Origin: Gemmatimonas phototrophica
GTDB taxonomy: Bacteria; Gemmatimonadota; Gemmatimonadetes; Gemmatimonadales; Gemmatimonadaceae
Length of the DNA stretch: 64,000 nucleotides
NCBI RefSeq assembly: GCF_000695095.2
Contig: NZ_CP011454.1
Span: 3,162,001-3,226,000, forward strand
Direction: 5' to 3'
Shown here: positions 1 to 64,000 of the stretch, piece after piece
Position numbering within the stretch: position 1 is the first letter of the stretch
Layout of the letters: every line of letters starts with the position of its first letter
Program-made: the position numbers and the translations under genes
The notes under the pieces: model-generated
What the model saw: the letters and a program-made list of their open reading frames with translations, nothing else
The model's database searches: none
What the model was told of the DNA's origin: nothing

Positions 1-1237
1 CAACGGCGTGCTCACGGGTTTCGAGTCGGTGGATAACACCCGCAACCGGCCGTTCAACCCCGATCCGGATGCGTACAAGCCCACGAACGTTACCGGCGCG
101 CCGGCGGCGCAGTACGAGCTCGCGCTGACGGACCCGGACTTCAAGTTCCCGCAGATCTGGCGTTCCAACCTCGCGGTGGACCGTCGCATCTTCTGGGGCA
201 TGAACGCGACGGCCGAGTTCCTGTACAGCAAGGATGTAAATGGCATCTACTACATCGACGCCAACCTGGCCGGCCCGACCAGCACGTTCCAGGGTGCCGA
301 CCGTCGTCCTCGCTACAGCGATACCTGTCCGGCGGGCGGCTTGCAGGTCCGCATCAACTGCAACGTGCAGAATGCCATCATCCTCAAGAATCAGGACGTG
401 GGTTCGGCATGGAACGCCGCGTTCTCGCTGGAGCGTGGGTTCCGTAACGGCTTCTTCGCCAAGGGCGCGTACAGCTATGGTATGTCGCGCAACACGGTTG
501 ATGCCGGTTCCATTGCCGGCGGCAGCTTCACGGGCAACCCGATCACGTTCGACGCGAACAACCCGGGCGTCGGTATCTCGGGCACCGCGGCCGGGCATCG
601 CTTCTTCCTGGCCAGCACGTACGAGAAGCAGTACTTCGGTTTCGGCAAGACGGGCATCTCGTTGTACTTCGAAGGCCGCAATGCCGGCAACACGAGCTAC
701 ACGATCTCGGGCGACCTGAATGGCGACGGTATTGCCAACAACGAGTTGATCTACGTACCGAAGGACCGCTCGGAAATGAACTTCGAGCAGTTCACGGCGA
801 CTGGCAGCGGCGCCAAGACCTTCACGGTGCAGGAGCAGCAGGACGCGTTTGAAGCCTTCATCAATCAGGACAAACACCTCAGCTCGCGCCGCGGCCAGTA
901 CGCCCAGCGTGGTGCGGTGTTCCTGCCGATGATCTACAACGCGGACCTGAGCATCACGCAGGACATCTTCGCCCGCCTTGGCGGCCAGAAGAACGCCCTG
1001 CAGCTGCGCCTCGACATCCTGAACTTCGGCAACTTCCTGAACGACAATTGGGGTCAGGGGCTGCGTGCCGTAAACAACCGTCCGCTGGTGGCTCGCGGTG
1101 CGGACGCACAGGGACGCGCGCTGTTCCGCTTCACCAACACGTCGCCCACGCAGCTGCTGTCCAAGAGCTTTGAGCGCACCGCCGGCACAAGTGATGTGTG
1201 GCGTATGCAGTTGGGGTTGCGGTACACCTTCAACTAA
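1..1237 (+). CDS. TonB-dependent receptor (Oar-like), C-terminal part
   Basis: The reading frame is open from the first bases of the window, so the N-terminus (signal peptide, plug, any carboxypeptidase-like regulatory domain) lies upstream; about 410 residues are visible. What is seen is a series of alternating hydrophobic/polar strands rich in Tyr, Phe and Asn, an acidic turn reading DLNGDGIANNELIYVP, and a C-terminus LGLRYTFN that fits an outer-membrane beta-barrel assembly signal. The acidic turn and the overall composition are typical of Oar-like TonB-dependent receptors, which import or bind large ligands at the outer membrane. The substrate cannot be told. Two bases after the stop begins a long intergenic region with a strong hairpin terminator. 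A different outer-membrane barrel family is possible but less likely. Confidence 0.75.
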   Translation, partial: NGVLTGFESVDNTRNRPFNPDPDAYKPTNVTGAPAAQYELALTDPDFKFPQIWRSNLAVDRRIFWGMNATAEFLYSKDVNGIYYIDANLAGPTSTFQGADRRPRYSDTCPAGGLQVRINCNVQNAIILKNQDVGSAWNAAFSLERGFRNGFFAKGAYSYGMSRNTVDAGSIAGGSFTGNPITFDANNPGVGISGTAAGHRFFLASTYEKQYFGFGKTGISLYFEGRNAGNTSYTISGDLNGDGIANNELIYVPKDRSEMNFEQFTATGSGAKTFTVQEQQDAFEAFINQDKHLSSRRGQYAQRGAVFLPMIYNADLSITQDIFARLGGQKNALQLRLDILNFGNFLNDNWGQGLRAVNNRPLVARGADAQGRALFRFTNTSPTQLLSKSFERTAGTSDVWRMQLGLRYTFN

Positions 1238-1352
1238 GGGTTTAACGGCAACGGCGGTTCGGGTTGGAACGGCCACGGCGGTTCAGGACTGCCACGGCAG
1301 TTCTGGACCGCCACTCCAGTCAAGGAACACGACAGTTTGGGTGGAAATGGAA

Positions 1353-1379
1353 GCGCCCGCCGGCATTGCCGGCGGGCGC
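1353..1379 (+). terminator. Hairpin terminator of the TonB receptor gene
   Basis: A perfect 12-bp stem (GCGCCCGCCGGC, positions 1353-1364, paired with 1368-1379) closes a 3-base loop ATT. It is followed by a T-rich stretch. It lies 116 bases after the receptor stop. Confidence 0.8.
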
Positions 1380-1438
1380 ATTCCTTTGGTGGTTTCCTTA
1401 CGGCCACTGCGGTAGCAATTACTCCAACCACCCCAAAA

Positions 1439-1466
1439 GTGCCGCCACGGCGAAGCCGGGCGGCAC
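1439..1466 (-). terminator. Hairpin terminator of the permease gene, possibly bidirectional
   Basis: GTGCCGCC at 1439-1446 pairs with GGCGGCAC at 1459-1466, and an inner CGGC-GAA-GCCG closes the loop with one bulged A. It is flanked by AAAA on the left and TTT on the right, so it could work in both directions; its main client is the minus-strand permease. Confidence 0.75.
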
Positions 1467-1576
1467 TTTCCCTGAAGACCCAAACGGCCGTGTTCCTCAA
1501 CGGCCGTGGTGGTCCAGAACCGCTGGTGTCTTCCAATTCTGCAGTGGAAGGCCTAAACCCGAACCGCCGTGGCCGT

Positions 1577-2947
1577 TCAACCGCGTTTCCGACCAACGGT
1601 AGCGTAGAATACCGGCACGCCCAGCAGGATCACGCCAAAGACGCCAAGCGTGGGAATACGCTGCGCGTCGTCCATGAGGGAATTGCCGAGCAGGAAGAGC
1701 ACGGCGAGACAGAAGAGCGCGGGCACGAACGGGTAGAGCGGCGTCTTGACCGGCGGGTTCCAGTCGGGGCGCTTCCGCAGTTTGAAAATGGCGCCAATGC
1801 TCATGATGTAGAACACGAGACTCGCGGTGACGAAAATGTCGGCCAGCTGCTCGAAGCTGCGCAGCAGAACAAACGCGACGCCCAACGTGCCGGTCATGAT
1901 GATGGCGACGTACGGCGTCTTGAAGGTGGGGTGCACCTTGGCGACCTGCTTGAAGAACAGCCCGTCGTCGGCCATGGCAAAAAAGATGCGCGGGCCGGTA
2001 AGCAGTGAGCCGTTCACGGAACCAAAGGTGGAAAGCAGCACCGTGAGTGACACCAGGGTTACGCCGACCGGACCAATGAGGCGCAGCGCCACGTCGGCAG
2101 CGACCAGTGGGGCTTTCCGCATTTCGTCGACCGAGAGCACCGACAGGTACGCGAGATTGGCCAGCAGGTAGATCGCGATGATCGCCAACGTCCCCAGCAC
2201 GATCGCCTTGGGGAGCGTGCGTTCGGGGTCTTTCACCTCCCCCGACACCTTGGCGAGGTCGCCCCAGCCATCGAACGCCCAGAGCACCGAGACCAGGGCC
2301 AACCCGAAGGCCGACACCGAGAAGCTGCCCGGCGGAACGGCTGGGGTGAAATGGCCGCCGGTCTTAGGGAGCCCCAGGGTGAACGCCAACAACACGATGA
2401 TGACCAGTCCGCCGTACTTGGCCACCGTGGTCACGTTCTGCACCAGCGAGCCCCAGCGCAGCCCCACCACGTTGATCGTGGCCATGAGGATGAGCGCACC
2501 GGCCGCGATGTAGTGGGCGTAGGCGTCGTAGGGGGCCAGACTGGGATCGATGCCCAGCGCGCGCAGGAAATACTGGGCAAAGGTGAGCGAGATGCCCCCC
2601 AGCGCCGCCGCCCGGATGAGCGTGAACTCGGCCCAGCCGTACAGGAAGGCCGGCAACCGCCCCCAGGCTTCCCGGATATAGATGAAATAGCCGCCCGTGC
2701 GGGGCATGGCGCCGGCCAGTTCGGCCAGGGTGAGCGCGCCACAGAGGGCAAAGAGGCCGCCCACGGTCCACACCGCCATGAGCGGCAAGGGCCCGGGGAG
2801 CTTGTCGGCAATGCCCGCCGGCGACCGGAAGATCCCGGAGCCGATGGTGGTACCGACCAGAACAGCAATGGCACTCCAGAGCCCGAGCGAGCGGGGGAGC
2901 TCGGCGGGGGTGGAGGCGGGGGCGGAGGTTGCGGGTGGCTTGGCCAT
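1577..2947 (-). CDS. APC-superfamily amino acid permease
   Basis: The 456-residue protein begins with a short Ala/Pro/Ser-rich tail, then LVGTTIGSGIF near residue 35, which is the conserved substrate-binding glycine motif at the start of helix 1 in amino acid/polyamine/organocation transporters. About twelve hydrophobic helices follow, matching the family's usual length of 430-480 residues. It should move an amino acid across the inner membrane by cation symport or exchange. The substrate is not readable from sequence. The ATG start sits just before the first helix. The gene is convergent with the receptor gene and divergent from the ctaB operon, with about 65 bases between the two starts for both promoters. 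Confidence 0.85.
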   Translation of the reverse strand: MAKPPATSAPASTPAELPRSLGLWSAIAVLVGTTIGSGIFRSPAGIADKLPGPLPLMAVWTVGGLFALCGALTLAELAGAMPRTGGYFIYIREAWGRLPAFLYGWAEFTLIRAAALGGISLTFAQYFLRALGIDPSLAPYDAYAHYIAAGALILMATINVVGLRWGSLVQNVTTVAKYGGLVIIVLLAFTLGLPKTGGHFTPAVPPGSFSVSAFGLALVSVLWAFDGWGDLAKVSGEVKDPERTLPKAIVLGTLAIIAIYLLANLAYLSVLSVDEMRKAPLVAADVALRLIGPVGVTLVSLTVLLSTFGSVNGSLLTGPRIFFAMADDGLFFKQVAKVHPTFKTPYVAIIMTGTLGVAFVLLRSFEQLADIFVTASLVFYIMSIGAIFKLRKRPDWNPPVKTPLYPFVPALFCLAVLFLLGNSLMDDAQRIPTLGVFGVILLGVPVFYATVGRKRG

Positions 2948-3014
2948 GGGGCGTTATGGTAGTACGCGGGACGGGGGTACACCACCTCGGAACAGTGTCT
3001 AGTTTTCATTTGTC

Positions 3015-3266
3015 ATGAACTCCCTGATTGTTTCCCGGCTGTCCCCGGCCACCGCGACCGTGTTGTTCTGGGTCGCCGTGTCGGTGTGCGCCGTCGCCCA
3101 GCTGTACATTCTGCGTGCCGTATTCCGCACGCTTCCCGACGCGCCGACCAACAGTGCGGTCCCGGCCCCCCGCCAGTGGGCTGAAGTCGTGCAGGCACTG
3201 ATCCCGCTTTTGGGGCTCGGCGCCCTGTTCTATGGCGCCTGGCGTGCCCTCTCGGCGGTCGCCTGA
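3015..3266 (+). CDS. Small two-helix membrane protein upstream of ctaB
   Basis: This 83-residue protein has two hydrophobic segments, at about residues 14-33 and 60-77, joined by a short polar loop. I do not recognise a named family. Its stop ends two bases before the ctaB start, so it is almost certainly co-transcribed and translationally coupled with haem O synthase. A role beside haem-copper oxidase biogenesis is a guess from position only. The ATG start immediately precedes the first hydrophobic segment. Confidence 0.65.
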   Translation: MNSLIVSRLSPATATVLFWVAVSVCAVAQLYILRAVFRTLPDAPTNSAVPAPRQWAEVVQALIPLLGLGALFYGAWRALSAVA

Positions 3267-3267
3267 T

Positions 3268-4209
3268 ATGGGCACCGGCATTACTCCTTTGGATACTCCC
3301 GTGAATGGCGACGCGCCACTGAAGGCTCCGGCGGATACGCCGCTGTCGCGGGATCTCGTGGCGCTGACCAAGCCACGCATCATTTCGCTGCTGCTGGTGA
3401 CCACGGCCGCGCCCATGTACGCGGCGGGTTCGCCAAGCCTGTGGACCGTCCTGCTGGTGATGGTGGGCGGATATCTCATGGCCGGTGGCGCCAACGCGGT
3501 GAACATGTACATCGACCGCGATATCGATGACGTGATGGCACGCACGCGGTTGCGCCCCATTCCCAGCGGGCGCATGTCGCCCACGCAGGTGCTGGCGTTC
3601 GGTGTGTTTTGCGCCACGCTGGCCACCTGGATGCTGGCGCACTTCGTGAACGTGCTCACGGCGGGGCTCGCGCTGGCGGGCTTCTATTTCTACGTGTTCA
3701 TCTACACGCGCATTCTCAAGCGCACGTCGCCGCAGAACATCGTGATTGGTGGCGCGGCCGGTGCCTTCCCGCCGCTGGTGGGATGGGCCGCAGTGACGGG
3801 CACACTCGACGTCACTGCGCTGTGCCTCTTCCTCATTGTGTTCTACTGGACGCCGCCCCACTTCTGGGCGCTCGCGCTGCTCAAGCAGGTGGACTACGGC
3901 CGTGCCAAGGTGCCCATGGCGCCGCTGGTGTGGGGTGAGCGTGAGACGATGAACCAGATGGTGTGGTACACGGTCATCCTTCTGGTGCTCACCCTGTTGC
4001 CGGTACTGTACGGCGCGTTCGGCGTGCTGTATCTCGTCTCCGCCGTGGTGCTGGGTGGCCTGCTCATGTGGGGCGTGTTGAAGGTGCTGTGGGCGGCCAA
4101 GCGCAACGCGCCGTGGACGGCGCCGGCGTGGTGGGTCTACAAGTATTCGCTGCTCTATCTCGCCCTGCTGTTTGTGGCGATGGGCGTGGACCGCGCGATC
4201 ACGCGGTGA
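3268..4209 (+). CDS. ctaB: Protoheme IX farnesyltransferase (haem O synthase)
   Basis: The enzyme transfers a farnesyl group to the vinyl side chain of haem B, making haem O for terminal oxidases, at the inner membrane. The 313-residue protein has the UbiA-family prenyl-diphosphate motif NxxxDxxxD (N79, D83, D87 in NMYIDRDIDD), the following RTRLRPIPSG block, and the haem O synthase motif WTPPHFWALAL in the middle. About eight or nine transmembrane helices are visible. I chose the ATG at 3268 rather than an upstream in-frame codon inside the preceding gene, because it directly follows that gene's stop. The last four bases overlap the GTG start of the ABC exporter. Confidence 0.93.
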   Translation: MGTGITPLDTPVNGDAPLKAPADTPLSRDLVALTKPRIISLLLVTTAAPMYAAGSPSLWTVLLVMVGGYLMAGGANAVNMYIDRDIDDVMARTRLRPIPSGRMSPTQVLAFGVFCATLATWMLAHFVNVLTAGLALAGFYFYVFIYTRILKRTSPQNIVIGGAAGAFPPLVGWAAVTGTLDVTALCLFLIVFYWTPPHFWALALLKQVDYGRAKVPMAPLVWGERETMNQMVWYTVILLVLTLLPVLYGAFGVLYLVSAVVLGGLLMWGVLKVLWAAKRNAPWTAPAWWVYKYSLLYLALLFVAMGVDRAITR

Positions 4210-6011
4210 CCGCACGCCGCGACGACACGCCTGCCGGTTCTCTGAACGGCGCAGGCGAGGCTGACCACTCTCCCCGCCCCCGCTTCTCCGCCAAGCCGTT
4301 GGCGCGCCTGTTGCCTCTGGTGCGCCCCTACCGGACGCGCCTGGCGGTGGCATTCGTCTTTCTGGTGATTGCCGCCGCTGCGGGGCTCGTGTTTCCGGCG
4401 GTCATGCGCTACCTGCTCGACGCGGCGTTCGAGCAGAAGGACAAGCTGGCTCTCGACCGCATTGCCATTGGGCTGGTGCTCGTATTTGCCGTGCAGGCCG
4501 CTGCCAACTTTGTGCAGGTCTACCTGCTCAGCTCCTCCACGGAGCGCATTGTGGCCGGGCTCCGGGCACGCACGTTTGCACACCTCATTCGACTGTCACC
4601 GGCGTTCTTCACCGAGCGGCGTACCGGTGAATTGACCAGCCGCTTGAGCAGTGATCTGGGGCTGATGCAATCGCTGCTCTCCACCTGGGTTTCCGAACTC
4701 TCGCGGCAGTCGCTGTTCCTGATTGGCGGCGCGGTGATGATGTTCGTAACCAACTTCCGACTGACGATCACCACGCTGGCCGTGGTGCCGCTGGTCGTGG
4801 GGGCCGCCATTTTCTTTGGCCGGTCGCTGCGCAAAGCCAGCACGTCGGTGCAGGACCGTATCGCCGAGGCCATGGGCATGGCCGATGAATCATTCGGCGC
4901 CATTCGCACGGTGCAAAGTTTTACTAGGGAAGCCGAGGAAACGCGCCGCTTTGGGGCATCGCTTCGCGAGCTGGTTGGCGTAGCGGTCCATCGCTCGCGC
5001 ACCCGCGCCCTGTTCTTCAGTGTGGTGGGCTTCGTGGCCTTTGGTGCGGTGGCTGCGGTGCTCTGGCAAGGAGGCACGCAGGTGCTGGCGGGCAAGCTGA
5101 CGGCCGGCACGCTGGTGGCGTTCCTCTTCTACGCGTTGTTTGTCGCCGCGGCGGTTGGGTCGCTCGCCACACTCTTCGGCAACTTCCAGGAGGCGGTGGG
5201 CGCCGCGACCCGCGTGTGGGAGCTGCTCGATACCAAACCCAGCGTGCGCGACCCGGAAGTCCCGCTGTCGCTGCCGGCGCCACTGCGCGGTGCGGTGTGT
5301 TTTGAAAATGTGGCTTTCCGCTACATGCCACAGCAGCCCGATGTGATCAGCGGTATCTCCCTGGAGATGGGACAGGGAGAAGTGGTGGCGCTGGTCGGTC
5401 GCAGTGGCGCGGGCAAGACCACGATTGCCAGTCTGCTGCCGCGCTTCTGGGATGTGACACAGGGGCGCATTACGCTGGACGGGCTGGATATCCGTGATCT
5501 CGCGCTCGATACCCTGCGCGGTGCCATTGGCATTGTGCCGCAGGAGCCGGTGCTCTTCAGCGGCACCATTCGCGAGAACATTGCCTACGCCAATCCGCGG
5601 GCCTCAGAGGCGGAGATTGTGCGGGCCGCGCAGGCGGCGCACGCGTGGGAGTTCATTGCCAAGCTCCCCGATGGCCTGGAGACGCGAGTTGGTGAGCGCG
5701 GCGTGAAATTGTCTGGTGGACAGCGGCAACGCGTGGCCATTGCGCGCGTGTTCCTCAAGAATCCCGCCGTGGTCATTCTCGACGAAGCCACCTCCAGCCT
5801 GGACACCGAGAGCGAGCGCTATGTGGAAGCGGCGCTCGAAGATCTGTTGGAAGGGCGCACCACGCTCATCATTGCCCATCGCCTGAGCACTGTGCGACGC
5901 GCCGACCGCGTGATCGTGCTCGATGCCGGCCGCATCGTGGAGACCGGAACACACGAGACGCTGGTAGACCAGGAAGACGGACTCTACGCGAGACTATACG
6001 CGGCGATCTGA
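4206..6011 (+). CDS. ABC exporter, fused permease and ATPase (MsbA-like)
   Basis: A 601-residue half-transporter of ABCB type. An N-terminal membrane domain of six helices spans about residues 40-325. The nucleotide-binding domain shows Walker A GRSGAGKT (398-405), the Q-loop near 446, signature LSGGQ (502-506), Walker B VVILDE and the H-loop at H558. It should act as a homodimer exporting a lipid or hydrophobic compound across the inner membrane. The start is set at GTG 4206, which overlaps the ctaB stop as GTGA; a longer upstream frame inside ctaB is out-of-frame shadow. The substrate is unknown. It is followed by a palindromic repeat, not by another gene on the same strand. Confidence 0.88.
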   Translation: MTARRDDTPAGSLNGAGEADHSPRPRFSAKPLARLLPLVRPYRTRLAVAFVFLVIAAAAGLVFPAVMRYLLDAAFEQKDKLALDRIAIGLVLVFAVQAAANFVQVYLLSSSTERIVAGLRARTFAHLIRLSPAFFTERRTGELTSRLSSDLGLMQSLLSTWVSELSRQSLFLIGGAVMMFVTNFRLTITTLAVVPLVVGAAIFFGRSLRKASTSVQDRIAEAMGMADESFGAIRTVQSFTREAEETRRFGASLRELVGVAVHRSRTRALFFSVVGFVAFGAVAAVLWQGGTQVLAGKLTAGTLVAFLFYALFVAAAVGSLATLFGNFQEAVGAATRVWELLDTKPSVRDPEVPLSLPAPLRGAVCFENVAFRYMPQQPDVISGISLEMGQGEVVALVGRSGAGKTTIASLLPRFWDVTQGRITLDGLDIRDLALDTLRGAIGIVPQEPVLFSGTIRENIAYANPRASEAEIVRAAQAAHAWEFIAKLPDGLETRVGERGVKLSGGQRQRVAIARVFLKNPAVVILDEATSSLDTESERYVEAALEDLLEGRTTLIIAHRLSTVRRADRVIVLDAGRIVETGTHETLVDQEDGLYARLYAAI

Positions 6012-6065
6012 CCGGTTGAGGTCTGACGTCAGCGATCTCGGATCGGCGACGTGAGAGTCAGAGGG

Positions 6066-6346
6066 TGAGAGCGTTGGGACGATCGAGGTGCGATGGATAT
6101 CGAATGTGAGAGTGTCGAGATGACAGCGACGATGAGAGGTGCGAGCACTTCGGCCGCACGTATGTGCCCCGCACAGGCTCCGCAGAAAATGCGGTCAATC
6201 CCGCTTTCACCTCTGAGACGCCGCCGTTACCCCACGCCAGTGTAGGGCACATTGATGCGGAGGCAACTACTCGCACCTCTCATCGTCGTGGTCATCTCGA
6301 CACTCTCACATTCGATATCCATCGCAATTCGATAGTCCCAACGCTC
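6066..6346. repeat. Palindromic element family A, copy 1
   Basis: The region between the ABC exporter and the convergent lipoprotein gene contains long inverted arms. The stretch 6089-6123 (starting GCGATGGATATCGAATG) is exactly repeated in reverse complement at 6290-6324. Pairing resumes after two mismatches for another 19 bases (to GGTGCGAG), and extends outwards through a GAGCGTTGGGAC block. Three similar elements occur elsewhere in the window. GATCTGA-type short repeats lie just outside, next to the lipoprotein stop. No gene is visible in 6012-6396. Confidence 0.85.
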
Positions 6347-6396
6347 GCACATTCTCCCTCTCACATCGGGGGATCTGAGATCTCAGATCTCAGAAG

Positions 6397-7266
6397 TCAG
6401 AACTCCACCTGCATCCTCGTTTGTACGGCGGCGTCCACTTTCACTCCCGCCTGCCGCGTGCCAAGGCGTTCGTGCCAGACCATGAGTGTATAGCGTCCGG
6501 GGGGCACGTTATCAAAGCGGAATGCACCGTCGGCGCCGGTGACGGCGACAAAGGGATGAGGCGCCACGACCAGCCACGCCTGCACCCATGGGTGCAGATC
6601 GTCGGTCACATGAACCAGCGCCGGCGCGGCGCTCACATCACTGGTGGGCACGATCTGTCCCGCATCGCTGAGCAGCACCGTGGTGCGCGATGTGGGTTCG
6701 CCAACAGCGGTGAATTGCAATCGCGACATCATGGCATCACGTCCGTTCACCATGATCGTGCTGCCCAGGGCGATCCGCTGCACACGGGGCTCCAGTCGAC
6801 AGCCATCGAGGGTCAGCTTCACCCGGCGCGGCGCATCATCGCGCGGGCCACTGCCAACACCCACCAACCAGACCACCCCGTTGCCGACGCCGCCGTTGCT
6901 GCTGGGCACAATGGATTGACTGAACGGCCGACAGACCCCGAGGTCGTGCGTGGGCGTAATGCTGGTATCGCGCGGAGAGCCACCGGTGAGTTGTCCAATG
7001 ATCACCCCGGGCGTGGGGACCGCTTTCACCGTGTAGTCGGCGCCATCGGCGCCACCAGCCGCGTGAGCCAGTGTGAGCACTTCGCGTCCTGCGGCCATGG
7101 CCGCGGTGCGGTCGGCGGCACTGGCGTCGCCACTCGTCGACACCGACGCCGGCACGTCGGCAATGCGCGTCCCTTCGGCGGAGTCGGCGTCACCACGACA
7201 GGCCGCGAGCAGCGCCAACGTCAGGATTGATCGCCGCGCCAGCCCCTCCGCTTTCAGTGCCGTCAT
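6397..7266 (-). CDS. Lipoprotein with carboxypeptidase-regulatory-like domain
   Basis: The protein has a basic N-terminus and a lipobox LLAAC with the modified cysteine at residue 23, taking ATG 7266 as start; an upstream ATG at 7290 would add eight residues before the signal. The mature part contains a conserved-looking block HDLGVCRPF followed by WLVGVGSGP, two further cysteines, and a C-terminal stretch GADGAFRFDNVPPGRYTLMVWHE, written here in parts as GADGAFRFDNVPPGRYTL. That end matches the beta-sandwich regulatory domain of carboxypeptidase D and related secreted proteins. HPWVQAWLVV with nearby histidines could bind metal. It is anchored in the envelope; its substrate is unknown. The stop lies inside the GATCTGA repeats flanking family A copy 1. 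Confidence 0.7.
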   Translation of the reverse strand: MTALKAEGLARRSILTLALLAACRGDADSAEGTRIADVPASVSTSGDASAADRTAAMAAGREVLTLAHAAGGADGADYTVKAVPTPGVIIGQLTGGSPRDTSITPTHDLGVCRPFSQSIVPSSNGGVGNGVVWLVGVGSGPRDDAPRRVKLTLDGCRLEPRVQRIALGSTIMVNGRDAMMSRLQFTAVGEPTSRTTVLLSDAGQIVPTSDVSAAPALVHVTDDLHPWVQAWLVVAPHPFVAVTGADGAFRFDNVPPGRYTLMVWHERLGTRQAGVKVDAAVQTRMQVEF

Positions 7267-7301
7267 CACCAATCCCACCTGCGGCCGCATCCCCCGGCCG
7301 T

Positions 7302-8480
7302 TCAGACGACGAACAGGTCGCGCTGCACCACGTCGGGCGTCACGAGCAGTGCGTCTTCGCCCACATACGCATTCACTTCGCTGCGCACGCCAAACTCGCC
7401 CACGAGATACACACCGGGCTCAATGGAGAACCCGACGCCGGGAATGAGCACCCGATCATCGCGTGATTCGAGATTGTCGATCTGCGGACCACTGCCGTGC
7501 AATTCGCGTGCATCGATGCTGTGCCCGGTGCGATGCCAGAAGTGCTGTCCAAAGCCACGCGCTTCAATCACGGCGCGCGCCGCATCGTCGGCTTCCCCGC
7601 CCCGCACCACGTCGCCGGCGGCAATGCGATCGCGCAGCAGTGTCAGCGCGGCATCGCGCGCATCACGCACCGCTTCCCATACCGCGACCACCTTGTCGCT
7701 GGGGGTGCCCAGCGATCCCATCCACGTCTGATCGGCGTAGATGCCGTTGGGCTCCTTGGCCCAGAGATCCACCAACAGCACATCGCCGCGTTGCACCAGC
7801 CGCGGTCGTTTGGCCGACGGTACATAGTGTGGATTGGCGGCATTCTCCGAGGCGGCCACATCGGGCCCATGGTCGGTCTCGAGGCCAGCGCGGGCAAAGG
7901 CGTCCAGAATGCGCTGCTGCAGTTCATGCTCGGCGGCCGGCGTTCCCGCCGCCACCATGGCGCCGGCGTGATTGATGGTCTCGCGCGCAATCTGGGCAAT
8001 GTGCTGCGCGGCCCGTTGATGCGACGCGAGCTGAGCCGGAGTCCACGTGGCGTAAATCTGCGATACCAGTTCGCCGCTGCTTACCACCGTGGCCCCACTC
8101 GCCCGCACCAGCTCCAGCACCCCCGCGGGGATACGATCGAGATACGGAATGGCATCCCCCGGCGAATACTCCATCGCCACCCGCTTGCCGTTCACCAGCG
8201 TGGCCACCTCGGCCTCCAGCGCCCGCCACCCACTGTACACGCGCAGCGGCCACTCCTTGGGCCACTTGGCCCACGGTCCCGGCTCGATGGCGTGCTGAAT
8301 GCCAATGGGCAACCCGCTCCGCGGAATGAAGGCAAAGACCCGCCGCGAGCACAGCCCCCCGAAGCCGAGCAGTCCGGCGGCAATGGCGTTGGTACCGCGG
8401 AAGTCGTAGAGCAGCCATCCGTCGAGATCGGCGTCAGCCAGAAGCGATTGCAGGCGGGGTAGCAGCTCGGGCGTGAGCAT
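7302..8480 (-). CDS. M24-family metallopeptidase (Xaa-Pro aminopeptidase-like)
   Basis: The 392-residue protein has an N-terminal creatinase-type domain (about 1-150) and a C-terminal pita-bread catalytic domain. The five metal ligands of the M24 family are all present: D238 (LLVDLWA), D250 (IYADQTW), H320 (HRTGH), E354 (SIEPGVY) and E368 (SEVNAYV). It probably removes an N-terminal residue before proline in the cytoplasm, using two Mn or Co ions. No signal peptide is seen. It lies 35 bases upstream (in transcription order) of the lipoprotein gene, so the two may be co-transcribed. Creatinase or another M24 activity cannot be excluded. Confidence 0.87.
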   Translation of the reverse strand: MLTPELLPRLQSLLADADLDGWLLYDFRGTNAIAAGLLGFGGLCSRRVFAFIPRSGLPIGIQHAIEPGPWAKWPKEWPLRVYSGWRALEAEVATLVNGKRVAMEYSPGDAIPYLDRIPAGVLELVRASGATVVSSGELVSQIYATWTPAQLASHQRAAQHIAQIARETINHAGAMVAAGTPAAEHELQQRILDAFARAGLETDHGPDVAASENAANPHYVPSAKRPRLVQRGDVLLVDLWAKEPNGIYADQTWMGSLGTPSDKVVAVWEAVRDARDAALTLLRDRIAAGDVVRGGEADDAARAVIEARGFGQHFWHRTGHSIDARELHGSGPQIDNLESRDDRVLIPGVGFSIEPGVYLVGEFGVRSEVNAYVGEDALLVTPDVVQRDLFVV

Positions 8481-8551
8481 GGGGGGAGTGCGTGGGGAGT
8501 GGAGGGGCGACGGGCGTGTTCAGACGGCGTGTTGCAACCAGCGACCAACGA

Positions 8552-9247
8552 TCAGCGACGGCGCCAATCGGCACGCCACTGACACCGGGCATCACCACGG
8601 GTGCGGCACATGACATGATCCACGGCGCCATCGGCGTCGGCCAGCAGCTGGAGGGACTCACGGAAGGCCGCCTCGTACAACCCGCAGCCGGTACCCTTTG
8701 GGGCCGCGTCGGCGGAGACCGGCGACTGCACGTCCAGCACGAGGGTACTCCCCTGCCGCACCAGCGTGCCGTCCATGTAGCGGCGGGCCAGCTTGCGAAG
8801 GGCGCTCAAGGCGATGGGACGGGCCAGCAGCGACGGCAACGAGCGGGCCGCCCCACGGCGGGGGCCACTGACGGTGTCCACGAACGCGCGTGCCCAGCGT
8901 CGGCCGGCCTCCCGAAAGGCCAGGTCGGCGTCGGGGCGGCGGCCAATCAAGCGGGCGAGCGCAAGCACTTCGTCATAGCCAATACGCTGCCGGGCCCGCA
9001 CGGCGTCGTTGTAGCGCCGGATCTGCTGCAGCACCGTTTCACTGAGGCCGAGCCGCTTGTTCCGGAGTTCGTGCACAAAATCGGCATCGAGCTCAGCCGC
9101 TGGCGTATCAATGGCCTTTACCGCCTCGAGCAGCGCCAGGGGGAGGCGCGCGTCGAGTGGACCGCCGGTCAGCGGGAGCACACTGTCGGAGGCAAGGGGC
9201 GTGGCGCGGGTCGCCCGGCCATCGTTCGCGAGGGGCATTGGCTGCAT
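8552..9247 (-). CDS. V4R-like domain protein
   Basis: The 231-residue protein is largely helical and Arg/Ala/Leu rich. Its C-terminus has the pattern GCGLYEAAFRESL followed by CRTRGDARCQW, resembling the end of V4R (4-vinyl-reductase) domains, where Cys-x-x-x-GD-x-x-C is common and small hydrocarbon ligands or metal are bound. No photosynthesis genes are nearby, so a bacteriochlorophyll role is not supported. I set the start at ATG 9247 (MQPMPLAND); the frame continues upstream but becomes an Arg/Ser/Cys-rich shadow of the divergent gene. It is divergent from the zinc-finger gene at 9402. Family assignment rests on a short motif. Confidence 0.5.
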   Translation of the reverse strand: MQPMPLANDGRATRATPLASDSVLPLTGGPLDARLPLALLEAVKAIDTPAAELDADFVHELRNKRLGLSETVLQQIRRYNDAVRARQRIGYDEVLALARLIGRRPDADLAFREAGRRWARAFVDTVSGPRRGAARSLPSLLARPIALSALRKLARRYMDGTLVRQGSTLVLDVQSPVSADAAPKGTGCGLYEAAFRESLQLLADADGAVDHVMCRTRGDARCQWRADWRRR

Positions 9248-9401
9248 AGTCGTCCATGCTAACGTGTTCTGGGTCACGCAAACAAGCGCGACGGCTGGGC
9301 GACGCTCGGAATTGTGCGACTTGTGAACCGAATGAGGGGCTGAAAGCGTTACGGGGGTACAGAGTCTGGACTGCACGTAACGGTCCGTCTGATTTCCCCG
9401 T

Positions 9402-9686
9402 TTGTCCCCCTGCCGGTCACTCCCCCTGGCTGCTGACTGCTTCACCAGTCGTCTCCACCTCCACGCGTACGTGGATGGCGAGCTCGACACCGACATTCCC
9501 GGATCCGCCCTCCGGGAGGTAATTCTTGGCCATATCGCCCACTGTCCCCGGTGTGAGCGACTGGAGCAACAGCTGCGTGCCCTGCGCCAGCGGTTGCACG
9601 CGCATGGCGTCAGGGTGGCGGATCTCCCCGAGGAGCGCGCGACCCCGGAGTTTCGGGAGCGCATGGCCCGCCTACTCGCCGGCTAG
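9402..9686 (+). CDS. Small zinc-finger (anti-sigma-like) protein
   Basis: About 94 residues. The core reads HAYVDGELD then HIAHCPRCERLEQQL, i.e. the HxxxCxxC zinc-binding arrangement found at the N-terminus of ZAS-type anti-sigma factors, with a following charged helix that looks coiled-coil. No transmembrane helix follows, so it would be a soluble regulator or a diverged relative. The start is uncertain: the frame opens with TTG at 9402, and GTG 9471 within the VDGEL region is an alternative. Its stop codon is directly abutted by the ATG of the DUF92 gene, implying one operon with the genes downstream. Confidence 0.55.
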   Translation: MSPCRSLPLAADCFTSRLHLHAYVDGELDTDIPGSALREVILGHIAHCPRCERLEQQLRALRQRLHAHGVRVADLPEERATPEFRERMARLLAG

Positions 9687-10475
9687 ATGCTGCTGGTGCG
9701 GGTACTGACAGCGAGCTCGGCAGCTGCGGTGATCGCCGGGTTGGCCTGGCGCGCGGGGAGTCTGTCGAGCCGAGGCGTGGTCGCGGCTACCGTGGTGGGA
9801 GGGATCGCCATGACCGCCGGGGCGACGTGGGGCGCCTTTCTAGTGCTGTGGTTTGTAAGCGCCTCGCTGGCGTCTCGCTATGGGCGTCGGGCAAAGGAGG
9901 CCGCCACGGGAGACATCGTGGCCAAGGGCGGTGCACGGGATGCGCTGCAGGTGCTTGCCAACGGCGGCGTCTTTGCGGCCGCCGCGCTGGTGTCAGTGGT
10001 ATGGCCGGCGTGGCACGGCGCGGCGGCAGTGGCGGGGGCGGCGGCGTTGGTCGCGGCGGGGGCAGACACACTGGCCACCGAGACGGGCACCCTGTGGCGT
10101 GGGCGCCCCTGGTCATTGCGCACGCGGGGGCCGGTCCCAACGGGCAGTTCCGGGGCAGTAAGCCTTCCCGGATCCCTCGGCATGGTCGCTGGGGCCATCC
10201 TGTTGGCCATGGCGGCCCATTGGACGGGGTTGGTGCCGGCGGCCATGATTCCCCAGGTAGCCGGGGCGGGTGTTGTCGGTGCCGTGGCCGATACGGTCAT
10301 CGGGGCCTTCTGGCAGGCACGACGCTGGTGTCCGTCTTGCGAGAGGGAGACAGAACAACCCCGGCATCGTTGCGGAACGCCCACGGTCGCGTGGCGCGGC
10401 GTCTCATGGCTCTCCAACGACACCGTGAACTTCGCCTGTACGGTAGTGGGAGCCGTGGTTGCCCTGTTGCTCTAG
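9687..10475 (+). CDS. DUF92-family membrane protein (phytol-phosphate-kinase-like)
   Basis: A 262-residue protein with about six or seven hydrophobic helices. It fits the DUF92/TIGR00297 family in length and in the conserved features GxxxARDxxQVLANGG (here KGGARDALQVLANGG), AGADTLATETG near residue 135 and the late SNDTVNF motif. Plant members (VTE6) phosphorylate phytyl phosphate; bacterial members are mostly uncharacterised. A short Cys-containing loop (CPSCERETEQPRHRCG) near 215-230 is a likely metal site or disulfide. The neighbour is a geranylgeranyl-reductase-like protein, which makes a shared role in prenyl-chain metabolism plausible but unproven. Confidence 0.8.
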   Translation: MLLVRVLTASSAAAVIAGLAWRAGSLSSRGVVAATVVGGIAMTAGATWGAFLVLWFVSASLASRYGRRAKEAATGDIVAKGGARDALQVLANGGVFAAAALVSVVWPAWHGAAAVAGAAALVAAGADTLATETGTLWRGRPWSLRTRGPVPTGSSGAVSLPGSLGMVAGAILLAMAAHWTGLVPAAMIPQVAGAGVVGAVADTVIGAFWQARRWCPSCERETEQPRHRCGTPTVAWRGVSWLSNDTVNFACTVVGAVVALLL

Positions 10476-10517
10476 CGGTTTTGCGAACCGGTTGCTCCTT
10501 CTGCGAGTTATTCTCTC

Positions 10518-11744
10518 GTGATTCCTGTGTCTTCCGTTCCCGTCCTCATTGTTGGCGGTGGTCCCGCCGGCAGTTCGGCGGCCTGGCATTGTGCCCAGGC
10601 CGGCCTTGAGGTGTGTCTGGTGGATCGGGCGCGCTTTCCACGGGCGAAGCCGTGCGCGGAGTATGTGAGTCCCGAAGGGTCGCGCATTCTGCACGCCATG
10701 GGCGCGCTGGACACGTTGGAGCAGCAGGCCGCCCTGCTCACGGGCATGGTGGTGCACGCGCCATCGGGAGCGCGCATTCACGGCGAGTTCGTGGCGCGTC
10801 ACGGGTTTCGCGGCTTTCGCGACAAAGGGCTGGGCATCCGCCGCGAAATTCTCGACACCGTGCTGCTGGAGCGGGCACGCGCGGCCGGCGTAACCGTGCT
10901 GGAAGACGCCAAGGTGGAATCGTTGACCCAGGACGGCACCGGCCGTGTCACGGGTGCCGTGGTGCGGACCGCCGATGGACTCCGTACGATCACCGCGGCG
11001 CTGGTGATTGGTGCCGACGGACTGCGCAGCGTGGTCTCGCGTCGGCTGGGGCTGGCGCATCAGTCGCGCTGGCCGCGTCGAGTGGCGCTCGTGGCCCATT
11101 ACCGTGGGGTTGCCGGGATGGGGTCGCTGGGCGAAATGCACGTGACCCGCACCGGATACGTTGGCCTTGCTCAGGTGAGCGGCGGACTCGTGAATGTGGC
11201 GCTGGTCGTACCGCGCCGACTCGCCGGTGCCATGCGAGAGGGAACGGACGCGTACCTGGAACAGTGGTTGGCCGCGCAGCCTTCGCTGGCACCGCGCTTT
11301 GCGGGCGCACAACGGGTGACCCCCGTGCGCGCCACGGGCCCGTTTGCTTCGCGAGCCACTCGTCCGTGGGCACCGGGGGCCATGCTCACCGGTGACGCCG
11401 CTGACTTCTTTGATCCGTTTACCGGTGAAGGGATCTATGCCGGACTCCGCGGCGGTGAACTGCTGGCGGAGTATGCCGTAGCGGCTGTGCACGCCACCAG
11501 CCGCACGGCGCATGTGCGCGCGCTGCACGGTTACGAACGGGCGCGACGAGCGACCTTTGCCGGCAAGTGGCGCGTGGAGCATCTCATCGGCCTGGCCGTC
11601 GGCATGCCACCGTTGCTCAACCACGCGGCGCGCGTGCTGTCGCGCGACCGCGATCTCGCCGACCTGCTCATTGGCGTCACCGGCGACTTCGTACCTCCAT
11701 CGGCAGTGCTGCGACCGCGCACCCTGCTGCGGTTCTTCGCCTGA
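10518..11744 (+). CDS. FAD-dependent oxidoreductase, geranylgeranyl reductase family
   Basis: The 408-residue protein opens with a Rossmann FAD-binding motif LIVGGGPAGSSAAW, then an acidic strand end (LVDRARFPRAKPC). It has the second FAD motif at GAMLTGDAADFFDPFTGEG (about residues 290-310). This arrangement is that of geranylgeranyl reductases and related flavoprotein monooxygenases. It likely reduces or hydroxylates an isoprenoid or polyketide-like substrate with FAD. The start is GTG 10518; no better start precedes the GGGPAG strand. It begins a tight run with a flavin reductase, a methyltransferase, an SRPBCC protein and a ketosynthase, which suggests tailoring of one product. Confidence 0.8.
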   Translation: MIPVSSVPVLIVGGGPAGSSAAWHCAQAGLEVCLVDRARFPRAKPCAEYVSPEGSRILHAMGALDTLEQQAALLTGMVVHAPSGARIHGEFVARHGFRGFRDKGLGIRREILDTVLLERARAAGVTVLEDAKVESLTQDGTGRVTGAVVRTADGLRTITAALVIGADGLRSVVSRRLGLAHQSRWPRRVALVAHYRGVAGMGSLGEMHVTRTGYVGLAQVSGGLVNVALVVPRRLAGAMREGTDAYLEQWLAAQPSLAPRFAGAQRVTPVRATGPFASRATRPWAPGAMLTGDAADFFDPFTGEGIYAGLRGGELLAEYAVAAVHATSRTAHVRALHGYERARRATFAGKWRVEHLIGLAVGMPPLLNHAARVLSRDRDLADLLIGVTGDFVPPSAVLRPRTLLRFFA

Positions 11745-11777
11745 TGGTTCCCTGTTCTCCACGACTCGATACTCTGC

Positions 11778-12251
11778 ATGATAGACGCTGATCTGTTCCG
11801 CGCCGTACTGGGGCGCTTTGCGTCCGGCATCACGGTGGTCACCACCTGCGACACCAACGGGACGCCGCACGGCATGACCGTGAGTGCCTTCAGTTCCCTG
11901 AGCCTCGACCCGCCGCTCGTGCTCGTCTGCGTCGCCAACGACGCCACCATGGGGCCGGTGCTGGCATCGTCCTCGTCGTTTGCGGTAAATGTGCTGAGCG
12001 AAGCGCAGGAATCATTATCGCGGCGCTTTGCCGGCAAGGTGGATGATCGGTTTGCCGGCGTGGGCTATCGGGAGGGCAAGCTGGGAGATCCGCTGCTGGA
12101 CGATGTGCTCGCCTGTATGCAGTGCCGCATCGTGGCGCGGCACCCGGCGGGCGATCACGTGATCGTGGTGGGTCAGGTGGAGCACGCCGATGCCTTTGAA
12201 GGCAAACCGCTGCTCTACTATCGCGGCGGCTACGCCACACTCGAGCGGTAA
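11778..12251 (+). CDS. FMN-binding flavin reductase-like protein
   Basis: The 157-residue protein starts with LFRAVLGRFASGITVVTT and continues with GMTVSAFSSLSLDPPLVLVC, the hallmark of the flavin reductase (HpaC/RutF) split-barrel family that binds FMN. Members supply reduced flavin to a partner oxygenase using NAD(P)H. Its length is normal for the family. It starts 33 bases after the geranylgeranyl-reductase-like gene, so it could feed electrons to that flavoprotein or to another oxygenase. ATG start, with no competing start. Confidence 0.85.
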   Translation: MIDADLFRAVLGRFASGITVVTTCDTNGTPHGMTVSAFSSLSLDPPLVLVCVANDATMGPVLASSSSFAVNVLSEAQESLSRRFAGKVDDRFAGVGYREGKLGDPLLDDVLACMQCRIVARHPAGDHVIVVGQVEHADAFEGKPLLYYRGGYATLER

Positions 12252-12258
12252 CCTCGAC

Positions 12259-12966
12259 ATGTTCACGCCAGCGCGGCTACGCGGTACGGAGATCCTCGAC
12301 GATCCACACGCCGATGCCGCGCTGGCGTTACGCTCCTTGCGGGACATTGCCCTGGCCAACCGACTCTTTGGCGGGCAACGCGCCGTGGCACGGGAAGTGT
12401 ACACGCTGCTGCGTCTGTATCCCGCTGGCCCGGAGCCGGTGACGCTGCTTGATGTTGGGACCGGGCTGGGCGATATCCCCGTGGCCGTGGCGCGGCGGGC
12501 TCGTGCGCGCGGCCTTGTGCTGCACACGATTGGACTGGAGCGCACGCCGTCGCTGGCGGCGGCCGCCGCGGCGCGCTGTTCGTTGGCCGTGGCGGGGGAT
12601 GCACTCGCGCTGCCGTTTGCCACGGGGAGCGTGGACATTGTGACCTGCTCTCAGGTGCTGCACCACTTTGATGGCCCCGACGCGGACCAATTGCTGCAGG
12701 AGTGTACGCGCGTTGCCCGCATGGGGGTGGTAGTTGGCGATCTCCGCCGCAGCTGGCTGGCGGTGGCCGGTATCTGGTCATCATCGTTCGTACTGGGCTT
12801 CCACCCGGTGAGTCGCCACGATGGCATGTTGTCGGTCCGTCGTGGCTACACGCGTACCGAATTGCGTGACCTCGTGGAGCGTGCCACCGGTTGTCGGGCC
12901 GGCGTACATCATCGCTTGGGGTTTCGTGTCACCGCGGCGTGGTCGCCGCGCTATCGCGGACTCTGA
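12259..12966 (+). CDS. Class I SAM-dependent methyltransferase
   Basis: The 235-residue protein contains motif I LLDVGTGLGDIPVAVARRA for S-adenosylmethionine, an acidic loop after the next strand (GLERTP), motif II/III region GDALALPFATGSVDIVTCSQVLHHF, and a later GVVVGDLRR strand. These are features of methyltransferase family 11/UbiE-like enzymes acting on small molecules. I use ATG 12259, seven bases after the flavin reductase stop; an upstream in-frame ATG lies inside that gene. The acceptor is probably the product of this gene group; that is inference from the neighbours. Confidence 0.85.
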   Translation: MFTPARLRGTEILDDPHADAALALRSLRDIALANRLFGGQRAVAREVYTLLRLYPAGPEPVTLLDVGTGLGDIPVAVARRARARGLVLHTIGLERTPSLAAAAAARCSLAVAGDALALPFATGSVDIVTCSQVLHHFDGPDADQLLQECTRVARMGVVVGDLRRSWLAVAGIWSSSFVLGFHPVSRHDGMLSVRRGYTRTELRDLVERATGCRAGVHHRLGFRVTAAWSPRYRGL

Positions 12967-13037
12967 CCAGCGCGGTGCGTCGTGGCGGTTCCTCTGTAGT
13001 TCCTGTGTTGTTGTGGTCCTCCCGTACCCCGTACGCA

Positions 13038-13586
13038 ATGCCCGTGCTTTCCTCTGCTGCTCCGTTTGACCTTGGCCCGCCCCCTGCCGACCGTCTGGTG
13101 ACCACGGTGGACGAATTGCTCGTGCGTGCGCCGGTGCAACAGATCTTCGAGATCGCGGCGGCGGTGGAGCACTGGCCTGCCTACCTCGACCACTATCGCT
13201 ACGTCCGCTTTCGTGAGCAGCGCCGCGATGGGGGCGGCATTGTGGAGATGGCGGCCAACCGTCCGTTCGGCCTGTTCAACTGGCCCACCTGGTGGCTGTC
13301 GGAAATGGCCGTGAACCGTGATGTGCCGTGGGTGCGCTTTCGTCACATTGGCGGGGTCACCACCCGCATGGATGTCGAGTGGAGCTTCACGCCGGTGGAG
13401 GGTGGCACCCTCACGCGCATCGTGCACGTCTGGAACGGCCCGCGGTGGCCATTGATTGGCCCGTTTGCCGCCACGCAGATCATTGCGCCGGTGTTCGTGC
13501 ACGGCATTGCGTCGCGTACGCTGGCCGGGCTGGCCAAAGCCGCCGTAGGGCGTGGCGCGTCGCTGGCCACGCGAGGTGCGGCATGA
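13038..13586 (+). CDS. SRPBCC (polyketide cyclase/START-like) protein
   Basis: Taking ATG 13038, the protein has 182 residues. It starts a typical SRPBCC fold with [30 protein letters not shown], given in part as [17 protein letters not shown], and continues with strands around [16 protein letters not shown]. The fold makes a hydrophobic cavity used by cyclases, aromatases, lipid carriers and coenzyme Q-binding proteins. Next to a ketosynthase a cyclase or ligand-carrier role is plausible. Its ATGA stop/start overlap with the ketosynthase gene shows translational coupling. The frame extends upstream into the methyltransferase gene, but that part is Arg/Ser-rich and not typical. Confidence 0.75.
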
Positions 13587-14836
13587 ACGCGTCCTTGCTT
13601 GCCCGTCGTCGGGTGGCCATTACCGGCATTGGTTGCGTAACGCCCATTGGTACGGGGGTCGAGGCGTTGTGGCAGGGGCTGCGCGCCCAGCAATCGGCTG
13701 TGGGTCCCGCCACGCGCTTTGATTCGAGCATCTATCGTTCGCGGTGCGCCGCGCAGATTGACGGGTTTGAGCCGACCGACTGGATTGACGCCAAGCGCGT
13801 AAAACGTCTCGACCGCTTCAGTCAGTTTGCCGTGGTGAGCTCTATGCTGGCGCTGCAGGACAGCGCACTCGATCTCGCCGCCATGAATCGAGAACGCGTG
13901 GGCGCCATGATGGGCACCGCACTCGGCGGCGTGGGCTATGCCGAGGAGCAGGCGGCGCGCTTCGCGCAACATGGGCTGCGGGCGGTGGACGCCACGCTGG
14001 CGCTGGCGGTGTTTGGCGGGTCGGCGAGCTGCAACATGGCGATCGAGTTTGGCGTGAGTGGCCCCAACTGCACCAACGCCATGAGCTGTGCCTCGGGCTC
14101 CATGGCCATTGGCGAAGCGTTCCGGCAGATCCGCGATGGCTACGCCGATGTGATGCTGGCGGGCGGCTCCGAAGCGCCGCTGGCGACGCTCTGTTTCGGC
14201 GCGTTTGCACTCATTCGTGCCATGAGTACGCGCAACGACGATCCGGGTCGCGCCTCGCGGCCGTTCGACGCGCATCGCGACGGCTTTGTCATGGGCGAAG
14301 GGGCAGCAGTGCTCATTCTCGAAGAGTGGGAACATGCAAAGGCGCGAGGCGCGAAGATCTACGCGGAGATGAGTGGCTACGGCACCACCAACGACGCGCA
14401 CCACATGACGGCACCGTTGCCTGGCGGCGCGCAGGCCGCGCGCTGCGTGCAGATGGCACTCAACGACGCCGGTGCGGTGCCCACCGATGTGGACTACATC
14501 AACGCGCACGGGAGCAGCACGCCGCTCAACGATCCCACCGAAACGGTGGCGATCAAGCGCGTGTTTGGCGACCACGCGTATCGCATTCCCATTTCGAGCA
14601 CCAAGGGCTACTACGGGCACGCCCTTGGCGCGAGTGGCGCCTTTGAGGCGGCTATCAGCGCCCTGGCCATTCAGCGCGGCTGGATTCCGCCCACGGTGGG
14701 GCTCGAGACGCCTGACGCCGAGTGCGACCTGGACTTCGTGCCGGGCTCAGGACGCGAGGTGCAGGCGAACGTGGTCGTGTCGAACTCGTTTGGATTTGGC
14801 GGCATCAACTCGGCGCTGGTGCTGCGGAGAGCGTAG
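13583..14836 (+). CDS. Beta-ketoacyl synthase (FabF/KAS II-like)
   Basis: The 417-residue thiolase-fold protein has the catalytic triad: C169 in [10 protein letters not shown]309 in NAHGSST and H346 in [12 protein letters not shown]. The C-terminal [13 protein letters not shown] block is also intact. It should condense malonyl-ACP with an acyl-ACP. The normal FabF partners (acp, fabG, fabD) are not beside it. Instead it closes an operon of flavoprotein, flavin reductase, methyltransferase and SRPBCC genes. That context suggests specialised synthesis rather than housekeeping fatty acid elongation, though a housekeeping role is not excluded. The start ATG overlaps the SRPBCC stop. No chain-length factor or ACP gene is visible. 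Confidence 0.85.
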
Positions 14837-14920
14837 CGGCCCGCGAGCGCTTGCGACCGCACCGAGACGGCGAGACGAGAGATAGGGAGTTGGGAGTTGG
14901 GAGTTGGGATGCCAGACACG

Positions 14921-15134
14921 GCGATGGATATCGCGTGTGAGAATGTCGAGATAACCACGATGGTGAGCGGTCCGAGTACTTCGTCCGCGCGGGGAGTGCC
15001 CGTCACGGACGTCGATGGTACAGCGGCCGTCCCCGCTGTTACCCCAAGCGCGTGGGGGGCACGGTGGTGCAGACGCCAGCACTCGGACCTCTCAACTCGC
15101 TTTCATCGGTCCTCTCACATTCGATATCCATCGC
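14921..15134. repeat. Palindromic element family A, copy 2 (degenerate)
   Basis: Outer ends GCGATGGATATCG (14921 on) and CGATATCCATCGC (ending 15134) are inverted. Inner parts resemble the other copies: TGTCGAGATAACCACGA, GGTCCGAGTACTTCGTCCGC and a centre related to that of copies 3 and 4. The arms carry more mismatches than in copy 1. It lies between the ketosynthase gene and the convergent ppa gene; three GGGAGTT direct repeats precede it at about 14885-14908. No gene is seen in 14837-15296. Confidence 0.75.
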
Positions 15135-15243
15135 AGGCTCTCGCCTCGCATCGCTCTCACTTCCCCGTCCCGCCCCTGACATCCCAATGTCTCAGTCGGA
15201 GGGGGTGCACGGACTGGCGCGGGGCGGTCGCCCACACAAGAAA

Positions 15244-15273
15244 GCGGCGCGCCAGCCGAAGCCAGCGCGCCGC
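15244..15273 (-). terminator. Terminator of the hemC-hemB-ppa operon
   Basis: GCGGCGCGC at 15244-15252 pairs with GCGCGCCGC at 15265-15273. Read on the minus strand the stem is followed by TTTCTT. It lies 24 bases after the ppa stop. Confidence 0.75.
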
Positions 15274-15296
15274 TCATACATCACCCATGACCGCCT

Positions 15297-15836
15297 CTAG
15301 CGCGTCCCGTACTTGTCCGCGTAGCGCACGATGGATTCGGTGACGATGACCATCGCTTCCTGGCTCTTGCGCCAGCCCATGATTTCCATGCGCTTGCCCT
15401 CAAGGTCCTTGTAGATCTGGAAGAAGTGCTCCACTTCCTTGAGGTAGTGCGGCGAGAGGTCGGCGATGTCGAACACATCCGAGTAGTACGGATCATCGGC
15501 CGGCACGGCGAGGATCTTGTCGTCAGGCTCACCCTTGTCGAGCATCATGAGCACGCCAATCGGGCGCGCGTTGATCTGACAGCCGGGGAACGTGGGCTCG
15601 TTGATCTTGACCAGCACATCCAGCGGATCGCCGTCCTCATGCAGCGTACGCGGAATGAAGCCATAGTCGCCGGGATAGTGCACGGCGCTGTACAGCACGC
15701 GGTCGAGCTTGAAGTGCCCGGTGTCCTTGTCGAGTTCGTACTTGTTGCGCGAACCCGACGGGATCTCGATGATGGCCGTGACCTGCTCCGGCGGCGCGTA
15801 GCCGGGGGCGATGTCGTGCCAGGGATTGTGCAGCAT
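15297..15836 (-). CDS. ppa: Inorganic pyrophosphatase, family I
   Basis: The cytoplasmic enzyme hydrolyses pyrophosphate to two phosphates with Mg2+. The 179-residue protein shows the family core: IEIPSGSRNKYELDKDTG, YPGDYGFIPRTL and the signature DGDPLDVLV, followed by DKILAVP and the ELxH-like helix region HYLKEVEHFF. I take ATG 15836 (MLHNPWHDIAPG), where family similarity begins; the longer frame overlaps the hemB 3' end and adds a non-homologous tail. Only 19 bases separate it from the hemB stop, so it is probably the last gene of hemC-hemB-ppa. Pyrophosphate removal pulls biosynthetic reactions forward in general. Confidence 0.95.
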   Translation of the reverse strand: MLHNPWHDIAPGYAPPEQVTAIIEIPSGSRNKYELDKDTGHFKLDRVLYSAVHYPGDYGFIPRTLHEDGDPLDVLVKINEPTFPGCQINARPIGVLMMLDKGEPDDKILAVPADDPYYSDVFDIADLSPHYLKEVEHFFQIYKDLEGKRMEIMGWRKSQEAMVIVTESIVRYADKYGTR

Positions 15837-15855
15837 CCAGTCTACTCCAGAAGAA

Positions 15856-16851
15856 TCAGCGACGCGCCAGAACGGCGGACGCTTCAATGGCAAAATAGGT
15901 GATGATGAGATCAGCACCGGCACGGGCAATGGCCACCAGCGATTCCATCATCGCCCGCTCGCCATCGATCCACCCGCGGTCGGCAGCGGCCTTGATCATC
16001 GAGTATTCCCCGCTCACCTGATACGCCGCCAGCGGCATGCCGGTGTCCTGCTTGACCGCCGCGATGATATCGAGATAGGCCCCGGCGGGCTTGACCATGA
16101 GAATATCGGCACCTTCCTGCACATCCTGACGGACTTCACGCAACGCTTCGCGCGCGTTGGACGGGTCCATCTGATAGCTGCGCCGATCGCCAAAGGCGGG
16201 GGTGCTTTCGGCCGCCTCACGGAACGGGCCGTAGAACGCCGACGCGTATTTGGCCGCGTAGCTCATGATGGGAATGTGCTGGAAGCCGTGCGCATCCAGC
16301 GCAGCCCGCAGGTAGCCAATGCGATGATCCATCATGTCGCTGGGGGCAATGATGTCAGCCCCGGCGCGCGCGTGCGCGACCGCTTCCTGCGCCAGCAGAT
16401 CGAGCGTGGCGTCGTTATCCACGTCGCCCTCTGGCGTCAGCACACCGCAGTGCCCGTGGTCGGTGTACTCACACATGCACACATCGGTCACCACCAGCAG
16501 CTGCGGAAACGCCTGCTTCACCGCGCGCACCGCTTCGGCCACGGGGCCATGCGGATCCCACGCACTCGATCCCGTGGCGTCCTTGGTGTCGGGAATACCG
16601 AAGAGCAGAATGCCGCCAATACGCGCGTTGACGGCCTGCTGCGCATCCTTGAGCAGTTCATCCACACTGGTCTGAAACACGCCCGGCATGGAGCCAATGG
16701 GCGAGCGCAGTCCGGTGCCCGAGCGCACGAAGAGGGGCCACAGAAATTGCGCCGGATCGAGCCGCGTTTCGCGCACGGCGCGCCGCAGCGCATCGGTGCG
16801 ACGCAGGCGACGCAGGCGCACATGTTCGTTGAACGACGGCGTGCCGCTCAC
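15856..16851 (-). CDS. hemB: Delta-aminolevulinic acid dehydratase (porphobilinogen synthase)
   Basis: This enzyme condenses two 5-aminolevulinate molecules into porphobilinogen in the cytoplasm. The 331-residue protein has both active-site lysines, K201 ([12 protein letters not shown]) and K254 ([11 protein letters not shown]), and the Cys triad of zinc-dependent enzymes at C125, C127 and C135 ([14 protein letters not shown]). So this is the Zn type rather than the Asp-rich Mg type. The GTG start overlaps the hemC stop as GTGA, indicating coupling in a hemC-hemB-ppa operon. Confidence 0.95.
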
Positions 16852-17810
16852 TGGGCACCATCCTTGAGCACATTGGGCGTGGTGGCGCGCAGCTCTTCGA
16901 GAATGGCGGCACCGCCGGCGGCGTGCAGCTGACGCGCGAGTTCACGGCCACTGGCCGCCGGATCGTTCACGTTGATCGGCAGGCCGCCGCGCACGGCGGT
17001 CTCGCCGTCCACACTGGCGATGATGGCGTGCAGCATGAGCCCATACTCCGGCTCGTCGAGGGTGGCCGCGCCAATGGGCACCTGACAGCCGCCCTCGAGG
17101 CTCGCCAGCAGCGACCGTTCGGCGGTGACGGTAAGCCGCGTGGGCGCATGATCGAGCTGTTGCAGCACCCGCACCATGGCCTCGTCACTCACGCGCGCCT
17201 GCACGGCAATGCACCCCTGCCCCGGCGCGCCGAGCCACTCGGGCGCATTGAGCAGCGACACGATGCGATGGCCAAGCCCCAGGCGACGCAACCCTGCCGC
17301 CGCGAGCAGTGCCGCGTCCACCTGCCCTTCGTCAATCTTGCGCAGGCGGGTGCCCACGTTGCCACGCAACTCGCACACTTCGAGATCGGGGCGCAACGCG
17401 CGCAGCTGCGCCCGCCGGCGCAGCGAGCTGGTGCCCACCTTGGCCCCTTCGGGCAGCTCAGCAAGTGTGGTCGCCGTGATCCCCGGACGCGTGACGAACG
17501 CGTCGCGCGGGTCTTCCCGCTCCAGCAACGCCACCAGAAACAGCCCCGCCGGATCGGCCGTGGGCAGGTCCTTGAGCGAATGCACCGCGCAGTCCGTGCG
17601 GCCGGCCAGCAGATCGGCTTCCAGCTCGGCGGTGAACAGGCCTTTCTCGCCAATCGCCGACAGCGGCTTGTCGAGAATACGATCACCGATGGTGGTGTAG
17701 GTCACGAGCTCTGATTCCACACCGTGCGCCGCGAGCAGCGACGCCACCTGGCGGGCCTGAAAGAGGGCCAGTTCAGAGCTACGGGTTCCGATACGCAGAG
17801 GAGCGGTCAT
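16848..17810 (-). CDS. hemC: Porphobilinogen deaminase (hydroxymethylbilane synthase)
   Basis: The enzyme polymerises four porphobilinogens into hydroxymethylbilane, using a covalently bound dipyrromethane cofactor. The 320-residue protein begins [12 protein letters not shown]. It contains the substrate-binding segment VHSLKDLPT (about 77-84), the Arg-rich block [11 protein letters not shown] (127-137), [10 protein letters not shown] (149-158), and the cofactor cysteine C242 in [10 protein letters not shown] prefer ATG 17810 over the upstream in-frame ATG at 17846, because family similarity starts at residue 4-5. It follows an unusual palindromic spacer that separates it from hemD. Confidence 0.95.
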
Positions 17811-17849
17811 GGGCAGAAAGGTAAGCGATCCGGAGCGGTGAGGCATGGA

Positions 17850-18010
17850 GCTCCGCCATGGAAAAACTGAAAACTGAAAACTTGCACTGACGACTGAAAA
17901 CTCGAACTGAGAACTGAGTACTCCCCCGGGAGATCGCGAGCTGTCCCGGGGAGTTTTCAGTCGTCAGTCCAAGTATTCAGTGATCAGTTCGAGTTGTAAG
18001 TCGTCAGTCC
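17850..18010. repeat. Nested inverted repeats between hemD and hemC
   Basis: Short ACTGA/CTGAAAAC-type words recur throughout this spacer. The block 17886-17903 (ACTGACGACTGAAAACTC) is exactly inverted at 17951-17968. Inside lies a second, GC-rich inverted pair, ACTCCCCCGGGA facing TCCCGGGGAGT, with one base difference. It is 5' of hemC and 3' of hemD on the minus strand, so it could end the upstream transcript or act in the hemC leader. Confidence 0.7.
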
Positions 18011-18020
18011 TTTCAGGCCC

Positions 18021-18800
18021 TCACGACGTATACGCCACCACAATCGCCCGCACCCACCCTTCCATGGTGGCGGCGTTACTTTCGAGCTTCACGGGAAAGC
18101 CGGCCACTTTGGCCGCCCGGGCGGTCACGGGGCCAATGGCCGCCACCGGCAGCCGCGCCGCATGTTCGGCCGGCAGCGCATCCAGAAGCGCGTCCACGGC
18201 GCTGGGAGCCGCCACCGTGACCAGATCGAGCTCACCAGCGTTGGCCAGGGCCCGAATTTTGGTCTGACCATCCGGATCGGGGGCACTGCGATACGCCGGG
18301 ACGACATCCACCACGGCGCCCAGTGTGCGCAGCCCGTCCGGCAAGACATCCCGCGCGCCGGCCGCCGAAGGGTACAGCATGCGCGCCCCCTCCACATCTG
18401 ATCGTTCGGCCATGAGGTCCACCATCCCCTCGGCCTGCATCTTTTCCGGCTGCACCGTGGGGGTGCGCCAGCCGTGGACATCGCAGGCCTGCGCCGTGGC
18501 ACTGCCCACCACGGCCAGCCGTCGGGTAGCCATGACCTCCTCGGCGCCCAGCGCATCTACCGCGCGGGCCAGATGCTCCACGGCATTCACGCTGGTGAGC
18601 AGCACCCAGTCATACTGCGCGAGCGCCGTCACGGCCGCGTACAGCGGAGCTGGATCCAGCGTCTCTATTCGGGTGAGCGGAATTTCGTGCACCGTGGCGC
18701 CGACACGCCGCAGGGCATCGGCGAGCGGCGCACCGCGGTCACCGGCACGCGTGACCGCGATACGGACCCCGGCCAGCAGCTGCGGAAGAGGAGCGGCCAT
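18021..18800 (-). CDS. hemD: Uroporphyrinogen-III synthase
   Basis: The enzyme closes hydroxymethylbilane with inversion of ring D, giving uroporphyrinogen III. The 259-residue length and two-lobed layout fit: an N-terminal GVRIAVTRAGDRGAPLADAL, YDWVLLTSVNAVEHLARA (about residues 63-80), the linker LYPSAAGARDVLPDGLRTLG and the second lobe with VTVAAPSAVDALLDAL and AAIGPVTARAAKVAGF. Sequence conservation in this family is low, so the call rests on this pattern and on its position between ccm and hemC genes. It starts 9 bases after the ccmD-like stop. Confidence 0.9.
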   Translation of the reverse strand: MAAPLPQLLAGVRIAVTRAGDRGAPLADALRRVGATVHEIPLTRIETLDPAPLYAAVTALAQYDWVLLTSVNAVEHLARAVDALGAEEVMATRRLAVVGSATAQACDVHGWRTPTVQPEKMQAEGMVDLMAERSDVEGARMLYPSAAGARDVLPDGLRTLGAVVDVVPAYRSAPDPDGQTKIRALANAGELDLVTVAAPSAVDALLDALPAEHAARLPVAAIGPVTARAAKVAGFPVKLESNAATMEGWVRAIVVAYTS

Positions 18801-18809
18801 GCCGACGGC

Positions 18810-18992
18810 CTATGGGTGCTTGCTCTTGGCGATACGACGGGCCATGAGCACGATGTAGCCGGCGAGCGATACGAAGGTGATGGCGTAGCCCGCCCACATG
18901 TATCCTTCCGTGGCTGGCGGGCCGGAACGCTGCGCGACGTACGCGACCGAATCCTGCGCGACGGCCAGCATGAACAGAGCATTCATGATCAT
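18810..18992 (-). CDS. ccmD: CcmD-like small membrane protein
   Basis: A 60-residue protein with one transmembrane helix (about 31-51, YAITFVSLAGYIVLMARRIA) preceded by a Tyr/Trp-containing periplasmic-type segment and followed by a basic tail. This matches the size and layout of CcmD, which links the CcmABC haem exporter to CcmE. Sequence conservation of CcmD is very weak, so the identification depends on position directly after ccmC, with an ATGA overlap. The start could also be the third codon (MNALFM). Confidence 0.75.
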   Translation of the reverse strand: MIMNALFMLAVAQDSVAYVAQRSGPPATEGYMWAGYAITFVSLAGYIVLMARRIAKSKHP

Positions 18993-19705
18993 GCGTTCTC
19001 CAGGACCGCGCGCGCATCACGCAACGCCGCCCAGCGCATGCGCACGCGAAGCAGGGCAAAGAACAACAGGATGTACGCCACGATGGCCATCAGGAACGTG
19101 AGCAGCATCTCGGGCGGCAACGAGGGCTTTTCCGGCTTCAGCACTACCGGCCCGGGGTGCATGCCGCGGAAGAGGCGCACCGTCAGGTGAATGAAGGGGA
19201 CCAGCAACGCCGCAAGCGACCCCATGACCGCCGAGAGGCGCGCGCGGCTTTCCGGACTCTCCACCGCCCCGCGCAACACGAGGTACCCCAGCACCAGCAA
19301 CCAGAGGAACAGCGTGCTGGTGATGCGCGCTTCCCATACCCACCAGGTGCCCCAGCTCGTACGCGCCCACACCGGGCCGGTCACCAGGACGATGCCCATG
19401 AACAGCAGACCAATTTCGGCGCTCGCTTCGGCCAGCCGGTCGAGCCGTTCGTCCTTGATCCAGAGGTACAGAATGCTGGCAATGGCCAGCAAACTGCAGG
19501 AGATGTAGAGCCCCACGATGGCCGCGGGCACGTGCATGTAGAAAATCTTCTGCGCGGCACCCAGCATGGCGTCCACCGGCGTGAACCAGATGGCGCGCAC
19601 ACTCACGGCCAGCACGGCGAGCAACGAGACGGCAAGGAACCCGTCAATCGCCTTGGCTTCGGGAAGACTGCCTGCGGAACTGGTGGTCGCCGTGACCGAC
19701 GCCAT
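18989..19705 (-). CDS. ccmC: Cytochrome c biogenesis haem-handling protein CcmC
   Basis: CcmC presents haem to CcmE during system I cytochrome c maturation in the inner membrane. The 238-residue protein has six hydrophobic helices and the tryptophan-rich haem-binding motif TSWGTWWVWEARITS (about residues 115-129). Conserved histidines flank it in FYMHVPAA and the later PFIHLTVRLFRGMHPGPV. I use ATG 19705, five bases after ccmB stop; an upstream frame start overlaps ccmB. The gene is part of ccmA-ccmB-ccmC-ccmD-hemD. Confidence 0.93.
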   Translation of the reverse strand: MASVTATTSSAGSLPEAKAIDGFLAVSLLAVLAVSVRAIWFTPVDAMLGAAQKIFYMHVPAAIVGLYISCSLLAIASILYLWIKDERLDRLAEASAEIGLLFMGIVLVTGPVWARTSWGTWWVWEARITSTLFLWLLVLGYLVLRGAVESPESRARLSAVMGSLAALLVPFIHLTVRLFRGMHPGPVVLKPEKPSLPPEMLLTFLMAIVAYILLFFALLRVRMRWAALRDARAVLENA

Positions 19706-19710
19706 GAGCA

Positions 19711-20409
19711 CTACTCCTCGATCGTGAACGGAAAGACGACGAGACACGCCGTCACAAAAACCAGATCAAACGCCAGCAACAGCTTGAACCACGGCATCGC
19801 ATCCGCGAGCGGCTGACCCCGCAGAATAACGGCCGACGTTTGCGCCGCGGGAATGACCAGCGGCACAAAGAACGGCAGCGTCATCATGGGCAACAGCAGC
19901 TCGGCCATGCGGGTGTTGCTCGCGACGGCGGCGAACAGCGTGCCCACCGCAGCCAGACCGAGCGACGCGCAGAACACGACGCCGATCAGCACGCCCCAAC
20001 CGCTCCCCACCTGAAGATCAAAGAACAGCGCGACGGCCGGAAGCGTCAGCGCCTGCACTCCTGACACAAATGCGAGATTGGCCAGAACCTTTCCCGCAAA
20101 AATGGCTTCCCGGCTCACCTGGCTGGCCAACAGCCCATCGTAGGCCCGTTCCGACAATTCCAGTCCGAACGACCGGTTGAGCCCCAGCAACCCGGAAAAG
20201 GTAAAGATCACCCAGAGCACCCCCGGCGCGAGATCGAAGGCTGGAATGGCCGTTGGATCCCACGTGAACCGGAAGATCACCACCGCCAGCACCGCAAATA
20301 CGGTGGCGGCCAGAAAGGCGCTGCGCGTGCGGAACTCGATCAGCAGATCCTTGCGGGCAATGCGGAGTGCGTCGGCCAGAAAGTCCGGCGCCGTGTGCTG
20401 AGCGCTCAC
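19711..20409 (-). CDS. ccmB: Haem exporter permease CcmB
   Basis: The 232-residue membrane protein is the permease partner of CcmA. It has six hydrophobic helices and the family features ALRIARKDLLIEFRTR at the N-terminus, GLNRSFGLELSERAYDGLL in the first cytoplasmic loop, and LLLPMMTLPFFVPLVIPAA in the fourth/fifth helix. Together CcmAB use ATP to release holo-CcmE from CcmC. The GTG start overlaps the ccmA stop codon, showing translational coupling. Confidence 0.93.
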   Translation of the reverse strand: MSAQHTAPDFLADALRIARKDLLIEFRTRSAFLAATVFAVLAVVIFRFTWDPTAIPAFDLAPGVLWVIFTFSGLLGLNRSFGLELSERAYDGLLASQVSREAIFAGKVLANLAFVSGVQALTLPAVALFFDLQVGSGWGVLIGVVFCASLGLAAVGTLFAAVASNTRMAELLLPMMTLPFFVPLVIPAAQTSAVILRGQPLADAMPWFKLLLAFDLVFVTACLVVFPFTIEE

Positions 20410-21185
20410 GCAATGCCCTCGTGCACGAGGGACCGATACAGTGCCTGGAAGCCCGTCAGGTCGAATCCGCCGGCCGGGGTCTGTTCATCATGCACCAGCC
20501 GTCCTGTTCGCATGATCACCGCCCGGGTGGCGAGGGCAATGCCCTCCACCAGATTATGCGTCACCAGCACCAGTGTGGCTCCACCCGCCTTGAGGTCACG
20601 AAGCGCCTCAGTGAAGGCCAGGGCCCCCACTTCATCCAACCCGGTATAGGGCTCGTCCAGCAGCACCAACCGGGGTTCGTGCACCAGCGCGCGCGCAATG
20701 GAGACCCGCTGCTGCAGCCCGCGGCTCAGGAAACGGACCGGCATCTGCTCACGATCCAGCACCTTCAACCGCTTCAACACGGCGGTGGTCGCCTGATCCG
20801 CTGCCACGACGCCCTGACACTCAGCGGCAAACCGCACATTCTCCCGCACCGTAAGCGCCGGGTACAGCATGGAATAGTGGCTGATGAGCCCCACCAGACG
20901 CCGCGTTTCGGCCGGTCCCGGCAGGGGAACCCCATGCAGCCGGGTGGTGCCTTTGGTGGGCTTGAGCAGCCCCCCCAGGAGCCGCAACAACGTCGTCTTG
21001 CCTGCCCCGTTGGGACCAAACAAGGCCAGGCAGTCGCCCTCGCCCAACTGAAGCGACACGCCATCGACCGCCTTTTTGCCCCCGAACGCGCGCACCAGCC
21101 CCTCCGCCAACACGGCGGGCGCACCGGCGGCGACCGACGGGGCGGCCGCGACACCTGTCGCGATGGTTTCGGGAGGGATCGGCAT
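20406..21185 (-). CDS. ccmA: Haem exporter ATP-binding protein CcmA
   Basis: The 259-residue ATPase has an Ala/Pro-rich N-terminal extension of about 25 residues, Walker A GPNGAGKTT (about 58-66), signature LSRGLQQRVSIARAL (a degenerate C-loop, as usual for CcmA, which has no strict LSGGQ), Walker B LVLLDEP and the H-loop HNLVEG. It powers the CcmABCD complex at the inner membrane. The gene is first in the ccm-hem operon and divergent from acs; the promoter region between them is about 120 bases. Confidence 0.9.
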   Translation of the reverse strand: MPIPPETIATGVAAAPSVAAGAPAVLAEGLVRAFGGKKAVDGVSLQLGEGDCLALFGPNGAGKTTLLRLLGGLLKPTKGTTRLHGVPLPGPAETRRLVGLISHYSMLYPALTVRENVRFAAECQGVVAADQATTAVLKRLKVLDREQMPVRFLSRGLQQRVSIARALVHEPRLVLLDEPYTGLDEVGALAFTEALRDLKAGGATLVLVTHNLVEGIALATRAVIMRTGRLVHDEQTPAGGFDLTGFQALYRSLVHEGIA

Positions 21186-21309
21186 CGATCTACATTAGCG
21201 GAAGCCGTCGTGCCCCGCGATGGACGGCCTGCTGTCCGTTGCGGGGGACCACCACTCCCCTGCCCCTCCTGCTGTCTTCCCACCGCCGGCCTCGCCGCAT
21301 GAGCCGTCC

Positions 21310-23274
21310 ATGAACGATATCGACGTCCTGCTCCAGGAAACCCGCAGCTTTCCCCCATCCGCCGAGTTCAAGGCCAAGGCCCATGTCCACGATTCGCGGC
21401 TGCACGATGACGCGGGCATGGCGCCACATGCCTTCTGGGCGCGCGAAGCGGCCACGCTGGATTGGATGAAGCCATGGGAAACGGTGTGCGAGTGGACGCC
21501 GCCGCGCGCCAAGTGGTTCACGGGTGGCACCCTCAACGTGTCGGTGAATTGCGTGGACCGGCACATTCACGGGCCGCGCCGCAACAAGGCCGCGCTGATC
21601 TGGGAAGGCGAGCCCGGTGATCGTCGCACGTGGACGTATTGGGACCTGTACCGCGAAGTGAACCTCGCGGCCAACATGCTCAAGCGGCTGGGCGTGACCA
21701 AGGGCGATCGCGTGGCGATCTACATGCCCATGATCGTCGAGTCAGTGATTGCCATGCTGGCGTGTGCACGCATTGGCGCCATTCACACCGTGGTCTTTGG
21801 CGGCTTTTCTCCGGACTCCTTGCGCGATCGCATCAACGATTGCGGGTGCAAGGTGCTCATCACCGCCGACGGCGGCTATCGTCGCGGGCAAACGGTGCCG
21901 CTCAAGCGCAACGCCGACGAAGCACTGAAAGAGTGTCCCACCATTGAACATGTACTCGTGGTGATGCGCCGCCGCAGCGGCGTAGGCGACGAGACGTTCG
22001 CCGAGATGCAGGAAGGGCGCGATCACTGGTGGCACCGTCTCAAGCGGCAGGTCCCCAAGTACTGCGAGCCGGAGGAGATGGATGCCGAAGACGTGCTGTT
22101 CATCCTCTATACGTCGGGGACCACGGGCAAGCCCAAGGGCATCGTGCACACCACCGGCGGCTATCTCACCGGCGCCGCGGCGACCACCAAGTATGTCTTC
22201 GATCTCAAGGACGAAGACGTGTATTGGTGCACCGCCGACATCGGCTGGATTACCGGCCACACGTATCTCACCTACGGGCCGCTCGCCAACGGCGCCACGT
22301 GCGTGATGTACGAAGGCGCGCCGGACTGGCCCGACAAGGATCGTTTCTGGCAGATCTGCGAGCGGTACGGCGTGACGGTGTTCTACACGGCGCCCACCGC
22401 CATTCGCGCCTTCATGAAGTGGGGCGCTCCTTTCGTGGAGAAACACGACCTGTCGCAGCTGCGGGTGCTGGGTTCGGTGGGTGAACCCATCAATCCGGAA
22501 GCGTGGATGTGGTACCACAAAGTCATCGGCAAGGAGCGTTGCCCCATTGTCGATACCTGGTGGCAAACGGAAACCGGCTCCATCATGATCACGCCGCTCC
22601 CCGGCGTGACCAGCACCAAGCCCGGCTCCGCCACCACGCCGTTCCCCGGCATCAAGGCCACGCTGCTCGATTCGCAGGCCAACGAGATTGCGGTGGGCGG
22701 CGGCCTGCTGGCCATTACCCATCCGTGGCCGAGCATGCTGCGAACCATCTGGGGCGACGATCAGCGCTACGTGGACACGTACTTCTCCAAGTGGGAGGGC
22801 CGACCCGATCTGTACTTCCCGGGCGACGGCGCCAAGCGCGACGACGATGGCTTCCTCTGGATTCTCGGGCGTGTGGACGATGTGCTCAACGTGGCCGGCC
22901 ATCGCATCGGCACGATGGAAGTGGAGAGCGCACTGGTGGATCACCCGGCCGTAGCCGAAGCCGCCGTAGTGGGCAAGAGTCACGACCTCAAGGGTCAGGC
23001 CATTGCCGCCTTCGTGACACTACGGGCCGGATTTACCCAGAGCGGATCGCTGCGCGATGAACTGCGCGAACATGTCGCGCTGAAAATCGGTGCACTCGCG
23101 CGCCCCGACGACATTCTGTTCTCGGCCGACCTGCCCAAGACACGTAGTGGCAAGATCATGCGGCGGTTGTTGCGCGACATTGCCGAGGGACGCGCCCTGG
23201 GCGATACCACGACGTTGGCTGACCCATCGGTCGTGGCCAGCCTGAAGGACCAGTACGAAGCGCAGGAAAGCTGA
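21310..23274 (+). CDS. acs: Acetyl-CoA synthetase
   Basis: The enzyme activates acetate to acetyl-CoA through acetyl-AMP in the cytoplasm. The 654-residue protein matches family length. It carries the nucleotide-binding P-loop [11 protein letters not shown] (about 266-276), the DTWWQTETG motif, [13 protein letters not shown] and the hinge [20 protein letters not shown]. The C-terminal [14 protein letters not shown] contains the lysine that is acetylated in many Acs proteins to switch them off. I chose ATG 21310 because the upstream in-frame segment is Pro/Ser/His-rich and not conserved. No acetyltransferase or deacetylase gene is adjacent. Confidence 0.95.
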
Positions 23275-23422
23275 CGATACTATTGGCAACCCGGGATCTG
23301 CGTGACCTTCGGTACAGATGCCGGGTATGACTCGTCAGTAGGTTGGTCTGGTGTTGCGAAACCGGGGATGCACCTGGTTCGTAGTTATGCCAGATGGCTG
23401 GGTCTCCGTTTTCCGTCGTACC

Positions 23423-23794
23423 ATGTCACTGCTCAGCAAACTGTTCCCCGAAACGCTCTTTCCCCGCAAGCTGTCGGCCGATGCCGAACAGCGGGTGCGC
23501 CTGGCGCAGGCGCGCGCGGAAGAGGCGCTCATTCGCACGCACGTGGAGAACGCGCTGATGTTTGTCGACACGCTTGCCACCGATGTGGGCTACGAACGGG
23601 CGCTCGACATTTATGTGCGGGAACTCGGCGTGGCCGATCCCTTGGCGACCGTGGTGGTTACACGGGCGCTGGTAGCGCTGGGAGAAGCGCTGGTGCCGGC
23701 ACCGGAGGCCCTAAATGGCAACGGCACCGTGAGTGCGGTGCCGTTGCCGGAAATACGTCTTGACGAAGCGGCCGCGCGCCGGCGACGCGCGTGA
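23423..23794 (+). CDS. Hypothetical protein with a hairpin in its coding sequence
   Basis: With ATG 23423 the protein has 123 residues. I do not recognise a family. It is largely helical (ADAEQRVRLAQARAEEALIRTHVENALMF, in part QRVRLAQARAEEALIRTHVE), acidic/basic mixed, soluble, ending in an Arg tail. A 13-bp perfect inverted repeat at 23717-23729/23736-23748 falls in the reading frame and encodes NGNGTVSAVPLP, an unusual insertion-like segment. It lies downstream of acs on the same strand, with a 150-base gap, and ends in front of a perfect palindromic terminator. Confidence 0.55.
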   Translation: MSLLSKLFPETLFPRKLSADAEQRVRLAQARAEEALIRTHVENALMFVDTLATDVGYERALDIYVRELGVADPLATVVVTRALVALGEALVPAPEALNGNGTVSAVPLPEIRLDEAAARRRRA

Positions 23795-23825
23795 CGACGT
23801 AGCAACTCACGACGCACAACTCGAA

Positions 23826-23861
23826 CGCAAAACCCGGAACTGATCAGTTCCGGGTTTTGCG
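23826..23861. terminator. Perfect 36-bp palindrome, bidirectional terminator
   Basis: An uninterrupted 18-bp arm (CGCAAAACCCGGAACTGA) is followed directly by its reverse complement, with A-run and T-run at the two ends. It sits between the convergent hypothetical gene and the DsbA-like gene, so it can end transcription in both directions. Confidence 0.85.
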
Positions 23862-23900
23862 TTTTGGTCGTGTATCGTGGGTTTCGTCGATGCGGTCCCC

Positions 23901-24632
23901 TTACTTCTTCGTGCTGTCCGGAGTGGGAGCAACTGCGGGAGCCGCCGCCGGCGCTGCCGCGGCGAGCGAGTCCACCACCTTCTTGAGCTGATCGAAGGTG
24001 AGGCCGCCGGCGTACACCTTGTTGCCCACAATGATGGTGGGCGTGCTGTTCACGCCGCGCTGCTGTCCTTCGGCGGCGTTGGCCTGAATACGCGGCAGAT
24101 GCTTCTGGGAGTCCATGCAGCCGTTGTAGGCCGCCATGTCGAGGCCGATGGCCTGTGCCAGCGGTTCAATGACCTTGCGCGGATTGGTCGTGGACTGGGT
24201 GCTCCACTCCGGCTGGCTGGCAAACAGTTGATCGTGCATCTCCCAGAACTTGCCCTGATCATTGGCGCAGGCGGCCGCGAGGTGCGCGAACAGCGTGTTG
24301 CCGTGGATCTGGGTAAGCGGGAAATCGTAGAAGCGGAAGTTGGCCAGGCCGGCGTCCACGAGACGGGTCTTGATGTCGGGGCCCTGCAGCGTGGCGAACT
24401 GCCCGCAGCCCGGGCACTCGAAGTCGGCGAACTCCACAATCGATACCGGGGCGTTCGGATTGCCGCGCAGATACCCTTCCGCCTGCGGGAGCGCCGTACC
24501 GGCCGGCAGCTCAATGGGCTTGGGCTTGTTCTGCATGGTGCCCCACAGGGCAGCACCACCAGCCAACAGGACTACACCGATCACCGCAATGAATCCGGTG
24601 TTCGACTTTTTCTTCGGCGTCACCTTTGCCAC
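23901..24632 (-). CDS. Membrane-anchored DsbA-family thioredoxin-like protein
   Basis: From GTG 24632, preceded by a good ribosome-binding site GAGGAG, the protein has 243 residues. A single transmembrane helix follows a Lys-rich start (about residues 12-31). The periplasmic domain starts with GYLRGNPNAPVSIVEFADFECPGCGQFA, with active-site CPGC near residue 73. It continues with the inserted helical domain, the cis-proline loop STPTIIVG and a flexible Ala/Pro tail. This is the thioredoxin_4/DsbA-like fold, acting on disulfides of exported proteins. The nearby ccm genes need reduced haemocyt c apoproteins, but a direct link is not shown. Confidence 0.85.
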   Translation of the reverse strand: MAKVTPKKKSNTGFIAVIGVVLLAGGAALWGTMQNKPKPIELPAGTALPQAEGYLRGNPNAPVSIVEFADFECPGCGQFATLQGPDIKTRLVDAGLANFRFYDFPLTQIHGNTLFAHLAAACANDQGKFWEMHDQLFASQPEWSTQSTTNPRKVIEPLAQAIGLDMAAYNGCMDSQKHLPRIQANAAEGQQRGVNSTPTIIVGNKVYAGGLTFDQLKKVVDSLAAAAPAAAPAVAPTPDSTKK

Positions 24633-24767
24633 TCGATCTCCTCGTCGTCGTCCGGCATGGCGCCGGTGGGGGTCCAGTATCTGCGCGTGGGCCTGCGCAG
24701 CACAGAAATGCTGTGGGAAGTGAGTGGAAGGTATGCGCCGAGTGGTTCTCTGCGCTATCCTGCCAGC

Positions 24768-25628
24768 GTGTACACCGAACACCTGCGAATTCCCGTGGGC
24801 GCGGGCGCCCTGCATGTGGAGCGACTGGGACGGGCGGGGCCGGCGGTCGTGCTGTTGCACGGCTTTGGTACCTGCTCCTTCCTGTGGCGTTCCGTGGCGC
24901 CTGCCCTGGCATCGGCTGGCTGCACGGTCGTCATGGTGGATTTGCTGGGGTTCGGCGAATCCGACCGGCCGGCTGGCGTGGCGTACGATCTGGCATCCCA
25001 GGCCGAATACGTGGAACGCGCCCTGACGGCGCTCCGGCTGGGGGCGGTTTCGGTGGTGGGGCAGGACGTCGGGGCGTTGGTCGGGGTTATTCTGGCGGCC
25101 CGTCATCCCGGGCGCGTGCAGCGACTGGCCCTGTTGGAAGCGCCGCTCCCGGACGACCTTCCCGGACCAGCGATCCGCTCGCTGCAGCGCCTGTCGGCGC
25201 TGTCGGCGCTGAGCGCCAACTCCCTGTTCGGGGCGCGGCCGTTGCTAGAGCCGCTGCTCTCGGACGCCGTGCACGATCCGGCGCAGATGCCGGAACGTCT
25301 GGTGATGCGGTACATGGCCCCCTGGGTGGGGACCAACGGGGCAGCCGAGCTATTGCAGCTGGCGAGCGCCATCTCGTTGTCAGATAACGATTTGAACGAG
25401 AGCCCCCTGGCTGGCGCCGAATTGTTTGCCGGCCAGACCCTGCTTTGGTACGGGGCCGGCGCAACGCTGTCGGGGAAGGACGCCGCGCCCGCCCGTGTCG
25501 CTGCCTGGCGGGCCCTGCTGCCGGCCGCCACCCTGCGCCCTCTGGTGACCGCCCGGGCCCCAGGCGCACTGGTGCCGGAGGATGACCCGGCCGCCTTACG
25601 TGCAGCGCTTCTGGCGTTTCTTGCGTAA
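24768..25628 (+). CDS. Alpha/beta hydrolase with Asp nucleophile position and no catalytic His
   Basis: From GTG 24768 the protein has 286 residues. The fold is clear: LLHGFGTCSFLW (oxyanion region, 29-40), LLGFGESDRPAG (59-70), nucleophile elbow VVGQDVGALVG (D100, as in epoxide hydrolases and haloalkane dehalogenases, rather than Ser). The usual C-terminal GHFVPEDxP reads GALVPEDDP here, so the catalytic His is replaced by Ala267. Either another His is used or the enzyme does not follow normal chemistry. I reject the upstream ATG 24708 because codons 24708-24767 have much lower third-position GC than the rest. A TATCCT box just upstream of the GTG could give a leaderless message. Confidence 0.75.
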   Translation: MYTEHLRIPVGAGALHVERLGRAGPAVVLLHGFGTCSFLWRSVAPALASAGCTVVMVDLLGFGESDRPAGVAYDLASQAEYVERALTALRLGAVSVVGQDVGALVGVILAARHPGRVQRLALLEAPLPDDLPGPAIRSLQRLSALSALSANSLFGARPLLEPLLSDAVHDPAQMPERLVMRYMAPWVGTNGAAELLQLASAISLSDNDLNESPLAGAELFAGQTLLWYGAGATLSGKDAAPARVAAWRALLPAATLRPLVTARAPGALVPEDDPAALRAALLAFLA

Positions 25629-25761
25629 TTCCAGAGGCGGCGGCAGTCGCCGGTGAGCTGTCAACCCCCTCAGGCCCTAGGAAGGGGGTGCCTCATCTGT
25701 TAACTTTCCCATGCTGCACCGGAGTCGCCGGTCAGCTTGTTCGACGCACTACCCAGAGGAA

Positions 25762-26025
25762 ATGGCTAAGCCCAAGCTTCGTCCGCGTCGTGATTCCATG
25801 GCGCCTTCTCCCTATCAGGAGGCCCGTGACGAGATGTTCCAGCAGATCATGCAGTGCGGTGTAATCGGGTGTCATCCCGAAGACCAGAAGGAGTGGTTCG
25901 ACGCCACGATGGTCTACATTCAGGATCGTTATCCTGAGCTCAAAGCTCCGGAAGTTACGGAACTGCGTACGCTCGGCGAGCGCTTTGCGCAGCCGACCAA
26001 GAAGCAGGAAACCGCGAACATCTGA
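25762..26025 (+). CDS. Small hypothetical protein
   Basis: The 87-residue protein (ATG 25762, preceded by AGAGGA) has a basic N-terminal tail (AKPKLRPRRD) and then a compact, probably helical domain with YQEARDEMFQQIMQCG and CHPEDQKEWFDATMVYI, followed by DRYPELKAPEV. It contains two cysteines. I do not recognise a family. It has a strong terminator, a good ribosome-binding site and normal codon usage, so it looks like a real monocistronic gene. Confidence 0.6.
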   Translation: MAKPKLRPRRDSMAPSPYQEARDEMFQQIMQCGVIGCHPEDQKEWFDATMVYIQDRYPELKAPEVTELRTLGERFAQPTKKQETANI

Positions 26026-26058
26026 ACGCTGCGGTAATAGAACAGACGCCATCGCAGG

Positions 26059-26086
26059 CGCCCCCAAAAGGGGCGTTTGCTTTTTC
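26059..26086 (+). terminator. Rho-independent terminator of the small hypothetical gene
   Basis: CGCCCC-CAAAA-GGGGCG hairpin (26059-26075) followed by a T-rich tail TTTGCTTTTT. It lies about 34 bases after the stop. Confidence 0.85.
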
Positions 26087-26139
26087 CCTCATGAGATCTG
26101 CGATCTGTGATCTGTGATCTCCGATCTGCGATGCAGAGC

Positions 26140-26454
26140 GTGAGAGTGTTGCGAGTGGAGACAATGCGATGGATATCGAATATGAGAGTGTTCAGACAAC
26201 GACGACGATGCGAGGCCCGAGCACTTCGTCCGCGCGCAGGTGCCCCACACGGGCACCGCTGGGTAGGGGCGGGGCCCCGCAGTTACCCCGGACGCCGCTG
26301 GAACAGCGGTCGTCCCCGCCGTAACGCCGCAGTTACCCACGCTCGTGGAGGGCACATCCGCACGGAGGCAACCACTCGCACTTCTCATTGTCGTGGTCAT
26401 CTCGCCGCTCACATTCGATATCCATCACATTGTCTCCACTCGCAACACTCTCAC
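26140..26454. repeat. Palindromic element family A, copy 3
   Basis: Inner arms begin GCGATGGATATCGAATATG (26166 on) and end TTCGATATCCATCAC (26428). Outside them the block GTGAGAGTGTTGCGAGTGG (26140 on) is exactly inverted at the right end (finishing 26454). This outer block differs from that of copy 1, yet stays complementary within the copy. The centre contains GACGCCGCTGGAACAGCGG, also present in copy 4. A run of GATCTGNG-type repeats lies at about 26092-26134. The element fills the space between the small hypothetical gene and the convergent phosphatidyltransferase gene. Confidence 0.85.
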
Positions 26455-26491
26455 CTCCAGATCTCACCTCGGCAATCGCGCATCTCGCCTC

Positions 26492-27031
26492 TCAGTTCCG
26501 TACGCGTTCGCGCCAGAGCATGAGGGTGTAGTCTACGGTCGCCGCCACGCCCACGAGGAAGACGAACCACACCAGCGCGTCGGTGGCGGACGGCGCCAGC
26601 AGCACGACGAGGAACGTGATCAGCTGCAGCACCGTCACCGCTTTGCCGAGCAACCGTGCCTTGAACGTGATGGGACGAAGCCAGCTCACGTTACGGGCCA
26701 CGAACCAGCCAATGATGGACATCACATCGCGAAACATGAGCGCGATGGCCTGCCATACACCCAATTGCCCGCCAGCCACATAGCCGACAACCACGCACAG
26801 GGCAAAGAATCGGTCGGCCACCGGATCCACCAACGCCCCAATGCGTGATTGTGCGTGCGTGCGCCGCGCAATCCATCCGTCGAGGAAATCGGTGAGGGAG
26901 GCGACGGCAATGAGGGCCAGCCGCATGGGGACCGCGTCGAGGACCAGAAAGCCAAAGCCCAGTGCCACACGAGATGTGGACACCAGATTGGGGACCGTGA
27001 CGATTCGCGTGGCATCGGTAGCGCGCGGCAT
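26492..27031 (-). CDS. CDP-alcohol phosphatidyltransferase
   Basis: The 179-residue integral membrane protein carries the complete family signature DxxDGxxARxxxxxxxxGxxxDxxxD: D48, D51, G52, A55-R56, G65, D69 and D73 in the stretch TDFLDGWIARR...SRIGALVDPVADR. It has about five transmembrane helices. It transfers a phosphatidyl group from CDP-diacylglycerol to an alcohol; the size is close to phosphatidylglycerophosphate synthase (PgsA). Which alcohol it uses cannot be told from this alone. It starts about 70 bases from the divergent 510-residue membrane protein. Confidence 0.88.
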   Translation of the reverse strand: MPRATDATRIVTVPNLVSTSRVALGFGFLVLDAVPMRLALIAVASLTDFLDGWIARRTHAQSRIGALVDPVADRFFALCVVVGYVAGGQLGVWQAIALMFRDVMSIIGWFVARNVSWLRPITFKARLLGKAVTVLQLITFLVVLLAPSATDALVWFVFLVGVAATVDYTLMLWRERVRN

Positions 27032-27100
27032 GACGGTAAGCTACCCGTTTGTGGCCCCGGGGTGCCAGCGATCCGTCGCGGCCATTATCGTCACTGAAGA

Positions 27101-28633
27101 ATGCTGCACGACGCCCTGAGAGATCCGTTGCCGCTGGTGGTGGTGGGCATTGCTGCGGCCGTGCTCGCCTGGGACGTCGCGTTGGCCGGGTGGATTGCCG
27201 CGCGCCGCGAGGCCCCGCGTGCGTTCACGCAGCTCGCGGCCTTCTGCGGACTCCTGGTCGTGCCGTCGCTGGTGGTTGGCATTGCCTCGGCCACCGAGGC
27301 TGGCGCCCGCACCATTTCGGGGATCACCTGGATCATCCCGGTGGTGGCCATCGCCATGGCGCTGCAGGTCCTGTACGCGCTGCTTGCGCGCCTCGTGTCG
27401 GTACTTGTTGGCATCCCCATCCTGCTGTACGATCTGGTGCTCGTGGCCATCGCCGTTGGCGATTATCTCGTGGCACAAACCGGATCGGCGCCGCTGGCGC
27501 TGCAATCGGTGCTGTCGGCACGTGATGTGATTGTCGGTATCACGGTCGGGCGCGCTGCGCTGGTGTCGCCGTTGACCGCGCTCGTTCCCATGATTGCGCC
27601 GGCCTATCCGGCACGGTGGCGGCTCTCCGGTGCCGTGCGCGCGGTTTTGGTACTGGCCGCCACGGCACTGACGACACTGTTGGTGATAGAATGGCCGCGA
27701 GGAGTGGCGGCCGTGCGTAGCTATCAAGTCGCCGCCGGCGAGCCCATGCAGGCGCGCCCACGTGGCGATTTCGTGATTGGGGTGCGGCTGTATCCGGTGC
27801 TGGACGGTGCGCCGCCGGCGCGAGCCGTGAAGGCCGACGCCCCGCTGATCACGGCGTTCGCTCCCGACGTGGTGCTTATCCTGCTGGATACCGAAGGCAC
27901 GCGAGGCGCGGCTCTCGATTCGCTGGCGCGGGTGCTGGAGCCACTCCGCGCCGACAGCGTACGCATTGCCGTGGGACTGCGAGTGGAAGGCCGTCCCTCC
28001 TCATTCGACGATACCGACCGGCTGGCGGCCATTGAGCGCGTCCTCACGCGGGTAAAGCCCGACGTATTCTTTCCGGCGCTCGCCGATCCGTTGCCCCGCT
28101 GGTTTGCCGCCACGCCCCCGACCGTGGCGTGGTGGCGCGACATGATGGCGCGCGCCGCCCGCGAAGTGGAGCGGGTCCGCCCACGGACACGGCTCGGTTG
28201 GAGTGCGTCTCGCCTCGACGTGATCGACAGCGCCGTGTATGCATGGGCCGCGCAGCCCGACGCACCAGTGGAGATCATTGGCGCCGCGATCTATCCCAGC
28301 TTCAGCGGACTCCCGGCGGTGAACGCACGCCTGCGCGCGCTGGAACGATGGCATGCCCAGAGCCAGCAGCGCGGGGGCGGGACTCAACCCCACTGGCTGG
28401 TGAACGTGGGCGGGCTTCCGCATGCCCACGGCGATGCGGCACAAACCGCTGCCATTCGACGCGCGCTCGCCTGGGGCTCTCGTCGTCCGTGGATTGGCGC
28501 GGCCATCATTGGCGAACCGGCAGACTACGACGGTTGGCTGGGGTTACGTGCCGCCAACGGCCGGCCGCGCGCCGCAATCGGTGCCATTGGCCTTGCGGCC
28601 CGTGAACTGCGCGAAGTGCGCGCCGGACGCTAA
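27101..28633 (+). CDS. Membrane protein with C-terminal glycosidase-like (TIM-barrel) domain
   Basis: The 510-residue protein has a hydrophobic N-terminal half (about residues 8-200, five or six helices) and a soluble C-terminal domain from about residue 215. That part alternates hydrophobic strands and helices: DVVLILLDTEGTRGAALDSLARVL, GLRVEGRPSSFDDTDRL, PDVFFPALADPLPRWF, EIIGAAIYPSFSG, PHWLVNVGGLPHAHG and a last GAAIIGEPADYDGWLG. This resembles a TIM-barrel glycoside-hydrolase-type fold, with acidic residues at strand ends (D, E at TEG and GEPADYD). I do not recognise the family and the activity is not established. Its stop overlaps the convergent M16 protease stop. Confidence 0.6.
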   Translation: MLHDALRDPLPLVVVGIAAAVLAWDVALAGWIAARREAPRAFTQLAAFCGLLVVPSLVVGIASATEAGARTISGITWIIPVVAIAMALQVLYALLARLVSVLVGIPILLYDLVLVAIAVGDYLVAQTGSAPLALQSVLSARDVIVGITVGRAALVSPLTALVPMIAPAYPARWRLSGAVRAVLVLAATALTTLLVIEWPRGVAAVRSYQVAAGEPMQARPRGDFVIGVRLYPVLDGAPPARAVKADAPLITAFAPDVVLILLDTEGTRGAALDSLARVLEPLRADSVRIAVGLRVEGRPSSFDDTDRLAAIERVLTRVKPDVFFPALADPLPRWFAATPPTVAWWRDMMARAAREVERVRPRTRLGWSASRLDVIDSAVYAWAAQPDAPVEIIGAAIYPSFSGLPAVNARLRALERWHAQSQQRGGGTQPHWLVNVGGLPHAHGDAAQTAAIRRALAWGSRRPWIGAAIIGEPADYDGWLGLRAANGRPRAAIGAIGLAARELREVRAGR

Positions 28634-31296
28634 ATCAGCGTCCCGCGCACCACACCTTCCACGACCCGCGCCGGATCGAAGTACTGCTGCGCCAGGCGCT
28701 GCACGTCGTCGGCGGTCACGCGACGCAGGTGGTCCGTGACGTCGTGTCGCTCATGCAGCCCCTCGCCGAAGAGCCACGCATCAACCATCTCCGACATCAC
28801 CGTACCACCGGACTGTTGTGCAATGGCGTGCGCCCCAATGAGGTAGCGGGTGGCGCGCTCGAGTTCTTCCGCGGTGGGCGGGGCCTCGCGGAACCGCGCG
28901 AACTCCAACAACAGGCCCTCGCGCGCTTCCTCTTCCCGATCGGGGCCGGTGGCGATGTACGCGCCGAAGGCACCGCCCGCAATGCGCTCCAGCGGGAATG
29001 CCTGCACGGTGTACGCCAGTGACTGCTTGTCCCGTAACTGTTCGAAGAAGCGTCCACCCAACCCGCTGGCAATCGCCGACAGCACCCGCGCGGCGAAGCG
29101 CGCCGGTTCGGTGCGCGACGGCCCCGGGAAGAGCATGGCAATGGCCGTCTGCTGCTTGGCACGGGACTCAATCGTGCGATGCGATTCGGCGGGCCAGGCA
29201 TGCGACGGTAGCGCGCTTTGCTCGCGATGGACCAACGTGCCCAGGTGCCGCTGCATGAGCTGCGCCACGTCGTCCGGTGTCACATCCCCCACAACCGCAA
29301 TGACGGACGCGCCGCGCATGATCTGCTGCGCGTGGAACGCCCGCACCTGATCCGCCGTCAGCGCCGCAAGCGACGCCTCACTCCCCAACACCGAACGGGC
29401 ATACGGATGCGCACCGTAGGCGCCAATCGTGGCCAGACGCAGCGGCCAGCGGTACATGTCATCACGCACCCGGGTGACTTCGGTGAGCGCCAGCGCCCGC
29501 TCTGTTTCAATCGCTTCGTCCGCGAAGATGGGACGCTGGATGACATCCCCCAGCAATTCCGTCGCCGCCGACAAGTGACGCACTGGCACCGACATGCTCC
29601 AACCGATGTTTTCCAATCCGGCGCTCACGCCGATACTGCTTCCCAGTTCCTCGGCCGCTTCGGCCACCTGCGCACCCGTCCGGGTGCGGGTGCCCTTGAG
29701 CGAACTCTGCATGGCGATGCGGGCCAGCCCCTCGTGGGCCACATCATTGAGCACGGCACCGCCACGCTGAAACACGCCAAGATTCACCAAGGGGGCCCCC
29801 GGACGTGGCAACACCAGCACGGGAACACCCTGGGTGGTGCGATACACCTGCACCTCGTCGTGCTGTTCGGCCGCGAGATGCACATGGATTGCAGGGGCCG
29901 CAATGGCCACGTGCGCGACCGGGGGCGTGGCCATGGACGACGGCGGCATCACGGCACTGCCAAGACCGGCCTCCGCCTCCAGCAGTGCGCGTAGGGCGTC
30001 ATCCGACTCCACCACCGGCGATGCGCCATCCGGCCGGTAGGAGACCATCGTTACCTGTGCCGGATCGAGATGGCGCTGCATCGCTCCCTGCACGGCGTCG
30101 GCATCAAGTGTGAGCAGCGCATCGTAGTAACGCGACGCCGCCTCCAGGCCGCCTTCGGCTTCCCACCCGGCGAGATATTGCGCCTGCCCATCCATGCTCT
30201 CCAACCGCCGCAACCAGCGCGCCTCGAGAATTCGCTGGGCACGCATGATTTCGCCGTGTCGGAATCCGTCGCTGCGCGCGGCCTGCACTTCGCGCCACAT
30301 GGCGCGCATGGCGTCTCGGGCGGTGGCCGCCGCACCCTCAGTATGCGCCACGAAAACACCCACGTCGCCGGAGGTGTAGTTCCACGCCGTGACACCGCTG
30401 GCCAGCTGCTCTTCGCGCACCGCGCGGTACAACCGCGACGCCCGCCCCGTGCCCAGCGCAATGCCGGCGAGATCGAGCGCTGGGGTGTCGGCATGTCCAA
30501 GGGCCGGCACGCGCCAGCCGAACGCGACGTGCTGTTGCGCAATGTCTCCGCTCCATTCCTTGCGACGGAGCCCCGGGAGCTGCACCTCCTGCGGCCCGCG
30601 ATCACGCGCGGGCGCGCCGGCATCGAGCGTGGCATAGCGGGCGTACACCTCGGTGCGGACCTGCTCGAGCTCCACATCGCCCACAATGCACAGCACCGTG
30701 TTGTCGGGGCGATACCAGCGCCGATAGAAGCCCACCAGCTGTTCGCGCGACAGCCCCCGCAGCCCCACTTCCTCACCAATACGCCAGCGGCGAATGCGAT
30801 GATGATCGTGCAGCACGGCGTACAGCGACTCGATGGCCACCGCGTACGACGTATCGCGCTTGCGCTTGGCTTCCTGAATGATCACTTCCAATTCACGCGC
30901 CAACTCTTCCCCATCAATCACACTGCGCGCATAGGCATCGAACTGGATCTCCAACCCGGCCACAAATCCCGACGACGGCAGCACCGTGTAATAGCTGGTG
31001 TGATCGTAAATCGTGTGGGCGTTGAGATAGCCACCATTCGCCTTCGTTTCCCGCGCGATCTGCCCAACCCCACGGGTGGGCGTGCCCTTGAAGAACATGT
31101 GCTCGAGCACGTGGGCGATCCCCACCACATCATCCGTCTCGTCGAAGTAGCCGGCCTTGACGTACGTGACGATGGACACGACCGGTGCCGACGGATCGCG
31201 CCGCACCAGCAGCGTCAGTCCGTTCGGGAGCACTTCGCGGTGGGTGTCGTGGTGCAGAGCGAGTGCGTCGCTGGGACGCAGCAGCGTGTGGGTCAT
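28630..31296 (-). CDS. M16-family zinc protease, fused double domain
   Basis: The 888-residue protein has two tandem M16 modules. The first has the inverted zinc motif HVLEH (H62, E65, H66) and the distal glutamate in ELEVIIQEAKRKRD (about 135-148). The second half keeps the fold but has no HxxEH, as expected for the inactive partner half. It shows R/Y region EQLRDKQSLAYTVQAF near 770-790. M16 enzymes degrade or process peptides in a closed chamber. No signal peptide is visible from ATG 31296; the upstream extension is not convincing. Its start overlaps the TPR gene stop (ATGA), and its own stop overlaps that of the facing gene. Confidence 0.9.
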   Translation of the reverse strand: MTHTLLRPSDALALHHDTHREVLPNGLTLLVRRDPSAPVVSIVTYVKAGYFDETDDVVGIAHVLEHMFFKGTPTRGVGQIARETKANGGYLNAHTIYDHTSYYTVLPSSGFVAGLEIQFDAYARSVIDGEELARELEVIIQEAKRKRDTSYAVAIESLYAVLHDHHRIRRWRIGEEVGLRGLSREQLVGFYRRWYRPDNTVLCIVGDVELEQVRTEVYARYATLDAGAPARDRGPQEVQLPGLRRKEWSGDIAQQHVAFGWRVPALGHADTPALDLAGIALGTGRASRLYRAVREEQLASGVTAWNYTSGDVGVFVAHTEGAAATARDAMRAMWREVQAARSDGFRHGEIMRAQRILEARWLRRLESMDGQAQYLAGWEAEGGLEAASRYYDALLTLDADAVQGAMQRHLDPAQVTMVSYRPDGASPVVESDDALRALLEAEAGLGSAVMPPSSMATPPVAHVAIAAPAIHVHLAAEQHDEVQVYRTTQGVPVLVLPRPGAPLVNLGVFQRGGAVLNDVAHEGLARIAMQSSLKGTRTRTGAQVAEAAEELGSSIGVSAGLENIGWSMSVPVRHLSAATELLGDVIQRPIFADEAIETERALALTEVTRVRDDMYRWPLRLATIGAYGAHPYARSVLGSEASLAALTADQVRAFHAQQIMRGASVIAVVGDVTPDDVAQLMQRHLGTLVHREQSALPSHAWPAESHRTIESRAKQQTAIAMLFPGPSRTEPARFAARVLSAIASGLGGRFFEQLRDKQSLAYTVQAFPLERIAGGAFGAYIATGPDREEEAREGLLLEFARFREAPPTAEELERATRYLIGAHAIAQQSGGTVMSEMVDAWLFGEGLHERHDVTDHLRRVTADDVQRLAQQYFDPARVVEGVVRGTLI

Positions 31297-32378
31297 GGGG
31301 GGGGAACAGGCGGGTACCCGGGCGGCGCCATTGGCGCGCCGGGTGGAAGCATGGGGGGATTGCACTGTTGCCAGTCGCCCGGGCCGGCCCGCTCCAACCA
31401 GCGACGCGCTTCGTCTACGCGTTGCAGGCGAACGAGCGCGCAGCCGAGAAAGCCTTGCGCGGTGCGATCGGCGGGATCGAGTTGAATGGCGCGCACGTAG
31501 AAGCGCCGTGCGATTTCGGGCTGCCCGTCGGCCAGCATGAGCGACGCCAGCTCGCGCGCCGCAATGCTGCTTTGCGGCGCCAGTCGCACAGCGTTGGTGA
31601 GAAAACGCCGGGCCCGCGCGAGGTCCCCTTCTTCGCGGGCAATGCGTCCGAGGTACACCAAGGGCCTGGCATCACCGGGGTCAGATTGTGCCGCTTGGAC
31701 AAAGGCCGCCCGCGCCACCTCACGGGCCCCTCGCTGATACGCGGCCACGCCGTCATTGAGGGCGCGCTCGGCGCGTCCTCTTACGTACCACCACACCCCC
31801 CCAGCGACACAAACGGCCACCAGGAGCAACGCCCCCAATCCCAGGTAGAGGCGACGGCGATGCGACGAGGTAGCGGGTGGATCCACATCCATGTGGGCCG
31901 GGGCGGCATCGGGAGCAGGCGGCGGGCTGTAGCTCCTTGGCGTCGGGGAAGCGGAGGCCGCCGGAGGGGCGTACTGCGGCGCCGCCGGGGGCGCATAGTC
32001 GGGGGCCGCGGGTGGCGCATACGGCGAGGCCGCTGGCGGGGCGAACGACGGCGGCGGCGCGCTGGGGACCGCATGATCGAGGGCCATCCAGGCTTCGCGA
32101 ACGATGAGCCGTTCGGCTTCGGTGGTTGCGGCCCCCGACGACCGATCCGACCAATCGCTCAGCGCCACCAGCGCGTGGGCATCCGACAAGGTGATGAGCC
32201 CCAAACGTCGGACTTCGCTGACCAGCGCCTGACCGGTCAGCTCCGGCCGCCCGAGCACCATCTGCAACAGCTCCTGGGCCGAGCGCCACAGCGCTGGCGC
32301 CGTGGCCACTTCGGGGGTGGCGAAGACGACTCGCGCCGCGTCAAGCGCGGCGCGAGGATTCGCAGGGGGGAGGCTCAC
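31293..32378 (-). CDS. Membrane-anchored TPR protein with Pro-rich linker
   Basis: The 361-residue protein has an N-terminal globular segment (1-100), a Pro/Ala/Tyr-rich low-complexity linker with repeated YAPPAAP units (about 105-175), a transmembrane helix (LYLGLGALLLVAVCVAGGVWWYV, about 176-198, mostly LGALLLVAVCVAGGVWWY) and a TPR-like periplasmic domain (AYQRGAREVARAAFVQAAQSDPG and following, 205-330). The tail is Pro-rich with MLPPGAPMAPPGYPP. It probably acts as a scaffold. Both ends overlap the neighbouring genes by four bases, so it is coupled to the TPR protein upstream and the M16 protease downstream. Confidence 0.75.
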   Translation of the reverse strand: MSLPPANPRAALDAARVVFATPEVATAPALWRSAQELLQMVLGRPELTGQALVSEVRRLGLITLSDAHALVALSDWSDRSSGAATTEAERLIVREAWMALDHAVPSAPPPSFAPPAASPYAPPAAPDYAPPAAPQYAPPAASASPTPRSYSPPPAPDAAPAHMDVDPPATSSHRRRLYLGLGALLLVAVCVAGGVWWYVRGRAERALNDGVAAYQRGAREVARAAFVQAAQSDPGDARPLVYLGRIAREEGDLARARRFLTNAVRLAPQSSIAARELASLMLADGQPEIARRFYVRAIQLDPADRTAQGFLGCALVRLQRVDEARRWLERAGPGDWQQCNPPMLPPGAPMAPPGYPPVPPP

Positions 32379-33541
32379 CGCACAATGCGCAGCATACCAG
32401 CATCCGCCCCACCGCGCAGAAACGCTTCGGGGGCGTGCGAGGCCACGCGCAGTCCGGTCGCGCCATAGAATCGGCGCGCCTCCATGGCCATGTATTCGTC
32501 GAGGGGGCGACCGGCATCGCGCGCATCGCGCAGCGCCTGCACGATCTCTTCCCAGCTGCCTTCAAACGAGCTGCCATCGCGCATGATGACGCGATGCACG
32601 CCGTTGTCGGCCATCAGTACGTCGGTGGACGTGCTCTCGTGCTCGCCCTGCTCACCGGCCTGCTGCTGACCGACGAGGCCGGTCAGCAGCGAGCCGAGTG
32701 CTTCGAGCTGGTTCTGGGACTGCTGCTCTTCCGACTGCTCCTCTTCCATGGCGGCCTGCTCCACTTCGGCGAGCAGCTCATCGATGGCATCGGGCTCACC
32801 GGCAAGCTCCGTCAGGCGCGCTTCCCACGGCTTCAGTTCCCCGTCGTCGTCGCTGAGCTTGTACACCGACTTCTTGAGCTCAATGAGACGCCAGATACCA
32901 AGCTCATCCCAATGATCGTCCGGGGTGGTCTTTTCAAACTCAACCAGCGCACCGTCCATATCGCCGGCGTCGTAGAGCAGATTGGCGAGGTACACCCGCC
33001 CTTCGGCGAACTGTTCGTCGAGCACGAGGGCCCGACGCAACGCCACCATGGCCTCCACATCGTTGCCAAGGCGGTGCTGCGCATAGCCAATGCAGGCCAC
33101 GGCTTCGGCAGAATCCTCGGCGTGCTGCACGGCCCGCTCGAAGAACGGGAGCGACTGCTCCACGTACCCCTCGCGGAAGAGGGCCCGACCGATTTGGAGC
33201 ATGAGGTCTACGTCGTCTTCGTAGCCCAGTTCGATGGTCCGTTCGAACGAGCGCAGGCCAGCGTCCGTCTGCCCGAACTTGAGAAGCACCTCACCAAAGC
33301 CGGCGAGGGCATCTTCGTGTTCAGGATCGAGCGTCAGTGCTTCTTCGAAGTTGCGCCGGGCCCACGCGAATTCTTCGCGGGCCAGGCGCGCATACCCGGT
33401 GCCGACATGCAGTTCGACGGCCGACGGATACAGCGCGAGTCCTTCACGCAGCAACTGGAGCGCGTCATCGTACTTCCCCTCGTTGTAGAGGGAATGCGCG
33501 CGCTCGTCATATTCCTCGGAACTCAGGAACGGGTTGGACAT
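32375..33541 (-). CDS. Soluble tetratricopeptide repeat protein
   Basis: The 388-residue protein has at least five consecutive TPR motifs from residue 10 to about 215, such as AHSLYNEGKYDDALQLLREGLALYP and FAWARRNFEEALTLDPEHEDALAGFGEVL (quoted in part: EEALTLDPEHEDALAGFG). A Glu/Gln-rich segment (EQAAMEEEQSEEQQSQNQ, about 265-285) follows. The C-terminal 90 residues form another domain with VHRVIMRDGSSFEGSWEEIVQALRDARD and EYMAMEARRFYGATGLRV. It is the first gene of the TPR-TPR-M16 operon. It likely binds partner proteins in the cytoplasm; the partner is not known. Confidence 0.8.
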   Translation of the reverse strand: MSNPFLSSEEYDERAHSLYNEGKYDDALQLLREGLALYPSAVELHVGTGYARLAREEFAWARRNFEEALTLDPEHEDALAGFGEVLLKFGQTDAGLRSFERTIELGYEDDVDLMLQIGRALFREGYVEQSLPFFERAVQHAEDSAEAVACIGYAQHRLGNDVEAMVALRRALVLDEQFAEGRVYLANLLYDAGDMDGALVEFEKTTPDDHWDELGIWRLIELKKSVYKLSDDDGELKPWEARLTELAGEPDAIDELLAEVEQAAMEEEQSEEQQSQNQLEALGSLLTGLVGQQQAGEQGEHESTSTDVLMADNGVHRVIMRDGSSFEGSWEEIVQALRDARDAGRPLDEYMAMEARRFYGATGLRVASHAPEAFLRGGADAGMLRIVR

Positions 33542-33661
33542 TGCGAGACAGGCCTCCGGATCGAGCGGGTTACCGGATAGTACCGTATTCGACGGCTTTC
33601 GTTCAACACCTGGGCGCTACCTGCGGGACGCGGCGGCGAGGCCGGCAAAGGTGGACGCGGG

Positions 33662-34582
33662 TCACGACTGCAACGCCACGGCAATCTGTCCGGCCAGCCG
33701 AGCGTTGTTTTCGAGCAACGCCAGATTGGCCTGGACGGACCGGCCATTGGTACGCTGTTGAATATCGGCAAGGAGAAAGGGGGTGACCGCAGCCCCGCGA
33801 ATACCGGCGTCGGCGGCGGCCCGCAACGCAGCAACGGTGGCGGCCTCCACGAGCTCCACGGGCACCGCATGCTCAGCCGGCGGGGGGTGCACCACCAGCA
33901 TGGCGCTGGTGCGCCCCAAAGCCCGGTGGGCACGCCAGGCGCGGGCGATTGCCTCCGGCGAATCCAGGCGCGCCGTGAGGCGCAGTCCCGTTGTCACGGA
34001 AAAGAAACCGGGCAGCTCGCTGGTGCCATATCCCACCACCGGTACGCCCAACGTTTCGAGGCGCTCCAAGGTGGCCGGGAGATCCAGAATGGACTTGGCG
34101 CCGGCACAGGTCACGATGACCGGCGTACGGGCCAGTTCGACCAGATCCGCCGATTCGTCAAAGGGGGCATCCCGGTGCACCCCGCCGATACCACCGGTGG
34201 CAAACACCTCAAGGCCACCCAAGGTGCACATGGCCAAGGTGGCGGCCACCGTGGTGGCCCCGTCGGCCTGATCGGCGACGGCAATACCCAGATCACGGGC
34301 CGACACTTTGCGCACCCCCTCGCGAGCGAGGAAGCGCTCGAGATCGTCCGGTTCCAGACCGAACGACGGGACGCCGCGCACCACGGCGGTCACGACCGGC
34401 GTCGCGCCAGCGGCGGCGACGGCGTCCATCATGCGGGTCGCCGCCTCGCGGTTGAATGGCGGCAGCAGCCCCTGCGCCAGCACGGAGCTTTCAAGGGCGA
34501 CCATGGCACCACCGCGCTCGCGCGCGGCGTGAACGGCTGCGGTACTACAGGGGTGCGGCAGAGTGGCACTCACACTGGCCAT
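33662..34582 (-). CDS. psuG: Pseudouridine-5'-phosphate glycosidase
   Basis: The enzyme cleaves pseudouridine 5'-phosphate to uracil and ribose 5-phosphate with Mn2+. The 306-residue protein keeps the family features: VALESSVLAQGLLPPFN, TPVVTAVVRGVPSFGLEPDDLERF, KVSARDLGIAVADQADGATTVAAT, the catalytic-lysine stretch VIVTCAGAKSILDL and ATGGIGGVHRDA. Length fits. I use ATG 34582. The partner pseudouridine kinase (psuK), often adjacent, is not found here, so substrate phosphorylation must be encoded elsewhere. Confidence 0.92.
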   Translation of the reverse strand: MASVSATLPHPCSTAAVHAARERGGAMVALESSVLAQGLLPPFNREAATRMMDAVAAAGATPVVTAVVRGVPSFGLEPDDLERFLAREGVRKVSARDLGIAVADQADGATTVAATLAMCTLGGLEVFATGGIGGVHRDAPFDESADLVELARTPVIVTCAGAKSILDLPATLERLETLGVPVVGYGTSELPGFFSVTTGLRLTARLDSPEAIARAWRAHRALGRTSAMLVVHPPPAEHAVPVELVEAATVAALRAAADAGIRGAAVTPFLLADIQQRTNGRSVQANLALLENNARLAGQIAVALQS

Positions 34583-34658
34583 AGTACAGCGCGGTGCACA
34601 GGGAGGCAACAGCATGGCCTCACACGTGCACCGCGGTCACTGCAAACCAGCGCCGGAA

Positions 34659-34892
34659 TCAGACGGCGTCGTCGAACGCGTCGGCCTTGCGGTTCTCAAC
34701 GAGTTCCCATTCGCTCGACGTGGGATCGTTCACGGCCAGCAGTTTGATGGTCTCGCCGGAATAGGCGTCAAACTCCTTGCCTTCGTTCTGGTAGACCTTG
34801 ATCTGATGACCGCTCTCGAACTTGAGCACGATCAGCGGATGGGTGGAATTGGTGTACTGCTTGCGCAGCTTCTTCGGAGGCTGGAGGCTCAT
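34659..34892 (-). CDS. Small conserved-looking hypothetical protein
   Basis: From ATG 34892 the protein has 77 residues. It starts MSLQPPKKLRKQYTNSTHP, then has beta-strand-like segments LIVLKFESGHQIKVYQ and EFDAYSGETIKLLAVND, and ends acidic (ADAFDDAV). It looks like a small SH3- or OB-like beta fold, but I do not recognise a family. Upstream extension to 34943 is Pro/Cys-rich and unlikely. It is separate from psuG by a 76-base gap on the same strand. Confidence 0.5.
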   Translation of the reverse strand: MSLQPPKKLRKQYTNSTHPLIVLKFESGHQIKVYQNEGKEFDAYSGETIKLLAVNDPTSSEWELVENRKADAFDDAV

Positions 34893-35042
34893 CGTCTTCG
34901 GGGGGCAAGGGGACCGGCGAAGGAACACTCCAAGTTGGTGCAAAGTGCTCCGGGACGCCAGACGGAGTTCCTGTTTATCGCATCATGGCACAGGTTATGC
35001 CATCATCGGGTATGTTCAGTTGTCCCCTTACTGGAGAACACG

Positions 35043-35441
35043 ATGGCTTTTTCTGTTCGCACGCTCCTGCTGCCTGCCGTTCTGCTGGTCCTTCCGACCG
35101 TAGCCTCAGCCCAGGCGCCTCTCGTCACGGATCAGACGCCTTCCAGCGCGGTCGCTCAGGCACCAGCGATTGTCACGGGCGCCACGCCCCTCACCACCGC
35201 CGCCACGGCACCGGTGGCCGGTCAGCTGGCAGAAGCGCAACCCGTCGCGCTCAAGGCCCGCACCGCGCCGGCGCCGGCTCCCAAGGCCCCGCGGGGGGAC
35301 ACGTCCAACAATCGGGCGCTTATGATTGTTGGCGGGGTGGGTCTGGTGATAGGCGCGGTAATCGGTGGCGACGCAGGCACCCTTGTCATGCTTGGCTCGG
35401 CTGGCGTGGGTCTGCTCGGCCTGTACCGCTTTCTGCAGTGA
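35043..35441 (+). CDS. Exported Ala/Pro-rich small membrane protein
   Basis: The 132-residue protein (ATG 35043) has a clear Sec signal peptide ending TVASAQA (about residue 24), a low-complexity Ala/Thr/Pro/Val segment (25-80) and a C-terminal hydrophobic pair RALMIVGGVGLVIGAVIGG and TLVMLGSAGVGLLGLYRF that probably enters a membrane as a hairpin. Similar two-helix glycine-rich tails occur in many envelope proteins of unknown function. Two strong hairpins follow directly. I cannot name its role. Confidence 0.6.
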   Translation: MAFSVRTLLLPAVLLVLPTVASAQAPLVTDQTPSSAVAQAPAIVTGATPLTTAATAPVAGQLAEAQPVALKARTAPAPAPKAPRGDTSNNRALMIVGGVGLVIGAVIGGDAGTLVMLGSAGVGLLGLYRFLQ

Positions 35442-35446
35442 TCACG

Positions 35447-35467
35447 GCCGCCCCGATTCGGGGCGGC
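35447..35467 (+). terminator. Hairpin just after the small exported protein gene
   Basis: GCCGCCCCG at 35447-35455 pairs with CGGGGCGGC at 35459-35467 around the loop ATT. No T-run follows, so it may only stabilise the 3' end or assist the next hairpin. Confidence 0.5.
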
Positions 35468-35481
35468 GCGGCACCATTCGC

Positions 35482-35514
35482 ACCGGCGATTGCCTTCAGG
35501 CGATCGCCGGTTTT
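35482..35514 (+). terminator. Terminator overlapping the facing czcA stop
   Basis: ACCGGCGAT at 35482-35490 pairs with ATCGCCGGT at 35503-35511, extended inward by a G-U pair and GCCT/AGGC to about 14 base pairs, and followed by TTTTG. It overlaps the last codons and stop of the minus-strand czcA-like gene. Confidence 0.75.
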
Positions 35515-38500
35515 GCGTCCACCGGGTGATGGTGTGCTTTGGGGCGCCGGGGATCCCGCGCTTCCAGCCACGCATAGAGGACCGGCAATACGAACAGCGT
35601 GAGCACCGTGCTGGTAACCAGCCCGCCAATCACCACACTGGCCAGCGGCCGCTGCACTTCGCTCCCGGGGCTCGTACTGAGAGCCATGGGGACAAACCCC
35701 AGACTGGCGACCAATGCCGTCATGAGCACCGGCCGCAGCCGGTCGGCCGCTCCCCGTATTACCCGTCCGGCCACCGTCTCATCTTCCGGATCGTCGCTCA
35801 GGCGCATGTGGTTGAGATGTTCCACCATGACCACACCATTGAGCACGGCAATGCCGAACAGCGCAATGAACCCGATGCTTGCCGAGAGACTGAGGTTGAG
35901 GCCACGTAGCCAGAGGGCGGCAATGCCACCCACCAGGGCAAACGGCACATTGGAAAGCACCAGCACCGCCTGCGACACTGACCGGAACGAGAGAAAGAGC
36001 AGTCCGAAAATCAGGACCAGCGCGAGAGGCACCACCACCGTGAGCCGCCCCATGGCCCGCTGCTGATTCTCATATTGCCCGCCCCACTCCAGGAACACGC
36101 CCGGCGGCAATTTCACCTCGCGGGCTATCCGGGTGCGTACTTCCTGCACGAAGCTGCCAAGGTCGCGACCACGCACATTGCTCAGCACCAGTGACCGACG
36201 TTGCGCATCCTCGTGGCCAATGAGTTCCGGGCCGGTGGTACTCTGCACATCGGCCACCGCCGTGAGCGGCAACAGTTCACCGCCCGGGGCGCGAATGGTG
36301 AGCCTACCAATCGCAGCGGCATCGGCACGATATGCATCGGGGGTGCGGACAACGATATCTACCCGCCGGAAGCCATCAATCAGTTCGGCGGCCTTCTGGG
36401 ACCCCATCGCCATATCCACGGCGTCACGCACATCCGCCACGGACAGGCCATACTGCGCCAAGGCTTCGCGCCGAATCTGCATGCGCACCTGCCCACTGCC
36501 GTCGGCGACTTCCACACCGACATCGGCATTGCCAGGCACGGTGGCGACAATGCGCAACAGCCGTTCGGCGATCGCCTGATTCTGGTCGAGATCGGGACCG
36601 ACCACCTTGATCCCCAGATCGGTCTTGATACCGCTCTCGGCCTCATCCAGACGCATGGCCAGCGGCTGCGTGAACGACACATCCAACCCCGGTACCACGC
36701 GCAACGCCGAGTCGAGCTTGGTTACCAGTTCTTCCGTGCTGGATGCCGACGTCCATTCGTCGCGCGGCTTGAGGATGACGTACATGTCCCCCTCAAAAAG
36801 TCCCATGGCTTCAGTAGCGAGATCGGGGCGTCCTTCCTTGGTGACCGTCGTGACGACTTCGGGGAACTGCTTCACGATGCGCTCCGCCGCCAACGACAGC
36901 CGGGTGGCATCTGCCAGATCCACGCTTGGCATGCGACGGGTGGTGATCAGAATGGAGCCCTCGTCCAACTTGGGCATGAACTCCGTGCCGATGCGTGTGA
37001 GCGAGGCGACCGCAATCACCACCAGAACCGCCGACACGACGACAATGGGCTGCGGACGCTGGAGCACACCGGCCAGCGCGCTCCGATACCGCTGCGTGAG
37101 TGAGACCATCCACTTGGCCGGTTCGCCGTGCCCTTCCCGTAGCGCCCAGCTCGACACGGCCGGCACGTAGGTAAGCGCCAGGAACAACGACCCCAACACC
37201 GCGCACACCACCGTGAACGCCATGGGCTTGAACATGCGCCCTTCCATGCCATCCAAGGTGAAGATGGGGATGTACACGGCCACGATGATGGCAATCCCGA
37301 ACAGGATGGGGCGTCCCACTTCGACGGCCGCGCGTTCAAAGAGCCCCTGCTTATTGGTCCCCGTGTGCGTCTCCATGCGGCGGATGAACCCTTCCACCAT
37401 CACCACGGAGGCATCCACTATGAGCCCGAAGTCGAGCGCCCCCAGACTCATGAGGTTGGCGCTATACCCGAACAGCGCCATCCCCACGAACGCGATGAGC
37501 ATGGAGATGGGGATGACGGAGGCCACAATGAGCGCCGCCCGCACGTTGCGCAGAAACAGGAAGAGCACCGCGATAACGAGCAGGCCACCTTCAACGAGGT
37601 TCTTGATGATGGTGTTGGTGGTACGCGCCACCAGGTCGGTCTGATCGTAGAACGGCACCACCTTCACGTGTGACGGCAACGAGGTCTTGATCTCCTCCAT
37701 GCGGACGCGCACGGCAGCGATGACCTTGCGGGAGTCGGCACCCTTGAGTTTGAGCACCATGCCGCTCACGACCTCTTCCTCACCATCCTTGGTCACGGCA
37801 CCGTTGCGTGGATGGGCGCCAAGGCGCACGGTGGCGACATCGCCCACACGCACCGGGGCACCGCGGTGCGACCCCACCACCACTCGCTCCACCTCCGCCG
37901 CCGACTCCACCCGTCCCAGTCCGCGCAGCGTGTAGCGCTCTCCGTTCTGCTCAAGATAGCTGCCACCGAACGCCAGCGTGTTGTTCGCGAGCGCGTTGTG
38001 CACATCCACGACCGTGTGCTGATAGCCCGCCAGCCGGACCGGATCGACAATGACTTCCACCCGCTCCGTGAGCCCGCCCCAGGAGTTCACTTCACTGACA
38101 CCGGGCACCGTGCGCAGCCGCGGACGCACGACGTAGTCGTGCAGGGTTTTTAGCTGCGCGAGGGAGAGCGAATCGCTGGTGAGCACGTACTGATACAGCT
38201 CGCCCATGGGCGTGGAGACCGGCCCGAGCGCCGGCTCAATGCCCACGGGCAGCGCGCCCTTGGCGTCCGACAGTCGCTGCTGTACCAGCTGCCGTGCGAA
38301 GTACACATCCACGTTGTCGGGGAACGGCACCGTCACCAGAGACAGTCCGAACTTGGACACCGAACGCACGCCTTCCGCTCCCGGCACCCCCATGAGCCCG
38401 GACTCGATGGGATACGTGACCAACCGTTCCACTTCTTCCGGCGCCATCCCGGGCGCGACGGTGATGACTTCCACCCGCGTACCAGTGAGATCAGGGAAGG

Positions 38501-38609
38501 CATCGAACGGAATGTGCTGCAGCGCGTACAGGCCGGCGGTCATCAGGGCAAGCGTGAAGCCCACCACCACGCCGCGTCTTCGCAGCGCAAAATGAATCAG
38601 CGATTTCAT
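35496..38609 (-). CDS. czcA: Heavy-metal efflux RND transporter, inner-membrane pump (CzcA/CusA family)
   Basis: The 1037-residue protein has twelve transmembrane helices and two large periplasmic loops. In helix 4 it has the HME-RND signature DFGLIVDASVVMVE (about residues 393-406), whose acidic residues relay protons. The N-terminus FPDLTGTRVEVITVAPGMAPEEVE and GVPGAEGVRSVSKFGLSLVTV are typical of CzcA/CusA. It drives metal cations from periplasm or cytoplasm to the outside with the adaptor and outer-membrane protein encoded just upstream. Which metal (Co/Zn/Cd versus Cu/Ag) is not certain; the helix-4 pattern favours divalent cations. It closes the operon order C-B-A, starting 3 bases after the adaptor stop. 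Confidence 0.9.
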   Translation of the reverse strand: MKSLIHFALRRRGVVVGFTLALMTAGLYALQHIPFDAFPDLTGTRVEVITVAPGMAPEEVERLVTYPIESGLMGVPGAEGVRSVSKFGLSLVTVPFPDNVDVYFARQLVQQRLSDAKGALPVGIEPALGPVSTPMGELYQYVLTSDSLSLAQLKTLHDYVVRPRLRTVPGVSEVNSWGGLTERVEVIVDPVRLAGYQHTVVDVHNALANNTLAFGGSYLEQNGERYTLRGLGRVESAAEVERVVVGSHRGAPVRVGDVATVRLGAHPRNGAVTKDGEEEVVSGMVLKLKGADSRKVIAAVRVRMEEIKTSLPSHVKVVPFYDQTDLVARTTNTIIKNLVEGGLLVIAVLFLFLRNVRAALIVASVIPISMLIAFVGMALFGYSANLMSLGALDFGLIVDASVVMVEGFIRRMETHTGTNKQGLFERAAVEVGRPILFGIAIIVAVYIPIFTLDGMEGRMFKPMAFTVVCAVLGSLFLALTYVPAVSSWALREGHGEPAKWMVSLTQRYRSALAGVLQRPQPIVVVSAVLVVIAVASLTRIGTEFMPKLDEGSILITTRRMPSVDLADATRLSLAAERIVKQFPEVVTTVTKEGRPDLATEAMGLFEGDMYVILKPRDEWTSASSTEELVTKLDSALRVVPGLDVSFTQPLAMRLDEAESGIKTDLGIKVVGPDLDQNQAIAERLLRIVATVPGNADVGVEVADGSGQVRMQIRREALAQYGLSVADVRDAVDMAMGSQKAAELIDGFRRVDIVVRTPDAYRADAAAIGRLTIRAPGGELLPLTAVADVQSTTGPELIGHEDAQRRSLVLSNVRGRDLGSFVQEVRTRIAREVKLPPGVFLEWGGQYENQQRAMGRLTVVVPLALVLIFGLLFLSFRSVSQAVLVLSNVPFALVGGIAALWLRGLNLSLSASIGFIALFGIAVLNGVVMVEHLNHMRLSDDPEDETVAGRVIRGAADRLRPVLMTALVASLGFVPMALSTSPGSEVQRPLASVVIGGLVTSTVLTLFVLPVLYAWLEARDPRRPKAHHHPVDAKPAIA

Positions 38610-38612
38610 GTG

Positions 38613-39857
38613 CTACTCCCCGCCGCCGGCACCACGGCGCTTGAGCAGCTCCGCCTTGGCGATGGCGGCACCACGCACCACCACCGCCGTGCCCTCCGGA
38701 AGGCCCGACAGCAGTTCCACGCGCTCCGCGTTTCGCCGTCCCACTCGCACCGGCATCGCCTTGATGAACAGTCCTTCGCCGCGCGGTTCCGACGCAAACA
38801 CCACCGTATCGCCCTCCAGCGCCTGGACGGCACCGGCGGGGACGGTGAGTGCCGAGGTGGTACCGCTGCCGCTGATATCCGCCTGAACAAATGTTTCGGC
38901 ACGCCCCACCGTTTTGCCTCGGCGCGTAGCGATGATTTGCACCATGCGCGTGAGCGTATCCACCGTGGGGGCCACGCGGGTTACCACGGCATCGAAGTGC
39001 TCCCCGGGGACCTCGGTGAGCGTATAGCGTACCGTAGCGCCCGTCTGAATACCCACCGCCTGCTGCTCCGGCACGTGCATTTCGATCTGCAGCTTCTCCG
39101 GGCTTCCGACGGTGACCAGCGGTGTGCCGGGGAGCACCACCGTGCCGGGCTGCGCCTCCCGTGAGGTGACCATGCCGGCAATCGGGGTGCGGATAATGAC
39201 ATCATGTTCGTCGGCACCTGCGGGCAGAGGGCCCAGGCCGGCCAGGTGTTCCACCAGCGCCCGCGCCCGGTCACGCTCGGCGACCGCCTGATCGTAGTTG
39301 GCGAGCGCAACCCGCTGCGCCACGTCCGCCCGTTCCAGTTCTGCCCGGGACATGGCTTTGTTGTCAAAGAGGCGTTTCGCCCGCGCGGCGGCCGTGATCG
39401 CCAGATCGCGTTCTGCTTCCATGGCGCTCACGCGCGCGGTGCCGCTGGCGAGGCTGCTGCGCGCGTCCATGATCTCGTGGCTGTGAATCATCACCAGCGC
39501 CTGCCCGGCAGAAACGCGATCGCCCACCCGCACCGTGACGTGCGTAATACGCCCCTCCGTAATGGAGCCAATGGTTTCGAGGCTGTTGGGATCCAGCTCC
39601 AGGCGCCCCGGGACGGTAACCGAGGCTCGCCAGGGCGCGGTGCGCGCGGTATCGATGGAGAGCCCGGCGATCTTGACGGCCTCCGCCGAGAGCGTGGCGC
39701 TGTCGAGCGTGGCCATCGATGCGGCCTCCGCGGCCGCATCGCCAGCAGGCGCCGACTCGGTACCTCCACACGCGTACAATGTGGCGACCGAGAGCATCAG
39801 CATCGTGCCGATGGCGGGACGCGCCACCTTCGTTGAACGGAATGACAGAACAGGCAT
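38613..39857 (-). CDS. czcB: Metal efflux periplasmic adaptor (CzcB-like lipoprotein)
   Basis: The 414-residue protein has a signal with lipobox LYAC (Cys 30), so it should be lipid-anchored. It shows the membrane-fusion pattern: barrel strand VPGRLELDPNSLETIGSITEG, lipoyl half GRITHVTVRVGDRVSAGQALVMIHSHE, a helical hairpin of about 85 residues, the second lipoyl half RTPIAGMVTSREAQPGTVV, and a beta-barrel plus membrane-proximal domain. It joins the RND pump to the TolC-like channel. No His-rich metal-binding tail of classical CzcB is seen. Tight spacing (2-3 bases) on both sides shows one operon. Confidence 0.88.
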   Translation of the reverse strand: MPVLSFRSTKVARPAIGTMLMLSVATLYACGGTESAPAGDAAAEAASMATLDSATLSAEAVKIAGLSIDTARTAPWRASVTVPGRLELDPNSLETIGSITEGRITHVTVRVGDRVSAGQALVMIHSHEIMDARSSLASGTARVSAMEAERDLAITAAARAKRLFDNKAMSRAELERADVAQRVALANYDQAVAERDRARALVEHLAGLGPLPAGADEHDVIIRTPIAGMVTSREAQPGTVVLPGTPLVTVGSPEKLQIEMHVPEQQAVGIQTGATVRYTLTEVPGEHFDAVVTRVAPTVDTLTRMVQIIATRRGKTVGRAETFVQADISGSGTTSALTVPAGAVQALEGDTVVFASEPRGEGLFIKAMPVRVGRRNAERVELLSGLPEGTAVVVRGAAIAKAELLKRRGAGGGE

Positions 39858-39859
39858 GA

Positions 39860-41143
39860 TCAGCGACCAGAGGGAGTCGAAGCGAGCACAGGGAGATCCA
39901 ACGGGCTGTCGGCGTGCAGCCGGGCCCCGAGCGATCGTTCAAGTTCGAGCCGGGCCATCCAGGCATCACCGGCCCAGCGGAGCTGCGCCTGCATGGCGTC
40001 GGCGGCAGCACGCTCGGCGTCGAGCAGCTCCGTCAGCGTGATGTGCCCTTCGCGGTATGACAGGCGGGCAATCCGTGCCACGTCAGCGCCGCGCGCGTCA
40101 AAGGTTCCCGCGTCGAGCGCCGCCGATTGCACCTCCCGGTAGTGTTGCAGTGCACTCAGCACACCACCCTGCACCACCCGCAGCAGATCGTCACGCCACA
40201 CGCGGGCCTCATTCAGTTGCCCGGTTGCCCGCTGACGCGCGCCACTATTGCGATTGAACACCGGCATGGGCATGGCCAGCCCAACCTGACCCGTCATGAA
40301 TCCGCCAGTTTCCTTGGTTCCGCCCTGGAGTTGCACTTCTCCCAACACGCCGCGGTGTTCGGCTGTAAGGCGGCGCTGGGCTTCCTGCACCGCCGCCTCG
40401 CGGGCGCGCACTTCGGCCCGATGCGTGAGGGCTGCACTGACGGCCGTGGCGGAATCCGGCGCGCTGGGGAGCGTGGGCGCCTGGATGGCCGCGACCAGTG
40501 GGAGTTGCGTGTCGGATACGCCCAGCAAACGGGCCAGCTCTGTGCGGGCCACGATGGCCTCATTGCGCGCGCTCACCAGGGCCACCCGCGCGCGGTCTGC
40601 CTCCAGCGACGTGCGCAGGCCCACGGCCTCGCTCACGAGTCCTTCGCGCAGACGCTCATTATCCACCCGGGCGATCTCCCGCAGCGCGTCATGCTGCTGC
40701 GTGACGATCTCGAGGGTGCCGAGCGCGGAGGCGGCGCGCAGCCAGGCGCGTGCCACGGTCAGTTCCGCATCGCGCTGGTCGGCGCTGGCGTCGGCAGTGA
40801 CCCGCTGTCGGCCAGCCGCGGCCGCCTGACGCAAGGCGAGGCGACGGCCAGAGAAATCAAAGGGGAGGTAAACGGTGGCAAAGATGTCCGGCTGCAGCGG
40901 ACTGCCAAGATTTTCCCGCCGCCATTCGATACTCGGGTTCATCCACTGTGTGGATTCGCCAACCTGCCCCAGCCCTACTTGCCGACGGGCATCGGTCATT
41001 TTGCGGAGCGGTCCGGATTGTCGGGCCACAGCGAGGGCCTCCGGCAATCCCAACGTGGATTGCGCCTGGAGTGGCGAGGGGGCGCCGGCAGCGAGCAGCA
41101 GCGTGGCAACGGCCACAGTGGGCAGTACACGGATCGCAGACAT
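39860..41143 (-). CDS. czcC: TolC-like outer-membrane efflux protein (CzcC-like)
   Basis: The 427-residue protein (ATG 41143) begins with a signal peptide (VLPTVAVATLLLAAGAPSPLQAQ, cleaved after AQA-like site near 26) and has two repeats of the outer-membrane factor fold with long amphipathic helices, for example LRQAAAAGRQRVTADASADQ and ARQRATGQLNEARVWRDDLL. It should form the trimeric outer-membrane duct of the metal efflux complex. An ATG eight codons upstream (41167) is possible but adds residues before the signal. It is the first gene of the operon; a direct-repeat operator candidate lies just upstream. Confidence 0.85.
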   Translation of the reverse strand: MSAIRVLPTVAVATLLLAAGAPSPLQAQSTLGLPEALAVARQSGPLRKMTDARRQVGLGQVGESTQWMNPSIEWRRENLGSPLQPDIFATVYLPFDFSGRRLALRQAAAAGRQRVTADASADQRDAELTVARAWLRAASALGTLEIVTQQHDALREIARVDNERLREGLVSEAVGLRTSLEADRARVALVSARNEAIVARTELARLLGVSDTQLPLVAAIQAPTLPSAPDSATAVSAALTHRAEVRAREAAVQEAQRRLTAEHRGVLGEVQLQGGTKETGGFMTGQVGLAMPMPVFNRNSGARQRATGQLNEARVWRDDLLRVVQGGVLSALQHYREVQSAALDAGTFDARGADVARIARLSYREGHITLTELLDAERAAADAMQAQLRWAGDAWMARLELERSLGARLHADSPLDLPVLASTPSGR

Positions 41144-41165
41144 GGGACCAACGTACGGTCTGTAC

Positions 41166-41183
41166 ATGAATGCTTCGTGAACT
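41166..41183 (-). promoter_or_regulatory. Candidate response-regulator site upstream of czcC
   Basis: ATGAATG (41166-41172) and GTGAACT (41177-41183) start 11 bases apart, one helical turn, and resemble the two ATGAATC half-sites upstream of the response regulator gene at 43839-43856. OmpR-type regulators bind such direct repeats. The site is 23 bases upstream of the czcC start. Confidence 0.4.
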
Positions 41184-41310
41184 GGTGCGTACGCCGGGAT
41201 TGCACTCCGCCGTGCGTTCCTGCGCCGGTCGCAGTATCACATGCCCGGTCGGCAGCGGCGAAAACGACGGTTGGCCGTGCGATTAGTCACAAGGAAGCAA
41301 CATACTTGTT

Positions 41311-41337
41311 TAAGTACTGGTCGTTCCAAGCCGATGA
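41311..41337 (+). promoter_or_regulatory. Sigma-28 (FliA)-like promoter of fliS homologue
   Basis: TAAG (41311-41314), a 15-base spacer and GCCGATGA (41330-41337) match the flagellar sigma-28 consensus TAAA-N15-GCCGATAA at 10 of 12 positions with the exact spacing. Transcription would start about 41344, downstream of an ATG at 41339 and upstream of the ATG at 41408. Confidence 0.55.
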
Positions 41338-41407
41338 AATGGGAGAGGCGACGACTCCGCCTTTCGAAATTCCCCCAGCTCCCTATGCCGTGCCTGTCCC
41401 GACGCCC

Positions 41408-41743
41408 ATGTTTACGAACGCGGTGATCGATGCCGATCGCCAGGCTCCTGATCCACTCTCCCTGCTCGTCCGCGCCTATGATCGCGCGATTCGGGCCTGC
41501 GAGACGTTTGATCATCGGGGGGCCATTGCGTCCATCTCTGTCCTCCGGGACGCCCTCGACCTCGATTCCCCCGCGTCCCGCAGCTTCGACTCCCTGTACA
41601 AGTGGTGTCTCGAGCGTGTTGATGCGCACGATTTCATGGGTGCGGCGCAATGCCTGCGAACGCTCCGCGACGCATGGCGCCGGGCCAGCCAGCCTTCACC
41701 GCTGGTCAGTCCTTCGACCTGGGACGACCTGCCCATCTGCTGA
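41408..41743 (+). CDS. FliS-like flagellar export chaperone (orphan)
   Basis: The 111-residue protein matches FliS in layout: DPLSLLVRAYDRAIRACE (FliS helix 1, LIxxLYxxxIxxxxxA), GAIASISVLRDALDLDS, then FDSLYKWCLERVDAHDFMGAAQCLRTLRDAW, here quoted in part as LRTLRDAWRRA, the conserved end of FliS. FliS holds flagellin monomers in the cytoplasm before export. I choose ATG 41408 because an upstream in-frame ATG (41339) would lie inside the predicted sigma-28 promoter. The N-terminus is therefore somewhat short. No other flagellar gene is in the window; it sits between the metal efflux operon and its likely sensor kinase. Confidence 0.65.
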   Translation: MFTNAVIDADRQAPDPLSLLVRAYDRAIRACETFDHRGAIASISVLRDALDLDSPASRSFDSLYKWCLERVDAHDFMGAAQCLRTLRDAWRRASQPSPLVSPSTWDDLPIC

Positions 41744-41766
41744 ACAGGGCGCGGCGCGCACCGGCA

Positions 41767-43143
41767 TCAGGTGGCCGGGACCGCCAGAGGCAACGCCACG
41801 GTAAAGCGGGCACCGCCCAGGTCACTCCGGTCCACGAGAATATCGCCGGCATGCCGCCGCACAATCCAGGCGGCAATGGCGAGACCGAGACCGCTCCCAT
41901 CCGCCCGCCGGTGGCGCGCGGACTCCGCTCGATAAAATCGGTCGAAGATACGGCCGCGGTCTTCGGTAGCCACGCCGGGGCCATCGTCTTCCACGGTGAA
42001 GATGGCACGCCCGTTCTGCGGACGCACCGACAGACGAACAGTTCCCGCCACGGCGCCATAGCGTAGCGCGTTATCCACGAGCACGCCGCAGAGTCGCGCG
42101 AGCAAGGTGGCATCGCCCTCGATGGGCGTTTCTTCGAGCGCGTTCACTTCCAGACGCACCCCGAGTTGCTGTGCCTGCGGTTGCCACCGCGGGATTTCGT
42201 CCGCAATGAGGTCATCGAGAAACAGCCGCGAGGCGTTCGTCATGACCTCGTCGCCCGTTGCGTCGGCGCGCGCCAGCTGCAGCAATTCATCCACCTGATG
42301 GGTCACGGCGCGGAGTTCACAGTCGAGCGCCGAGAGAATATCCTCCCGCTCGGCCACGGTGGGCACGTGCGCGGCCGACAACAGCGCCAATTCCACGCGG
42401 GCGCGCATGCGCGCAATGGGGGTGCGAAGTTCGTGGGCGGCGTCCGCGAGAAATTGCCGCTGTTGCGTGAGCGCGCCGTCGAGGCGATCGAGCAGGGCGT
42501 TGAAGCGCGTCCCCAGCCGTCCCAGCTCATCGTCAGGATCGCTGATAGGCAATCGCGCCCCGCTCGCCGGCGCAATGCGCGCGGCGGCGGCCGCCATGCG
42601 ACGTACCGGCTCCAGCGTTCGGCCCGTCAGCCACCAGCCGGCAATGGCCGCCGCGAGCACCAGCAGCGGAATTCCAAAGAGAAACCACCGATCAATGCGT
42701 CCCTGGAGGCCCTGCATATTGGCCAGACTGGCATCCACTTCCACCTGCCACCCTGGCGCCAGATCAGGGTCGAGCGGAAAGCGCACCGACTGGAGCGGCG
42801 TAGCGATCGATTTCACCTGCGCGCGCGGCATCCGCGTGCGCGTGCGGAACAGGGTGCCATCGGGTCGCCGGTAGCGAATGATGCGATCCTCGAAGACCAG
42901 TTCACCGGAGATATGCGTGAGCGTGGCGTCGATGGTGCGGTACTCATTCACTTCCGTGCGGAAGAACTGGGTGACCAGTCCGGCGGATGCGCGCACCGAC
43001 TCCTCAAATTCCCGCTCGAGGGTGGCTCGCAGGGCAAAGCGCAGCACCGTGGCCGCACTCACCAGTACCAGCAGCAGGGTCGCCGCATACAGCACCGTGA
43101 AGCGCAACCGGATGCGTGGACGACTCACATCGCGGGGCATCAC
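41767..43143 (-). CDS. Sensor histidine kinase, probably metal-responsive
   Basis: The 458-residue protein has TM1 (13-35), a periplasmic sensor region of about 115 residues, TM2 (153-173), a HAMP segment, the dimerisation/phosphoacceptor helix with H237 in DAAHELRTPIARMR, and an ATPase domain with N-box DNALRYGAV, G1 DDGPGV and G2 GSGLGLAIA. It should phosphorylate the response regulator encoded upstream with an ATGA overlap. Position beside czcCBA suggests a CusS/CzcS-type metal sensor, but no obvious His/Met metal cluster is seen in the sensor domain. The gene is convergent with fliS, with 23 bases between stops. Confidence 0.88.
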   Translation of the reverse strand: MMPRDVSRPRIRLRFTVLYAATLLLVLVSAATVLRFALRATLEREFEESVRASAGLVTQFFRTEVNEYRTIDATLTHISGELVFEDRIIRYRRPDGTLFRTRTRMPRAQVKSIATPLQSVRFPLDPDLAPGWQVEVDASLANMQGLQGRIDRWFLFGIPLLVLAAAIAGWWLTGRTLEPVRRMAAAAARIAPASGARLPISDPDDELGRLGTRFNALLDRLDGALTQQRQFLADAAHELRTPIARMRARVELALLSAAHVPTVAEREDILSALDCELRAVTHQVDELLQLARADATGDEVMTNASRLFLDDLIADEIPRWQPQAQQLGVRLEVNALEETPIEGDATLLARLCGVLVDNALRYGAVAGTVRLSVRPQNGRAIFTVEDDGPGVATEDRGRIFDRFYRAESARHRRADGSGLGLAIAAWIVRRHAGDILVDRSDLGGARFTVALPLAVPAT

Positions 43144-43817
43144 TCGCGCGGTGGGGCCAGGCGGTACCCGGCACCGCGCACCGTACTGAGGAGCGGTTCG
43201 TCGTGCGGGCCGTCCACTTTCCGTCGCAAGCGGGCGATGTAGACGTCAATCACGTTGCTCATGGGGTCGAAATTGTCGTCCCATGCATGTTCACCAATGA
43301 ATTCCCGGGTCAGCACCCGGCCGGAGGCGCGCATGAGCACCTCAAGGACGGCAAACTCCTTGGTGGTCAGGGTGATCTCGCGTGCGCCCCGACGGGCTTC
43401 CCGGGTGGCCGGATCGAGAATGAGGTCACTGACCTGCAGTCGGGTAGGAGCCGCGTGATCGGGACGACGCAACAGGGCGCGCACGCGGGCCACGAGTTCG
43501 CCAAGGGCGTAAGGTTTGACGAGGTAGTCGTCCGCGCCGAGATCAAGCCCGGCGATGCGGTCGTCCACCCCGTCACGCGCCGTGGCCATGAGGATGCGGG
43601 GGGCTGGCACCCGGGCCCGAAACACCGTGCAGAGGGCAAAGCCATCGTCGTCGGGGAGACGAATATCCAGAATCACGGCATCATATGGGCTGACGGCAGC
43701 CAGTTCGCGCGCCATCTTCCCCGTAGCGGCGGGATCAACGGCAAAGCCCGTTGCCCGGAGGTATGCCGTTGCGCTCTCACGCAGCGTATCGTCGTCTTCC
43801 ACCAGGAGCACACGCAT
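43140..43817 (-). CDS. OmpR-family response regulator
   Basis: The 225-residue protein has a receiver domain with acidic pocket (VEDDD, 7-10), phosphoacceptor D51 (ILDIRLP), the conserved Thr/Ser region and K near 100 (LVKPYALGEL). A C-terminal winged helix follows with EITLTTKEFAVLEVLMRASGRVLTRE and VIDVYIARLRRKVD. It should activate or repress the adjacent czcCBA genes and itself. ATGAATC direct repeats upstream of both transcription units support that. Its stop overlaps the kinase start. Confidence 0.92.
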   Translation of the reverse strand: MRVLLVEDDDTLRESATAYLRATGFAVDPAATGKMARELAAVSPYDAVILDIRLPDDDGFALCTVFRARVPAPRILMATARDGVDDRIAGLDLGADDYLVKPYALGELVARVRALLRRPDHAAPTRLQVSDLILDPATREARRGAREITLTTKEFAVLEVLMRASGRVLTREFIGEHAWDDNFDPMSNVIDVYIARLRRKVDGPHDEPLLSTVRGAGYRLAPPRE

Positions 43818-43838
43818 GCCTGTAATCTACGATGCGAG

Positions 43839-43856
43839 ATGAATCACGCATGAATC
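43839..43856. promoter_or_regulatory. Direct-repeat operator candidate, 11-bp period
   Basis: Two exact ATGAATC units at 43839-43845 and 43850-43856, start-to-start 11 bases, lie between the response regulator and the divergent patatin gene. This is the arrangement bound by OmpR-type dimers, so autoregulation is likely; a related pair lies upstream of czcC. Confidence 0.5.
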
Positions 43857-43872
43857 GTGAGGGAGAACGACG

Positions 43873-45015
43873 GTGACGCGGTTCGTACTGCCCGACGACA
43901 GCCTGCCCATTGACCGCACCGGCCCGCACCGTGCGGTGCCTCGCATTGGCGTGGTAATGGGCGGGGGGGCGCTGAAGGGGCTGGCCCATGTGGGGGCCCT
44001 CCGCGCCATCCGCGAGGCAGGCATCACTCCCAAGCTGTACGCCGGTTCCAGCATTGGGGCCATGATTGCCGCCGCTGCGGCCAGTGGCCGCGCGCCGGAG
44101 GACCTCATGAAGCGCGCGCTCGGCGTGCGCCGACGCGATCTGTTCCGCATCAATCACATGGGGATGATCATGGAGCGCATGCTGTCGCGTTCCATCTACC
44201 TTGAGGCGCCACTGCGCGCCTTGTGCGATGAATTGGTAGACGAAGGGACCTTCGACAGCTTTGCGAATCCCCTGCTGGTGTCGGCGGTGGACATTGAACG
44301 GGGACTCCCGGTGGTGTTCGGACGCCCGGGGTTTCGGAATGTGCGTGTGCGCGATGCGGTGTATGCCTCGTGTGCCCTGCCCGGTTTCTTCCCGCCCGGG
44401 GTGGTAGGGGACCGGGTGTGCATTGATGGCGGCACGATGGACAATCTGCCCGTGAACATTGCCGGGCTGGATGTTGATGCCATTATCGCGGTGGATGTCG
44501 GCATTGCTGACGTGCCGCACGCGGCCGGTGTGGCCGAACAGGGGTTCGCCACCATTTTCATGCGTGCCGCCACCATGATGATGCACGAGATGCAGCAGGC
44601 GACGCTCGATCGGTGGTCGGGGCCGCCCATGTTGCTGGTGCGTCCCAAGGTGTCGCACATTGGCTGGTTTTCCTTCTCCCATATGGAGCAGTTGCTCGAA
44701 GTGGGCTACGAATCCACCAGAGAGGCGCTCAAGCACCTGTTGGAAGCGCTGGCAGCGCCGGGGGGCATTTTCCCCCGTATCGAGATGGAGATTGGCGTGG
44801 ACCGGGAACGCTGCACCGGATGTGGATTATGTGCCGCGCATCATTCTTCTCTGATGGCGCTGGACTCCTCCCATCGCGCATATCCACTGGAGCAGGTGCA
44901 CATTTTCTCCCCGGCCGACGCCGCATTTGCCCGGTGTTGTCCGGTGGAAGCCATCAGCGTTGGCCCGGTCGCACACCGGGATCCCGTGGCCGACCGGCTG
45001 GCCCAGTCTGCCTGA
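43873..45015 (+). CDS. Patatin-like phospholipase fused to a ferredoxin-like domain
   Basis: The 380-residue protein has an N-terminal patatin domain: oxyanion glycines GGGALKG (30-36), nucleophile elbow GSSIG with S60, and the catalytic Asp in DGGTMDNLP (about 183). After residue 300 it carries CTGCGLC (C314, C317, C320) and later CCPVEAI (C355, C356), the pattern of a ferredoxin-type 4Fe-4S cluster (CxxCxxC...CP). So a lipid acyl hydrolase is joined to an iron-sulfur module in one intact frame. The GTG start 43873 is preceded by GGGAG. It is divergent from the response regulator gene and precedes a hypothetical gene by 30 bases. Confidence 0.85.
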   Translation: MTRFVLPDDSLPIDRTGPHRAVPRIGVVMGGGALKGLAHVGALRAIREAGITPKLYAGSSIGAMIAAAAASGRAPEDLMKRALGVRRRDLFRINHMGMIMERMLSRSIYLEAPLRALCDELVDEGTFDSFANPLLVSAVDIERGLPVVFGRPGFRNVRVRDAVYASCALPGFFPPGVVGDRVCIDGGTMDNLPVNIAGLDVDAIIAVDVGIADVPHAAGVAEQGFATIFMRAATMMMHEMQQATLDRWSGPPMLLVRPKVSHIGWFSFSHMEQLLEVGYESTREALKHLLEALAAPGGIFPRIEMEIGVDRERCTGCGLCAAHHSSLMALDSSHRAYPLEQVHIFSPADAAFARCCPVEAISVGPVAHRDPVADRLAQSA

Positions 45016-45045
45016 TGGCCGCTCATCCTCTGTCCATGTCTTGTC

Positions 45046-45906
45046 ATGCCTGACCAGTACTACGAAAACATTCGCGCCCAGATCAAGGCGGCGGCCGGCA
45101 GCGGCGCCAGCAAGTCCGACGTTCTCTGGGCTGTCGCCGACGGCGTGGCGACGGTGATTGACGGCGCGACCGGCACCGGCTTTGCCGGCGCGGCCAACTC
45201 GGCGGTGCAGGGGGTCTATTCGGCGGCGTCTTCGCAGAACAGCGGAGTAATCCCCAACCCGTGGATGGTGTGGAACGGTCATGACGATGCGGAATCACCG
45301 ACCACCAAGGCGTACCTGAAGCACCGCGGGCGCATGCAGCTGGGCGGTGCGGCCGTCTCGGCGGCGGGCGCGCTGGCGGCGGCGGGTACCGTGGCCGACG
45401 TGGGCGCCCTGCTGTCCCATGGCAACGCCACCGGCTCCACCGTGGCGCACCTCCTCAAGTTCAAGGCCATTGCCAAGGGCTACAAGCAGAGCGAGACCAT
45501 CTCCGGCTGGATTGATGTGCTCATGAAGATGAAGGCGCTCAAGGGTGCCGTGCGCGGTGGTCAGTTTGCGGCAGCGGTGGCGGCGCCCATTCCATGGGGT
45601 GGCGCTACGGCGGTCTCCATTACGGCCGGCGTGTTGGCGGCCGGTGCCAAGCTGGGCATCAAGCTCAAGTTTTCCAACCTGTGCGCCATGACGGCCATGG
45701 ACCTGCACTGGCGCTGTTACCAGGAGACGGCCCTGCTGGGGGGCATTCGCGGGATGAGCGCCGGGACTGGGCCGGCCAACCGTATTCTCCAGGAGTTGTT
45801 CATCCGCCGAGGGATGACCCGAGTGTTTGGACAGCACAACCTGCCTGGACTGGTGAAGGAGCCAGGGGGCTGGCTGGCCATCAATGACAAGCTTTTGCTG
45901 ATCTAG
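45046..45906 (+). CDS. Hypothetical protein rich in Ala/Gly hydrophobic stretches
   Basis: The 286-residue protein (ATG 45046) starts with a helical [31 protein letters not shown], quoted in part as [17 protein letters not shown]. It has weakly hydrophobic, Ala/Gly-rich stretches at about 100-120 and 180-215 that could insert in a membrane, and a C-terminal more globular part ([37 protein letters not shown]). I do not recognise a family. It lies 30 bases downstream of the patatin-ferredoxin gene on the same strand and is probably co-transcribed, so the two may work together. Confidence 0.55.
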
Positions 45907-45913
45907 ACAATCT

Positions 45914-45947
45914 GCGGGACGGGTCCGCTGGCCTTGTCCCGTCCCGC
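45914..45947 (+). terminator. Hairpin after the hypothetical gene
   Basis: GCGGGACGGG at 45914-45923 pairs perfectly with CCCGTCCCGC at 45938-45947 around a 14-base loop. No T-run, so termination strength is uncertain. Confidence 0.55.
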
Positions 45948-46082
45948 GGCCGATATTACCCGGTAGCCTCGTCGGTACCGGGCATCCTGTGCAGTCGCAG
46001 GAAGTTACGGCGCGATGAGTGGCTCCGTTCCAGACGCGCGTGGCCACCCGAGGGGTTCGGTACGCGCAGGACACTCCCCTTT

Positions 46083-48824
<2,742 letters not shown>

Positions 48825-48829
48825 CGGTC

Positions 48830-48934
48830 GGTTCGCGCGAGACGGGTGGTTCGCGCGAGACGGGTGGTTCGCGCGAGACGGGTGGTTCGCGCGAGACGGG
48901 TGGTTCGCGCGAGACGGGTGGTTCGCGCGAGACG
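48830..48934. repeat. Tandem array of an 18-bp unit
   Basis: Five exact copies of GGTTCGCGCGAGACGGGT (48830-48919) and a sixth of 15 bases (48920-48934) start six bases after the acnA stop and run into the family B element. There are no spacers, so it is not a CRISPR. The unit length is a multiple of three; both strands stay open, but the resulting repetitive peptides do not look like a gene. Confidence 0.9.
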
Positions 48935-49045
48935 CCCCGAACGATTGAGGCCCCGGTCGCGAGTGCTCTTCGGGGGTGGCCGTGCGCATACGCGCCGGCG
49001 TCACCCCCTCAGGGACTCGCTCTCCGGGGCCTCAATCGTTCGGGG
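48935..49045 (+). repeat. Structured family B element, copy 1 (3' of acnA)
   Basis: A 22-bp perfect stem joins CCCCGAACGATTGAGGCCCC.. (48935-48956) with its complement at 49024-49045. Within it are smaller stems: GCGAGT/ACTCGC, GGGGGTG/CACCCCC, GCCG/CGGC and GCGC-ATAC-GCGC at the tip, with conserved unpaired TGCTCTTC on the left and TCAGGG on the right. The outer stem differs in sequence from the other two copies but keeps pairing. Downstream, 49046-49219 shows no gene. Confidence 0.85.
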
Positions 49046-49219
49046 CTGTTCTCTTGGCACGCGCACGCTCACGCGGGCGCCGACGACACCCCCTCGGAGG
49101 CCACTCGCCGAGCATACGACGCCGCCGGGGCTGGTTCGTAAAGGCTCGCACTTTTTCGGTCGTACGCGCATTGTAGTTTGTGAACATTTGCATTCTTGAG
49201 AATAAGGACGAATCACACT

Positions 49220-49564
49220 GTGCTTAAGCGACTGATAAGCCGGCCGAATTACGGCATACCGCTGCTTCGACACCCCGACGGATCGGTTGTGGCGCGAACG
49301 TGGTGGGGGGCATGGCGCAATTTTCGTATTCCCGCGGAACACGTCGCGAACGTCGAAGCCGACTTGCGTTTCGCGAGCGGATTGAACTGGTGGGTCACTA
49401 CGCTCCTGTTTATCGGCGTGCTGACGTGGGGCACTGAAGCCTTCCTGCTTCTGCTGCCGATCTCACTCGTTTCCACGGTGGTACAAGTGTGGTATCCAAT
49501 GCGGCGCGTAGGGCAATTTCCGGTAATCGAAATTGACCGCTCGTCGTTACGACCATACAACTGA
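49220..49564 (+). CDS. Small membrane protein, lower GC than its neighbours
   Basis: From GTG 49220 the protein has 114 residues: a basic N-terminus (LKRLISRPNYGIPLLRHPDG), then WWGAWRNFRIP, and two hydrophobic helices (about 58-75, GLNWWVTTLLFIGVLTWG, and 77-93, EAFLLLLPISLVSTVVQVW). I do not recognise a family. Its codon third positions are clearly less GC-rich than the surrounding genes, and it is bracketed by family B elements, so it may be of foreign origin. A TTG at 49196 is an alternative start. Confidence 0.5.
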   Translation: MLKRLISRPNYGIPLLRHPDGSVVARTWWGAWRNFRIPAEHVANVEADLRFASGLNWWVTTLLFIGVLTWGTEAFLLLLPISLVSTVVQVWYPMRRVGQFPVIEIDRSSLRPYN

Positions 49565-49660
49565 CCGCGCCCTTTAGTCATGACCGGGCAACAGGTATCG
49601 TCGCTACCACACTATGGAGCGAGAAGGGATTACAGAGGTACGCTAACGCCGGCTCGTGTC

Positions 49661-49767
49661 CCGAGCGCGAGAGGCCCCGGGGAGCGAGTCCCTGAGGGGG
49701 TGACGCCGGCGCGTATGCGCCCGGCCTCCCCCGAAGAGCACTCGCGACCGGGGCCTCACGCGCTCGG
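49661..49767 (-). repeat. Structured family B element, copy 2 (3' of peroxiredoxin)
   Basis: The outer stem CCGAGCGCG-A-GAGGCCCCGG (49661-49680) pairs with 49748-49767 with a single mismatch. Inner stems and loop sequences match copies 1 and 3. It lies 19 bases past the stop of the minus-strand peroxiredoxin gene, so in that transcript it has the same orientation as copy 1 has in acnA mRNA. Confidence 0.85.
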
Positions 49768-49785
49768 AACCCGATTGGGACCCGC

Positions 49786-50355
49786 TCAGGGCGCCGGACG
49801 CGCCCCCGCAGCCGCCTGAATGGCCGCACCAAGGTCGGTGTAGGCGGCTTCCGACATCTGATTGAACGGCCGCGCGATATACGCAATGCGCCCCGCCGGA
49901 TCGATCACGTACAGATGGCGCTTGTGCCACAACAGACCGCTGGCGCCGTAGGCTTTGCCCACCGCCTTGTTGCCGTCGGTGGCGAACCGGAAGGGGAATT
50001 TCTTCTTCTGCGACCACCCATACAGATCGCCGCTGTCGTCGGTACTGACGCCCACCAGCGTCACCTTGTTGCCGCCATTGAAGAGCGCCGCGTAGCGATC
50101 ACGATAGCTCTCCATTTGCGTCGTGCACCCGGGTGTCCCGGCCTGCGGGAAGAACGCCAGCACCACCACTTCGCCCTTGTGTGCAGAGAGCGTGAAGGGG
50201 GTGCGGTCCACGCCAATGGCCGACACCGTGGTCACACTGAAGTCCGGCGCCATATCGCCCACCTTGAGTGACTGGGCAGCGAGTGGCGAATCGGCAAACG
50301 GCGCGGTGGCCAGCGCCAGGGTCAAGGCAAACGGAGCGAAGGAGCGCAGCAACAC
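49786..50355 (-). CDS. Exported thioredoxin-fold peroxiredoxin, paralogue 1
   Basis: From GTG 50355 the protein has 189 residues with a signal peptide (LLRSFAPFALTLALATAPFA, then ADSPLAAQ). The mature part is a peroxiredoxin with the motif PQAGTPGC (PxxxTxxC), peroxidatic Cys 77, and no resolving Cys five residues on, so a 1-Cys-type or a mechanism with an external thiol. It should reduce peroxides in the periplasm. An upstream in-frame start at 50523 would translate the family B repeat and is rejected. Its closest relative here is the gene at 53588. It is flanked by two family B copies in direct orientation. Confidence 0.85.
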   Translation of the reverse strand: MLLRSFAPFALTLALATAPFADSPLAAQSLKVGDMAPDFSVTTVSAIGVDRTPFTLSAHKGEVVVLAFFPQAGTPGCTTQMESYRDRYAALFNGGNKVTLVGVSTDDSGDLYGWSQKKKFPFRFATDGNKAVGKAYGASGLLWHKRHLYVIDPAGRIAYIARPFNQMSEAAYTDLGAAIQAAAGARPAP

Positions 50356-50455
50356 GAATGGTCCGGGCGAGAGTGAGCATCGCGAGCTGGCGCTCGTACC
50401 CCATGAGCGAGCCAACCGATCCCGCTGTTCCCGGCAGGCACGAAACGGCGAAGCT

Positions 50456-50562
50456 CCGAACGTTGAAGGCCCCGGCGAGCGAGTCCCTGAGGGGGTGACG
50501 CCGGCGCGACAGCGCACGGCCACCCCCGAAGAGCACTCGCGACCGGGGCCTTCAACGTTCGG
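50456..50562 (-). repeat. Structured family B element, copy 3 (3' of Asp-rich lipoprotein)
   Basis: The outer stem CCGAACGTTGAAGGCCCCGG (50456-50475) is perfectly complementary to 50543-50562. Inner stems repeat those of copy 1, with tip loop GACA on the plus strand. It lies 34 bases beyond the stop of the minus-strand lipoprotein gene and upstream of the peroxiredoxin gene. Confidence 0.85.
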
Positions 50563-50596
50563 GGCGTCTCACGTCACACGCCCAAATGTCTGCCGA

Positions 50597-51505
50597 TCAG
50601 CGATCGTCGTCTTCCCCGTCACGGTCCTTGTCACGGAACGCGCGGAACGCGTTGCGGATGTTGTTCTGAATCTTGGCGCGCACGAAGCCCGGCGTGTTCC
50701 CCTCGGCCGGCGAGTACAACCCACCGTTCGGGCGCACGAACCAGTCCTTCATGTCGATTGTGACCGTCACATCGTCACCCCCCTCGCCAATCGTGATCGG
50801 CGCGGTCAACGGCACCTCCAGCTTCGCATTCACATCATGCGTGAACGTGAACGCCTGCCCGTTGTATGTCCCTTGCAGACGAATGCTGATGCCGCGGAAA
50901 TCCGGGTTGGCCTGACGGAACGCCAGATCGGCCGAATCACTGCTGGACACCTTGTGAATGGACAGCCGCACCGACGAATACGTCCCTTCCGGCACCATGA
51001 CGGCGACCCGGCCGCCGTCGGCGCCAGTGACCGGCACATCCACCAGATACGGACCGACCCGGATGGTGGGGCAGTCATCGTCATCGTCATCATCGTCGTC
51101 GCTCGACGATTGCTTGCTGCTTCCCGACTTTCCGTTCGACGACGACGCTGCCACCACGATGGACGATGAGCTGTTGTCATCATCATCGTCATCATCGGTG
51201 CAGGTGGCCGCTGCCGACTTGAGCTTCACATCCTTGACCACGATCTGCGCCTTGGAGATCAGAATCACGTCAGCGCCGCTGGTGATGCTGAACCCCGCCG
51301 GCGTGGTGGCAACCTGCGCCGACCCGGTCGTGTTGGCGGAACCGTCGGCCGACTGCACATTGGCCGAAGCCGACGTGGTGGCGAGCTGGAAGCCGACTCC
51401 GACTTGCGCGGACTTGTTGGGGCCTGTGCCCTCTCCGCACGCGGCAAGCAGCGCGGCGCCAGCGCACAGTGAGAACGACAGCGCCTGATTGGGCAAACGC
51501 ACCAT
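50597..51505 (-). CDS. Lipoprotein with poly-Asp/Ser low-complexity loop
   Basis: From ATG 51505 (GGAG ten bases upstream) the 302-residue protein has a signal with lipobox LLAAC. The mature part is beta-rich (VGVGFQLATTSASANVQ; ISKAQIVVKDVKLKS; GRVAVMVPEGTYSSVRLSI), resembling DUF4382-like carbohydrate-binding-type beta-sandwiches. A loop of about 45 residues, bounded by two cysteines, contains a run of seven Asp, a Ser-rich segment and a run of nine Asp. The C-terminus is also acidic (DKDRDGEDDDR). Calcium or other cation binding is plausible. Family is not certain. Confidence 0.65.
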   Translation of the reverse strand: MVRLPNQALSFSLCAGAALLAACGEGTGPNKSAQVGVGFQLATTSASANVQSADGSANTTGSAQVATTPAGFSITSGADVILISKAQIVVKDVKLKSAAATCTDDDDDDDNSSSSIVVAASSSNGKSGSSKQSSSDDDDDDDDDCPTIRVGPYLVDVPVTGADGGRVAVMVPEGTYSSVRLSIHKVSSSDSADLAFRQANPDFRGISIRLQGTYNGQAFTFTHDVNAKLEVPLTAPITIGEGGDDVTVTIDMKDWFVRPNGGLYSPAEGNTPGFVRAKIQNNIRNAFRAFRDKDRDGEDDDR

Positions 51506-51729
51506 ATTGCACATTCTCCGTTGGGTGTTTGGAATCCGGCCGGCAGGACCACGGGGCCCACCAGCGCACGGGGTGACCGGAACACCTGTAAGTTCAACAC
51601 ACCAGTCTCGACTGTCAGTGATGTAGCGCACGACTGGCCATTGTCGCCGTTACTCGTGTGGCATCGGTTGTCACGAACAATCACGACGTATCACGCCGGT
51701 CCCTCCACGCCCTTCACCCGATCGCTCCC

Positions 51730-52605
51730 GTGATTGCCTTGCTGGTGAACCCGGTCGCTGGCCGCGGCGACGCTCGACGGCGCGCCGAGGCCGTGGAAGC
51801 GGCCCTCCGTACGACAGGTGCCCTGCAGCGCTACGAAACACAGTCGCGCGGGGATGAGCGTCGGTGTGCACGCGAGGCCTGCGCGGCCGGAGCCACCGTG
51901 CTGGCCGTTGTTGGCGGTGATGGATCAGTGCATCACGCGGCGCGCGGCCTGTTGGATGTGGGAGCTCCCATTCCCCTGGCGATCTTTGCTGCCGGGACCG
52001 GGAATGACTTTGTCAAATCGTTGCAAACCCCGGCGCATGATGCCGTGGCCATGGCGGCCGCGGTGGCGCGTGGGCAAACGCAGGCGGTAGATGTTGGCGT
52101 GATCGACTCGGTCCCGTTTCTCAACGCCGCAGGGCTGGGCTTTGACGTGGAGGTGCTGGAGCGCATGCAGCACCCGCTGTGGTTCACGGGCACCGCCGCC
52201 TACGTGGTAACGGCCGTACGGGCACTCTTTGGCTATACCGGCTTCACTGTACAGCACCCCGACACATCTCCGCCCGCCAGCGACCACCGACTGATGACCG
52301 TCTTTGCCAATGGACGCGTGTTCGGCGGCACCTTTCAGATTGCCCCCACCGCGTCGCTCACCGACGGACGACTCGACGTCGTCAACATTGCGTCGCTGGC
52401 GCCGCTCGCCCGCCCCGCCGTGTTCTGGCGCGCCACGCGCGGCACGCACCTGCAGCACCCTGCCGTACACCATTCACAAACGGTGGCGACCACCATTACG
52501 AGCCCCACGCCCTTGCCCTTTGAGGCCGACGGCGAATTGTATCGCGCCAGCAATACCACCATTCAGATTGCCGTCCGTCCCGCCGCGCTGCGCGTGATTG
52601 TCTGA
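51730..52605 (+). CDS. Diacylglycerol kinase-family lipid kinase
   Basis: The 291-residue protein starts IALLVNPVAGRGDARRRAEAV, has the ATP-binding/catalytic motif VVGGDGSVHHAARGLL (about 75-90) and FAAGTGNDFVKSL, as in YegS/DgkB-type kinases. The second domain contains a beta-sandwich with NGRVFGGTFQIAPTASLTDGRLDVV and the C-terminal FEADGEL. It phosphorylates a lipid alcohol with ATP at the membrane surface. I set the start at GTG 51730, directly before the first strand; the frame extends upstream to 51658 without homology. Confidence 0.85.
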   Translation: MIALLVNPVAGRGDARRRAEAVEAALRTTGALQRYETQSRGDERRCAREACAAGATVLAVVGGDGSVHHAARGLLDVGAPIPLAIFAAGTGNDFVKSLQTPAHDAVAMAAAVARGQTQAVDVGVIDSVPFLNAAGLGFDVEVLERMQHPLWFTGTAAYVVTAVRALFGYTGFTVQHPDTSPPASDHRLMTVFANGRVFGGTFQIAPTASLTDGRLDVVNIASLAPLARPAVFWRATRGTHLQHPAVHHSQTVATTITSPTPLPFEADGELYRASNTTIQIAVRPAALRVIV

Positions 52606-52634
52606 TCGCCGCACACATCGCGCCACAAAAGAAA

Positions 52635-52682
52635 AGACCCGGAGATCGACCACGCCCCCACGCGTTTGGTCGTTCCGGGTCT
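52635..52682 (+). terminator. Terminator after the lipid kinase gene
   Basis: AGACCCGGA (52635-52643) pairs with TCCGGGTCT (52674-52682); CGACCA/GGTCG extends the stem inside. It is preceded by an A-rich and followed by a T/C-rich stretch, so it may serve both the kinase and the convergent glycine-zipper gene. Confidence 0.65.
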
Positions 52683-52788
52683 CTCTCGTTCGGCGCCCCC
52701 TCCACGAAGCCTCCGAACATCCTGCGTACTCCCCCTGCAACTCTTCTGACACCACAACCTCTTGGAGGGTTGCAATGCTCGTGCGCTG

Positions 52789-53358
52789 TTACGGATTTTT
52801 GACCTGATGCCCAATGAGTCCACCCAATACAGCCCCGCCCAGTGCGCCAATCGCCGCGCCCTTGGCTTTGTCACGTGATGAGATCACCCCAATCGCCGCG
52901 CCGCTGGCCGCGCCAATGATGGCCCCCTTCTGCGTGTTGCGACGCTCCTGATACACGCCACTGCCGCCACTTCCCGACCCCCCGCCGCTCCCGGCGGTGC
53001 TGGTGCGACGCACGGTGGACTGCTGCGGCACGTACACCACCCGCGTGGGCGCCGGCTGCGGATACGGCGCCGGATAGGCCTGGGGCGGATACGGTTGCGG
53101 ATAGCCCTGCGGAGCCTGCCCCGGGTACGGCGCGTAGCCCTGTTGGTACCCCGGCGCATACCCCTGGGGATAACCCATTTCCGCCGGTCCCATGAACTGC
53201 TGACGATTGGCAGGTGCCTGAGAGGCCGCCATGAGATCGGCGCGCAACTGATCGTCGAGCGTTCGATCCTCGCCACTGCACGCCGTGAGCACGCCAAACG
53301 CGACGGGTGCCAGCAGCGGGATCGCAGCGGTGCGGAGACGGGTATAGATGGCCGACAT
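52789..53358 (-). CDS. Lipoprotein with Tyr/Pro/Gln repeats and glycine-zipper tail
   Basis: The 189-residue protein (ATG 53358, after a strong GAGGAGG site) has a signal with lipobox LTAC. A low-complexity region with QGYAPGYQQGYAPYPGQ-type repeats follows (about 60-105), then a Gly/Ser linker. The C-terminus has a glycine-zipper pair, GAIIGAASGAAIGVISS and GAAIGALGGAVLGGLIGHQ, as in OmpA-like/17-kDa antigen outer-membrane proteins. It is probably an outer-membrane-associated structural lipoprotein. It is divergent from the second peroxiredoxin gene. Confidence 0.75.
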   Translation of the reverse strand: MSAIYTRLRTAAIPLLAPVAFGVLTACSGEDRTLDDQLRADLMAASQAPANRQQFMGPAEMGYPQGYAPGYQQGYAPYPGQAPQGYPQPYPPQAYPAPYPQPAPTRVVYVPQQSTVRRTSTAGSGGGSGSGGSGVYQERRNTQKGAIIGAASGAAIGVISSRDKAKGAAIGALGGAVLGGLIGHQVKNP

Positions 53359-53587
53359 GACGTCCTCCTCGGTAAAGCGGGCGGGCACTATGCGCCGCCG
53401 ACACCCACAGACCGAGGCAGGGGGCGTGCCAGAGTATTCAACTCCCATTCACCCCGGAAACCACCCTTCCGGGCCGTTCGTTGTCCTCCAGTGTGGTCAA
53501 TGGACCGTCCCCTTGGTGGACACCCTGTTCACTTCGGGATAGCGTTCCTGCAGATCCTTCCGTTCGACCCAACCTCAGGAGTATTCG

Positions 53588-54154
53588 ATGTCTTTCCGTT
53601 CGCGTGTCGCATCGACCGTGGCCCTGCTTGCAACGGCCGTGGCGCTCGCGCCCTCGGCGGCCGCCGCCCAGACCACGCTCAAGGTGGGCGACATGGCCCC
53701 TGACTTCACCGTGACCAGCGTTACGGCCAAGGGCGTGGACGCCAAGCCCTTCACGCTGTCCGAGCACAAGGGCGAAACCGTCGTGCTGGCGTTCTTCCCC
53801 AAGGCCCGCACCAGCGGGTGCACCGTGCAGATGGAGTCGTACCGCGACAAGTACGCCGACATCTTTAAGGGCGGAAAGAAAGTCACGCTGGTTGGCGTGA
53901 GCCCTGACCCGGACAGCGCCCTGACCTCGTGGGCCGTGGATGCGAAGTTCCAGTTCCACTTTGCCGCCGACACCGAGCGCAAGGTCGGAGTGGCCTACGG
54001 TGCCAGCACGGGCACGGGCTACCACAAGCGGCACCTGTACGTGATCGACCCGCAGGGGCGCATTGCCTACATTGCCACGCCGTTCAACCAGATGTCGGCC
54101 GATGCCTACACGGACCTCGGCTCGGCGATCTCCAAGTCGGTCGGCACGAAGTAA
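53588..54154 (+). CDS. Exported thioredoxin-fold peroxiredoxin, paralogue 2
   Basis: The 188-residue protein (ATG, with AGGAG site) has a signal peptide cleaved near SAAAAQ (residue 28). The mature part has PKARTSGC (PxxxTxxC) with C78, and is closely similar in the whole length to the minus-strand peroxiredoxin at 49786 (e.g. both share GYHKRHLYVID or WHKRHLYVID). Both lack a resolving Cys. It should detoxify peroxides in the periplasm. A hairpin CCCGGAA/TTCCGGG lies about 120 bases upstream in the divergent spacer. Confidence 0.87.
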   Translation: MSFRSRVASTVALLATAVALAPSAAAAQTTLKVGDMAPDFTVTSVTAKGVDAKPFTLSEHKGETVVLAFFPKARTSGCTVQMESYRDKYADIFKGGKKVTLVGVSPDPDSALTSWAVDAKFQFHFAADTERKVGVAYGASTGTGYHKRHLYVIDPQGRIAYIATPFNQMSADAYTDLGSAISKSVGTK

Positions 54155-54199
54155 CCGTTTGGCCTTGCCACACACGGCGAGTTGTGTGAAGTCTCGCTG

Positions 54200-55708
54200 A
54201 TGCCACGTTCCAATCCCCGCGCCCTGCTCACCGCCTTTCACGAGGCGGCCGTGCAGGGCGCGGCGCCGTTTGCGCGCACCCGCGATGCCCTGCACCGCTG
54301 GTGGGCGGCGCAGTCCCTTCCACCGGCCCACGACGCGCCGGTGTATCTGTTTGCGCTGGGCAAGGCCGCTCCCGCCATGGCGGCCGGTGCCTTTGCCGCG
54401 CTGACGGAGCTACGAGTCGCCGTCACCGATGGGATCGTGGTCTCCGCGCATGTGCCCACGGCACGCGACTGGCACGACCTGCCCGTACCGGAAGTGCTGC
54501 GCGTCCGGCAAGGGGATCATCCGGTGCCCGGCCCCAATTCGCTGGCCGCCGCCGAAGCCATTGAAGACCTGCTGTTCGACATGGAGCCGAACGCCGTGGC
54601 GATCGTGCTCCTCTCCGGTGGCACCACGGCGTTGTGTGCGGCCCCCATCCCGGCGCTGTCGCAAACCGTGGGGAACGCCGAGGCCGCACAGGCCTACATC
54701 GCCAACCTGGCGCAGACGCTCCTTGAGTCGGGGCTCGCCATTCACGAAATGAACGCCATTCGTCGGCGAGTCCTGCGCTTCGGGGCCGGACGGCTGGCCA
54801 CGGCACTCGCCGCGCGTGACGCGCAGGTGATTGCCACCTTCGCCATCAGCGATGTCATTGGTGACGATCCCGCCGTCATTGGCTCAGGCCCGTGCACCCC
54901 CGACCCGCTCGACGACGCCGACTTTCTCGCGTTGTTGGATGCGCATGACATGCGCGCGCGGCTGCAGCGCGGCATGAGTCAGCTGTTGGGGCTCACCGGC
55001 GACGGGGTGCCGCCGGCCGTGGCGACAGTGAACCACCCCGCGTTCGCGCGGGTGCAGTACACGCTGGTAGCACGCAACGCCGACGCCGTGGCGGCATTGG
55101 CCGAGGCCGCGCGCGCTGCCGGTATTGAAACCGTGCAGGTGGATGACGTGCCTATGGAAGGCGACGCGGCCGCACTTGGCGATTGGTTTGCCCGTCGAAT
55201 GCTGACGCTGGCGCGGGCCGTGCCGGCCGGTGAATCGGCGCTGGTCGTGTGTGGCGGCGAACCCGTGGTGCACCTGCGGGACACGATCGAGCGCGCGATG
55301 CAGGCTGGTGACGACGATGACGCGCGCCTCGACGAATTTGCCAGCGCCACCCCGCTCCTCATTCAACCACGGTCGGCAGCCGACGAACCGCTGCGCGGAG
55401 GACGCATGCAGGTTTTGGCGCTCTCCGCCGCATTGGCGCTCGAACAGGCCACCGCGCGCGGCGAAAGGAATGCGTGGCGTGTTTCCGTGCTGGCAGCGGG
55501 GACCGACGGGCGCGACGGCCCCACAGACGCCGCCGGGGCCATTGTGGATGCCGCGGTACCGGCGTTGGCCCGCCGTGGGTCCCGGACGCCCGAGGAAGAC
55601 CTGACCACCGGTCGCTCCTGGTATTCACTCGACGCGGCCGATGCGCTGCTGCGCACCGGCCCCACCGGCACCAACGTCATGGACGTGGTGGCCATGCTGA
55701 TCAGCTGA
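54200..55708 (+). CDS. Glycerate 2-kinase, MOFRL family
   Basis: The 502-residue protein (ATG 54200) matches GckA/TtuD-type glycerate kinases. It has LFALGKAAPAMAAGA near the N-terminus, LLSGGTTALCAAPIP, RRRVLRFGAGRLA, ISDVIGDDPAVIGSGP and the C-terminal MOFRL motif SVLAAGTDGRDGPTDAAGA. It phosphorylates D-glycerate to 2-phosphoglycerate in the cytoplasm with ATP, feeding lower glycolysis. Length is a little above the usual 420-470, with extra residues in the middle (DDVPMEGDAAALGDW to the Asp-rich loop). Its stop is four bases before the convergent lipoprotein stop. Confidence 0.92.
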   Translation: MPRSNPRALLTAFHEAAVQGAAPFARTRDALHRWWAAQSLPPAHDAPVYLFALGKAAPAMAAGAFAALTELRVAVTDGIVVSAHVPTARDWHDLPVPEVLRVRQGDHPVPGPNSLAAAEAIEDLLFDMEPNAVAIVLLSGGTTALCAAPIPALSQTVGNAEAAQAYIANLAQTLLESGLAIHEMNAIRRRVLRFGAGRLATALAARDAQVIATFAISDVIGDDPAVIGSGPCTPDPLDDADFLALLDAHDMRARLQRGMSQLLGLTGDGVPPAVATVNHPAFARVQYTLVARNADAVAALAEAARAAGIETVQVDDVPMEGDAAALGDWFARRMLTLARAVPAGESALVVCGGEPVVHLRDTIERAMQAGDDDDARLDEFASATPLLIQPRSAADEPLRGGRMQVLALSAALALEQATARGERNAWRVSVLAAGTDGRDGPTDAAGAIVDAAVPALARRGSRTPEEDLTTGRSWYSLDAADALLRTGPTGTNVMDVVAMLIS

Positions 55709-55712
55709 CTGC

Positions 55713-56036
55713 TCAGTACTTGCAGTCCGTCGAGTAGATGTCCTTGGAGAACCCGGCCTGTTCCGCATCCGCCATGGACGCAAAGCCGACCTGATCCGCG
55801 CTCTTGATGAGCTTCACGGTGTGGCAGTTGGCCGGGAAGTATTTCTTGTTCTTCACCGAGCCCACAAAAGGCGCATTCGCCACGGCGATGGCGTTGGCGA
55901 TGGCGGTCTGCGACGCGCTGGGCACGGCGTTCTGTACGCCACCTGACGTGGCGGCAGGTGCAGACGCGCAGGCGGTGGCCACCAGCGCCACGGCGGCAGT
56001 CACGGTCATACGAACGGAACGAGGAATCGACGGCAT
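55713..56036 (-). CDS. Small lipoprotein with Ada-type Zn-binding-like motif
   Basis: The 107-residue protein (ATG 56036; 56009 is an alternative) has a lipobox ATAC. The mature domain reads KKYFPANCHTVKLIKSADQVGFASMADAEQAGF, quoted in part as KKYFPANCHTVKLI and FASMADAEQAGF. This follows the pattern YxxxxCxxxxxI...N/D...F.S...A..AGF of small Ada/metal-binding domains seen in secreted proteins, with a last Cys near the end. It may bind zinc. It is convergent with the glycerate kinase gene and divergent from the TetR gene. Confidence 0.6.
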   Translation of the reverse strand: MPSIPRSVRMTVTAAVALVATACASAPAATSGGVQNAVPSASQTAIANAIAVANAPFVGSVKNKKYFPANCHTVKLIKSADQVGFASMADAEQAGFSKDIYSTDCKY

Positions 56037-56129
56037 GGCACCAGGGGAAAGGCCTACGTGGCGGTTTTGGCGAGCGGCAGCTTGGTGCGTTCCGACAAAA
56101 TGCGACGGTCGCGTCATACTTCCGCTCAG

Positions 56130-56169
56130 TTAACAGCGTTAAATCTTGACGGTAGCGTCATGTTGTCAA
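56130..56169. promoter_or_regulatory. Candidate TetR operator and promoter region
   Basis: Between the divergent lipoprotein and TetR genes lie the palindrome TTAAC-AGC-GTTAA (56130-56142) and an inverted pair TTGAC (56146-56150) / GTCAA (56165-56169). Regulators of this family commonly bind such palindromes next to their own gene. Confidence 0.4.
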
Positions 56170-56197
56170 TGGGCGGGGATCACCGTAACGTCTGTGA

Positions 56198-56977
56198 ATG
56201 CCTGCCAAACGTTCTGCTCCCCGTTCGCCATCGGATGAGTCCGCCGTGGCGGTTCCACCGCCGCCAGCCCCCGACGTCGTCAGCGATCTCCCTCAGGCGA
56301 CCGACGCCTACCGCCGTCGTCCCCGGCAGTCCCGAGGGCAGGCCCGTGTTGAACTCCTGCTGGATGCCGCCGCCACGGTGATTGCCACCCAGGGGATTGA
56401 GGCGGCCACGGCAGAAGCCATTGCCCTGGAGGCCCGGACGGCCAAAGGCTCACTGTACCAGTTCTTTCCCAATCGTGATGCGGTGCTGGCGGCGCTGGCG
56501 CTCCGCTATGCCGACGAGATGCGGACCATTCACGAGCGGGCCTTTCCCATGGATTCCCACGGATTGCCGCTCGACCGTCTGATTGATCGCATCGTCAAAC
56601 CCCTGGCGGAGTTCCATGATCGGAACCCGGCCTTCCGCCGCGTGTTTGCCAGCCATGATGGCCCTGTAGACGACACCCGGTCAGCGCCTGCCCGCCTGCG
56701 CGCGCAGCTGTTCGATTCGTTCGTGGACCGCCTGGATGTGCTCTTTGCCAGCCGCAATCCCAAACTGCCCACCCGCGATCGCCGCCGCGCCGCGCTGGTG
56801 GCCGCCAGTGTGGGGCAGTCGCTGCTGGCGCGCCGGGCTCGTGCGCAGGCAGCAGACAAGAAACCGCTGCTCGATGACCTGCGGCGCCTGTTGCTCGCGT
56901 ATCTGGAGCCAATGTTGGAGCCGGCGCCGCCGCCGAAGGCCCGCGGGAAAAAGGCCCCGAACGGGCCGTTGCCATAA
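56198..56977 (+). CDS. TetR-family transcriptional regulator
   Basis: The 259-residue protein has an unusually long Pro/Ala/Ser-rich N-terminal tail (about 45 residues), then a TetR DNA-binding domain: RVELLLDAAATVIATQGIEAATAEAIALEARTAKGSLYQFFPNRDAVL, key segment AEAIALEARTAKGSLYQFF at about 75-93. The C-terminal helical ligand domain contains ASVGQSLLARRARA and ends in a basic tail. It could control the adjacent agmatine genes or itself; no ligand is indicated. Confidence 0.87.
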   Translation: MPAKRSAPRSPSDESAVAVPPPPAPDVVSDLPQATDAYRRRPRQSRGQARVELLLDAAATVIATQGIEAATAEAIALEARTAKGSLYQFFPNRDAVLAALALRYADEMRTIHERAFPMDSHGLPLDRLIDRIVKPLAEFHDRNPAFRRVFASHDGPVDDTRSAPARLRAQLFDSFVDRLDVLFASRNPKLPTRDRRRAALVAASVGQSLLARRARAQAADKKPLLDDLRRLLLAYLEPMLEPAPPPKARGKKAPNGPLP

Positions 56978-57003
56978 CCCGGAACCCGAAACCCGCATCC
57001 ACG

Positions 57004-57027
57004 ACCCGGAACGGATCCGTTTCGGGT
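57004..57027 (+). terminator. Palindromic terminator after the TetR gene
   Basis: ACCCGGAACGGA is followed directly by TCCGTTTCGGGT, complementary except one G-U pair in RNA. It lies 26 bases beyond the TetR stop; GTTTT-type T-rich sequence follows within 20 bases. Confidence 0.65.
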
Positions 57028-57089
57028 TGCGCGTGGGAGTTTTGGGTTGTGAGTTCACTCAGCCAGCCCAGTGGGCGCTGCATTTTCCT

Positions 57090-57095
57090 TATATT
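57090..57095 (+). promoter_or_regulatory. Minus-10-like box for a nearly leaderless aguB transcript
   Basis: TATATT stands five bases before the aguB ATG, in an otherwise GC-rich surrounding. If functional, transcription would begin at or next to the ATG. No clear ribosome-binding site is present, which fits. Confidence 0.35.
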
Positions 57096-57100
57096 CAAGA

Positions 57101-58021
57101 ATGCCCAATATCGTCACGATCGGCCTGGTGCAGGACACCGCGTCCGATGACCTCGACAGCAACGTCACGAAGGCCGTCGCACGGGTGCGCGACGCGGCCG
57201 CACGTGGTGCGCAGATCATCTGCCTGCAGGAGCTCTTCAACGCTCCCTACTTCTGCAAGACCATCCGCCCGGAGCGCTTCGACATCGCGCAGCCGGCCGA
57301 CGGTCCCATCGTGCACACGTTCCAGGCGCTCGCCAAGGAACTGGCGGTGGTCATCGTGGTGCCCTACTACGAGCGCGAAGCGCCGGGACTGTATCGCAAT
57401 TCGGCGACCGTCATCGATGCCGACGGCGAGGTGCTTGGCACGTACCGCAAGATGCACATCCCGCACGACCCGCTCTTCGAAGAGAAGTACTACTTCGCGC
57501 CGGGCGATGTGACCGGCGACCAGCGGCACGAGCGGCATCCGGGCTACAACGGGTTCCGGGTCTGGCGGACCCGCTATGCCGACATCGGCGTGCTGATCTG
57601 CTGGGATCAGTGGTACCCCGAAGGCGCGCGTATCACCGCGCTGCTAGGGGCGCAAATTCTGTTCTACCCCACGGCCATTGGCTGGCACCCGGCGGAGAAG
57701 GCGACATTCGGCGACGCGCAGGTGGATGCGTGGCGCACGGCGCAGCGCGCGCACGCCATCGCCAACGGCGTGTTCGTCGCGTCGCCCAATCGCGTGGGCT
57801 TTGAGCCGGAACCCAACACCGACGGCCTCGAGTTTTTTGGCCATTCGTTCATCAGCGATCCGTTCGGTCGGTACCTCGCGCAAGCCGGCACCGAGCCCGC
57901 CATTCTTACCGCCGCGTGTGACCTCGACCTCATCGAGGAGACACGCCGCAACTGGCCGTTCCTGCGCGATCGTCGCATTGATGCCTACGGCCCCATCCTG
58001 AATCGCTGGTTGGGGAAATAG
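57101..58021 (+). CDS. aguB: N-carbamoylputrescine amidase
   Basis: The enzyme hydrolyses N-carbamoylputrescine to putrescine, CO2 and ammonia. The 306-residue nitrilase-family protein has the catalytic triad Glu in LQELFNAPYFC, Lys in GTYRKMHIPHDP and Cys in GVLICWDQWYPE, and the substrate-specific PHDPLFEEKYYFAPGD. I use ATG 57101, ten codons after the frame opening, where similarity begins. Its last base overlaps the GTG start of aguA. It provides the last step of the arginine-decarboxylase route to putrescine. Confidence 0.93.
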   Translation: MPNIVTIGLVQDTASDDLDSNVTKAVARVRDAAARGAQIICLQELFNAPYFCKTIRPERFDIAQPADGPIVHTFQALAKELAVVIVVPYYEREAPGLYRNSATVIDADGEVLGTYRKMHIPHDPLFEEKYYFAPGDVTGDQRHERHPGYNGFRVWRTRYADIGVLICWDQWYPEGARITALLGAQILFYPTAIGWHPAEKATFGDAQVDAWRTAQRAHAIANGVFVASPNRVGFEPEPNTDGLEFFGHSFISDPFGRYLAQAGTEPAILTAACDLDLIEETRRNWPFLRDRRIDAYGPILNRWLGK

Positions 58022-59169
58022 TGAGCATCGCTGCCATCATTGCGGCCAACGCGGCCATCACGGCCGCGAATGCGGCCATGACCGCCGGTATGCGCACGCC
58101 CGATGACACGAACCAACCGTCGTTGCGCATGCCTGCCGAGTGGGAGCGCCACGACGCCACATGGATTGGCTGGCCACATCACGAACCCGATTGGCCCGGA
58201 AAGTTCGGCCCCATTCCCTGGGTGTACGCAGAGATCGTGCGTGGACTGGGGATGTTTGAGCGCGTGGAGATTCTCTGCCACAACGAACAGGTGGCCGAGG
58301 AAGCGCGCGACTGCCTGGCGTTGCACGGCGTTGAGGACGCGCAGTATCGCTTGCATCTGCAGCCCACCGACCGGGTATGGCTGCGCGATTCGGGCGCGAC
58401 GGGCGTGCACCGGGCTGACGGCAGCGTGGCGCTGGTGCGGTGGGGATTCAATGCGTGGGCGAAGTACGACAACTTCGCGCTCGACAACGAAGTCCCCGCG
58501 CGCATGGCCGACATTTCCGGACTCCCGATCATCAACGCCGTCCGTCATGACAACGGCCAACCGCTCATCCTCGAAGGGGGTGGGATCGAGACCGACGGAC
58601 GGGGGACGCTGCTCGTGACGGAGGAGTGGTTGCTGAGTGATGTGCAGGTACGCAACCCCGGCTATACGCGCGAGGACTACGAGCGTGCGTTTGCCGAGTA
58701 TCTGGGTATCGGCAAAACCATCTGGCTCGGCGAAGGGTGTGTCGGTGATGACACGCACGGCCACATCGACGATATCGCGCGTTTCATCGCGCCGGGCATG
58801 GTGCTCCTCGCGCATGAGGAAGACGAGCGCGATGAGAATCATCGGCGTTCGCTGGATAATCTCCGTCGATTGCAGCGCGCCACCGATGCGCGCGGCGAGC
58901 GCATCGAAGTCGTGACACTGCCGTATCCGCGCGCCGTGATCATGGATGGCATGCGTCTGCCGGCCAGCTACGCGAATTTTTATATCGGCAACGGCGTGTG
59001 CCTGGTACCTACCTTCAACGATCGGAACGATCGCGTGGCGCTCAATACGCTGGCCGAGCTGCTGCCGGAACACCACGTCATTGGCATTCACGCAGTGGAT
59101 CTGGTGTGGGGGCTGGGCACGCTGCACTGCCTGTCCCAGCAACAGCCGGCGCCGCTGGGGGCACTGTGA
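58021..59169 (+). CDS. aguA: Agmatine deiminase
   Basis: The enzyme converts agmatine to N-carbamoylputrescine and ammonia. The 382-residue protein of the guanidino-modifying fold has MPAEWERHDATWIGWPHHEPDWPG, the substrate/catalytic motif LEGGGIETDGRGTLLVTEEWLL, the His/Asp motif DDTHGHIDDIARF and the catalytic Cys in WGLGTLHCLSQQQPA. The GTG 58021 start gives a repetitive Ala/Asn-rich tail (AANAAITAANAAM); ATG 58078 or 58090 may be the true start. It is coupled to aguB upstream and to a DUF2628 gene downstream (GTGA overlap). Confidence 0.93.
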   Translation: MSIAAIIAANAAITAANAAMTAGMRTPDDTNQPSLRMPAEWERHDATWIGWPHHEPDWPGKFGPIPWVYAEIVRGLGMFERVEILCHNEQVAEEARDCLALHGVEDAQYRLHLQPTDRVWLRDSGATGVHRADGSVALVRWGFNAWAKYDNFALDNEVPARMADISGLPIINAVRHDNGQPLILEGGGIETDGRGTLLVTEEWLLSDVQVRNPGYTREDYERAFAEYLGIGKTIWLGEGCVGDDTHGHIDDIARFIAPGMVLLAHEEDERDENHRRSLDNLRRLQRATDARGERIEVVTLPYPRAVIMDGMRLPASYANFYIGNGVCLVPTFNDRNDRVALNTLAELLPEHHVIGIHAVDLVWGLGTLHCLSQQQPAPLGAL

Positions 59170-59768
59170 CACCCGAAGAGTCCCACGAGGTAGATCCGGT
59201 GGAGCCGACGTCCCGTGAGCCGGAGCTTCCCCGGTGGGCGCGCAAGGCGCCGGCGGGCGGGGAGCTGAACGAAGAACGCATGGCGGCTTACTTCGGACCC
59301 AAGTGGGACAAAACCTATCGTCGGAAGCTGGCACCGTTTCTCGAGGATCCGAGCTTCGTTCCCACGTGGAACTGGCCCGCCGCGATCGCGTTTCCGCCCG
59401 CCTGGTTTTTGTACCGCAAACTGTACCTGCCCTTCACCGTGTTCTTTCTGGTGCCGGGGTTCGTCTTCCGCTGGCTTACCGGCTCGGATACGCCGCAGAC
59501 CGTCATGGAGCTCTCCAAGCCCGAGAACGAGTGGCTGCAGATCATGAGTGTGGCGGTGTTCGTGTCGTCGAGCCTGGCGGCCGGTGGGACCGCCAACTGG
59601 TTTCTGTTCCGACGCGCGCGGGCGGCGAGTCGGTTCGTCGCCATGCAGGAGTTACCGGAAACCGAGAACCTGGCGCTCATGCGGCGCATGGGTGGCGTGA
59701 ACAAGTCGGCGACCAGCCTGTTCGTGGGGCTGATGCTCGCCATCACGCTCATGCAGCTCATGGGATGA
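59166..59768 (+). CDS. DUF2628-like membrane protein
   Basis: The 200-residue protein (GTG 59166, overlapping aguA stop) has an acidic/Pro-rich N-terminal tail, then NEERMAAYFGPKWDKTYRRKLAPF and SFVPTWNWPAAIAFPPAWFLYRKLYLPF, quoted in part as TWNWPAAIAFPPAWFLYRKLY, which resembles the DUF2628 pattern (SWNW..A...WFLYRK). Three or four hydrophobic helices follow. The function is unknown. The overlap suggests co-transcription with the agmatine genes, but a functional link is not evident. Confidence 0.7.
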   Translation: MTPEESHEVDPVEPTSREPELPRWARKAPAGGELNEERMAAYFGPKWDKTYRRKLAPFLEDPSFVPTWNWPAAIAFPPAWFLYRKLYLPFTVFFLVPGFVFRWLTGSDTPQTVMELSKPENEWLQIMSVAVFVSSSLAAGGTANWFLFRRARAASRFVAMQELPETENLALMRRMGGVNKSATSLFVGLMLAITLMQLMG

Positions 59769-59834
59769 CCCTGCCGGCCGGCGCGGGGGTTCACTTGCCG
59801 GTGACGGGCGGCGGGGATCTGCTGTTGTTCCACG

Positions 59835-60380
59835 ATGACTGACGCCGAGTTGGTCGTCCGGACCCGCGCCGGAGAGCCGGACGCGTTCGGAGCCCTGGTG
59901 TCGCGTTATTACGACGCGGCCTGGCGGTTCGCGTACCATATGCTGGGGGAGCGGGCCGATGCGGAAGACGTGGTGCAGGACACCTTCTTGCGTGCCTATC
60001 TCGCCATTGGCCGGTACGACGAACGTGATCAGTTCCGCGGCTGGCTCTTTCGCATCCTGACCAACCAGTGCCGCAACTTTCTCACGTCGCGCGGTCGTCG
60101 CAGCAAACGATTCGTGCAGGACGATCTCGCCATCGAAACCGCCTCGTCGCCCCCAGCGGGGGTGGCGCCGGGCGTGGAGGATGTCGCACTCGTCCGCGCA
60201 CTGTCGCAGCTCGATCCGCTGCAGCGGGAAGCGCTGCTGCTCAAATACGCCGAGGGGCTCGAGTACACCGAAATGACGGCCATGACCGGGGTGGGCGAGT
60301 CAGCGCTCAAAATGCGTGTCAAACGCGGCAGCGAGCGGTTGCGGGCGCTCCTGGCCAAGGCACCGGACCGGGACGCATGA
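59835..60380 (+). CDS. ECF-type RNA polymerase sigma factor
   Basis: The 181-residue protein has region 2 (FGALVSRYYDAAWRFAYHMLGERADAEDVVQDTFLRAYLAIGRYD; core AEDVVQDTFLRAYLAI) and region 4 (ALSQLDPLQREALLLKYAEGLEYTEMTAMTGVGESALKMRVKRGSERLRALL; core ALKMRVKRGSERLRALL), joined by a short acidic linker. It directs transcription in response to an extracytoplasmic or cell signal. The next gene, 54 bases downstream, encodes a single-pass membrane protein that may act as its anti-sigma factor. Confidence 0.92.
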   Translation: MTDAELVVRTRAGEPDAFGALVSRYYDAAWRFAYHMLGERADAEDVVQDTFLRAYLAIGRYDERDQFRGWLFRILTNQCRNFLTSRGRRSKRFVQDDLAIETASSPPAGVAPGVEDVALVRALSQLDPLQREALLLKYAEGLEYTEMTAMTGVGESALKMRVKRGSERLRALLAKAPDRDA

Positions 60381-60434
60381 TTGGCTTTATGGGGGCCATC
60401 ACGGAGACCGGGTGGAACCAAGGGATGGTGCGTC

Positions 60435-61058
60435 ATGACTGACGCCCCCCTGCCGTTCCCTTCCGGCGATGAGGGGCACGATCCGTTCGCCGACGAAATC
60501 GGCGAGCGTCTTCGCGCGTCCTACCGTTCGCTGCCGGCAGCGCCGGCGGAACAGGGAGAGCGTGTTGCACGGGCCGTGCTCGCCACCACCATGCACGCCC
60601 CGTCGCGCCGCGTGGGCGGGCTGCGCCCCCGCTGGTGGTGGGGCGCTGCGGCCGCCGCGCTGCTGGTGGCCGTCGTGGCCCGTCCGTGGCGTCCCGATCT
60701 GAGCCGCCGCGAAGCGGACAGCGCGTTTGCCGCGGGGCGCAACGCCCTGCTCCCGTCAGGTAGCACGAGCGAAGAAGTTGGCGGGACGGTGCGCTTCGAG
60801 TTCGCGCTCCCCAATGGCGCCCGGAAGGTGTCCCTGGTGGGTGATTTCAACGGGTGGGACGAGCGTGCCACCCCTATGGTCCAACAGCACGGCAACGGCT
60901 CCTGGTCAGCGCGCATTCCGCTGGCACCCGGGCGCCATGACTACGCCTTTGTGGTAGACGGGACCCGCTGGGTGGTGGATGCACTCGCCCCGCAGGCTCC
61001 GGATGCCGGCTACGGCCCGACCAACACGGTCGTGGTCGATTTCGAAGCGCTGCCATGA
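60435..61058 (+). CDS. Single-pass membrane protein with CBM48-like domain (possible anti-sigma)
   Basis: The 207-residue protein (ATG 60435) has a cytoplasmic-type N-terminal region of about 80 residues rich in Pro/Arg, a transmembrane helix (WWWGAAAAALLVAVVARPW), a short linker and a C-terminal domain VSLVGDFNGWDERATPMVQQHGNGSW then IPLAPGRHDYAFVVDGTRWVVD, core LVGDFNGW and HDYAFVVDG. That is the glycogen-binding/CBM48 E-set fold of AMPK and branching enzymes. No zinc-finger motif is present in the N-terminal part. By position it could be the sigma factor's regulator sensing a glucan, but this is inference. Confidence 0.75.
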   Translation: MTDAPLPFPSGDEGHDPFADEIGERLRASYRSLPAAPAEQGERVARAVLATTMHAPSRRVGGLRPRWWWGAAAAALLVAVVARPWRPDLSRREADSAFAAGRNALLPSGSTSEEVGGTVRFEFALPNGARKVSLVGDFNGWDERATPMVQQHGNGSWSARIPLAPGRHDYAFVVDGTRWVVDALAPQAPDAGYGPTNTVVVDFEALP

Positions 61059-61768
61059 GTATGGTCGCCCTGTGGGTTATGGTGGCCCAGCTGTCCACCG
61101 CCTCGGTCCCGGTGGCGGCGGACACCATTGTGGTCGCCAACGCCCGCAAACCGCAGCCGGCACCAACAGCTGTCACGACGCGCGATCAGGTGCCCTTTGA
61201 CGCCGGTCGCTTTGACTCGCTGACCGCCAATGCACTGCGCCTCTTGTTCGATGACGCCGCAGAGATGGGGTTGCCGGTCCGGCCACTCATCAACCGGGCC
61301 CTGGAAGGCGCCGCGCGGCGTACGGCCAGCGATCGCATCCTGAAAGTGGTACGGGAGCACGCCATTGCCCTCCAGCGGGCCAAACGGACCCTCGGCGCGC
61401 AGAGCACCGAGGACGAACTCGAAGCCGGCGCGATTGCCCTGCGAGCGGGACTCGACGACCGGGCCTTGGAAACGGTGCGTGCCTCACGACCAGTGGGGCA
61501 AGCCGTCGTACCCCTCGTCGTCCTCACCGATATCGTGCGACGCGGCGTCCCGGTGTCCAACGCGCGGGACGCGGTAAATCAGCTCGCGAGGACGCCACGG
61601 TCGGATGACATACTGCTCGGGCTGCAAGCACTGGTCGCCAAGAACGCACAACGTGGCCCCGGGATGGCCGTGGATGCCCTGAATCGCTACGTTAAGGGCG
61701 CAGGGAGTTTGGCTCCATCCTCTCCGGCCACCACCGACCGTAAACCGGTCCGCCCACCAGACACGTGA
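61055..61768 (+). CDS. Exported helical hypothetical protein of the sigma operon
   Basis: The 237-residue protein starts MSMVALWVMVAQLSTASVPVAADT, a probable signal peptide or membrane anchor, followed by a mostly alpha-helical region (FDSLTANALRLLFDDAAEMGLPVRPLI; RTASDRILKVVREHAIALQRAKRTL) and a Pro/Ser/Thr tail. I do not recognise a family. ATGA overlap with the preceding gene and with the following gene shows it is part of one operon behind the ECF sigma gene. Confidence 0.6.
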   Translation: MSMVALWVMVAQLSTASVPVAADTIVVANARKPQPAPTAVTTRDQVPFDAGRFDSLTANALRLLFDDAAEMGLPVRPLINRALEGAARRTASDRILKVVREHAIALQRAKRTLGAQSTEDELEAGAIALRAGLDDRALETVRASRPVGQAVVPLVVLTDIVRRGVPVSNARDAVNQLARTPRSDDILLGLQALVAKNAQRGPGMAVDALNRYVKGAGSLAPSSPATTDRKPVRPPDT

Positions 61769-63216
61769 CGCCCGCCCGCCGACCTTTCCGCGCGTCGCGC
61801 CGCTGCTCCATCGGGAGTAGCGGATGGGCCCTGCCTTGCGCGCTGCTCGCGGTTGGCAGCACGGCCAATCGGCTCAACGCGCAAGTCCGTGGGGATGCCC
61901 CCATGGCCCCCGCTGCCACCATCGGGCCCGTGACGGATGCCGCCACCTTCTCGGTGCTGGGCATTGCCTCACTCCCCAATGGCAGTGGCAACACCTTGGC
62001 GCGCTCGAACGACGTGTGGCTCGGCGCCACGCAGCCAGTGGGAAGCCTGGGACGTTTTCGCTTTGCCGCGTTGGGCAGCGGCAATGTGCAGTTCAAGGAA
62101 GGCGTCGCCGGCGGTGGGCAGGCGCAAGGGTTGCTCACTATGCGCGCACGGGCGCGTTTTGGGGAGCAGCGCGTCTGGAGTGCCGTGAGCTATGGCCGGT
62201 CATCCATCAACGGACAGATCGCGGGATCCGGGTTCGGCAATCCCATGCTCACCGGCTTCATTGCCCCCAGCATGCCCGCTGAACCATCTGTCGGCGACAC
62301 GACCATCACGCGCCGGGTGGATGTGGGCCAGTTGGGTCGCGCCGAGGCGGGCATGGTCACGACGTACGCCGGTGTAGAGTTCGCGTTTGGCATGTCGTTT
62401 GAGCGGGCGACCCGCGTTACGACGCAGACACTCACGGTGGATGTGCCGCGTGTGGCGGTCAATGTCCCCAATAGCGCGGGACAACTCTCTGGCAGCAGCA
62501 GCACGCTGCGTACGATGCAACGACGCGATCTGGCCACCGGCATTGCGTCGGCGGGCTTCAACACCGGCCAGACGCAGTGGCTGCTGTCTGTTACCGCGCC
62601 GGTCGCCTCCTGGATCAACAGCGATGCGTTGGCGCCGCGGCCGCAAACGATTCCCACAGTCGCGACACTCGCCGTGGTCCAACCCGTCACGGGCTGGCTG
62701 TCGCTGGTTGGTGCGGCCGCCACGAATGCGGCCACCGTCGGTGGTGGATCGATGTTGAGCGATCAGCTGCGCGATCGTGCGCGGTCGGCCTTTTCTCCGG
62801 TGGTGGCGCTGGGTGTTCGTATTTCGCGATTGCCCTGGCGCGACAACGATGGCACCCCCGCCGGAATTCTGGCCTTCGAGACGCGCACATTGGGTGCAGT
62901 GGACCGTGTGTCCATTGAGCAGGGCAATGACGAGTCCGGCGATGCCTACGCGTCACGCGATACGCTGCGAGTGGTGCTCCTCATCGATGCGCCCAAGGCG
63001 GAGTCGGTGGAACTGATGGGCGACGCAACGCAGTGGAGCATCACGCAAATGCGTCGGTTGCCCAACGGACGCTGGCGCGCCGAACTGAAGCTGTCACCAG
63101 GCATGCACCGCGTCACCGTGCGCGCCGACGGCGGGCAATGGATTGCCCCCCCGGGGCTCCCCATCGGCAACGATGAATATGGGAGCCCAGTCGGCATGAT
63201 CATCGTGCGCCGATAG
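61765..63216 (+). CDS. Exported beta-rich protein with C-terminal CBM48-like domain
   Basis: The 483-residue protein (GTG 61765, overlapping the previous stop) has a signal sequence (WALPCALLAVGSTANRLNAQ), then a long segment of amphipathic beta strands (GRFRFAALGSGNVQFKEGV; VWSAVSYGRSSINGQI; GVEFAFGMSFERATRV) that may form an outer-membrane barrel or a surface domain. The final ~90 residues read VVLLIDAPKAESVELMGDATQWSITQMRRLPNGRWRAELKLSPGMHRVTVRADGG, key part AESVELMGDATQW and LSPGMHRVTVRADG, a CBM48/E-set fold similar to that in the second gene of the operon. Confidence 0.65.
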   Translation: MTPARRPFRASRRCSIGSSGWALPCALLAVGSTANRLNAQVRGDAPMAPAATIGPVTDAATFSVLGIASLPNGSGNTLARSNDVWLGATQPVGSLGRFRFAALGSGNVQFKEGVAGGGQAQGLLTMRARARFGEQRVWSAVSYGRSSINGQIAGSGFGNPMLTGFIAPSMPAEPSVGDTTITRRVDVGQLGRAEAGMVTTYAGVEFAFGMSFERATRVTTQTLTVDVPRVAVNVPNSAGQLSGSSSTLRTMQRRDLATGIASAGFNTGQTQWLLSVTAPVASWINSDALAPRPQTIPTVATLAVVQPVTGWLSLVGAAATNAATVGGGSMLSDQLRDRARSAFSPVVALGVRISRLPWRDNDGTPAGILAFETRTLGAVDRVSIEQGNDESGDAYASRDTLRVVLLIDAPKAESVELMGDATQWSITQMRRLPNGRWRAELKLSPGMHRVTVRADGGQWIAPPGLPIGNDEYGSPVGMIIVRR

Positions 63217-63254
63217 TGTCAGATGGCAGACTTCTGACCACCGAGGCGTGAATC

Positions 63255-63529
63255 AGAGGTGCGAGTATTGAGAGTTGAGAAGTGCGATGGATATCGAAGG
63301 TGAGAGTGTCGAGATAACCACGACAATCAGAGGTGCGAGTAGTTGCCTCCGCGCGGATGTGCCCCGCACTGGCGTGGAATAACGGCGGGGACGACCGCTG
63401 TTCCAGCGGCGTCCGTGTCCGGCACTCCCCGCGCGGACGAAGTGCTCGGACCTCGCATCGTCGTGGTTATCTCGACACTCTCACCCTCGATATCCATCGC
63501 ACAGCTCGACTCGCAACGCTCGCACCTCT
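63255..63529. repeat. Palindromic element family A, copy 4 (reverse orientation)
   Basis: The left arm GCGATGGATATCGAAGG starts at 63284 and the inverted right end closes at 63500; outer GAGGTGCGAG blocks lie at about 63256 and 63520. The asymmetric centre (CCGCTGTTCCAGCGG at about 63397) is the complement of that in copy 3, so this copy is inverted relative to the other three. GATCTCA repeats follow at about 63544-63562. It sits between the CBM48 operon and the convergent gene at 63572; no gene is visible in 63217-63571. Confidence 0.85.
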
Positions 63530-63571
63530 GACTCCCAACTCGGCGATCTCAGATCTCAGATCTCCCCGCGC

Positions 63572-64000
63572 TCAGCGCGGCGGCCGGACTTTGATGCGTT
63601 GCGTGGTGGAATCGGTAATTCCCGCGCCGCTCACGAGCAGGGTGAGCTGGTACTCGCCCGCGGGCACATTGGGGAAATTGAGCGTCAGACTGCGCCCTGG
63701 TCCGCCATCGGGACGGCCGTTGTCGTTGTAGCGAATGGACACCGGTGTCAGCGCCTTGGAGAGGCCGATGGATGAGCCAAACTTCTGCATGAAGCTGGCG
63801 CCGAGTCTGGTGGCGCGCAGCGACACCTGCAGCGGGGCACCCGGGCTCGCGGCACGGTACATCTCCCAGTAGATGCCGATCTGCGTGCCGCCCTCAATCT
63901 CGAGCGAGCCGTACGCCTGTGGCGCGTTGCGCTCGAGGCTCGGCGTGGGCGACGGATCACCACGCTGCAACAGCAGGTAGTCGGAGAGCCGTGCGTCGGC
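63572..64000 (-). CDS. C-terminal part of an exported-type beta-rich protein
   Basis: The frame is open to the window edge, so only the last 142 residues are seen. They contain beta strands such as YGSLEIEGGTQIGIYWEMYR, PLQVSLRATRL, LTPVSIRYNDNGRPDGGPGRSLTLNFPNVPAGEYQLTLLVSG and end in RIKVRPPR. The final domain (LNFPNVPAGEYQLTL) resembles a small Ig/carboxypeptidase-regulatory-type sandwich. GWxTD-type proteins of similar phyla end this way, but the diagnostic part is outside the window, so I do not assign a family. Confidence 0.55.
   Translation of the reverse strand, partial: ADARLSDYLLLQRGDPSPTPSLERNAPQAYGSLEIEGGTQIGIYWEMYRAASPGAPLQVSLRATRLGASFMQKFGSSIGLSKALTPVSIRYNDNGRPDGGPGRSLTLNFPNVPAGEYQLTLLVSGAGITDSTTQRIKVRPPR

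Follow-up and report, generated by a model that had tools for sequence, protein, structure and literature searches.

The open reading frame at 41390–41743 on the forward strand of the analysed window (the whole stretch of 64,000 nucleotides of Gemmatimonas phototrophica DNA, positions 3,162,001 to 3,226,000 of contig NZ_CP011454.1) very probably encodes a FliS-derived flagellar protein under the control of FliA (sigma-28). We refer to it as the orphan. Its identity as a relative of FliS is well supported. Its mechanism is proposed more tentatively: the orphan may be a FliS paralogue expressed late, not docking at the export gate and regulating through flagellin or FlgM, a plausible but far from certain reading. 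The computational support comes from the fold, the conservation of the promoter, purifying selection, decay of the gene together with flagella in one genome, and the loss of the N-terminal tyrosine motif.

Flagellin export and the control of late genes come together in FliS, so that either role is difficult to study apart from the other. A FliS relative that seemingly lacks export-gate docking and keeps a late promoter would allow the regulatory role to be studied alone. The orphan would also represent a flagellar-regulon gene of the Gemmatimonadaceae that is missed by the cut-off of the family profile. In the open-access literature searched, we found no account of FliS or sigma28 in the flagellar context of Gemmatimonas. 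The features discussed below are listed in window coordinates.

41277–41290, forward strand: GTG-N7-TCAC dyad with half-sites of the Crp/FNR type, centred 26 bases 5' of the −35 element; recognised by conservation, function putative
41310–41314, forward strand: −35 element of a sigma-28-type promoter, TTAAG (TCAAG in the family consensus); found at fixed spacing in 27 of 27 upstream regions
41330–41338, forward strand: −10 element GCCGATGAA of the same sigma-28-type promoter; same spacing before flgM in three of three genomes
41390–41743, forward strand: orphan gene for a short FliS paralogue of 117 amino acids, GTG start; recognised by orthologues, start codon, sub-cut-off Pfam FliS match, FliS fold and purifying selection

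Identification of the orphan gene and its start codon

The orphan occupies positions 3203390–3203743 of the chromosome. It is a genuine gene, because orthologues are found in 24 of the 30 genomes of the genus, including all 16 with at least 90% completeness and at most 5% contamination, and because dN/dS is low (0.055–0.244 in 11 of 11 chosen orthologue pairs), indicating purifying selection.

Translation probably starts at the GTG at 41390, yielding 117 residues. This assignment rests on the start codons of 21 orthologues at the same position (GTG in 15, ATG in 6) and on two loci, L003 and L004, that contain an in-frame TAA between the equivalent of the ATG at 41339 and the conserved GTG; start codons were placed relative to the promoter element in 22 loci. 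A start at 41339, which is open and in frame in the window, was rejected on account of these stops. The initial annotation had taken the promoter position to fix the start codon at 41408, a choice that we replace with the GTG at 41390: the 41408 position is not conserved among orthologues, with methionine in only 5 of 21 alignment rows (read by eye).

A conserved sigma-28-type promoter precedes the orphan

Upstream of the gene lies the putative promoter TTAAG-N15-GCCGATGAA (41310–41338, forward strand), from which a transcript would probably start near 41345. The element had been described as TAAG-N15-GCCGATGA with the exact spacing of a flagellar class 3 promoter, and in this register 10 of 12 bases indeed match TAAA-N15-GCCGATAA. 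The claim of exact spacing is correct in the TAAG register but not in the conserved one: because the orthologues show the −35 element conserved as T(C/T/A)AAG, the spacing is TAAAG-N15-GCCGA. This exceeds the E. coli sigma-28 consensus TAAAGTTT-n11-GCCGATAA, as given in PMC2859248, by one base.

A first, narrower pattern, TYAAG-N15-RCCGA, was present at 22 of 24 genus loci and missed L010, which has TCCGA, and L025, a gene remnant in genome G024. After L010 and L150 had been seen, the pattern was widened to T[CTA]AAG-N15-[GAT]CCGA, which lies no more than 200 bases from the start in all 27 upstream regions of intact orthologues, with GCCGA in 23. These 27 comprise the 22 narrow-pattern loci, L010 and four loci of a second genus; L025 was dropped. 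Among gaps of 8 to 23 bases, 27 upstream regions matched at gap 15, two at gap 10 and none at any other. Among dinucleotide shuffles of the same regions, the number with the pattern averaged 0.03 and never exceeded 1, a figure that overstates independence given that the 27 sequences are related. The pattern was absent upstream of four neighbouring genes (0 of 14 for each), and the sequence between the −35 and −10 elements is highly variable among the genus loci. Since the pattern is conserved in 27 of 27 upstream regions against a shuffled mean of 0.03, the predicted promoter is not a chance occurrence.

The same spacing recurs before flgM (named by inspection), which carries TAAAGT-N14-GCCGATAG in three of three complete genomes. 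Together with the conservation in 27 upstream regions, this identity of spacing supports the initial assignment of the promoter to the sigma-28 type. The fliC promoter of the genus, TCAAGTTC, has a spacing one base shorter than that of the orphan, and a similar site lies 69 bases 5' of a gene that by inspection is cheA-like in G000. A genome-wide scan of three genomes with TMAAGT-N14-GCCGA, a pattern that excludes the window's own TTAAGT, returned 26 sites, of which three precede flgM, two the orphan and one the cheA-like gene; most of the remaining 20 lie inside long open frames.

The orphan is predicted to adopt the FliS fold

The initial annotation had called the gene FliS-like and proposed a search with the FliS profile. 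That search matched, but below the curated cut-off: Pfam FliS (PF02561) scored 23.4 bits for the 117-residue form and 23.7 bits for a 111-residue form against a cut-off of 26.7, and 19 of 25 orthologues matched FliS in Pfam at E up to 1. In the reverse direction, a profile built from the 25 orthologues and searched against the PDB placed three FliS chains first, with marginal E-values of 0.013–0.067.

The fold confirms the assignment, which the profile supports weakly. The AlphaFold2 model (mean pLDDT 77, pTM 0.62) contains helices at residues 22–38, 42–55, 61–78 and 82–100. With this model, Foldseek returned FliS entries at ranks 1–7, and 10 of the best 11 rows from VIA-align were FliS entries, with Z up to 12.9; 3k1i_B superposed at 1.1 Å over 81 residues (Z 12.7). 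As helical bundles match easily, the order of the list carries more weight than the Z value. Complexes of FliS with flagellin were among the best structural matches. In the predicted model, the orphan thus has the four-helix bundle fold of FliS.

Two other assignments were rejected. An HPt domain was considered, but the two HPt chains in the structural list rank lower and the alignment has no invariant histidine. The NCBIfam match to an SscA/SycD-type chaperone (E 0.034, 13.8 bits against a cut-off of 163 bits) is at chance level. A search of PHROGs returned no match for the orphan protein.

The orphan lacks the docking motif of canonical FliS

We compared the 25 orphan proteins with 31 canonical FliS sequences of the family, namely those assigned loci among the 67 genomes with a match, using motifs of canonical FliS chosen by us from these same sequences. 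The N-terminal tyrosine motif is present in 27 of 31 canonical proteins and in none of the 25 orphans, only four of which have any tyrosine within the first 18 residues. The LD-GG turn is likewise absent from all orphans and present in 30 of 31 canonical proteins. Relative to canonical FliS, the alignment places deletions of about 14 residues between helices 1 and 2 and about 7 residues between helices 3 and 4.

All 25 orphans share two cysteines, Cys37 and Cys73, and the mean number of cysteines per protein is 4.5, compared with 0.3 in canonical FliS. The last residue is cysteine (15) or serine (6) in all 21 genus proteins. This C-terminal residue is often preceded by Asp-Leu-Pro-Val and is possibly part of a recognition tail.

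In a tree of the 25 orphans, the 31 canonical FliS and two tandem proteins, all orphans cluster together (100/100), separated from canonical FliS by a very long branch (3.76). The tandem proteins come from a second FliS-like gene that, in some genera of the family, lies in tandem with fliS, namely at L127 (G043) and L143 (G119), and also in G070, G091, G141 and G150; those of G043 and G119 lack a canonical-type N-terminal tyrosine motif and keep the LD-GG turn. Descent of the orphan from such a tandem copy was rejected on the basis of this retained turn and of the tree, in which both proteins group among canonical FliS, their exact place being unsure owing to long branches.

Flagellar genes of the genome

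A single canonical fliS was found in the genome, at 577113–577445, with flagellin nearby at 574053; the flagellar genes that we located fall at about 0.53–0.58 Mb of the chromosome, and the window covers 3.16–3.23 Mb. The orphan had been described as far from any flagellar gene in the window, and we saw none among the neighbours examined. Flagellin_N has only two matches in the genome. The strong one is fliC, directly upstream of fliD and fliS (names by inspection), and the weak one (38.9 bits) is probably FlgL. FliF and FlhA are also present. One FliA protein scores above the curated cut-off (TIGR02479, 217 bits; cut-off 189.6), and another three give good matches to the FliA profile that stay below the cut-off. 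The genome therefore contains the second fliS beside fliD and fliC for which the initial annotation had proposed to look, as well as the flagellin and sigma-28 genes whose absence would have spoken against its reading.

Distribution and genomic neighbourhood

Across 148 genomes of the family, the orphan occurs in 18 (2 of 35 genera) and canonical FliS (E up to 0.01) in 67 (21 of 35 genera). Given these genus counts, flagella in general do not require the orphan, and most flagellated genera of the family do without it. Two peptide patterns searched against a collection of species genomes returned 20 loci, many of them repeats of those already found; most belong to MAGs with Gemmatimonadota-type titles, and a few carry other titles, including Chloroflexi and Kuenenia.

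The orphan belongs with flagella and, in one genome, decays alongside them. Searches of G024 (93% complete) matched neither flagellin nor FliF nor FlhA, and its syntenic place holds an orphan remnant with no 5' part, two stops and no recognisable 3' end; this co-decay is seen in this one genome, which has 6% contamination. As a point against a strict association, four genomes (G010, G016, G023 and G026) contain flagellin and have no orphan match. They are 80–88% complete, and the missing gene may reflect incomplete assembly.

In most genomes the orphan is flanked by an RND efflux operon and a kinase-regulator pair, which in the window span 35496–43817 on the reverse strand. The order efflux genes, orphan, kinase-regulator pair, patatin-like gene was found at 12 of 16 loci examined. 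L083 and L088 lack only the patatin match, and L086 and L089 have neither the efflux nor the two-component block, the orphan still lying beside patatin and aconitase. Neither the efflux operon nor the kinase-regulator pair is present in G017 and G029; there the orphan stands beside the patatin gene. This patatin-like phospholipase (43873–45015, forward strand) carries a C-terminal single-cluster 4Fe-4S ferredoxin domain (PF01734 + PF13459), an unusual fusion; it adjoins aconitase, and the neighbourhood is conserved throughout the genus and also in a second one. Further downstream, a 286-residue open frame (45046–45906, forward strand) matches nothing in Pfam and has no syntenic match at any of the 16 orthologous loci.

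A Crp/FNR-type dyad lies upstream of the promoter

The GTG-N7-TCAC dyad has the spacing of Crp/FNR-type sites, TGTGA-N6-TCACA, comparable with the Crp consensus given in PMC2859248. The exact dyad occurs in 14 of the 27 upstream regions (mean 0.36, maximum 3 after resampling), and at least six of its seven letters occur in 21 (resampled mean 5.3, maximum 14). This null was obtained by first-order Markov resampling, and the promoter null by dinucleotide shuffling. In 19 of the 27 regions the dyad is centred 16, 26–27 or 36–37 bases 5' of the −35 element, distances spaced one helical turn apart; two regions have it at other distances and six have none. In each of three genomes we found one strong protein with a Crp-type HTH; a Crp-type gene lies near 1.659 Mb of the chromosome.

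In E. coli, as described in PMC2859248, Crp activates the sigma-28 promoters of aer and trg from −49.5 and fails on the opposite face of the helix; at −61.5 it gave no sigma-28-dependent activation. The dyad is a candidate site at which a Crp/FNR-family regulator would tune the orphan. It may instead be a site of the divergent efflux operon; G024 keeps this operon without the exact dyad and has a six-of-seven-letter match there.

Proposed function and alternative explanations

According to PMC8527033, Tyr-10 of Salmonella FliS is needed for FlhA binding, and FliS is described as binding FlgM and retarding its secretion (PMC8527033; PMC7248283). We propose that FliA (sigma-28) polymerase would transcribe the orphan late in flagellar assembly and that a Crp/FNR-family regulator bound just upstream would probably tune it. 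The predicted protein keeps the four-helix core of FliS, with two helix hairpins shortened and the segment that in FliS docks at FlhA gone. As it has no N-terminal tyrosine segment for the export gate FlhA, the orphan most likely delivers no cargo for export. It would remain in the cytoplasm and bind or sequester a late flagellar protein, either the flagellin C-terminus or FlgM, and so feed back on filament growth or late gene expression as a buffer or a brake. We consider a non-delivering binding protein the best reading because the orphan appears to be a late-expressed FliS relative without the tyrosine motif. Of the two roles that the initial annotation had suggested, an adapted regulator, whose mechanism we can only propose, fits better than a second FliS for a distinct flagellin, given the single strong flagellin and the missing docking motif.

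Several observations count against this reading. The shortened hairpins may weaken cargo binding too, the Pfam score is below its curated cut-off, and the promoter spacing exceeds the E. coli consensus by one base. Four genomes with flagellin have no orphan match, most flagellated genera of the family lack the gene, the co-decay comes from one contaminated genome, and the lack of sigma-28-dependent activation by Crp at −61.5 is described for E. coli (PMC2859248).

The orphan could also function as a second export chaperone, serving flagellin or some other filament-type protein and docking at the gate through another surface. The FliS fold, the flagellin complexes among its best structural matches and a late promoter like that of flgM would suit such a role, but the tyrosine motif is missing in all 25 orphans, the hairpins are shorter by about 14 and 7 residues, the one strong flagellin has its own fliS nearby, and the orphan is distant from any such substrate gene, all of which makes this unlikely. 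Slightly less doubtful is co-option of the FliS fold in swimming cells with late flagellar expression kept, for example as a thiol-based or metal-binding sensor or as an adaptor for a non-flagellar partner. The two invariant cysteines, the cysteine-rich composition, the C-terminal Cys/Ser of all 21 genus proteins and the very long branch point in this direction; however, canonical FliS has hydrophobic residues at the positions aligned with these cysteines, which may be core residues, and the gene decays with flagella in G024. A version of the binding-protein reading that draws on the same thiol pair is quite speculative: the orphan would be a FliS-derived anti-chaperone that keeps the cargo core, lacks FlhA docking and holds flagellin or FlgM to brake filament growth or late genes, with the thiol pair and the Crp/FNR-type site coupling this action to redox or energy state.

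As for the promoter, another sigma factor may read it, which would make the flagellar link indirect. The spacing, one base off both the E. coli consensus and the genus fliC promoter, and the three additional sub-cut-off FliA matches leave room for this, but the same element at the same spacing precedes a classical class 3 gene, flgM, in three of three genomes, and we regard a different sigma factor as improbable. That a chance promoter word precedes a spurious open frame is already refuted for practical purposes: a dozen other places in the genome match when one mismatch is allowed, yet the promoter is conserved in 27 of 27 upstream regions, all 11 pairs have dN/dS below 0.25, and synteny and fold likewise speak against it.

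Comparison with known systems

With FliS (PF02561; 1ORY, 5MAW, 6GOW, 3K1I, 6LEA, 6CH3), the orphan shares the predicted four-helix bundle, the core motifs YD-AI, LY and LR-AW and, as far as its promoter indicates, late flagellar expression. Unlike FliS, it scores below the family cut-off, lacks the N-terminal tyrosine motif and the LD-GG turn, has deletions of about 14 and 7 residues, carries invariant cysteines and does not lie beside fliD/fliC.

Its putative promoter shares the TAAAG/TCAAG and GCCGA elements and their spacing with sigma-28 (FliA) class 3 promoters such as that of flgM in the same genomes. It differs in having one base more between the elements than the E. coli consensus and the genus fliC promoter, and in the dyad that lies upstream. 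Dyad distances are related to those of E. coli by way of the position of the E. coli −35 element relative to the transcript start, which we presume. Like aer and trg of E. coli as described in PMC2859248, the orphan has a GTG-N7-TCAC dyad upstream of a sigma-28-type promoter, and at three of four loci of the second genus the dyad centre, 16 bases 5' of the −35 element, is at about the E. coli distance (−49.5; PMC2859248). In the genus of the window, unlike at aer and trg, the dyad is centred mostly 26–27 and sometimes 36–37 bases 5' of the −35 element, more distant by one or two turns, and the orphan is no chemoreceptor gene. The arrangement offers a candidate case of Crp-type input to sigma-28 promoters outside enterics.

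Follow-up and report, generated by a model that had tools for sequence, protein, structure and literature searches.

Among described bacterial repeats, the closest counterparts of the hairpins analyzed here are the REP, BIME and REPIN elements. Dimers with outward-facing tags predominate among both GTAG and CGTC REPs, and the terminal tag of CGTC REPs has the variants TGTC and CCTC (PMC3733652). Compensatory changes in the stems of REPINs are common (PMC3116915), and template switching is a published mechanism able to yield compensated stems (PMC8794818). In Gemmatimonas phototrophica, 86 repeats have been counted outside a strand-biased region of the genome and 4 inside it (PMC11237797); that study counts repeats only, and its text makes no mention of palindromes or hairpins. 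Some of these repeats may be copies of the family described below.

The DNA analyzed here (the window) is a stretch of 64,000 nucleotides of the G. phototrophica chromosome (NZ_CP011454.1, positions 3,162,001 to 3,226,000). It holds three large hairpins, which belong to a family of large palindromic DNA repeats that has apparently not been described before. A reading made from the letters of the window (hereafter the sequence-only reading) knew of no described family with this sequence, and literature searches likewise returned no description of the Gemmatimonas hairpins. A search of Rfam gave nothing above the gathering score in the window, and the sub-threshold matches were to plant and viral miRNA precursors only. 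Such matches are expected of any long GC hairpin.

Table 1. Hairpins of the family and neighboring features in the window (copy 1 reads 5'-CTGAGGGGG...CCCCCGAAG-3' on its structured strand)
Feature	Positions	Strand	Remarks
Copy 1, full hairpin	48931..49044	(-), structured strand	Tag side toward acnA stop codon; R1 107.9 bits
Copy 1, core (inner stem, tandem G·A loop, AC bulge, tip)	48955..49020	(-)	R2 74.4 bits
Copy 1, end tag GGCGTCTCGCGCGAACC	48920..48936	(-)	1 mismatch vs consensus
18-nt tandem array (ACCCGTCTCGCGCGAACC), built of tag	48827..48935	(-)	Between acnA stop and copy 1
Spacer of inverted pair copy 1 + copy 2	49046..49659	.	Holds putative 122-aa ORF
Copy 2, full hairpin	49660..49773	(+)	Tag side toward peroxiredoxin stop; tag degenerate; R1 90.5 bits
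Copy 2, core	49684..49749	(+)	R2 68.5 bits
Copy 3, full hairpin, tandem to copy 2	50455..50568	(+)	Tag side toward stop codon of lipoprotein-like gene; R1 106.3 bits
Copy 3, core	50479..50544	(+)	R2 74.0 bits
acnA (aconitate hydratase-like)	46083..48824	(+)	Neighbor of copy 1
Peroxiredoxin-like gene	49786..50355	(-)	Neighbor of copy 2
Lipoprotein-like gene	50597..51505	(-)	Neighbor of copy 3

The sequence-only reading gave coordinates, stems, pairing and gene distances for the three hairpins, and these were confirmed (distances 18–110 nt). The stop codon is separated from the hairpin by 110 nt at acnA, by 18 nt at the peroxiredoxin gene and by 34 nt at the lipoprotein-like gene. The three outer stems that it quoted are also correct, position 10 being a T·T mismatch in copy 2. 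The MFE values of copies 1, 2 and 3 (-98, -86 and -91 kcal/mol) compare with shuffle means of -48 to -54, giving z scores of -12.7, -8.5 and -12.5. Because the copies are 85–91% identical in register, these three alone offer few compensated positions. The tag-derived array, which is six-fold, fills the DNA from the acnA stop codon to copy 1, and shorter tag repeats lie beside family copies at four other loci (L084, L085, L092 and L093). The window also contains two very long inverted repeats unrelated to the family, at 6047–6368 (arms 104 nt, 88% complementary) and 63221–63563 (arms 124 nt, 79% complementary). Palindromes of AACTGAA- and CCCGGAACTGA-type short repeats occur at 17865–18008, 23804–23883 and 56976–57055; they resemble ones found at acnA in one relative (G001) and at lipB in G. 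phototrophica.

Each unit is an imperfect palindrome of about 110–140 nt. On the way in from the foot, which is unpaired, conserved and ends in AGCC, there follow an outer stem, then an internal loop, then an inner stem, and then a tandem G·A internal loop (CTGAGG/CCGAAG), which belongs to the conserved core. Inward of the G·A loop are a GC stem with an AC bulge and a variable, self-complementary tip. The far end of the unit is an unpaired conserved tag, GGCGTCTCGCGCGCACC; CGTC, CGTG, CGCC and GGTC occur among its variants, and by eye CGTC is exact in about a quarter of the copies. The sequence of the outer stem is different at almost every locus. We call the strand that reads 5'-CTGAGGGGGTGACGCCGG...CGGCCACCCCCGAAG-3' the structured strand; the sequence-only reading folded its complement. 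The tips at several loci (L091, L092, L093, L094, L098, L099 and L100) carry a GGAGCGGAGCGACGGAG-like insert, which is apparently a small repeat in its own right.

The sequence-only reading had proposed a covariance model as a check. One built on 16 copies located about 23 distinct places in the G. phototrophica genome (4,716,552 bases, one contig) and copies in 14 of 29 other Gemmatimonas genomes, with E-values that are rough and with relatives represented mostly by draft metagenome assemblies. The same model had no matches in the other genera of the order that were searched. An exact core pattern, run against 84,980 species, matched only Gemmatimonas and Gemmatimonadaceae records and one metagenome bin labeled 'bacterium', which is a genome of the same genus (G018). 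The hairpin family is restricted to the genus Gemmatimonas. Phage, plasmid or viral origin was considered and rejected, as viral contigs, plasmids and phages were without matches.

Fourteen of the 23 copies in G. phototrophica form seven inverted pairs, six stand alone and three are clustered beside a pair. In the loci that we read, here and in relatives, all 23 inverted pairs have their tags (GGCGTCTCGCGCGCACC) outward, although the number of independent pairs is smaller because several loci are orthologous. The 48 non-redundant copies all lie clear of confidently called genes. Among these non-redundant copies, gene 3' ends lie within 200 nt on the tag side in 31 cases and on the foot side in 3, counts that are approximate, the genes having been called by a simple codon-usage program. 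The location at gene 3' ends and the constant orientation claimed in the sequence-only reading therefore hold for the wider family. That reading had named copies in coding regions, copies in both orientations equally and a lack of significant covariation as observations that would count against it; the copies are intergenic, their orientation is biased and covariation in the larger set is strong. Four of the 23 copies in G. phototrophica lie between divergent genes, and between tandem genes one member of an outward-tag pair faces the start of the next gene.

Pairs occupy the same place in several species at the photolyase, SNF2-helicase/TldD-like and acnA loci (gene names from sequence inspection). 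Such conservation of pairs at several orthologous loci would also fit a selected function. At acnA, the G. phototrophica outer stem has a sequence unrelated to those of G006 and G013, and each is paired. Four relatives (G006, G005, G016 and G013) have a separate GC-rich hairpin after the acnA stop codon and ahead of the element, with a clear T tail in G006, of which G009 and G018 are close relatives. The element is thus unlikely to be acnA's own terminator. The peroxiredoxin gene (49786–50355) is co-oriented with acnA in G006 and G013 (L087, L100) and inverted in G. phototrophica, as recombination between flanking inverted hairpins would yield.

In the relatives that we read, the regions upstream of parA and of lipB hold no copy of the family. 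Unrelated giant palindromes stand in the equivalent intergenic DNA of both regions, and at acnA in family-free lineages. Upstream of parA (L184–L194), each Gemmatimonas lineage has a different giant-palindrome family between two parS-like GTTTCACGTGAAAC sites; among the genomes read, only G. phototrophica has a family B pair (as we designate the present family) between these GTTTCACGTGAAAC sites. Two loci that lie about 14 kb from each other (L072:2614–2832 and L073:2424–2642) each have a tandem duplication of the right hairpin's 3' half; this duplication and the near-identical left hairpins at these loci suggest recent copying of a unit. Presence or absence at parA and lipB, taken with the near-identical left hairpins 14 kb apart, suggests that units have spread. 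The loci compared showed neither a clean empty site nor an excision junction or a target duplication; clean empty sites in which to look for target duplications are missing because relatives carry other palindromes there. The occurrence of unrelated giant palindromes at the same spots in different lineages makes Gemmatimonas a good genus in which to study how large hairpins originate, remain paired and are replaced.

We consider it probable that these hairpins are Gemmatimonas-specific, large REP-like palindromic DNA repeats, because outward-tag pairs, bias toward gene 3' ends, strand asymmetry, unpaired tags and compensated stems together match REP and REPIN. The sequence-only reading had kept a REP-like palindrome spread by a transposase as its main alternative to an RNA. 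The palindrome fits better than RNA; the expected transposase is missing from this genome. A DNA-processing enzyme, either of the HUH/Y1 type by analogy with REP/RAYT or of another kind, would read the structured strand, or would have read it, as a hairpin of single-stranded DNA. Such an enzyme would have spread the hairpin pairs, after which stepwise compensation and template-switch correction would have kept the stems palindromic. Hairpins near gene ends would have been tolerated or may serve as boundaries.

The explanation favored in the sequence-only reading was a functional structured RNA, and that reading took compensated change as a sign of selection on pairing. For the outer arms of 39 copies, the mean pairing score was 16.05 with a copy's own partner, 8.14 with the partners of other copies and 7.52 with shuffled partners. 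The own-partner value was reached in none of 10,000 permutations, a test that is conservative since the set contains at least two mis-anchored arms. The wider family therefore settles that the pairing is compensated. It does not support the step from there to a functional 3'-UTR RNA, as template switching can also produce compensation (PMC8794818). Strong covariation alone is no proof of a functional RNA; paired intergenic DNA palindromes give an equal signal.

If a hairpin folds as a single strand, G·T (G·U) should be tolerated above A·C on the strand that is used. In the outer stems of non-redundant copies, read on the structured strand, there were 59 G·T and 19 A·C mismatches; the p value of 6e-6 is nominal. 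Many of these mismatches share ancestry, and an estimate by hand gives roughly 27 versus 10 independent events. Counts of wobble pairs over the whole hairpin (G·T 96, A·C 105) were uninformative until the outer stem was split from the conserved loops, which are also the main source of an overall excess of A·G (266) over C·T (40). By this mismatch bias, the structured strand runs antisense to the gene that faces it with its 3' end. The sequence-only reading had folded the hairpins in transcript orientation; the bias favors the opposite strand, leaving a structure in the mRNA sense unsupported. The bias is equally compatible with RNA or single-stranded DNA.

A functional RNA could be a 3'-UTR element, or an antisense RNA running outward from the spacer of a pair, that is bound by protein through the G·A loops and controls mRNA stability or termination. 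The extensive compensation, the internal loops kept at orthologous loci, the constant orientation to gene 3' ends and the tolerance of G·U on one strand would all suit it. We nevertheless judge it unlikely. The favored strand is antisense to the neighboring gene, and another hairpin comes before the element at acnA in relatives. Where pairs lie between tandem genes, a member looks toward the start of a gene, and some copies lie between divergent genes. There is also no Rfam match above threshold and no sigma-70-like promoter was found in the region, and REP repeats have equal features without a proven RNA role. For the 3'-UTR role in particular, the inverted outward pairs, the acnA hairpin, the antisense strand bias and the compensation known from REPINs and template switching all count against the claim.

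We regard it as quite improbable that the hairpins are passive palindromes, made and re-perfected as inverted repeats by template switching during replication and copied by local duplication and recombination, with neither mobilizer nor function. The mechanism is published (PMC8794818), and other lineages carry unrelated giant palindromes at these positions. At three locus groups the G·A loop has become a perfect stem (TGA to TTC): the right photolyase hairpin in G018, G009 and G006, the L086/L095 locus and the L088 locus. One orthologous tip has a clustered change. These conversions and the clustered change are what template switching would do; a stepwise change, from G·T to A-T, is seen between L083 and L084. 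Correction alone, however, should erase the conserved mismatches, yet most copies retain them, and dispersed copies with a common core and tags, in uniformly outward pairs, are left unexplained.

It is very unlikely that the hairpins are large bidirectional transcription terminators or boundaries, with selection at gene 3' ends acting on the presence of a hairpin of any sequence. In 464 kb of this genome, strong palindromes are nearer the 3' end in six of six tandem cases and commoner in convergent than in divergent gaps, and many lineages have a long palindrome, of one family or another, after acnA. That palindrome sample is small, however, and at acnA the element already has a separate hairpin ahead of it (with a T tail in G006). 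Divergent genes flank 4 of the 23 copies in G. phototrophica, and termination would require neither the tags nor a conserved core with several loops.

Two further candidates were considered and set aside. That the hairpins are the ends of an autonomous transposon carrying this tag was rejected: all five tag matches in the genome (0–1 mismatch) fall in the region of family copies. Integron attC sites were rejected by inspection, which revealed no RYYYAAC/GTTRRRY ends. RAYT (the TnpA-REP transposase, PF01797) was found in five of the six genomes with at least eight copies (G005, G006, G009, G016 and G018) and was not found in that of G. phototrophica, the richest in copies; no family copies lie beside the RAYT genes of relatives. 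RAYT was therefore rejected as mobilizer: its pattern of presence is suggestive, but the gene is missing here and unlinked elsewhere. It is conceivable, if rather doubtful, that a strand-specific hairpin (RNA or single-stranded DNA) forms a new recognition fold on the tandem G·A loops and is served by a Gemmatimonas protein, which would either mobilize paired hairpins without RAYT or use them as marks of chromosome or transcription boundaries.

In layout, the family resembles REP, BIME and REPIN elements of the RAYT-associated GTAG superfamily: both are extragenic imperfect palindromes that form inverted dimers with tags outside, occur as singles, pairs and clusters, lie near the 3' ends of upstream genes and have compensated stem variants (PMC3733652, PMC3116915). 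Unpaired G·A residues are a further likeness, to some REPs (GTAG-24; PMC3733652, PMC3116915). CGTC-tagged REPs have a GTC-containing unpaired end in common with a minority of the copies, and they share with the family a predominance of outward dimers and no link to a transposase gene (PMC3733652). Their stem is 8–9 bp and their loop 4–5 nt (PMC3733652), whereas the hairpin described here is far longer and its tag varies. Described REPs measure 20–40 nt, compared with about 110–140 nt here, a three- to fivefold difference, and several internal loops and spacers of 60–700 nt further distinguish the present family. The tag is GGCGTCTCGCGCGCACC-like, the REP-type GTAG being absent, and G. phototrophica has no RAYT, whereas REP/REPIN systems have a cognate RAYT gene flanked by repeats. 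We keep the family out of REP/REPIN because tests of size, tag and RAYT linkage showed differences, its layout being REP-like. To the Gemmatimonadota it adds an apparently new repeat family whose units are several times the size of described REPs and have a richer structure, and in which the genome with the most copies is one from which the usual transposase is missing.
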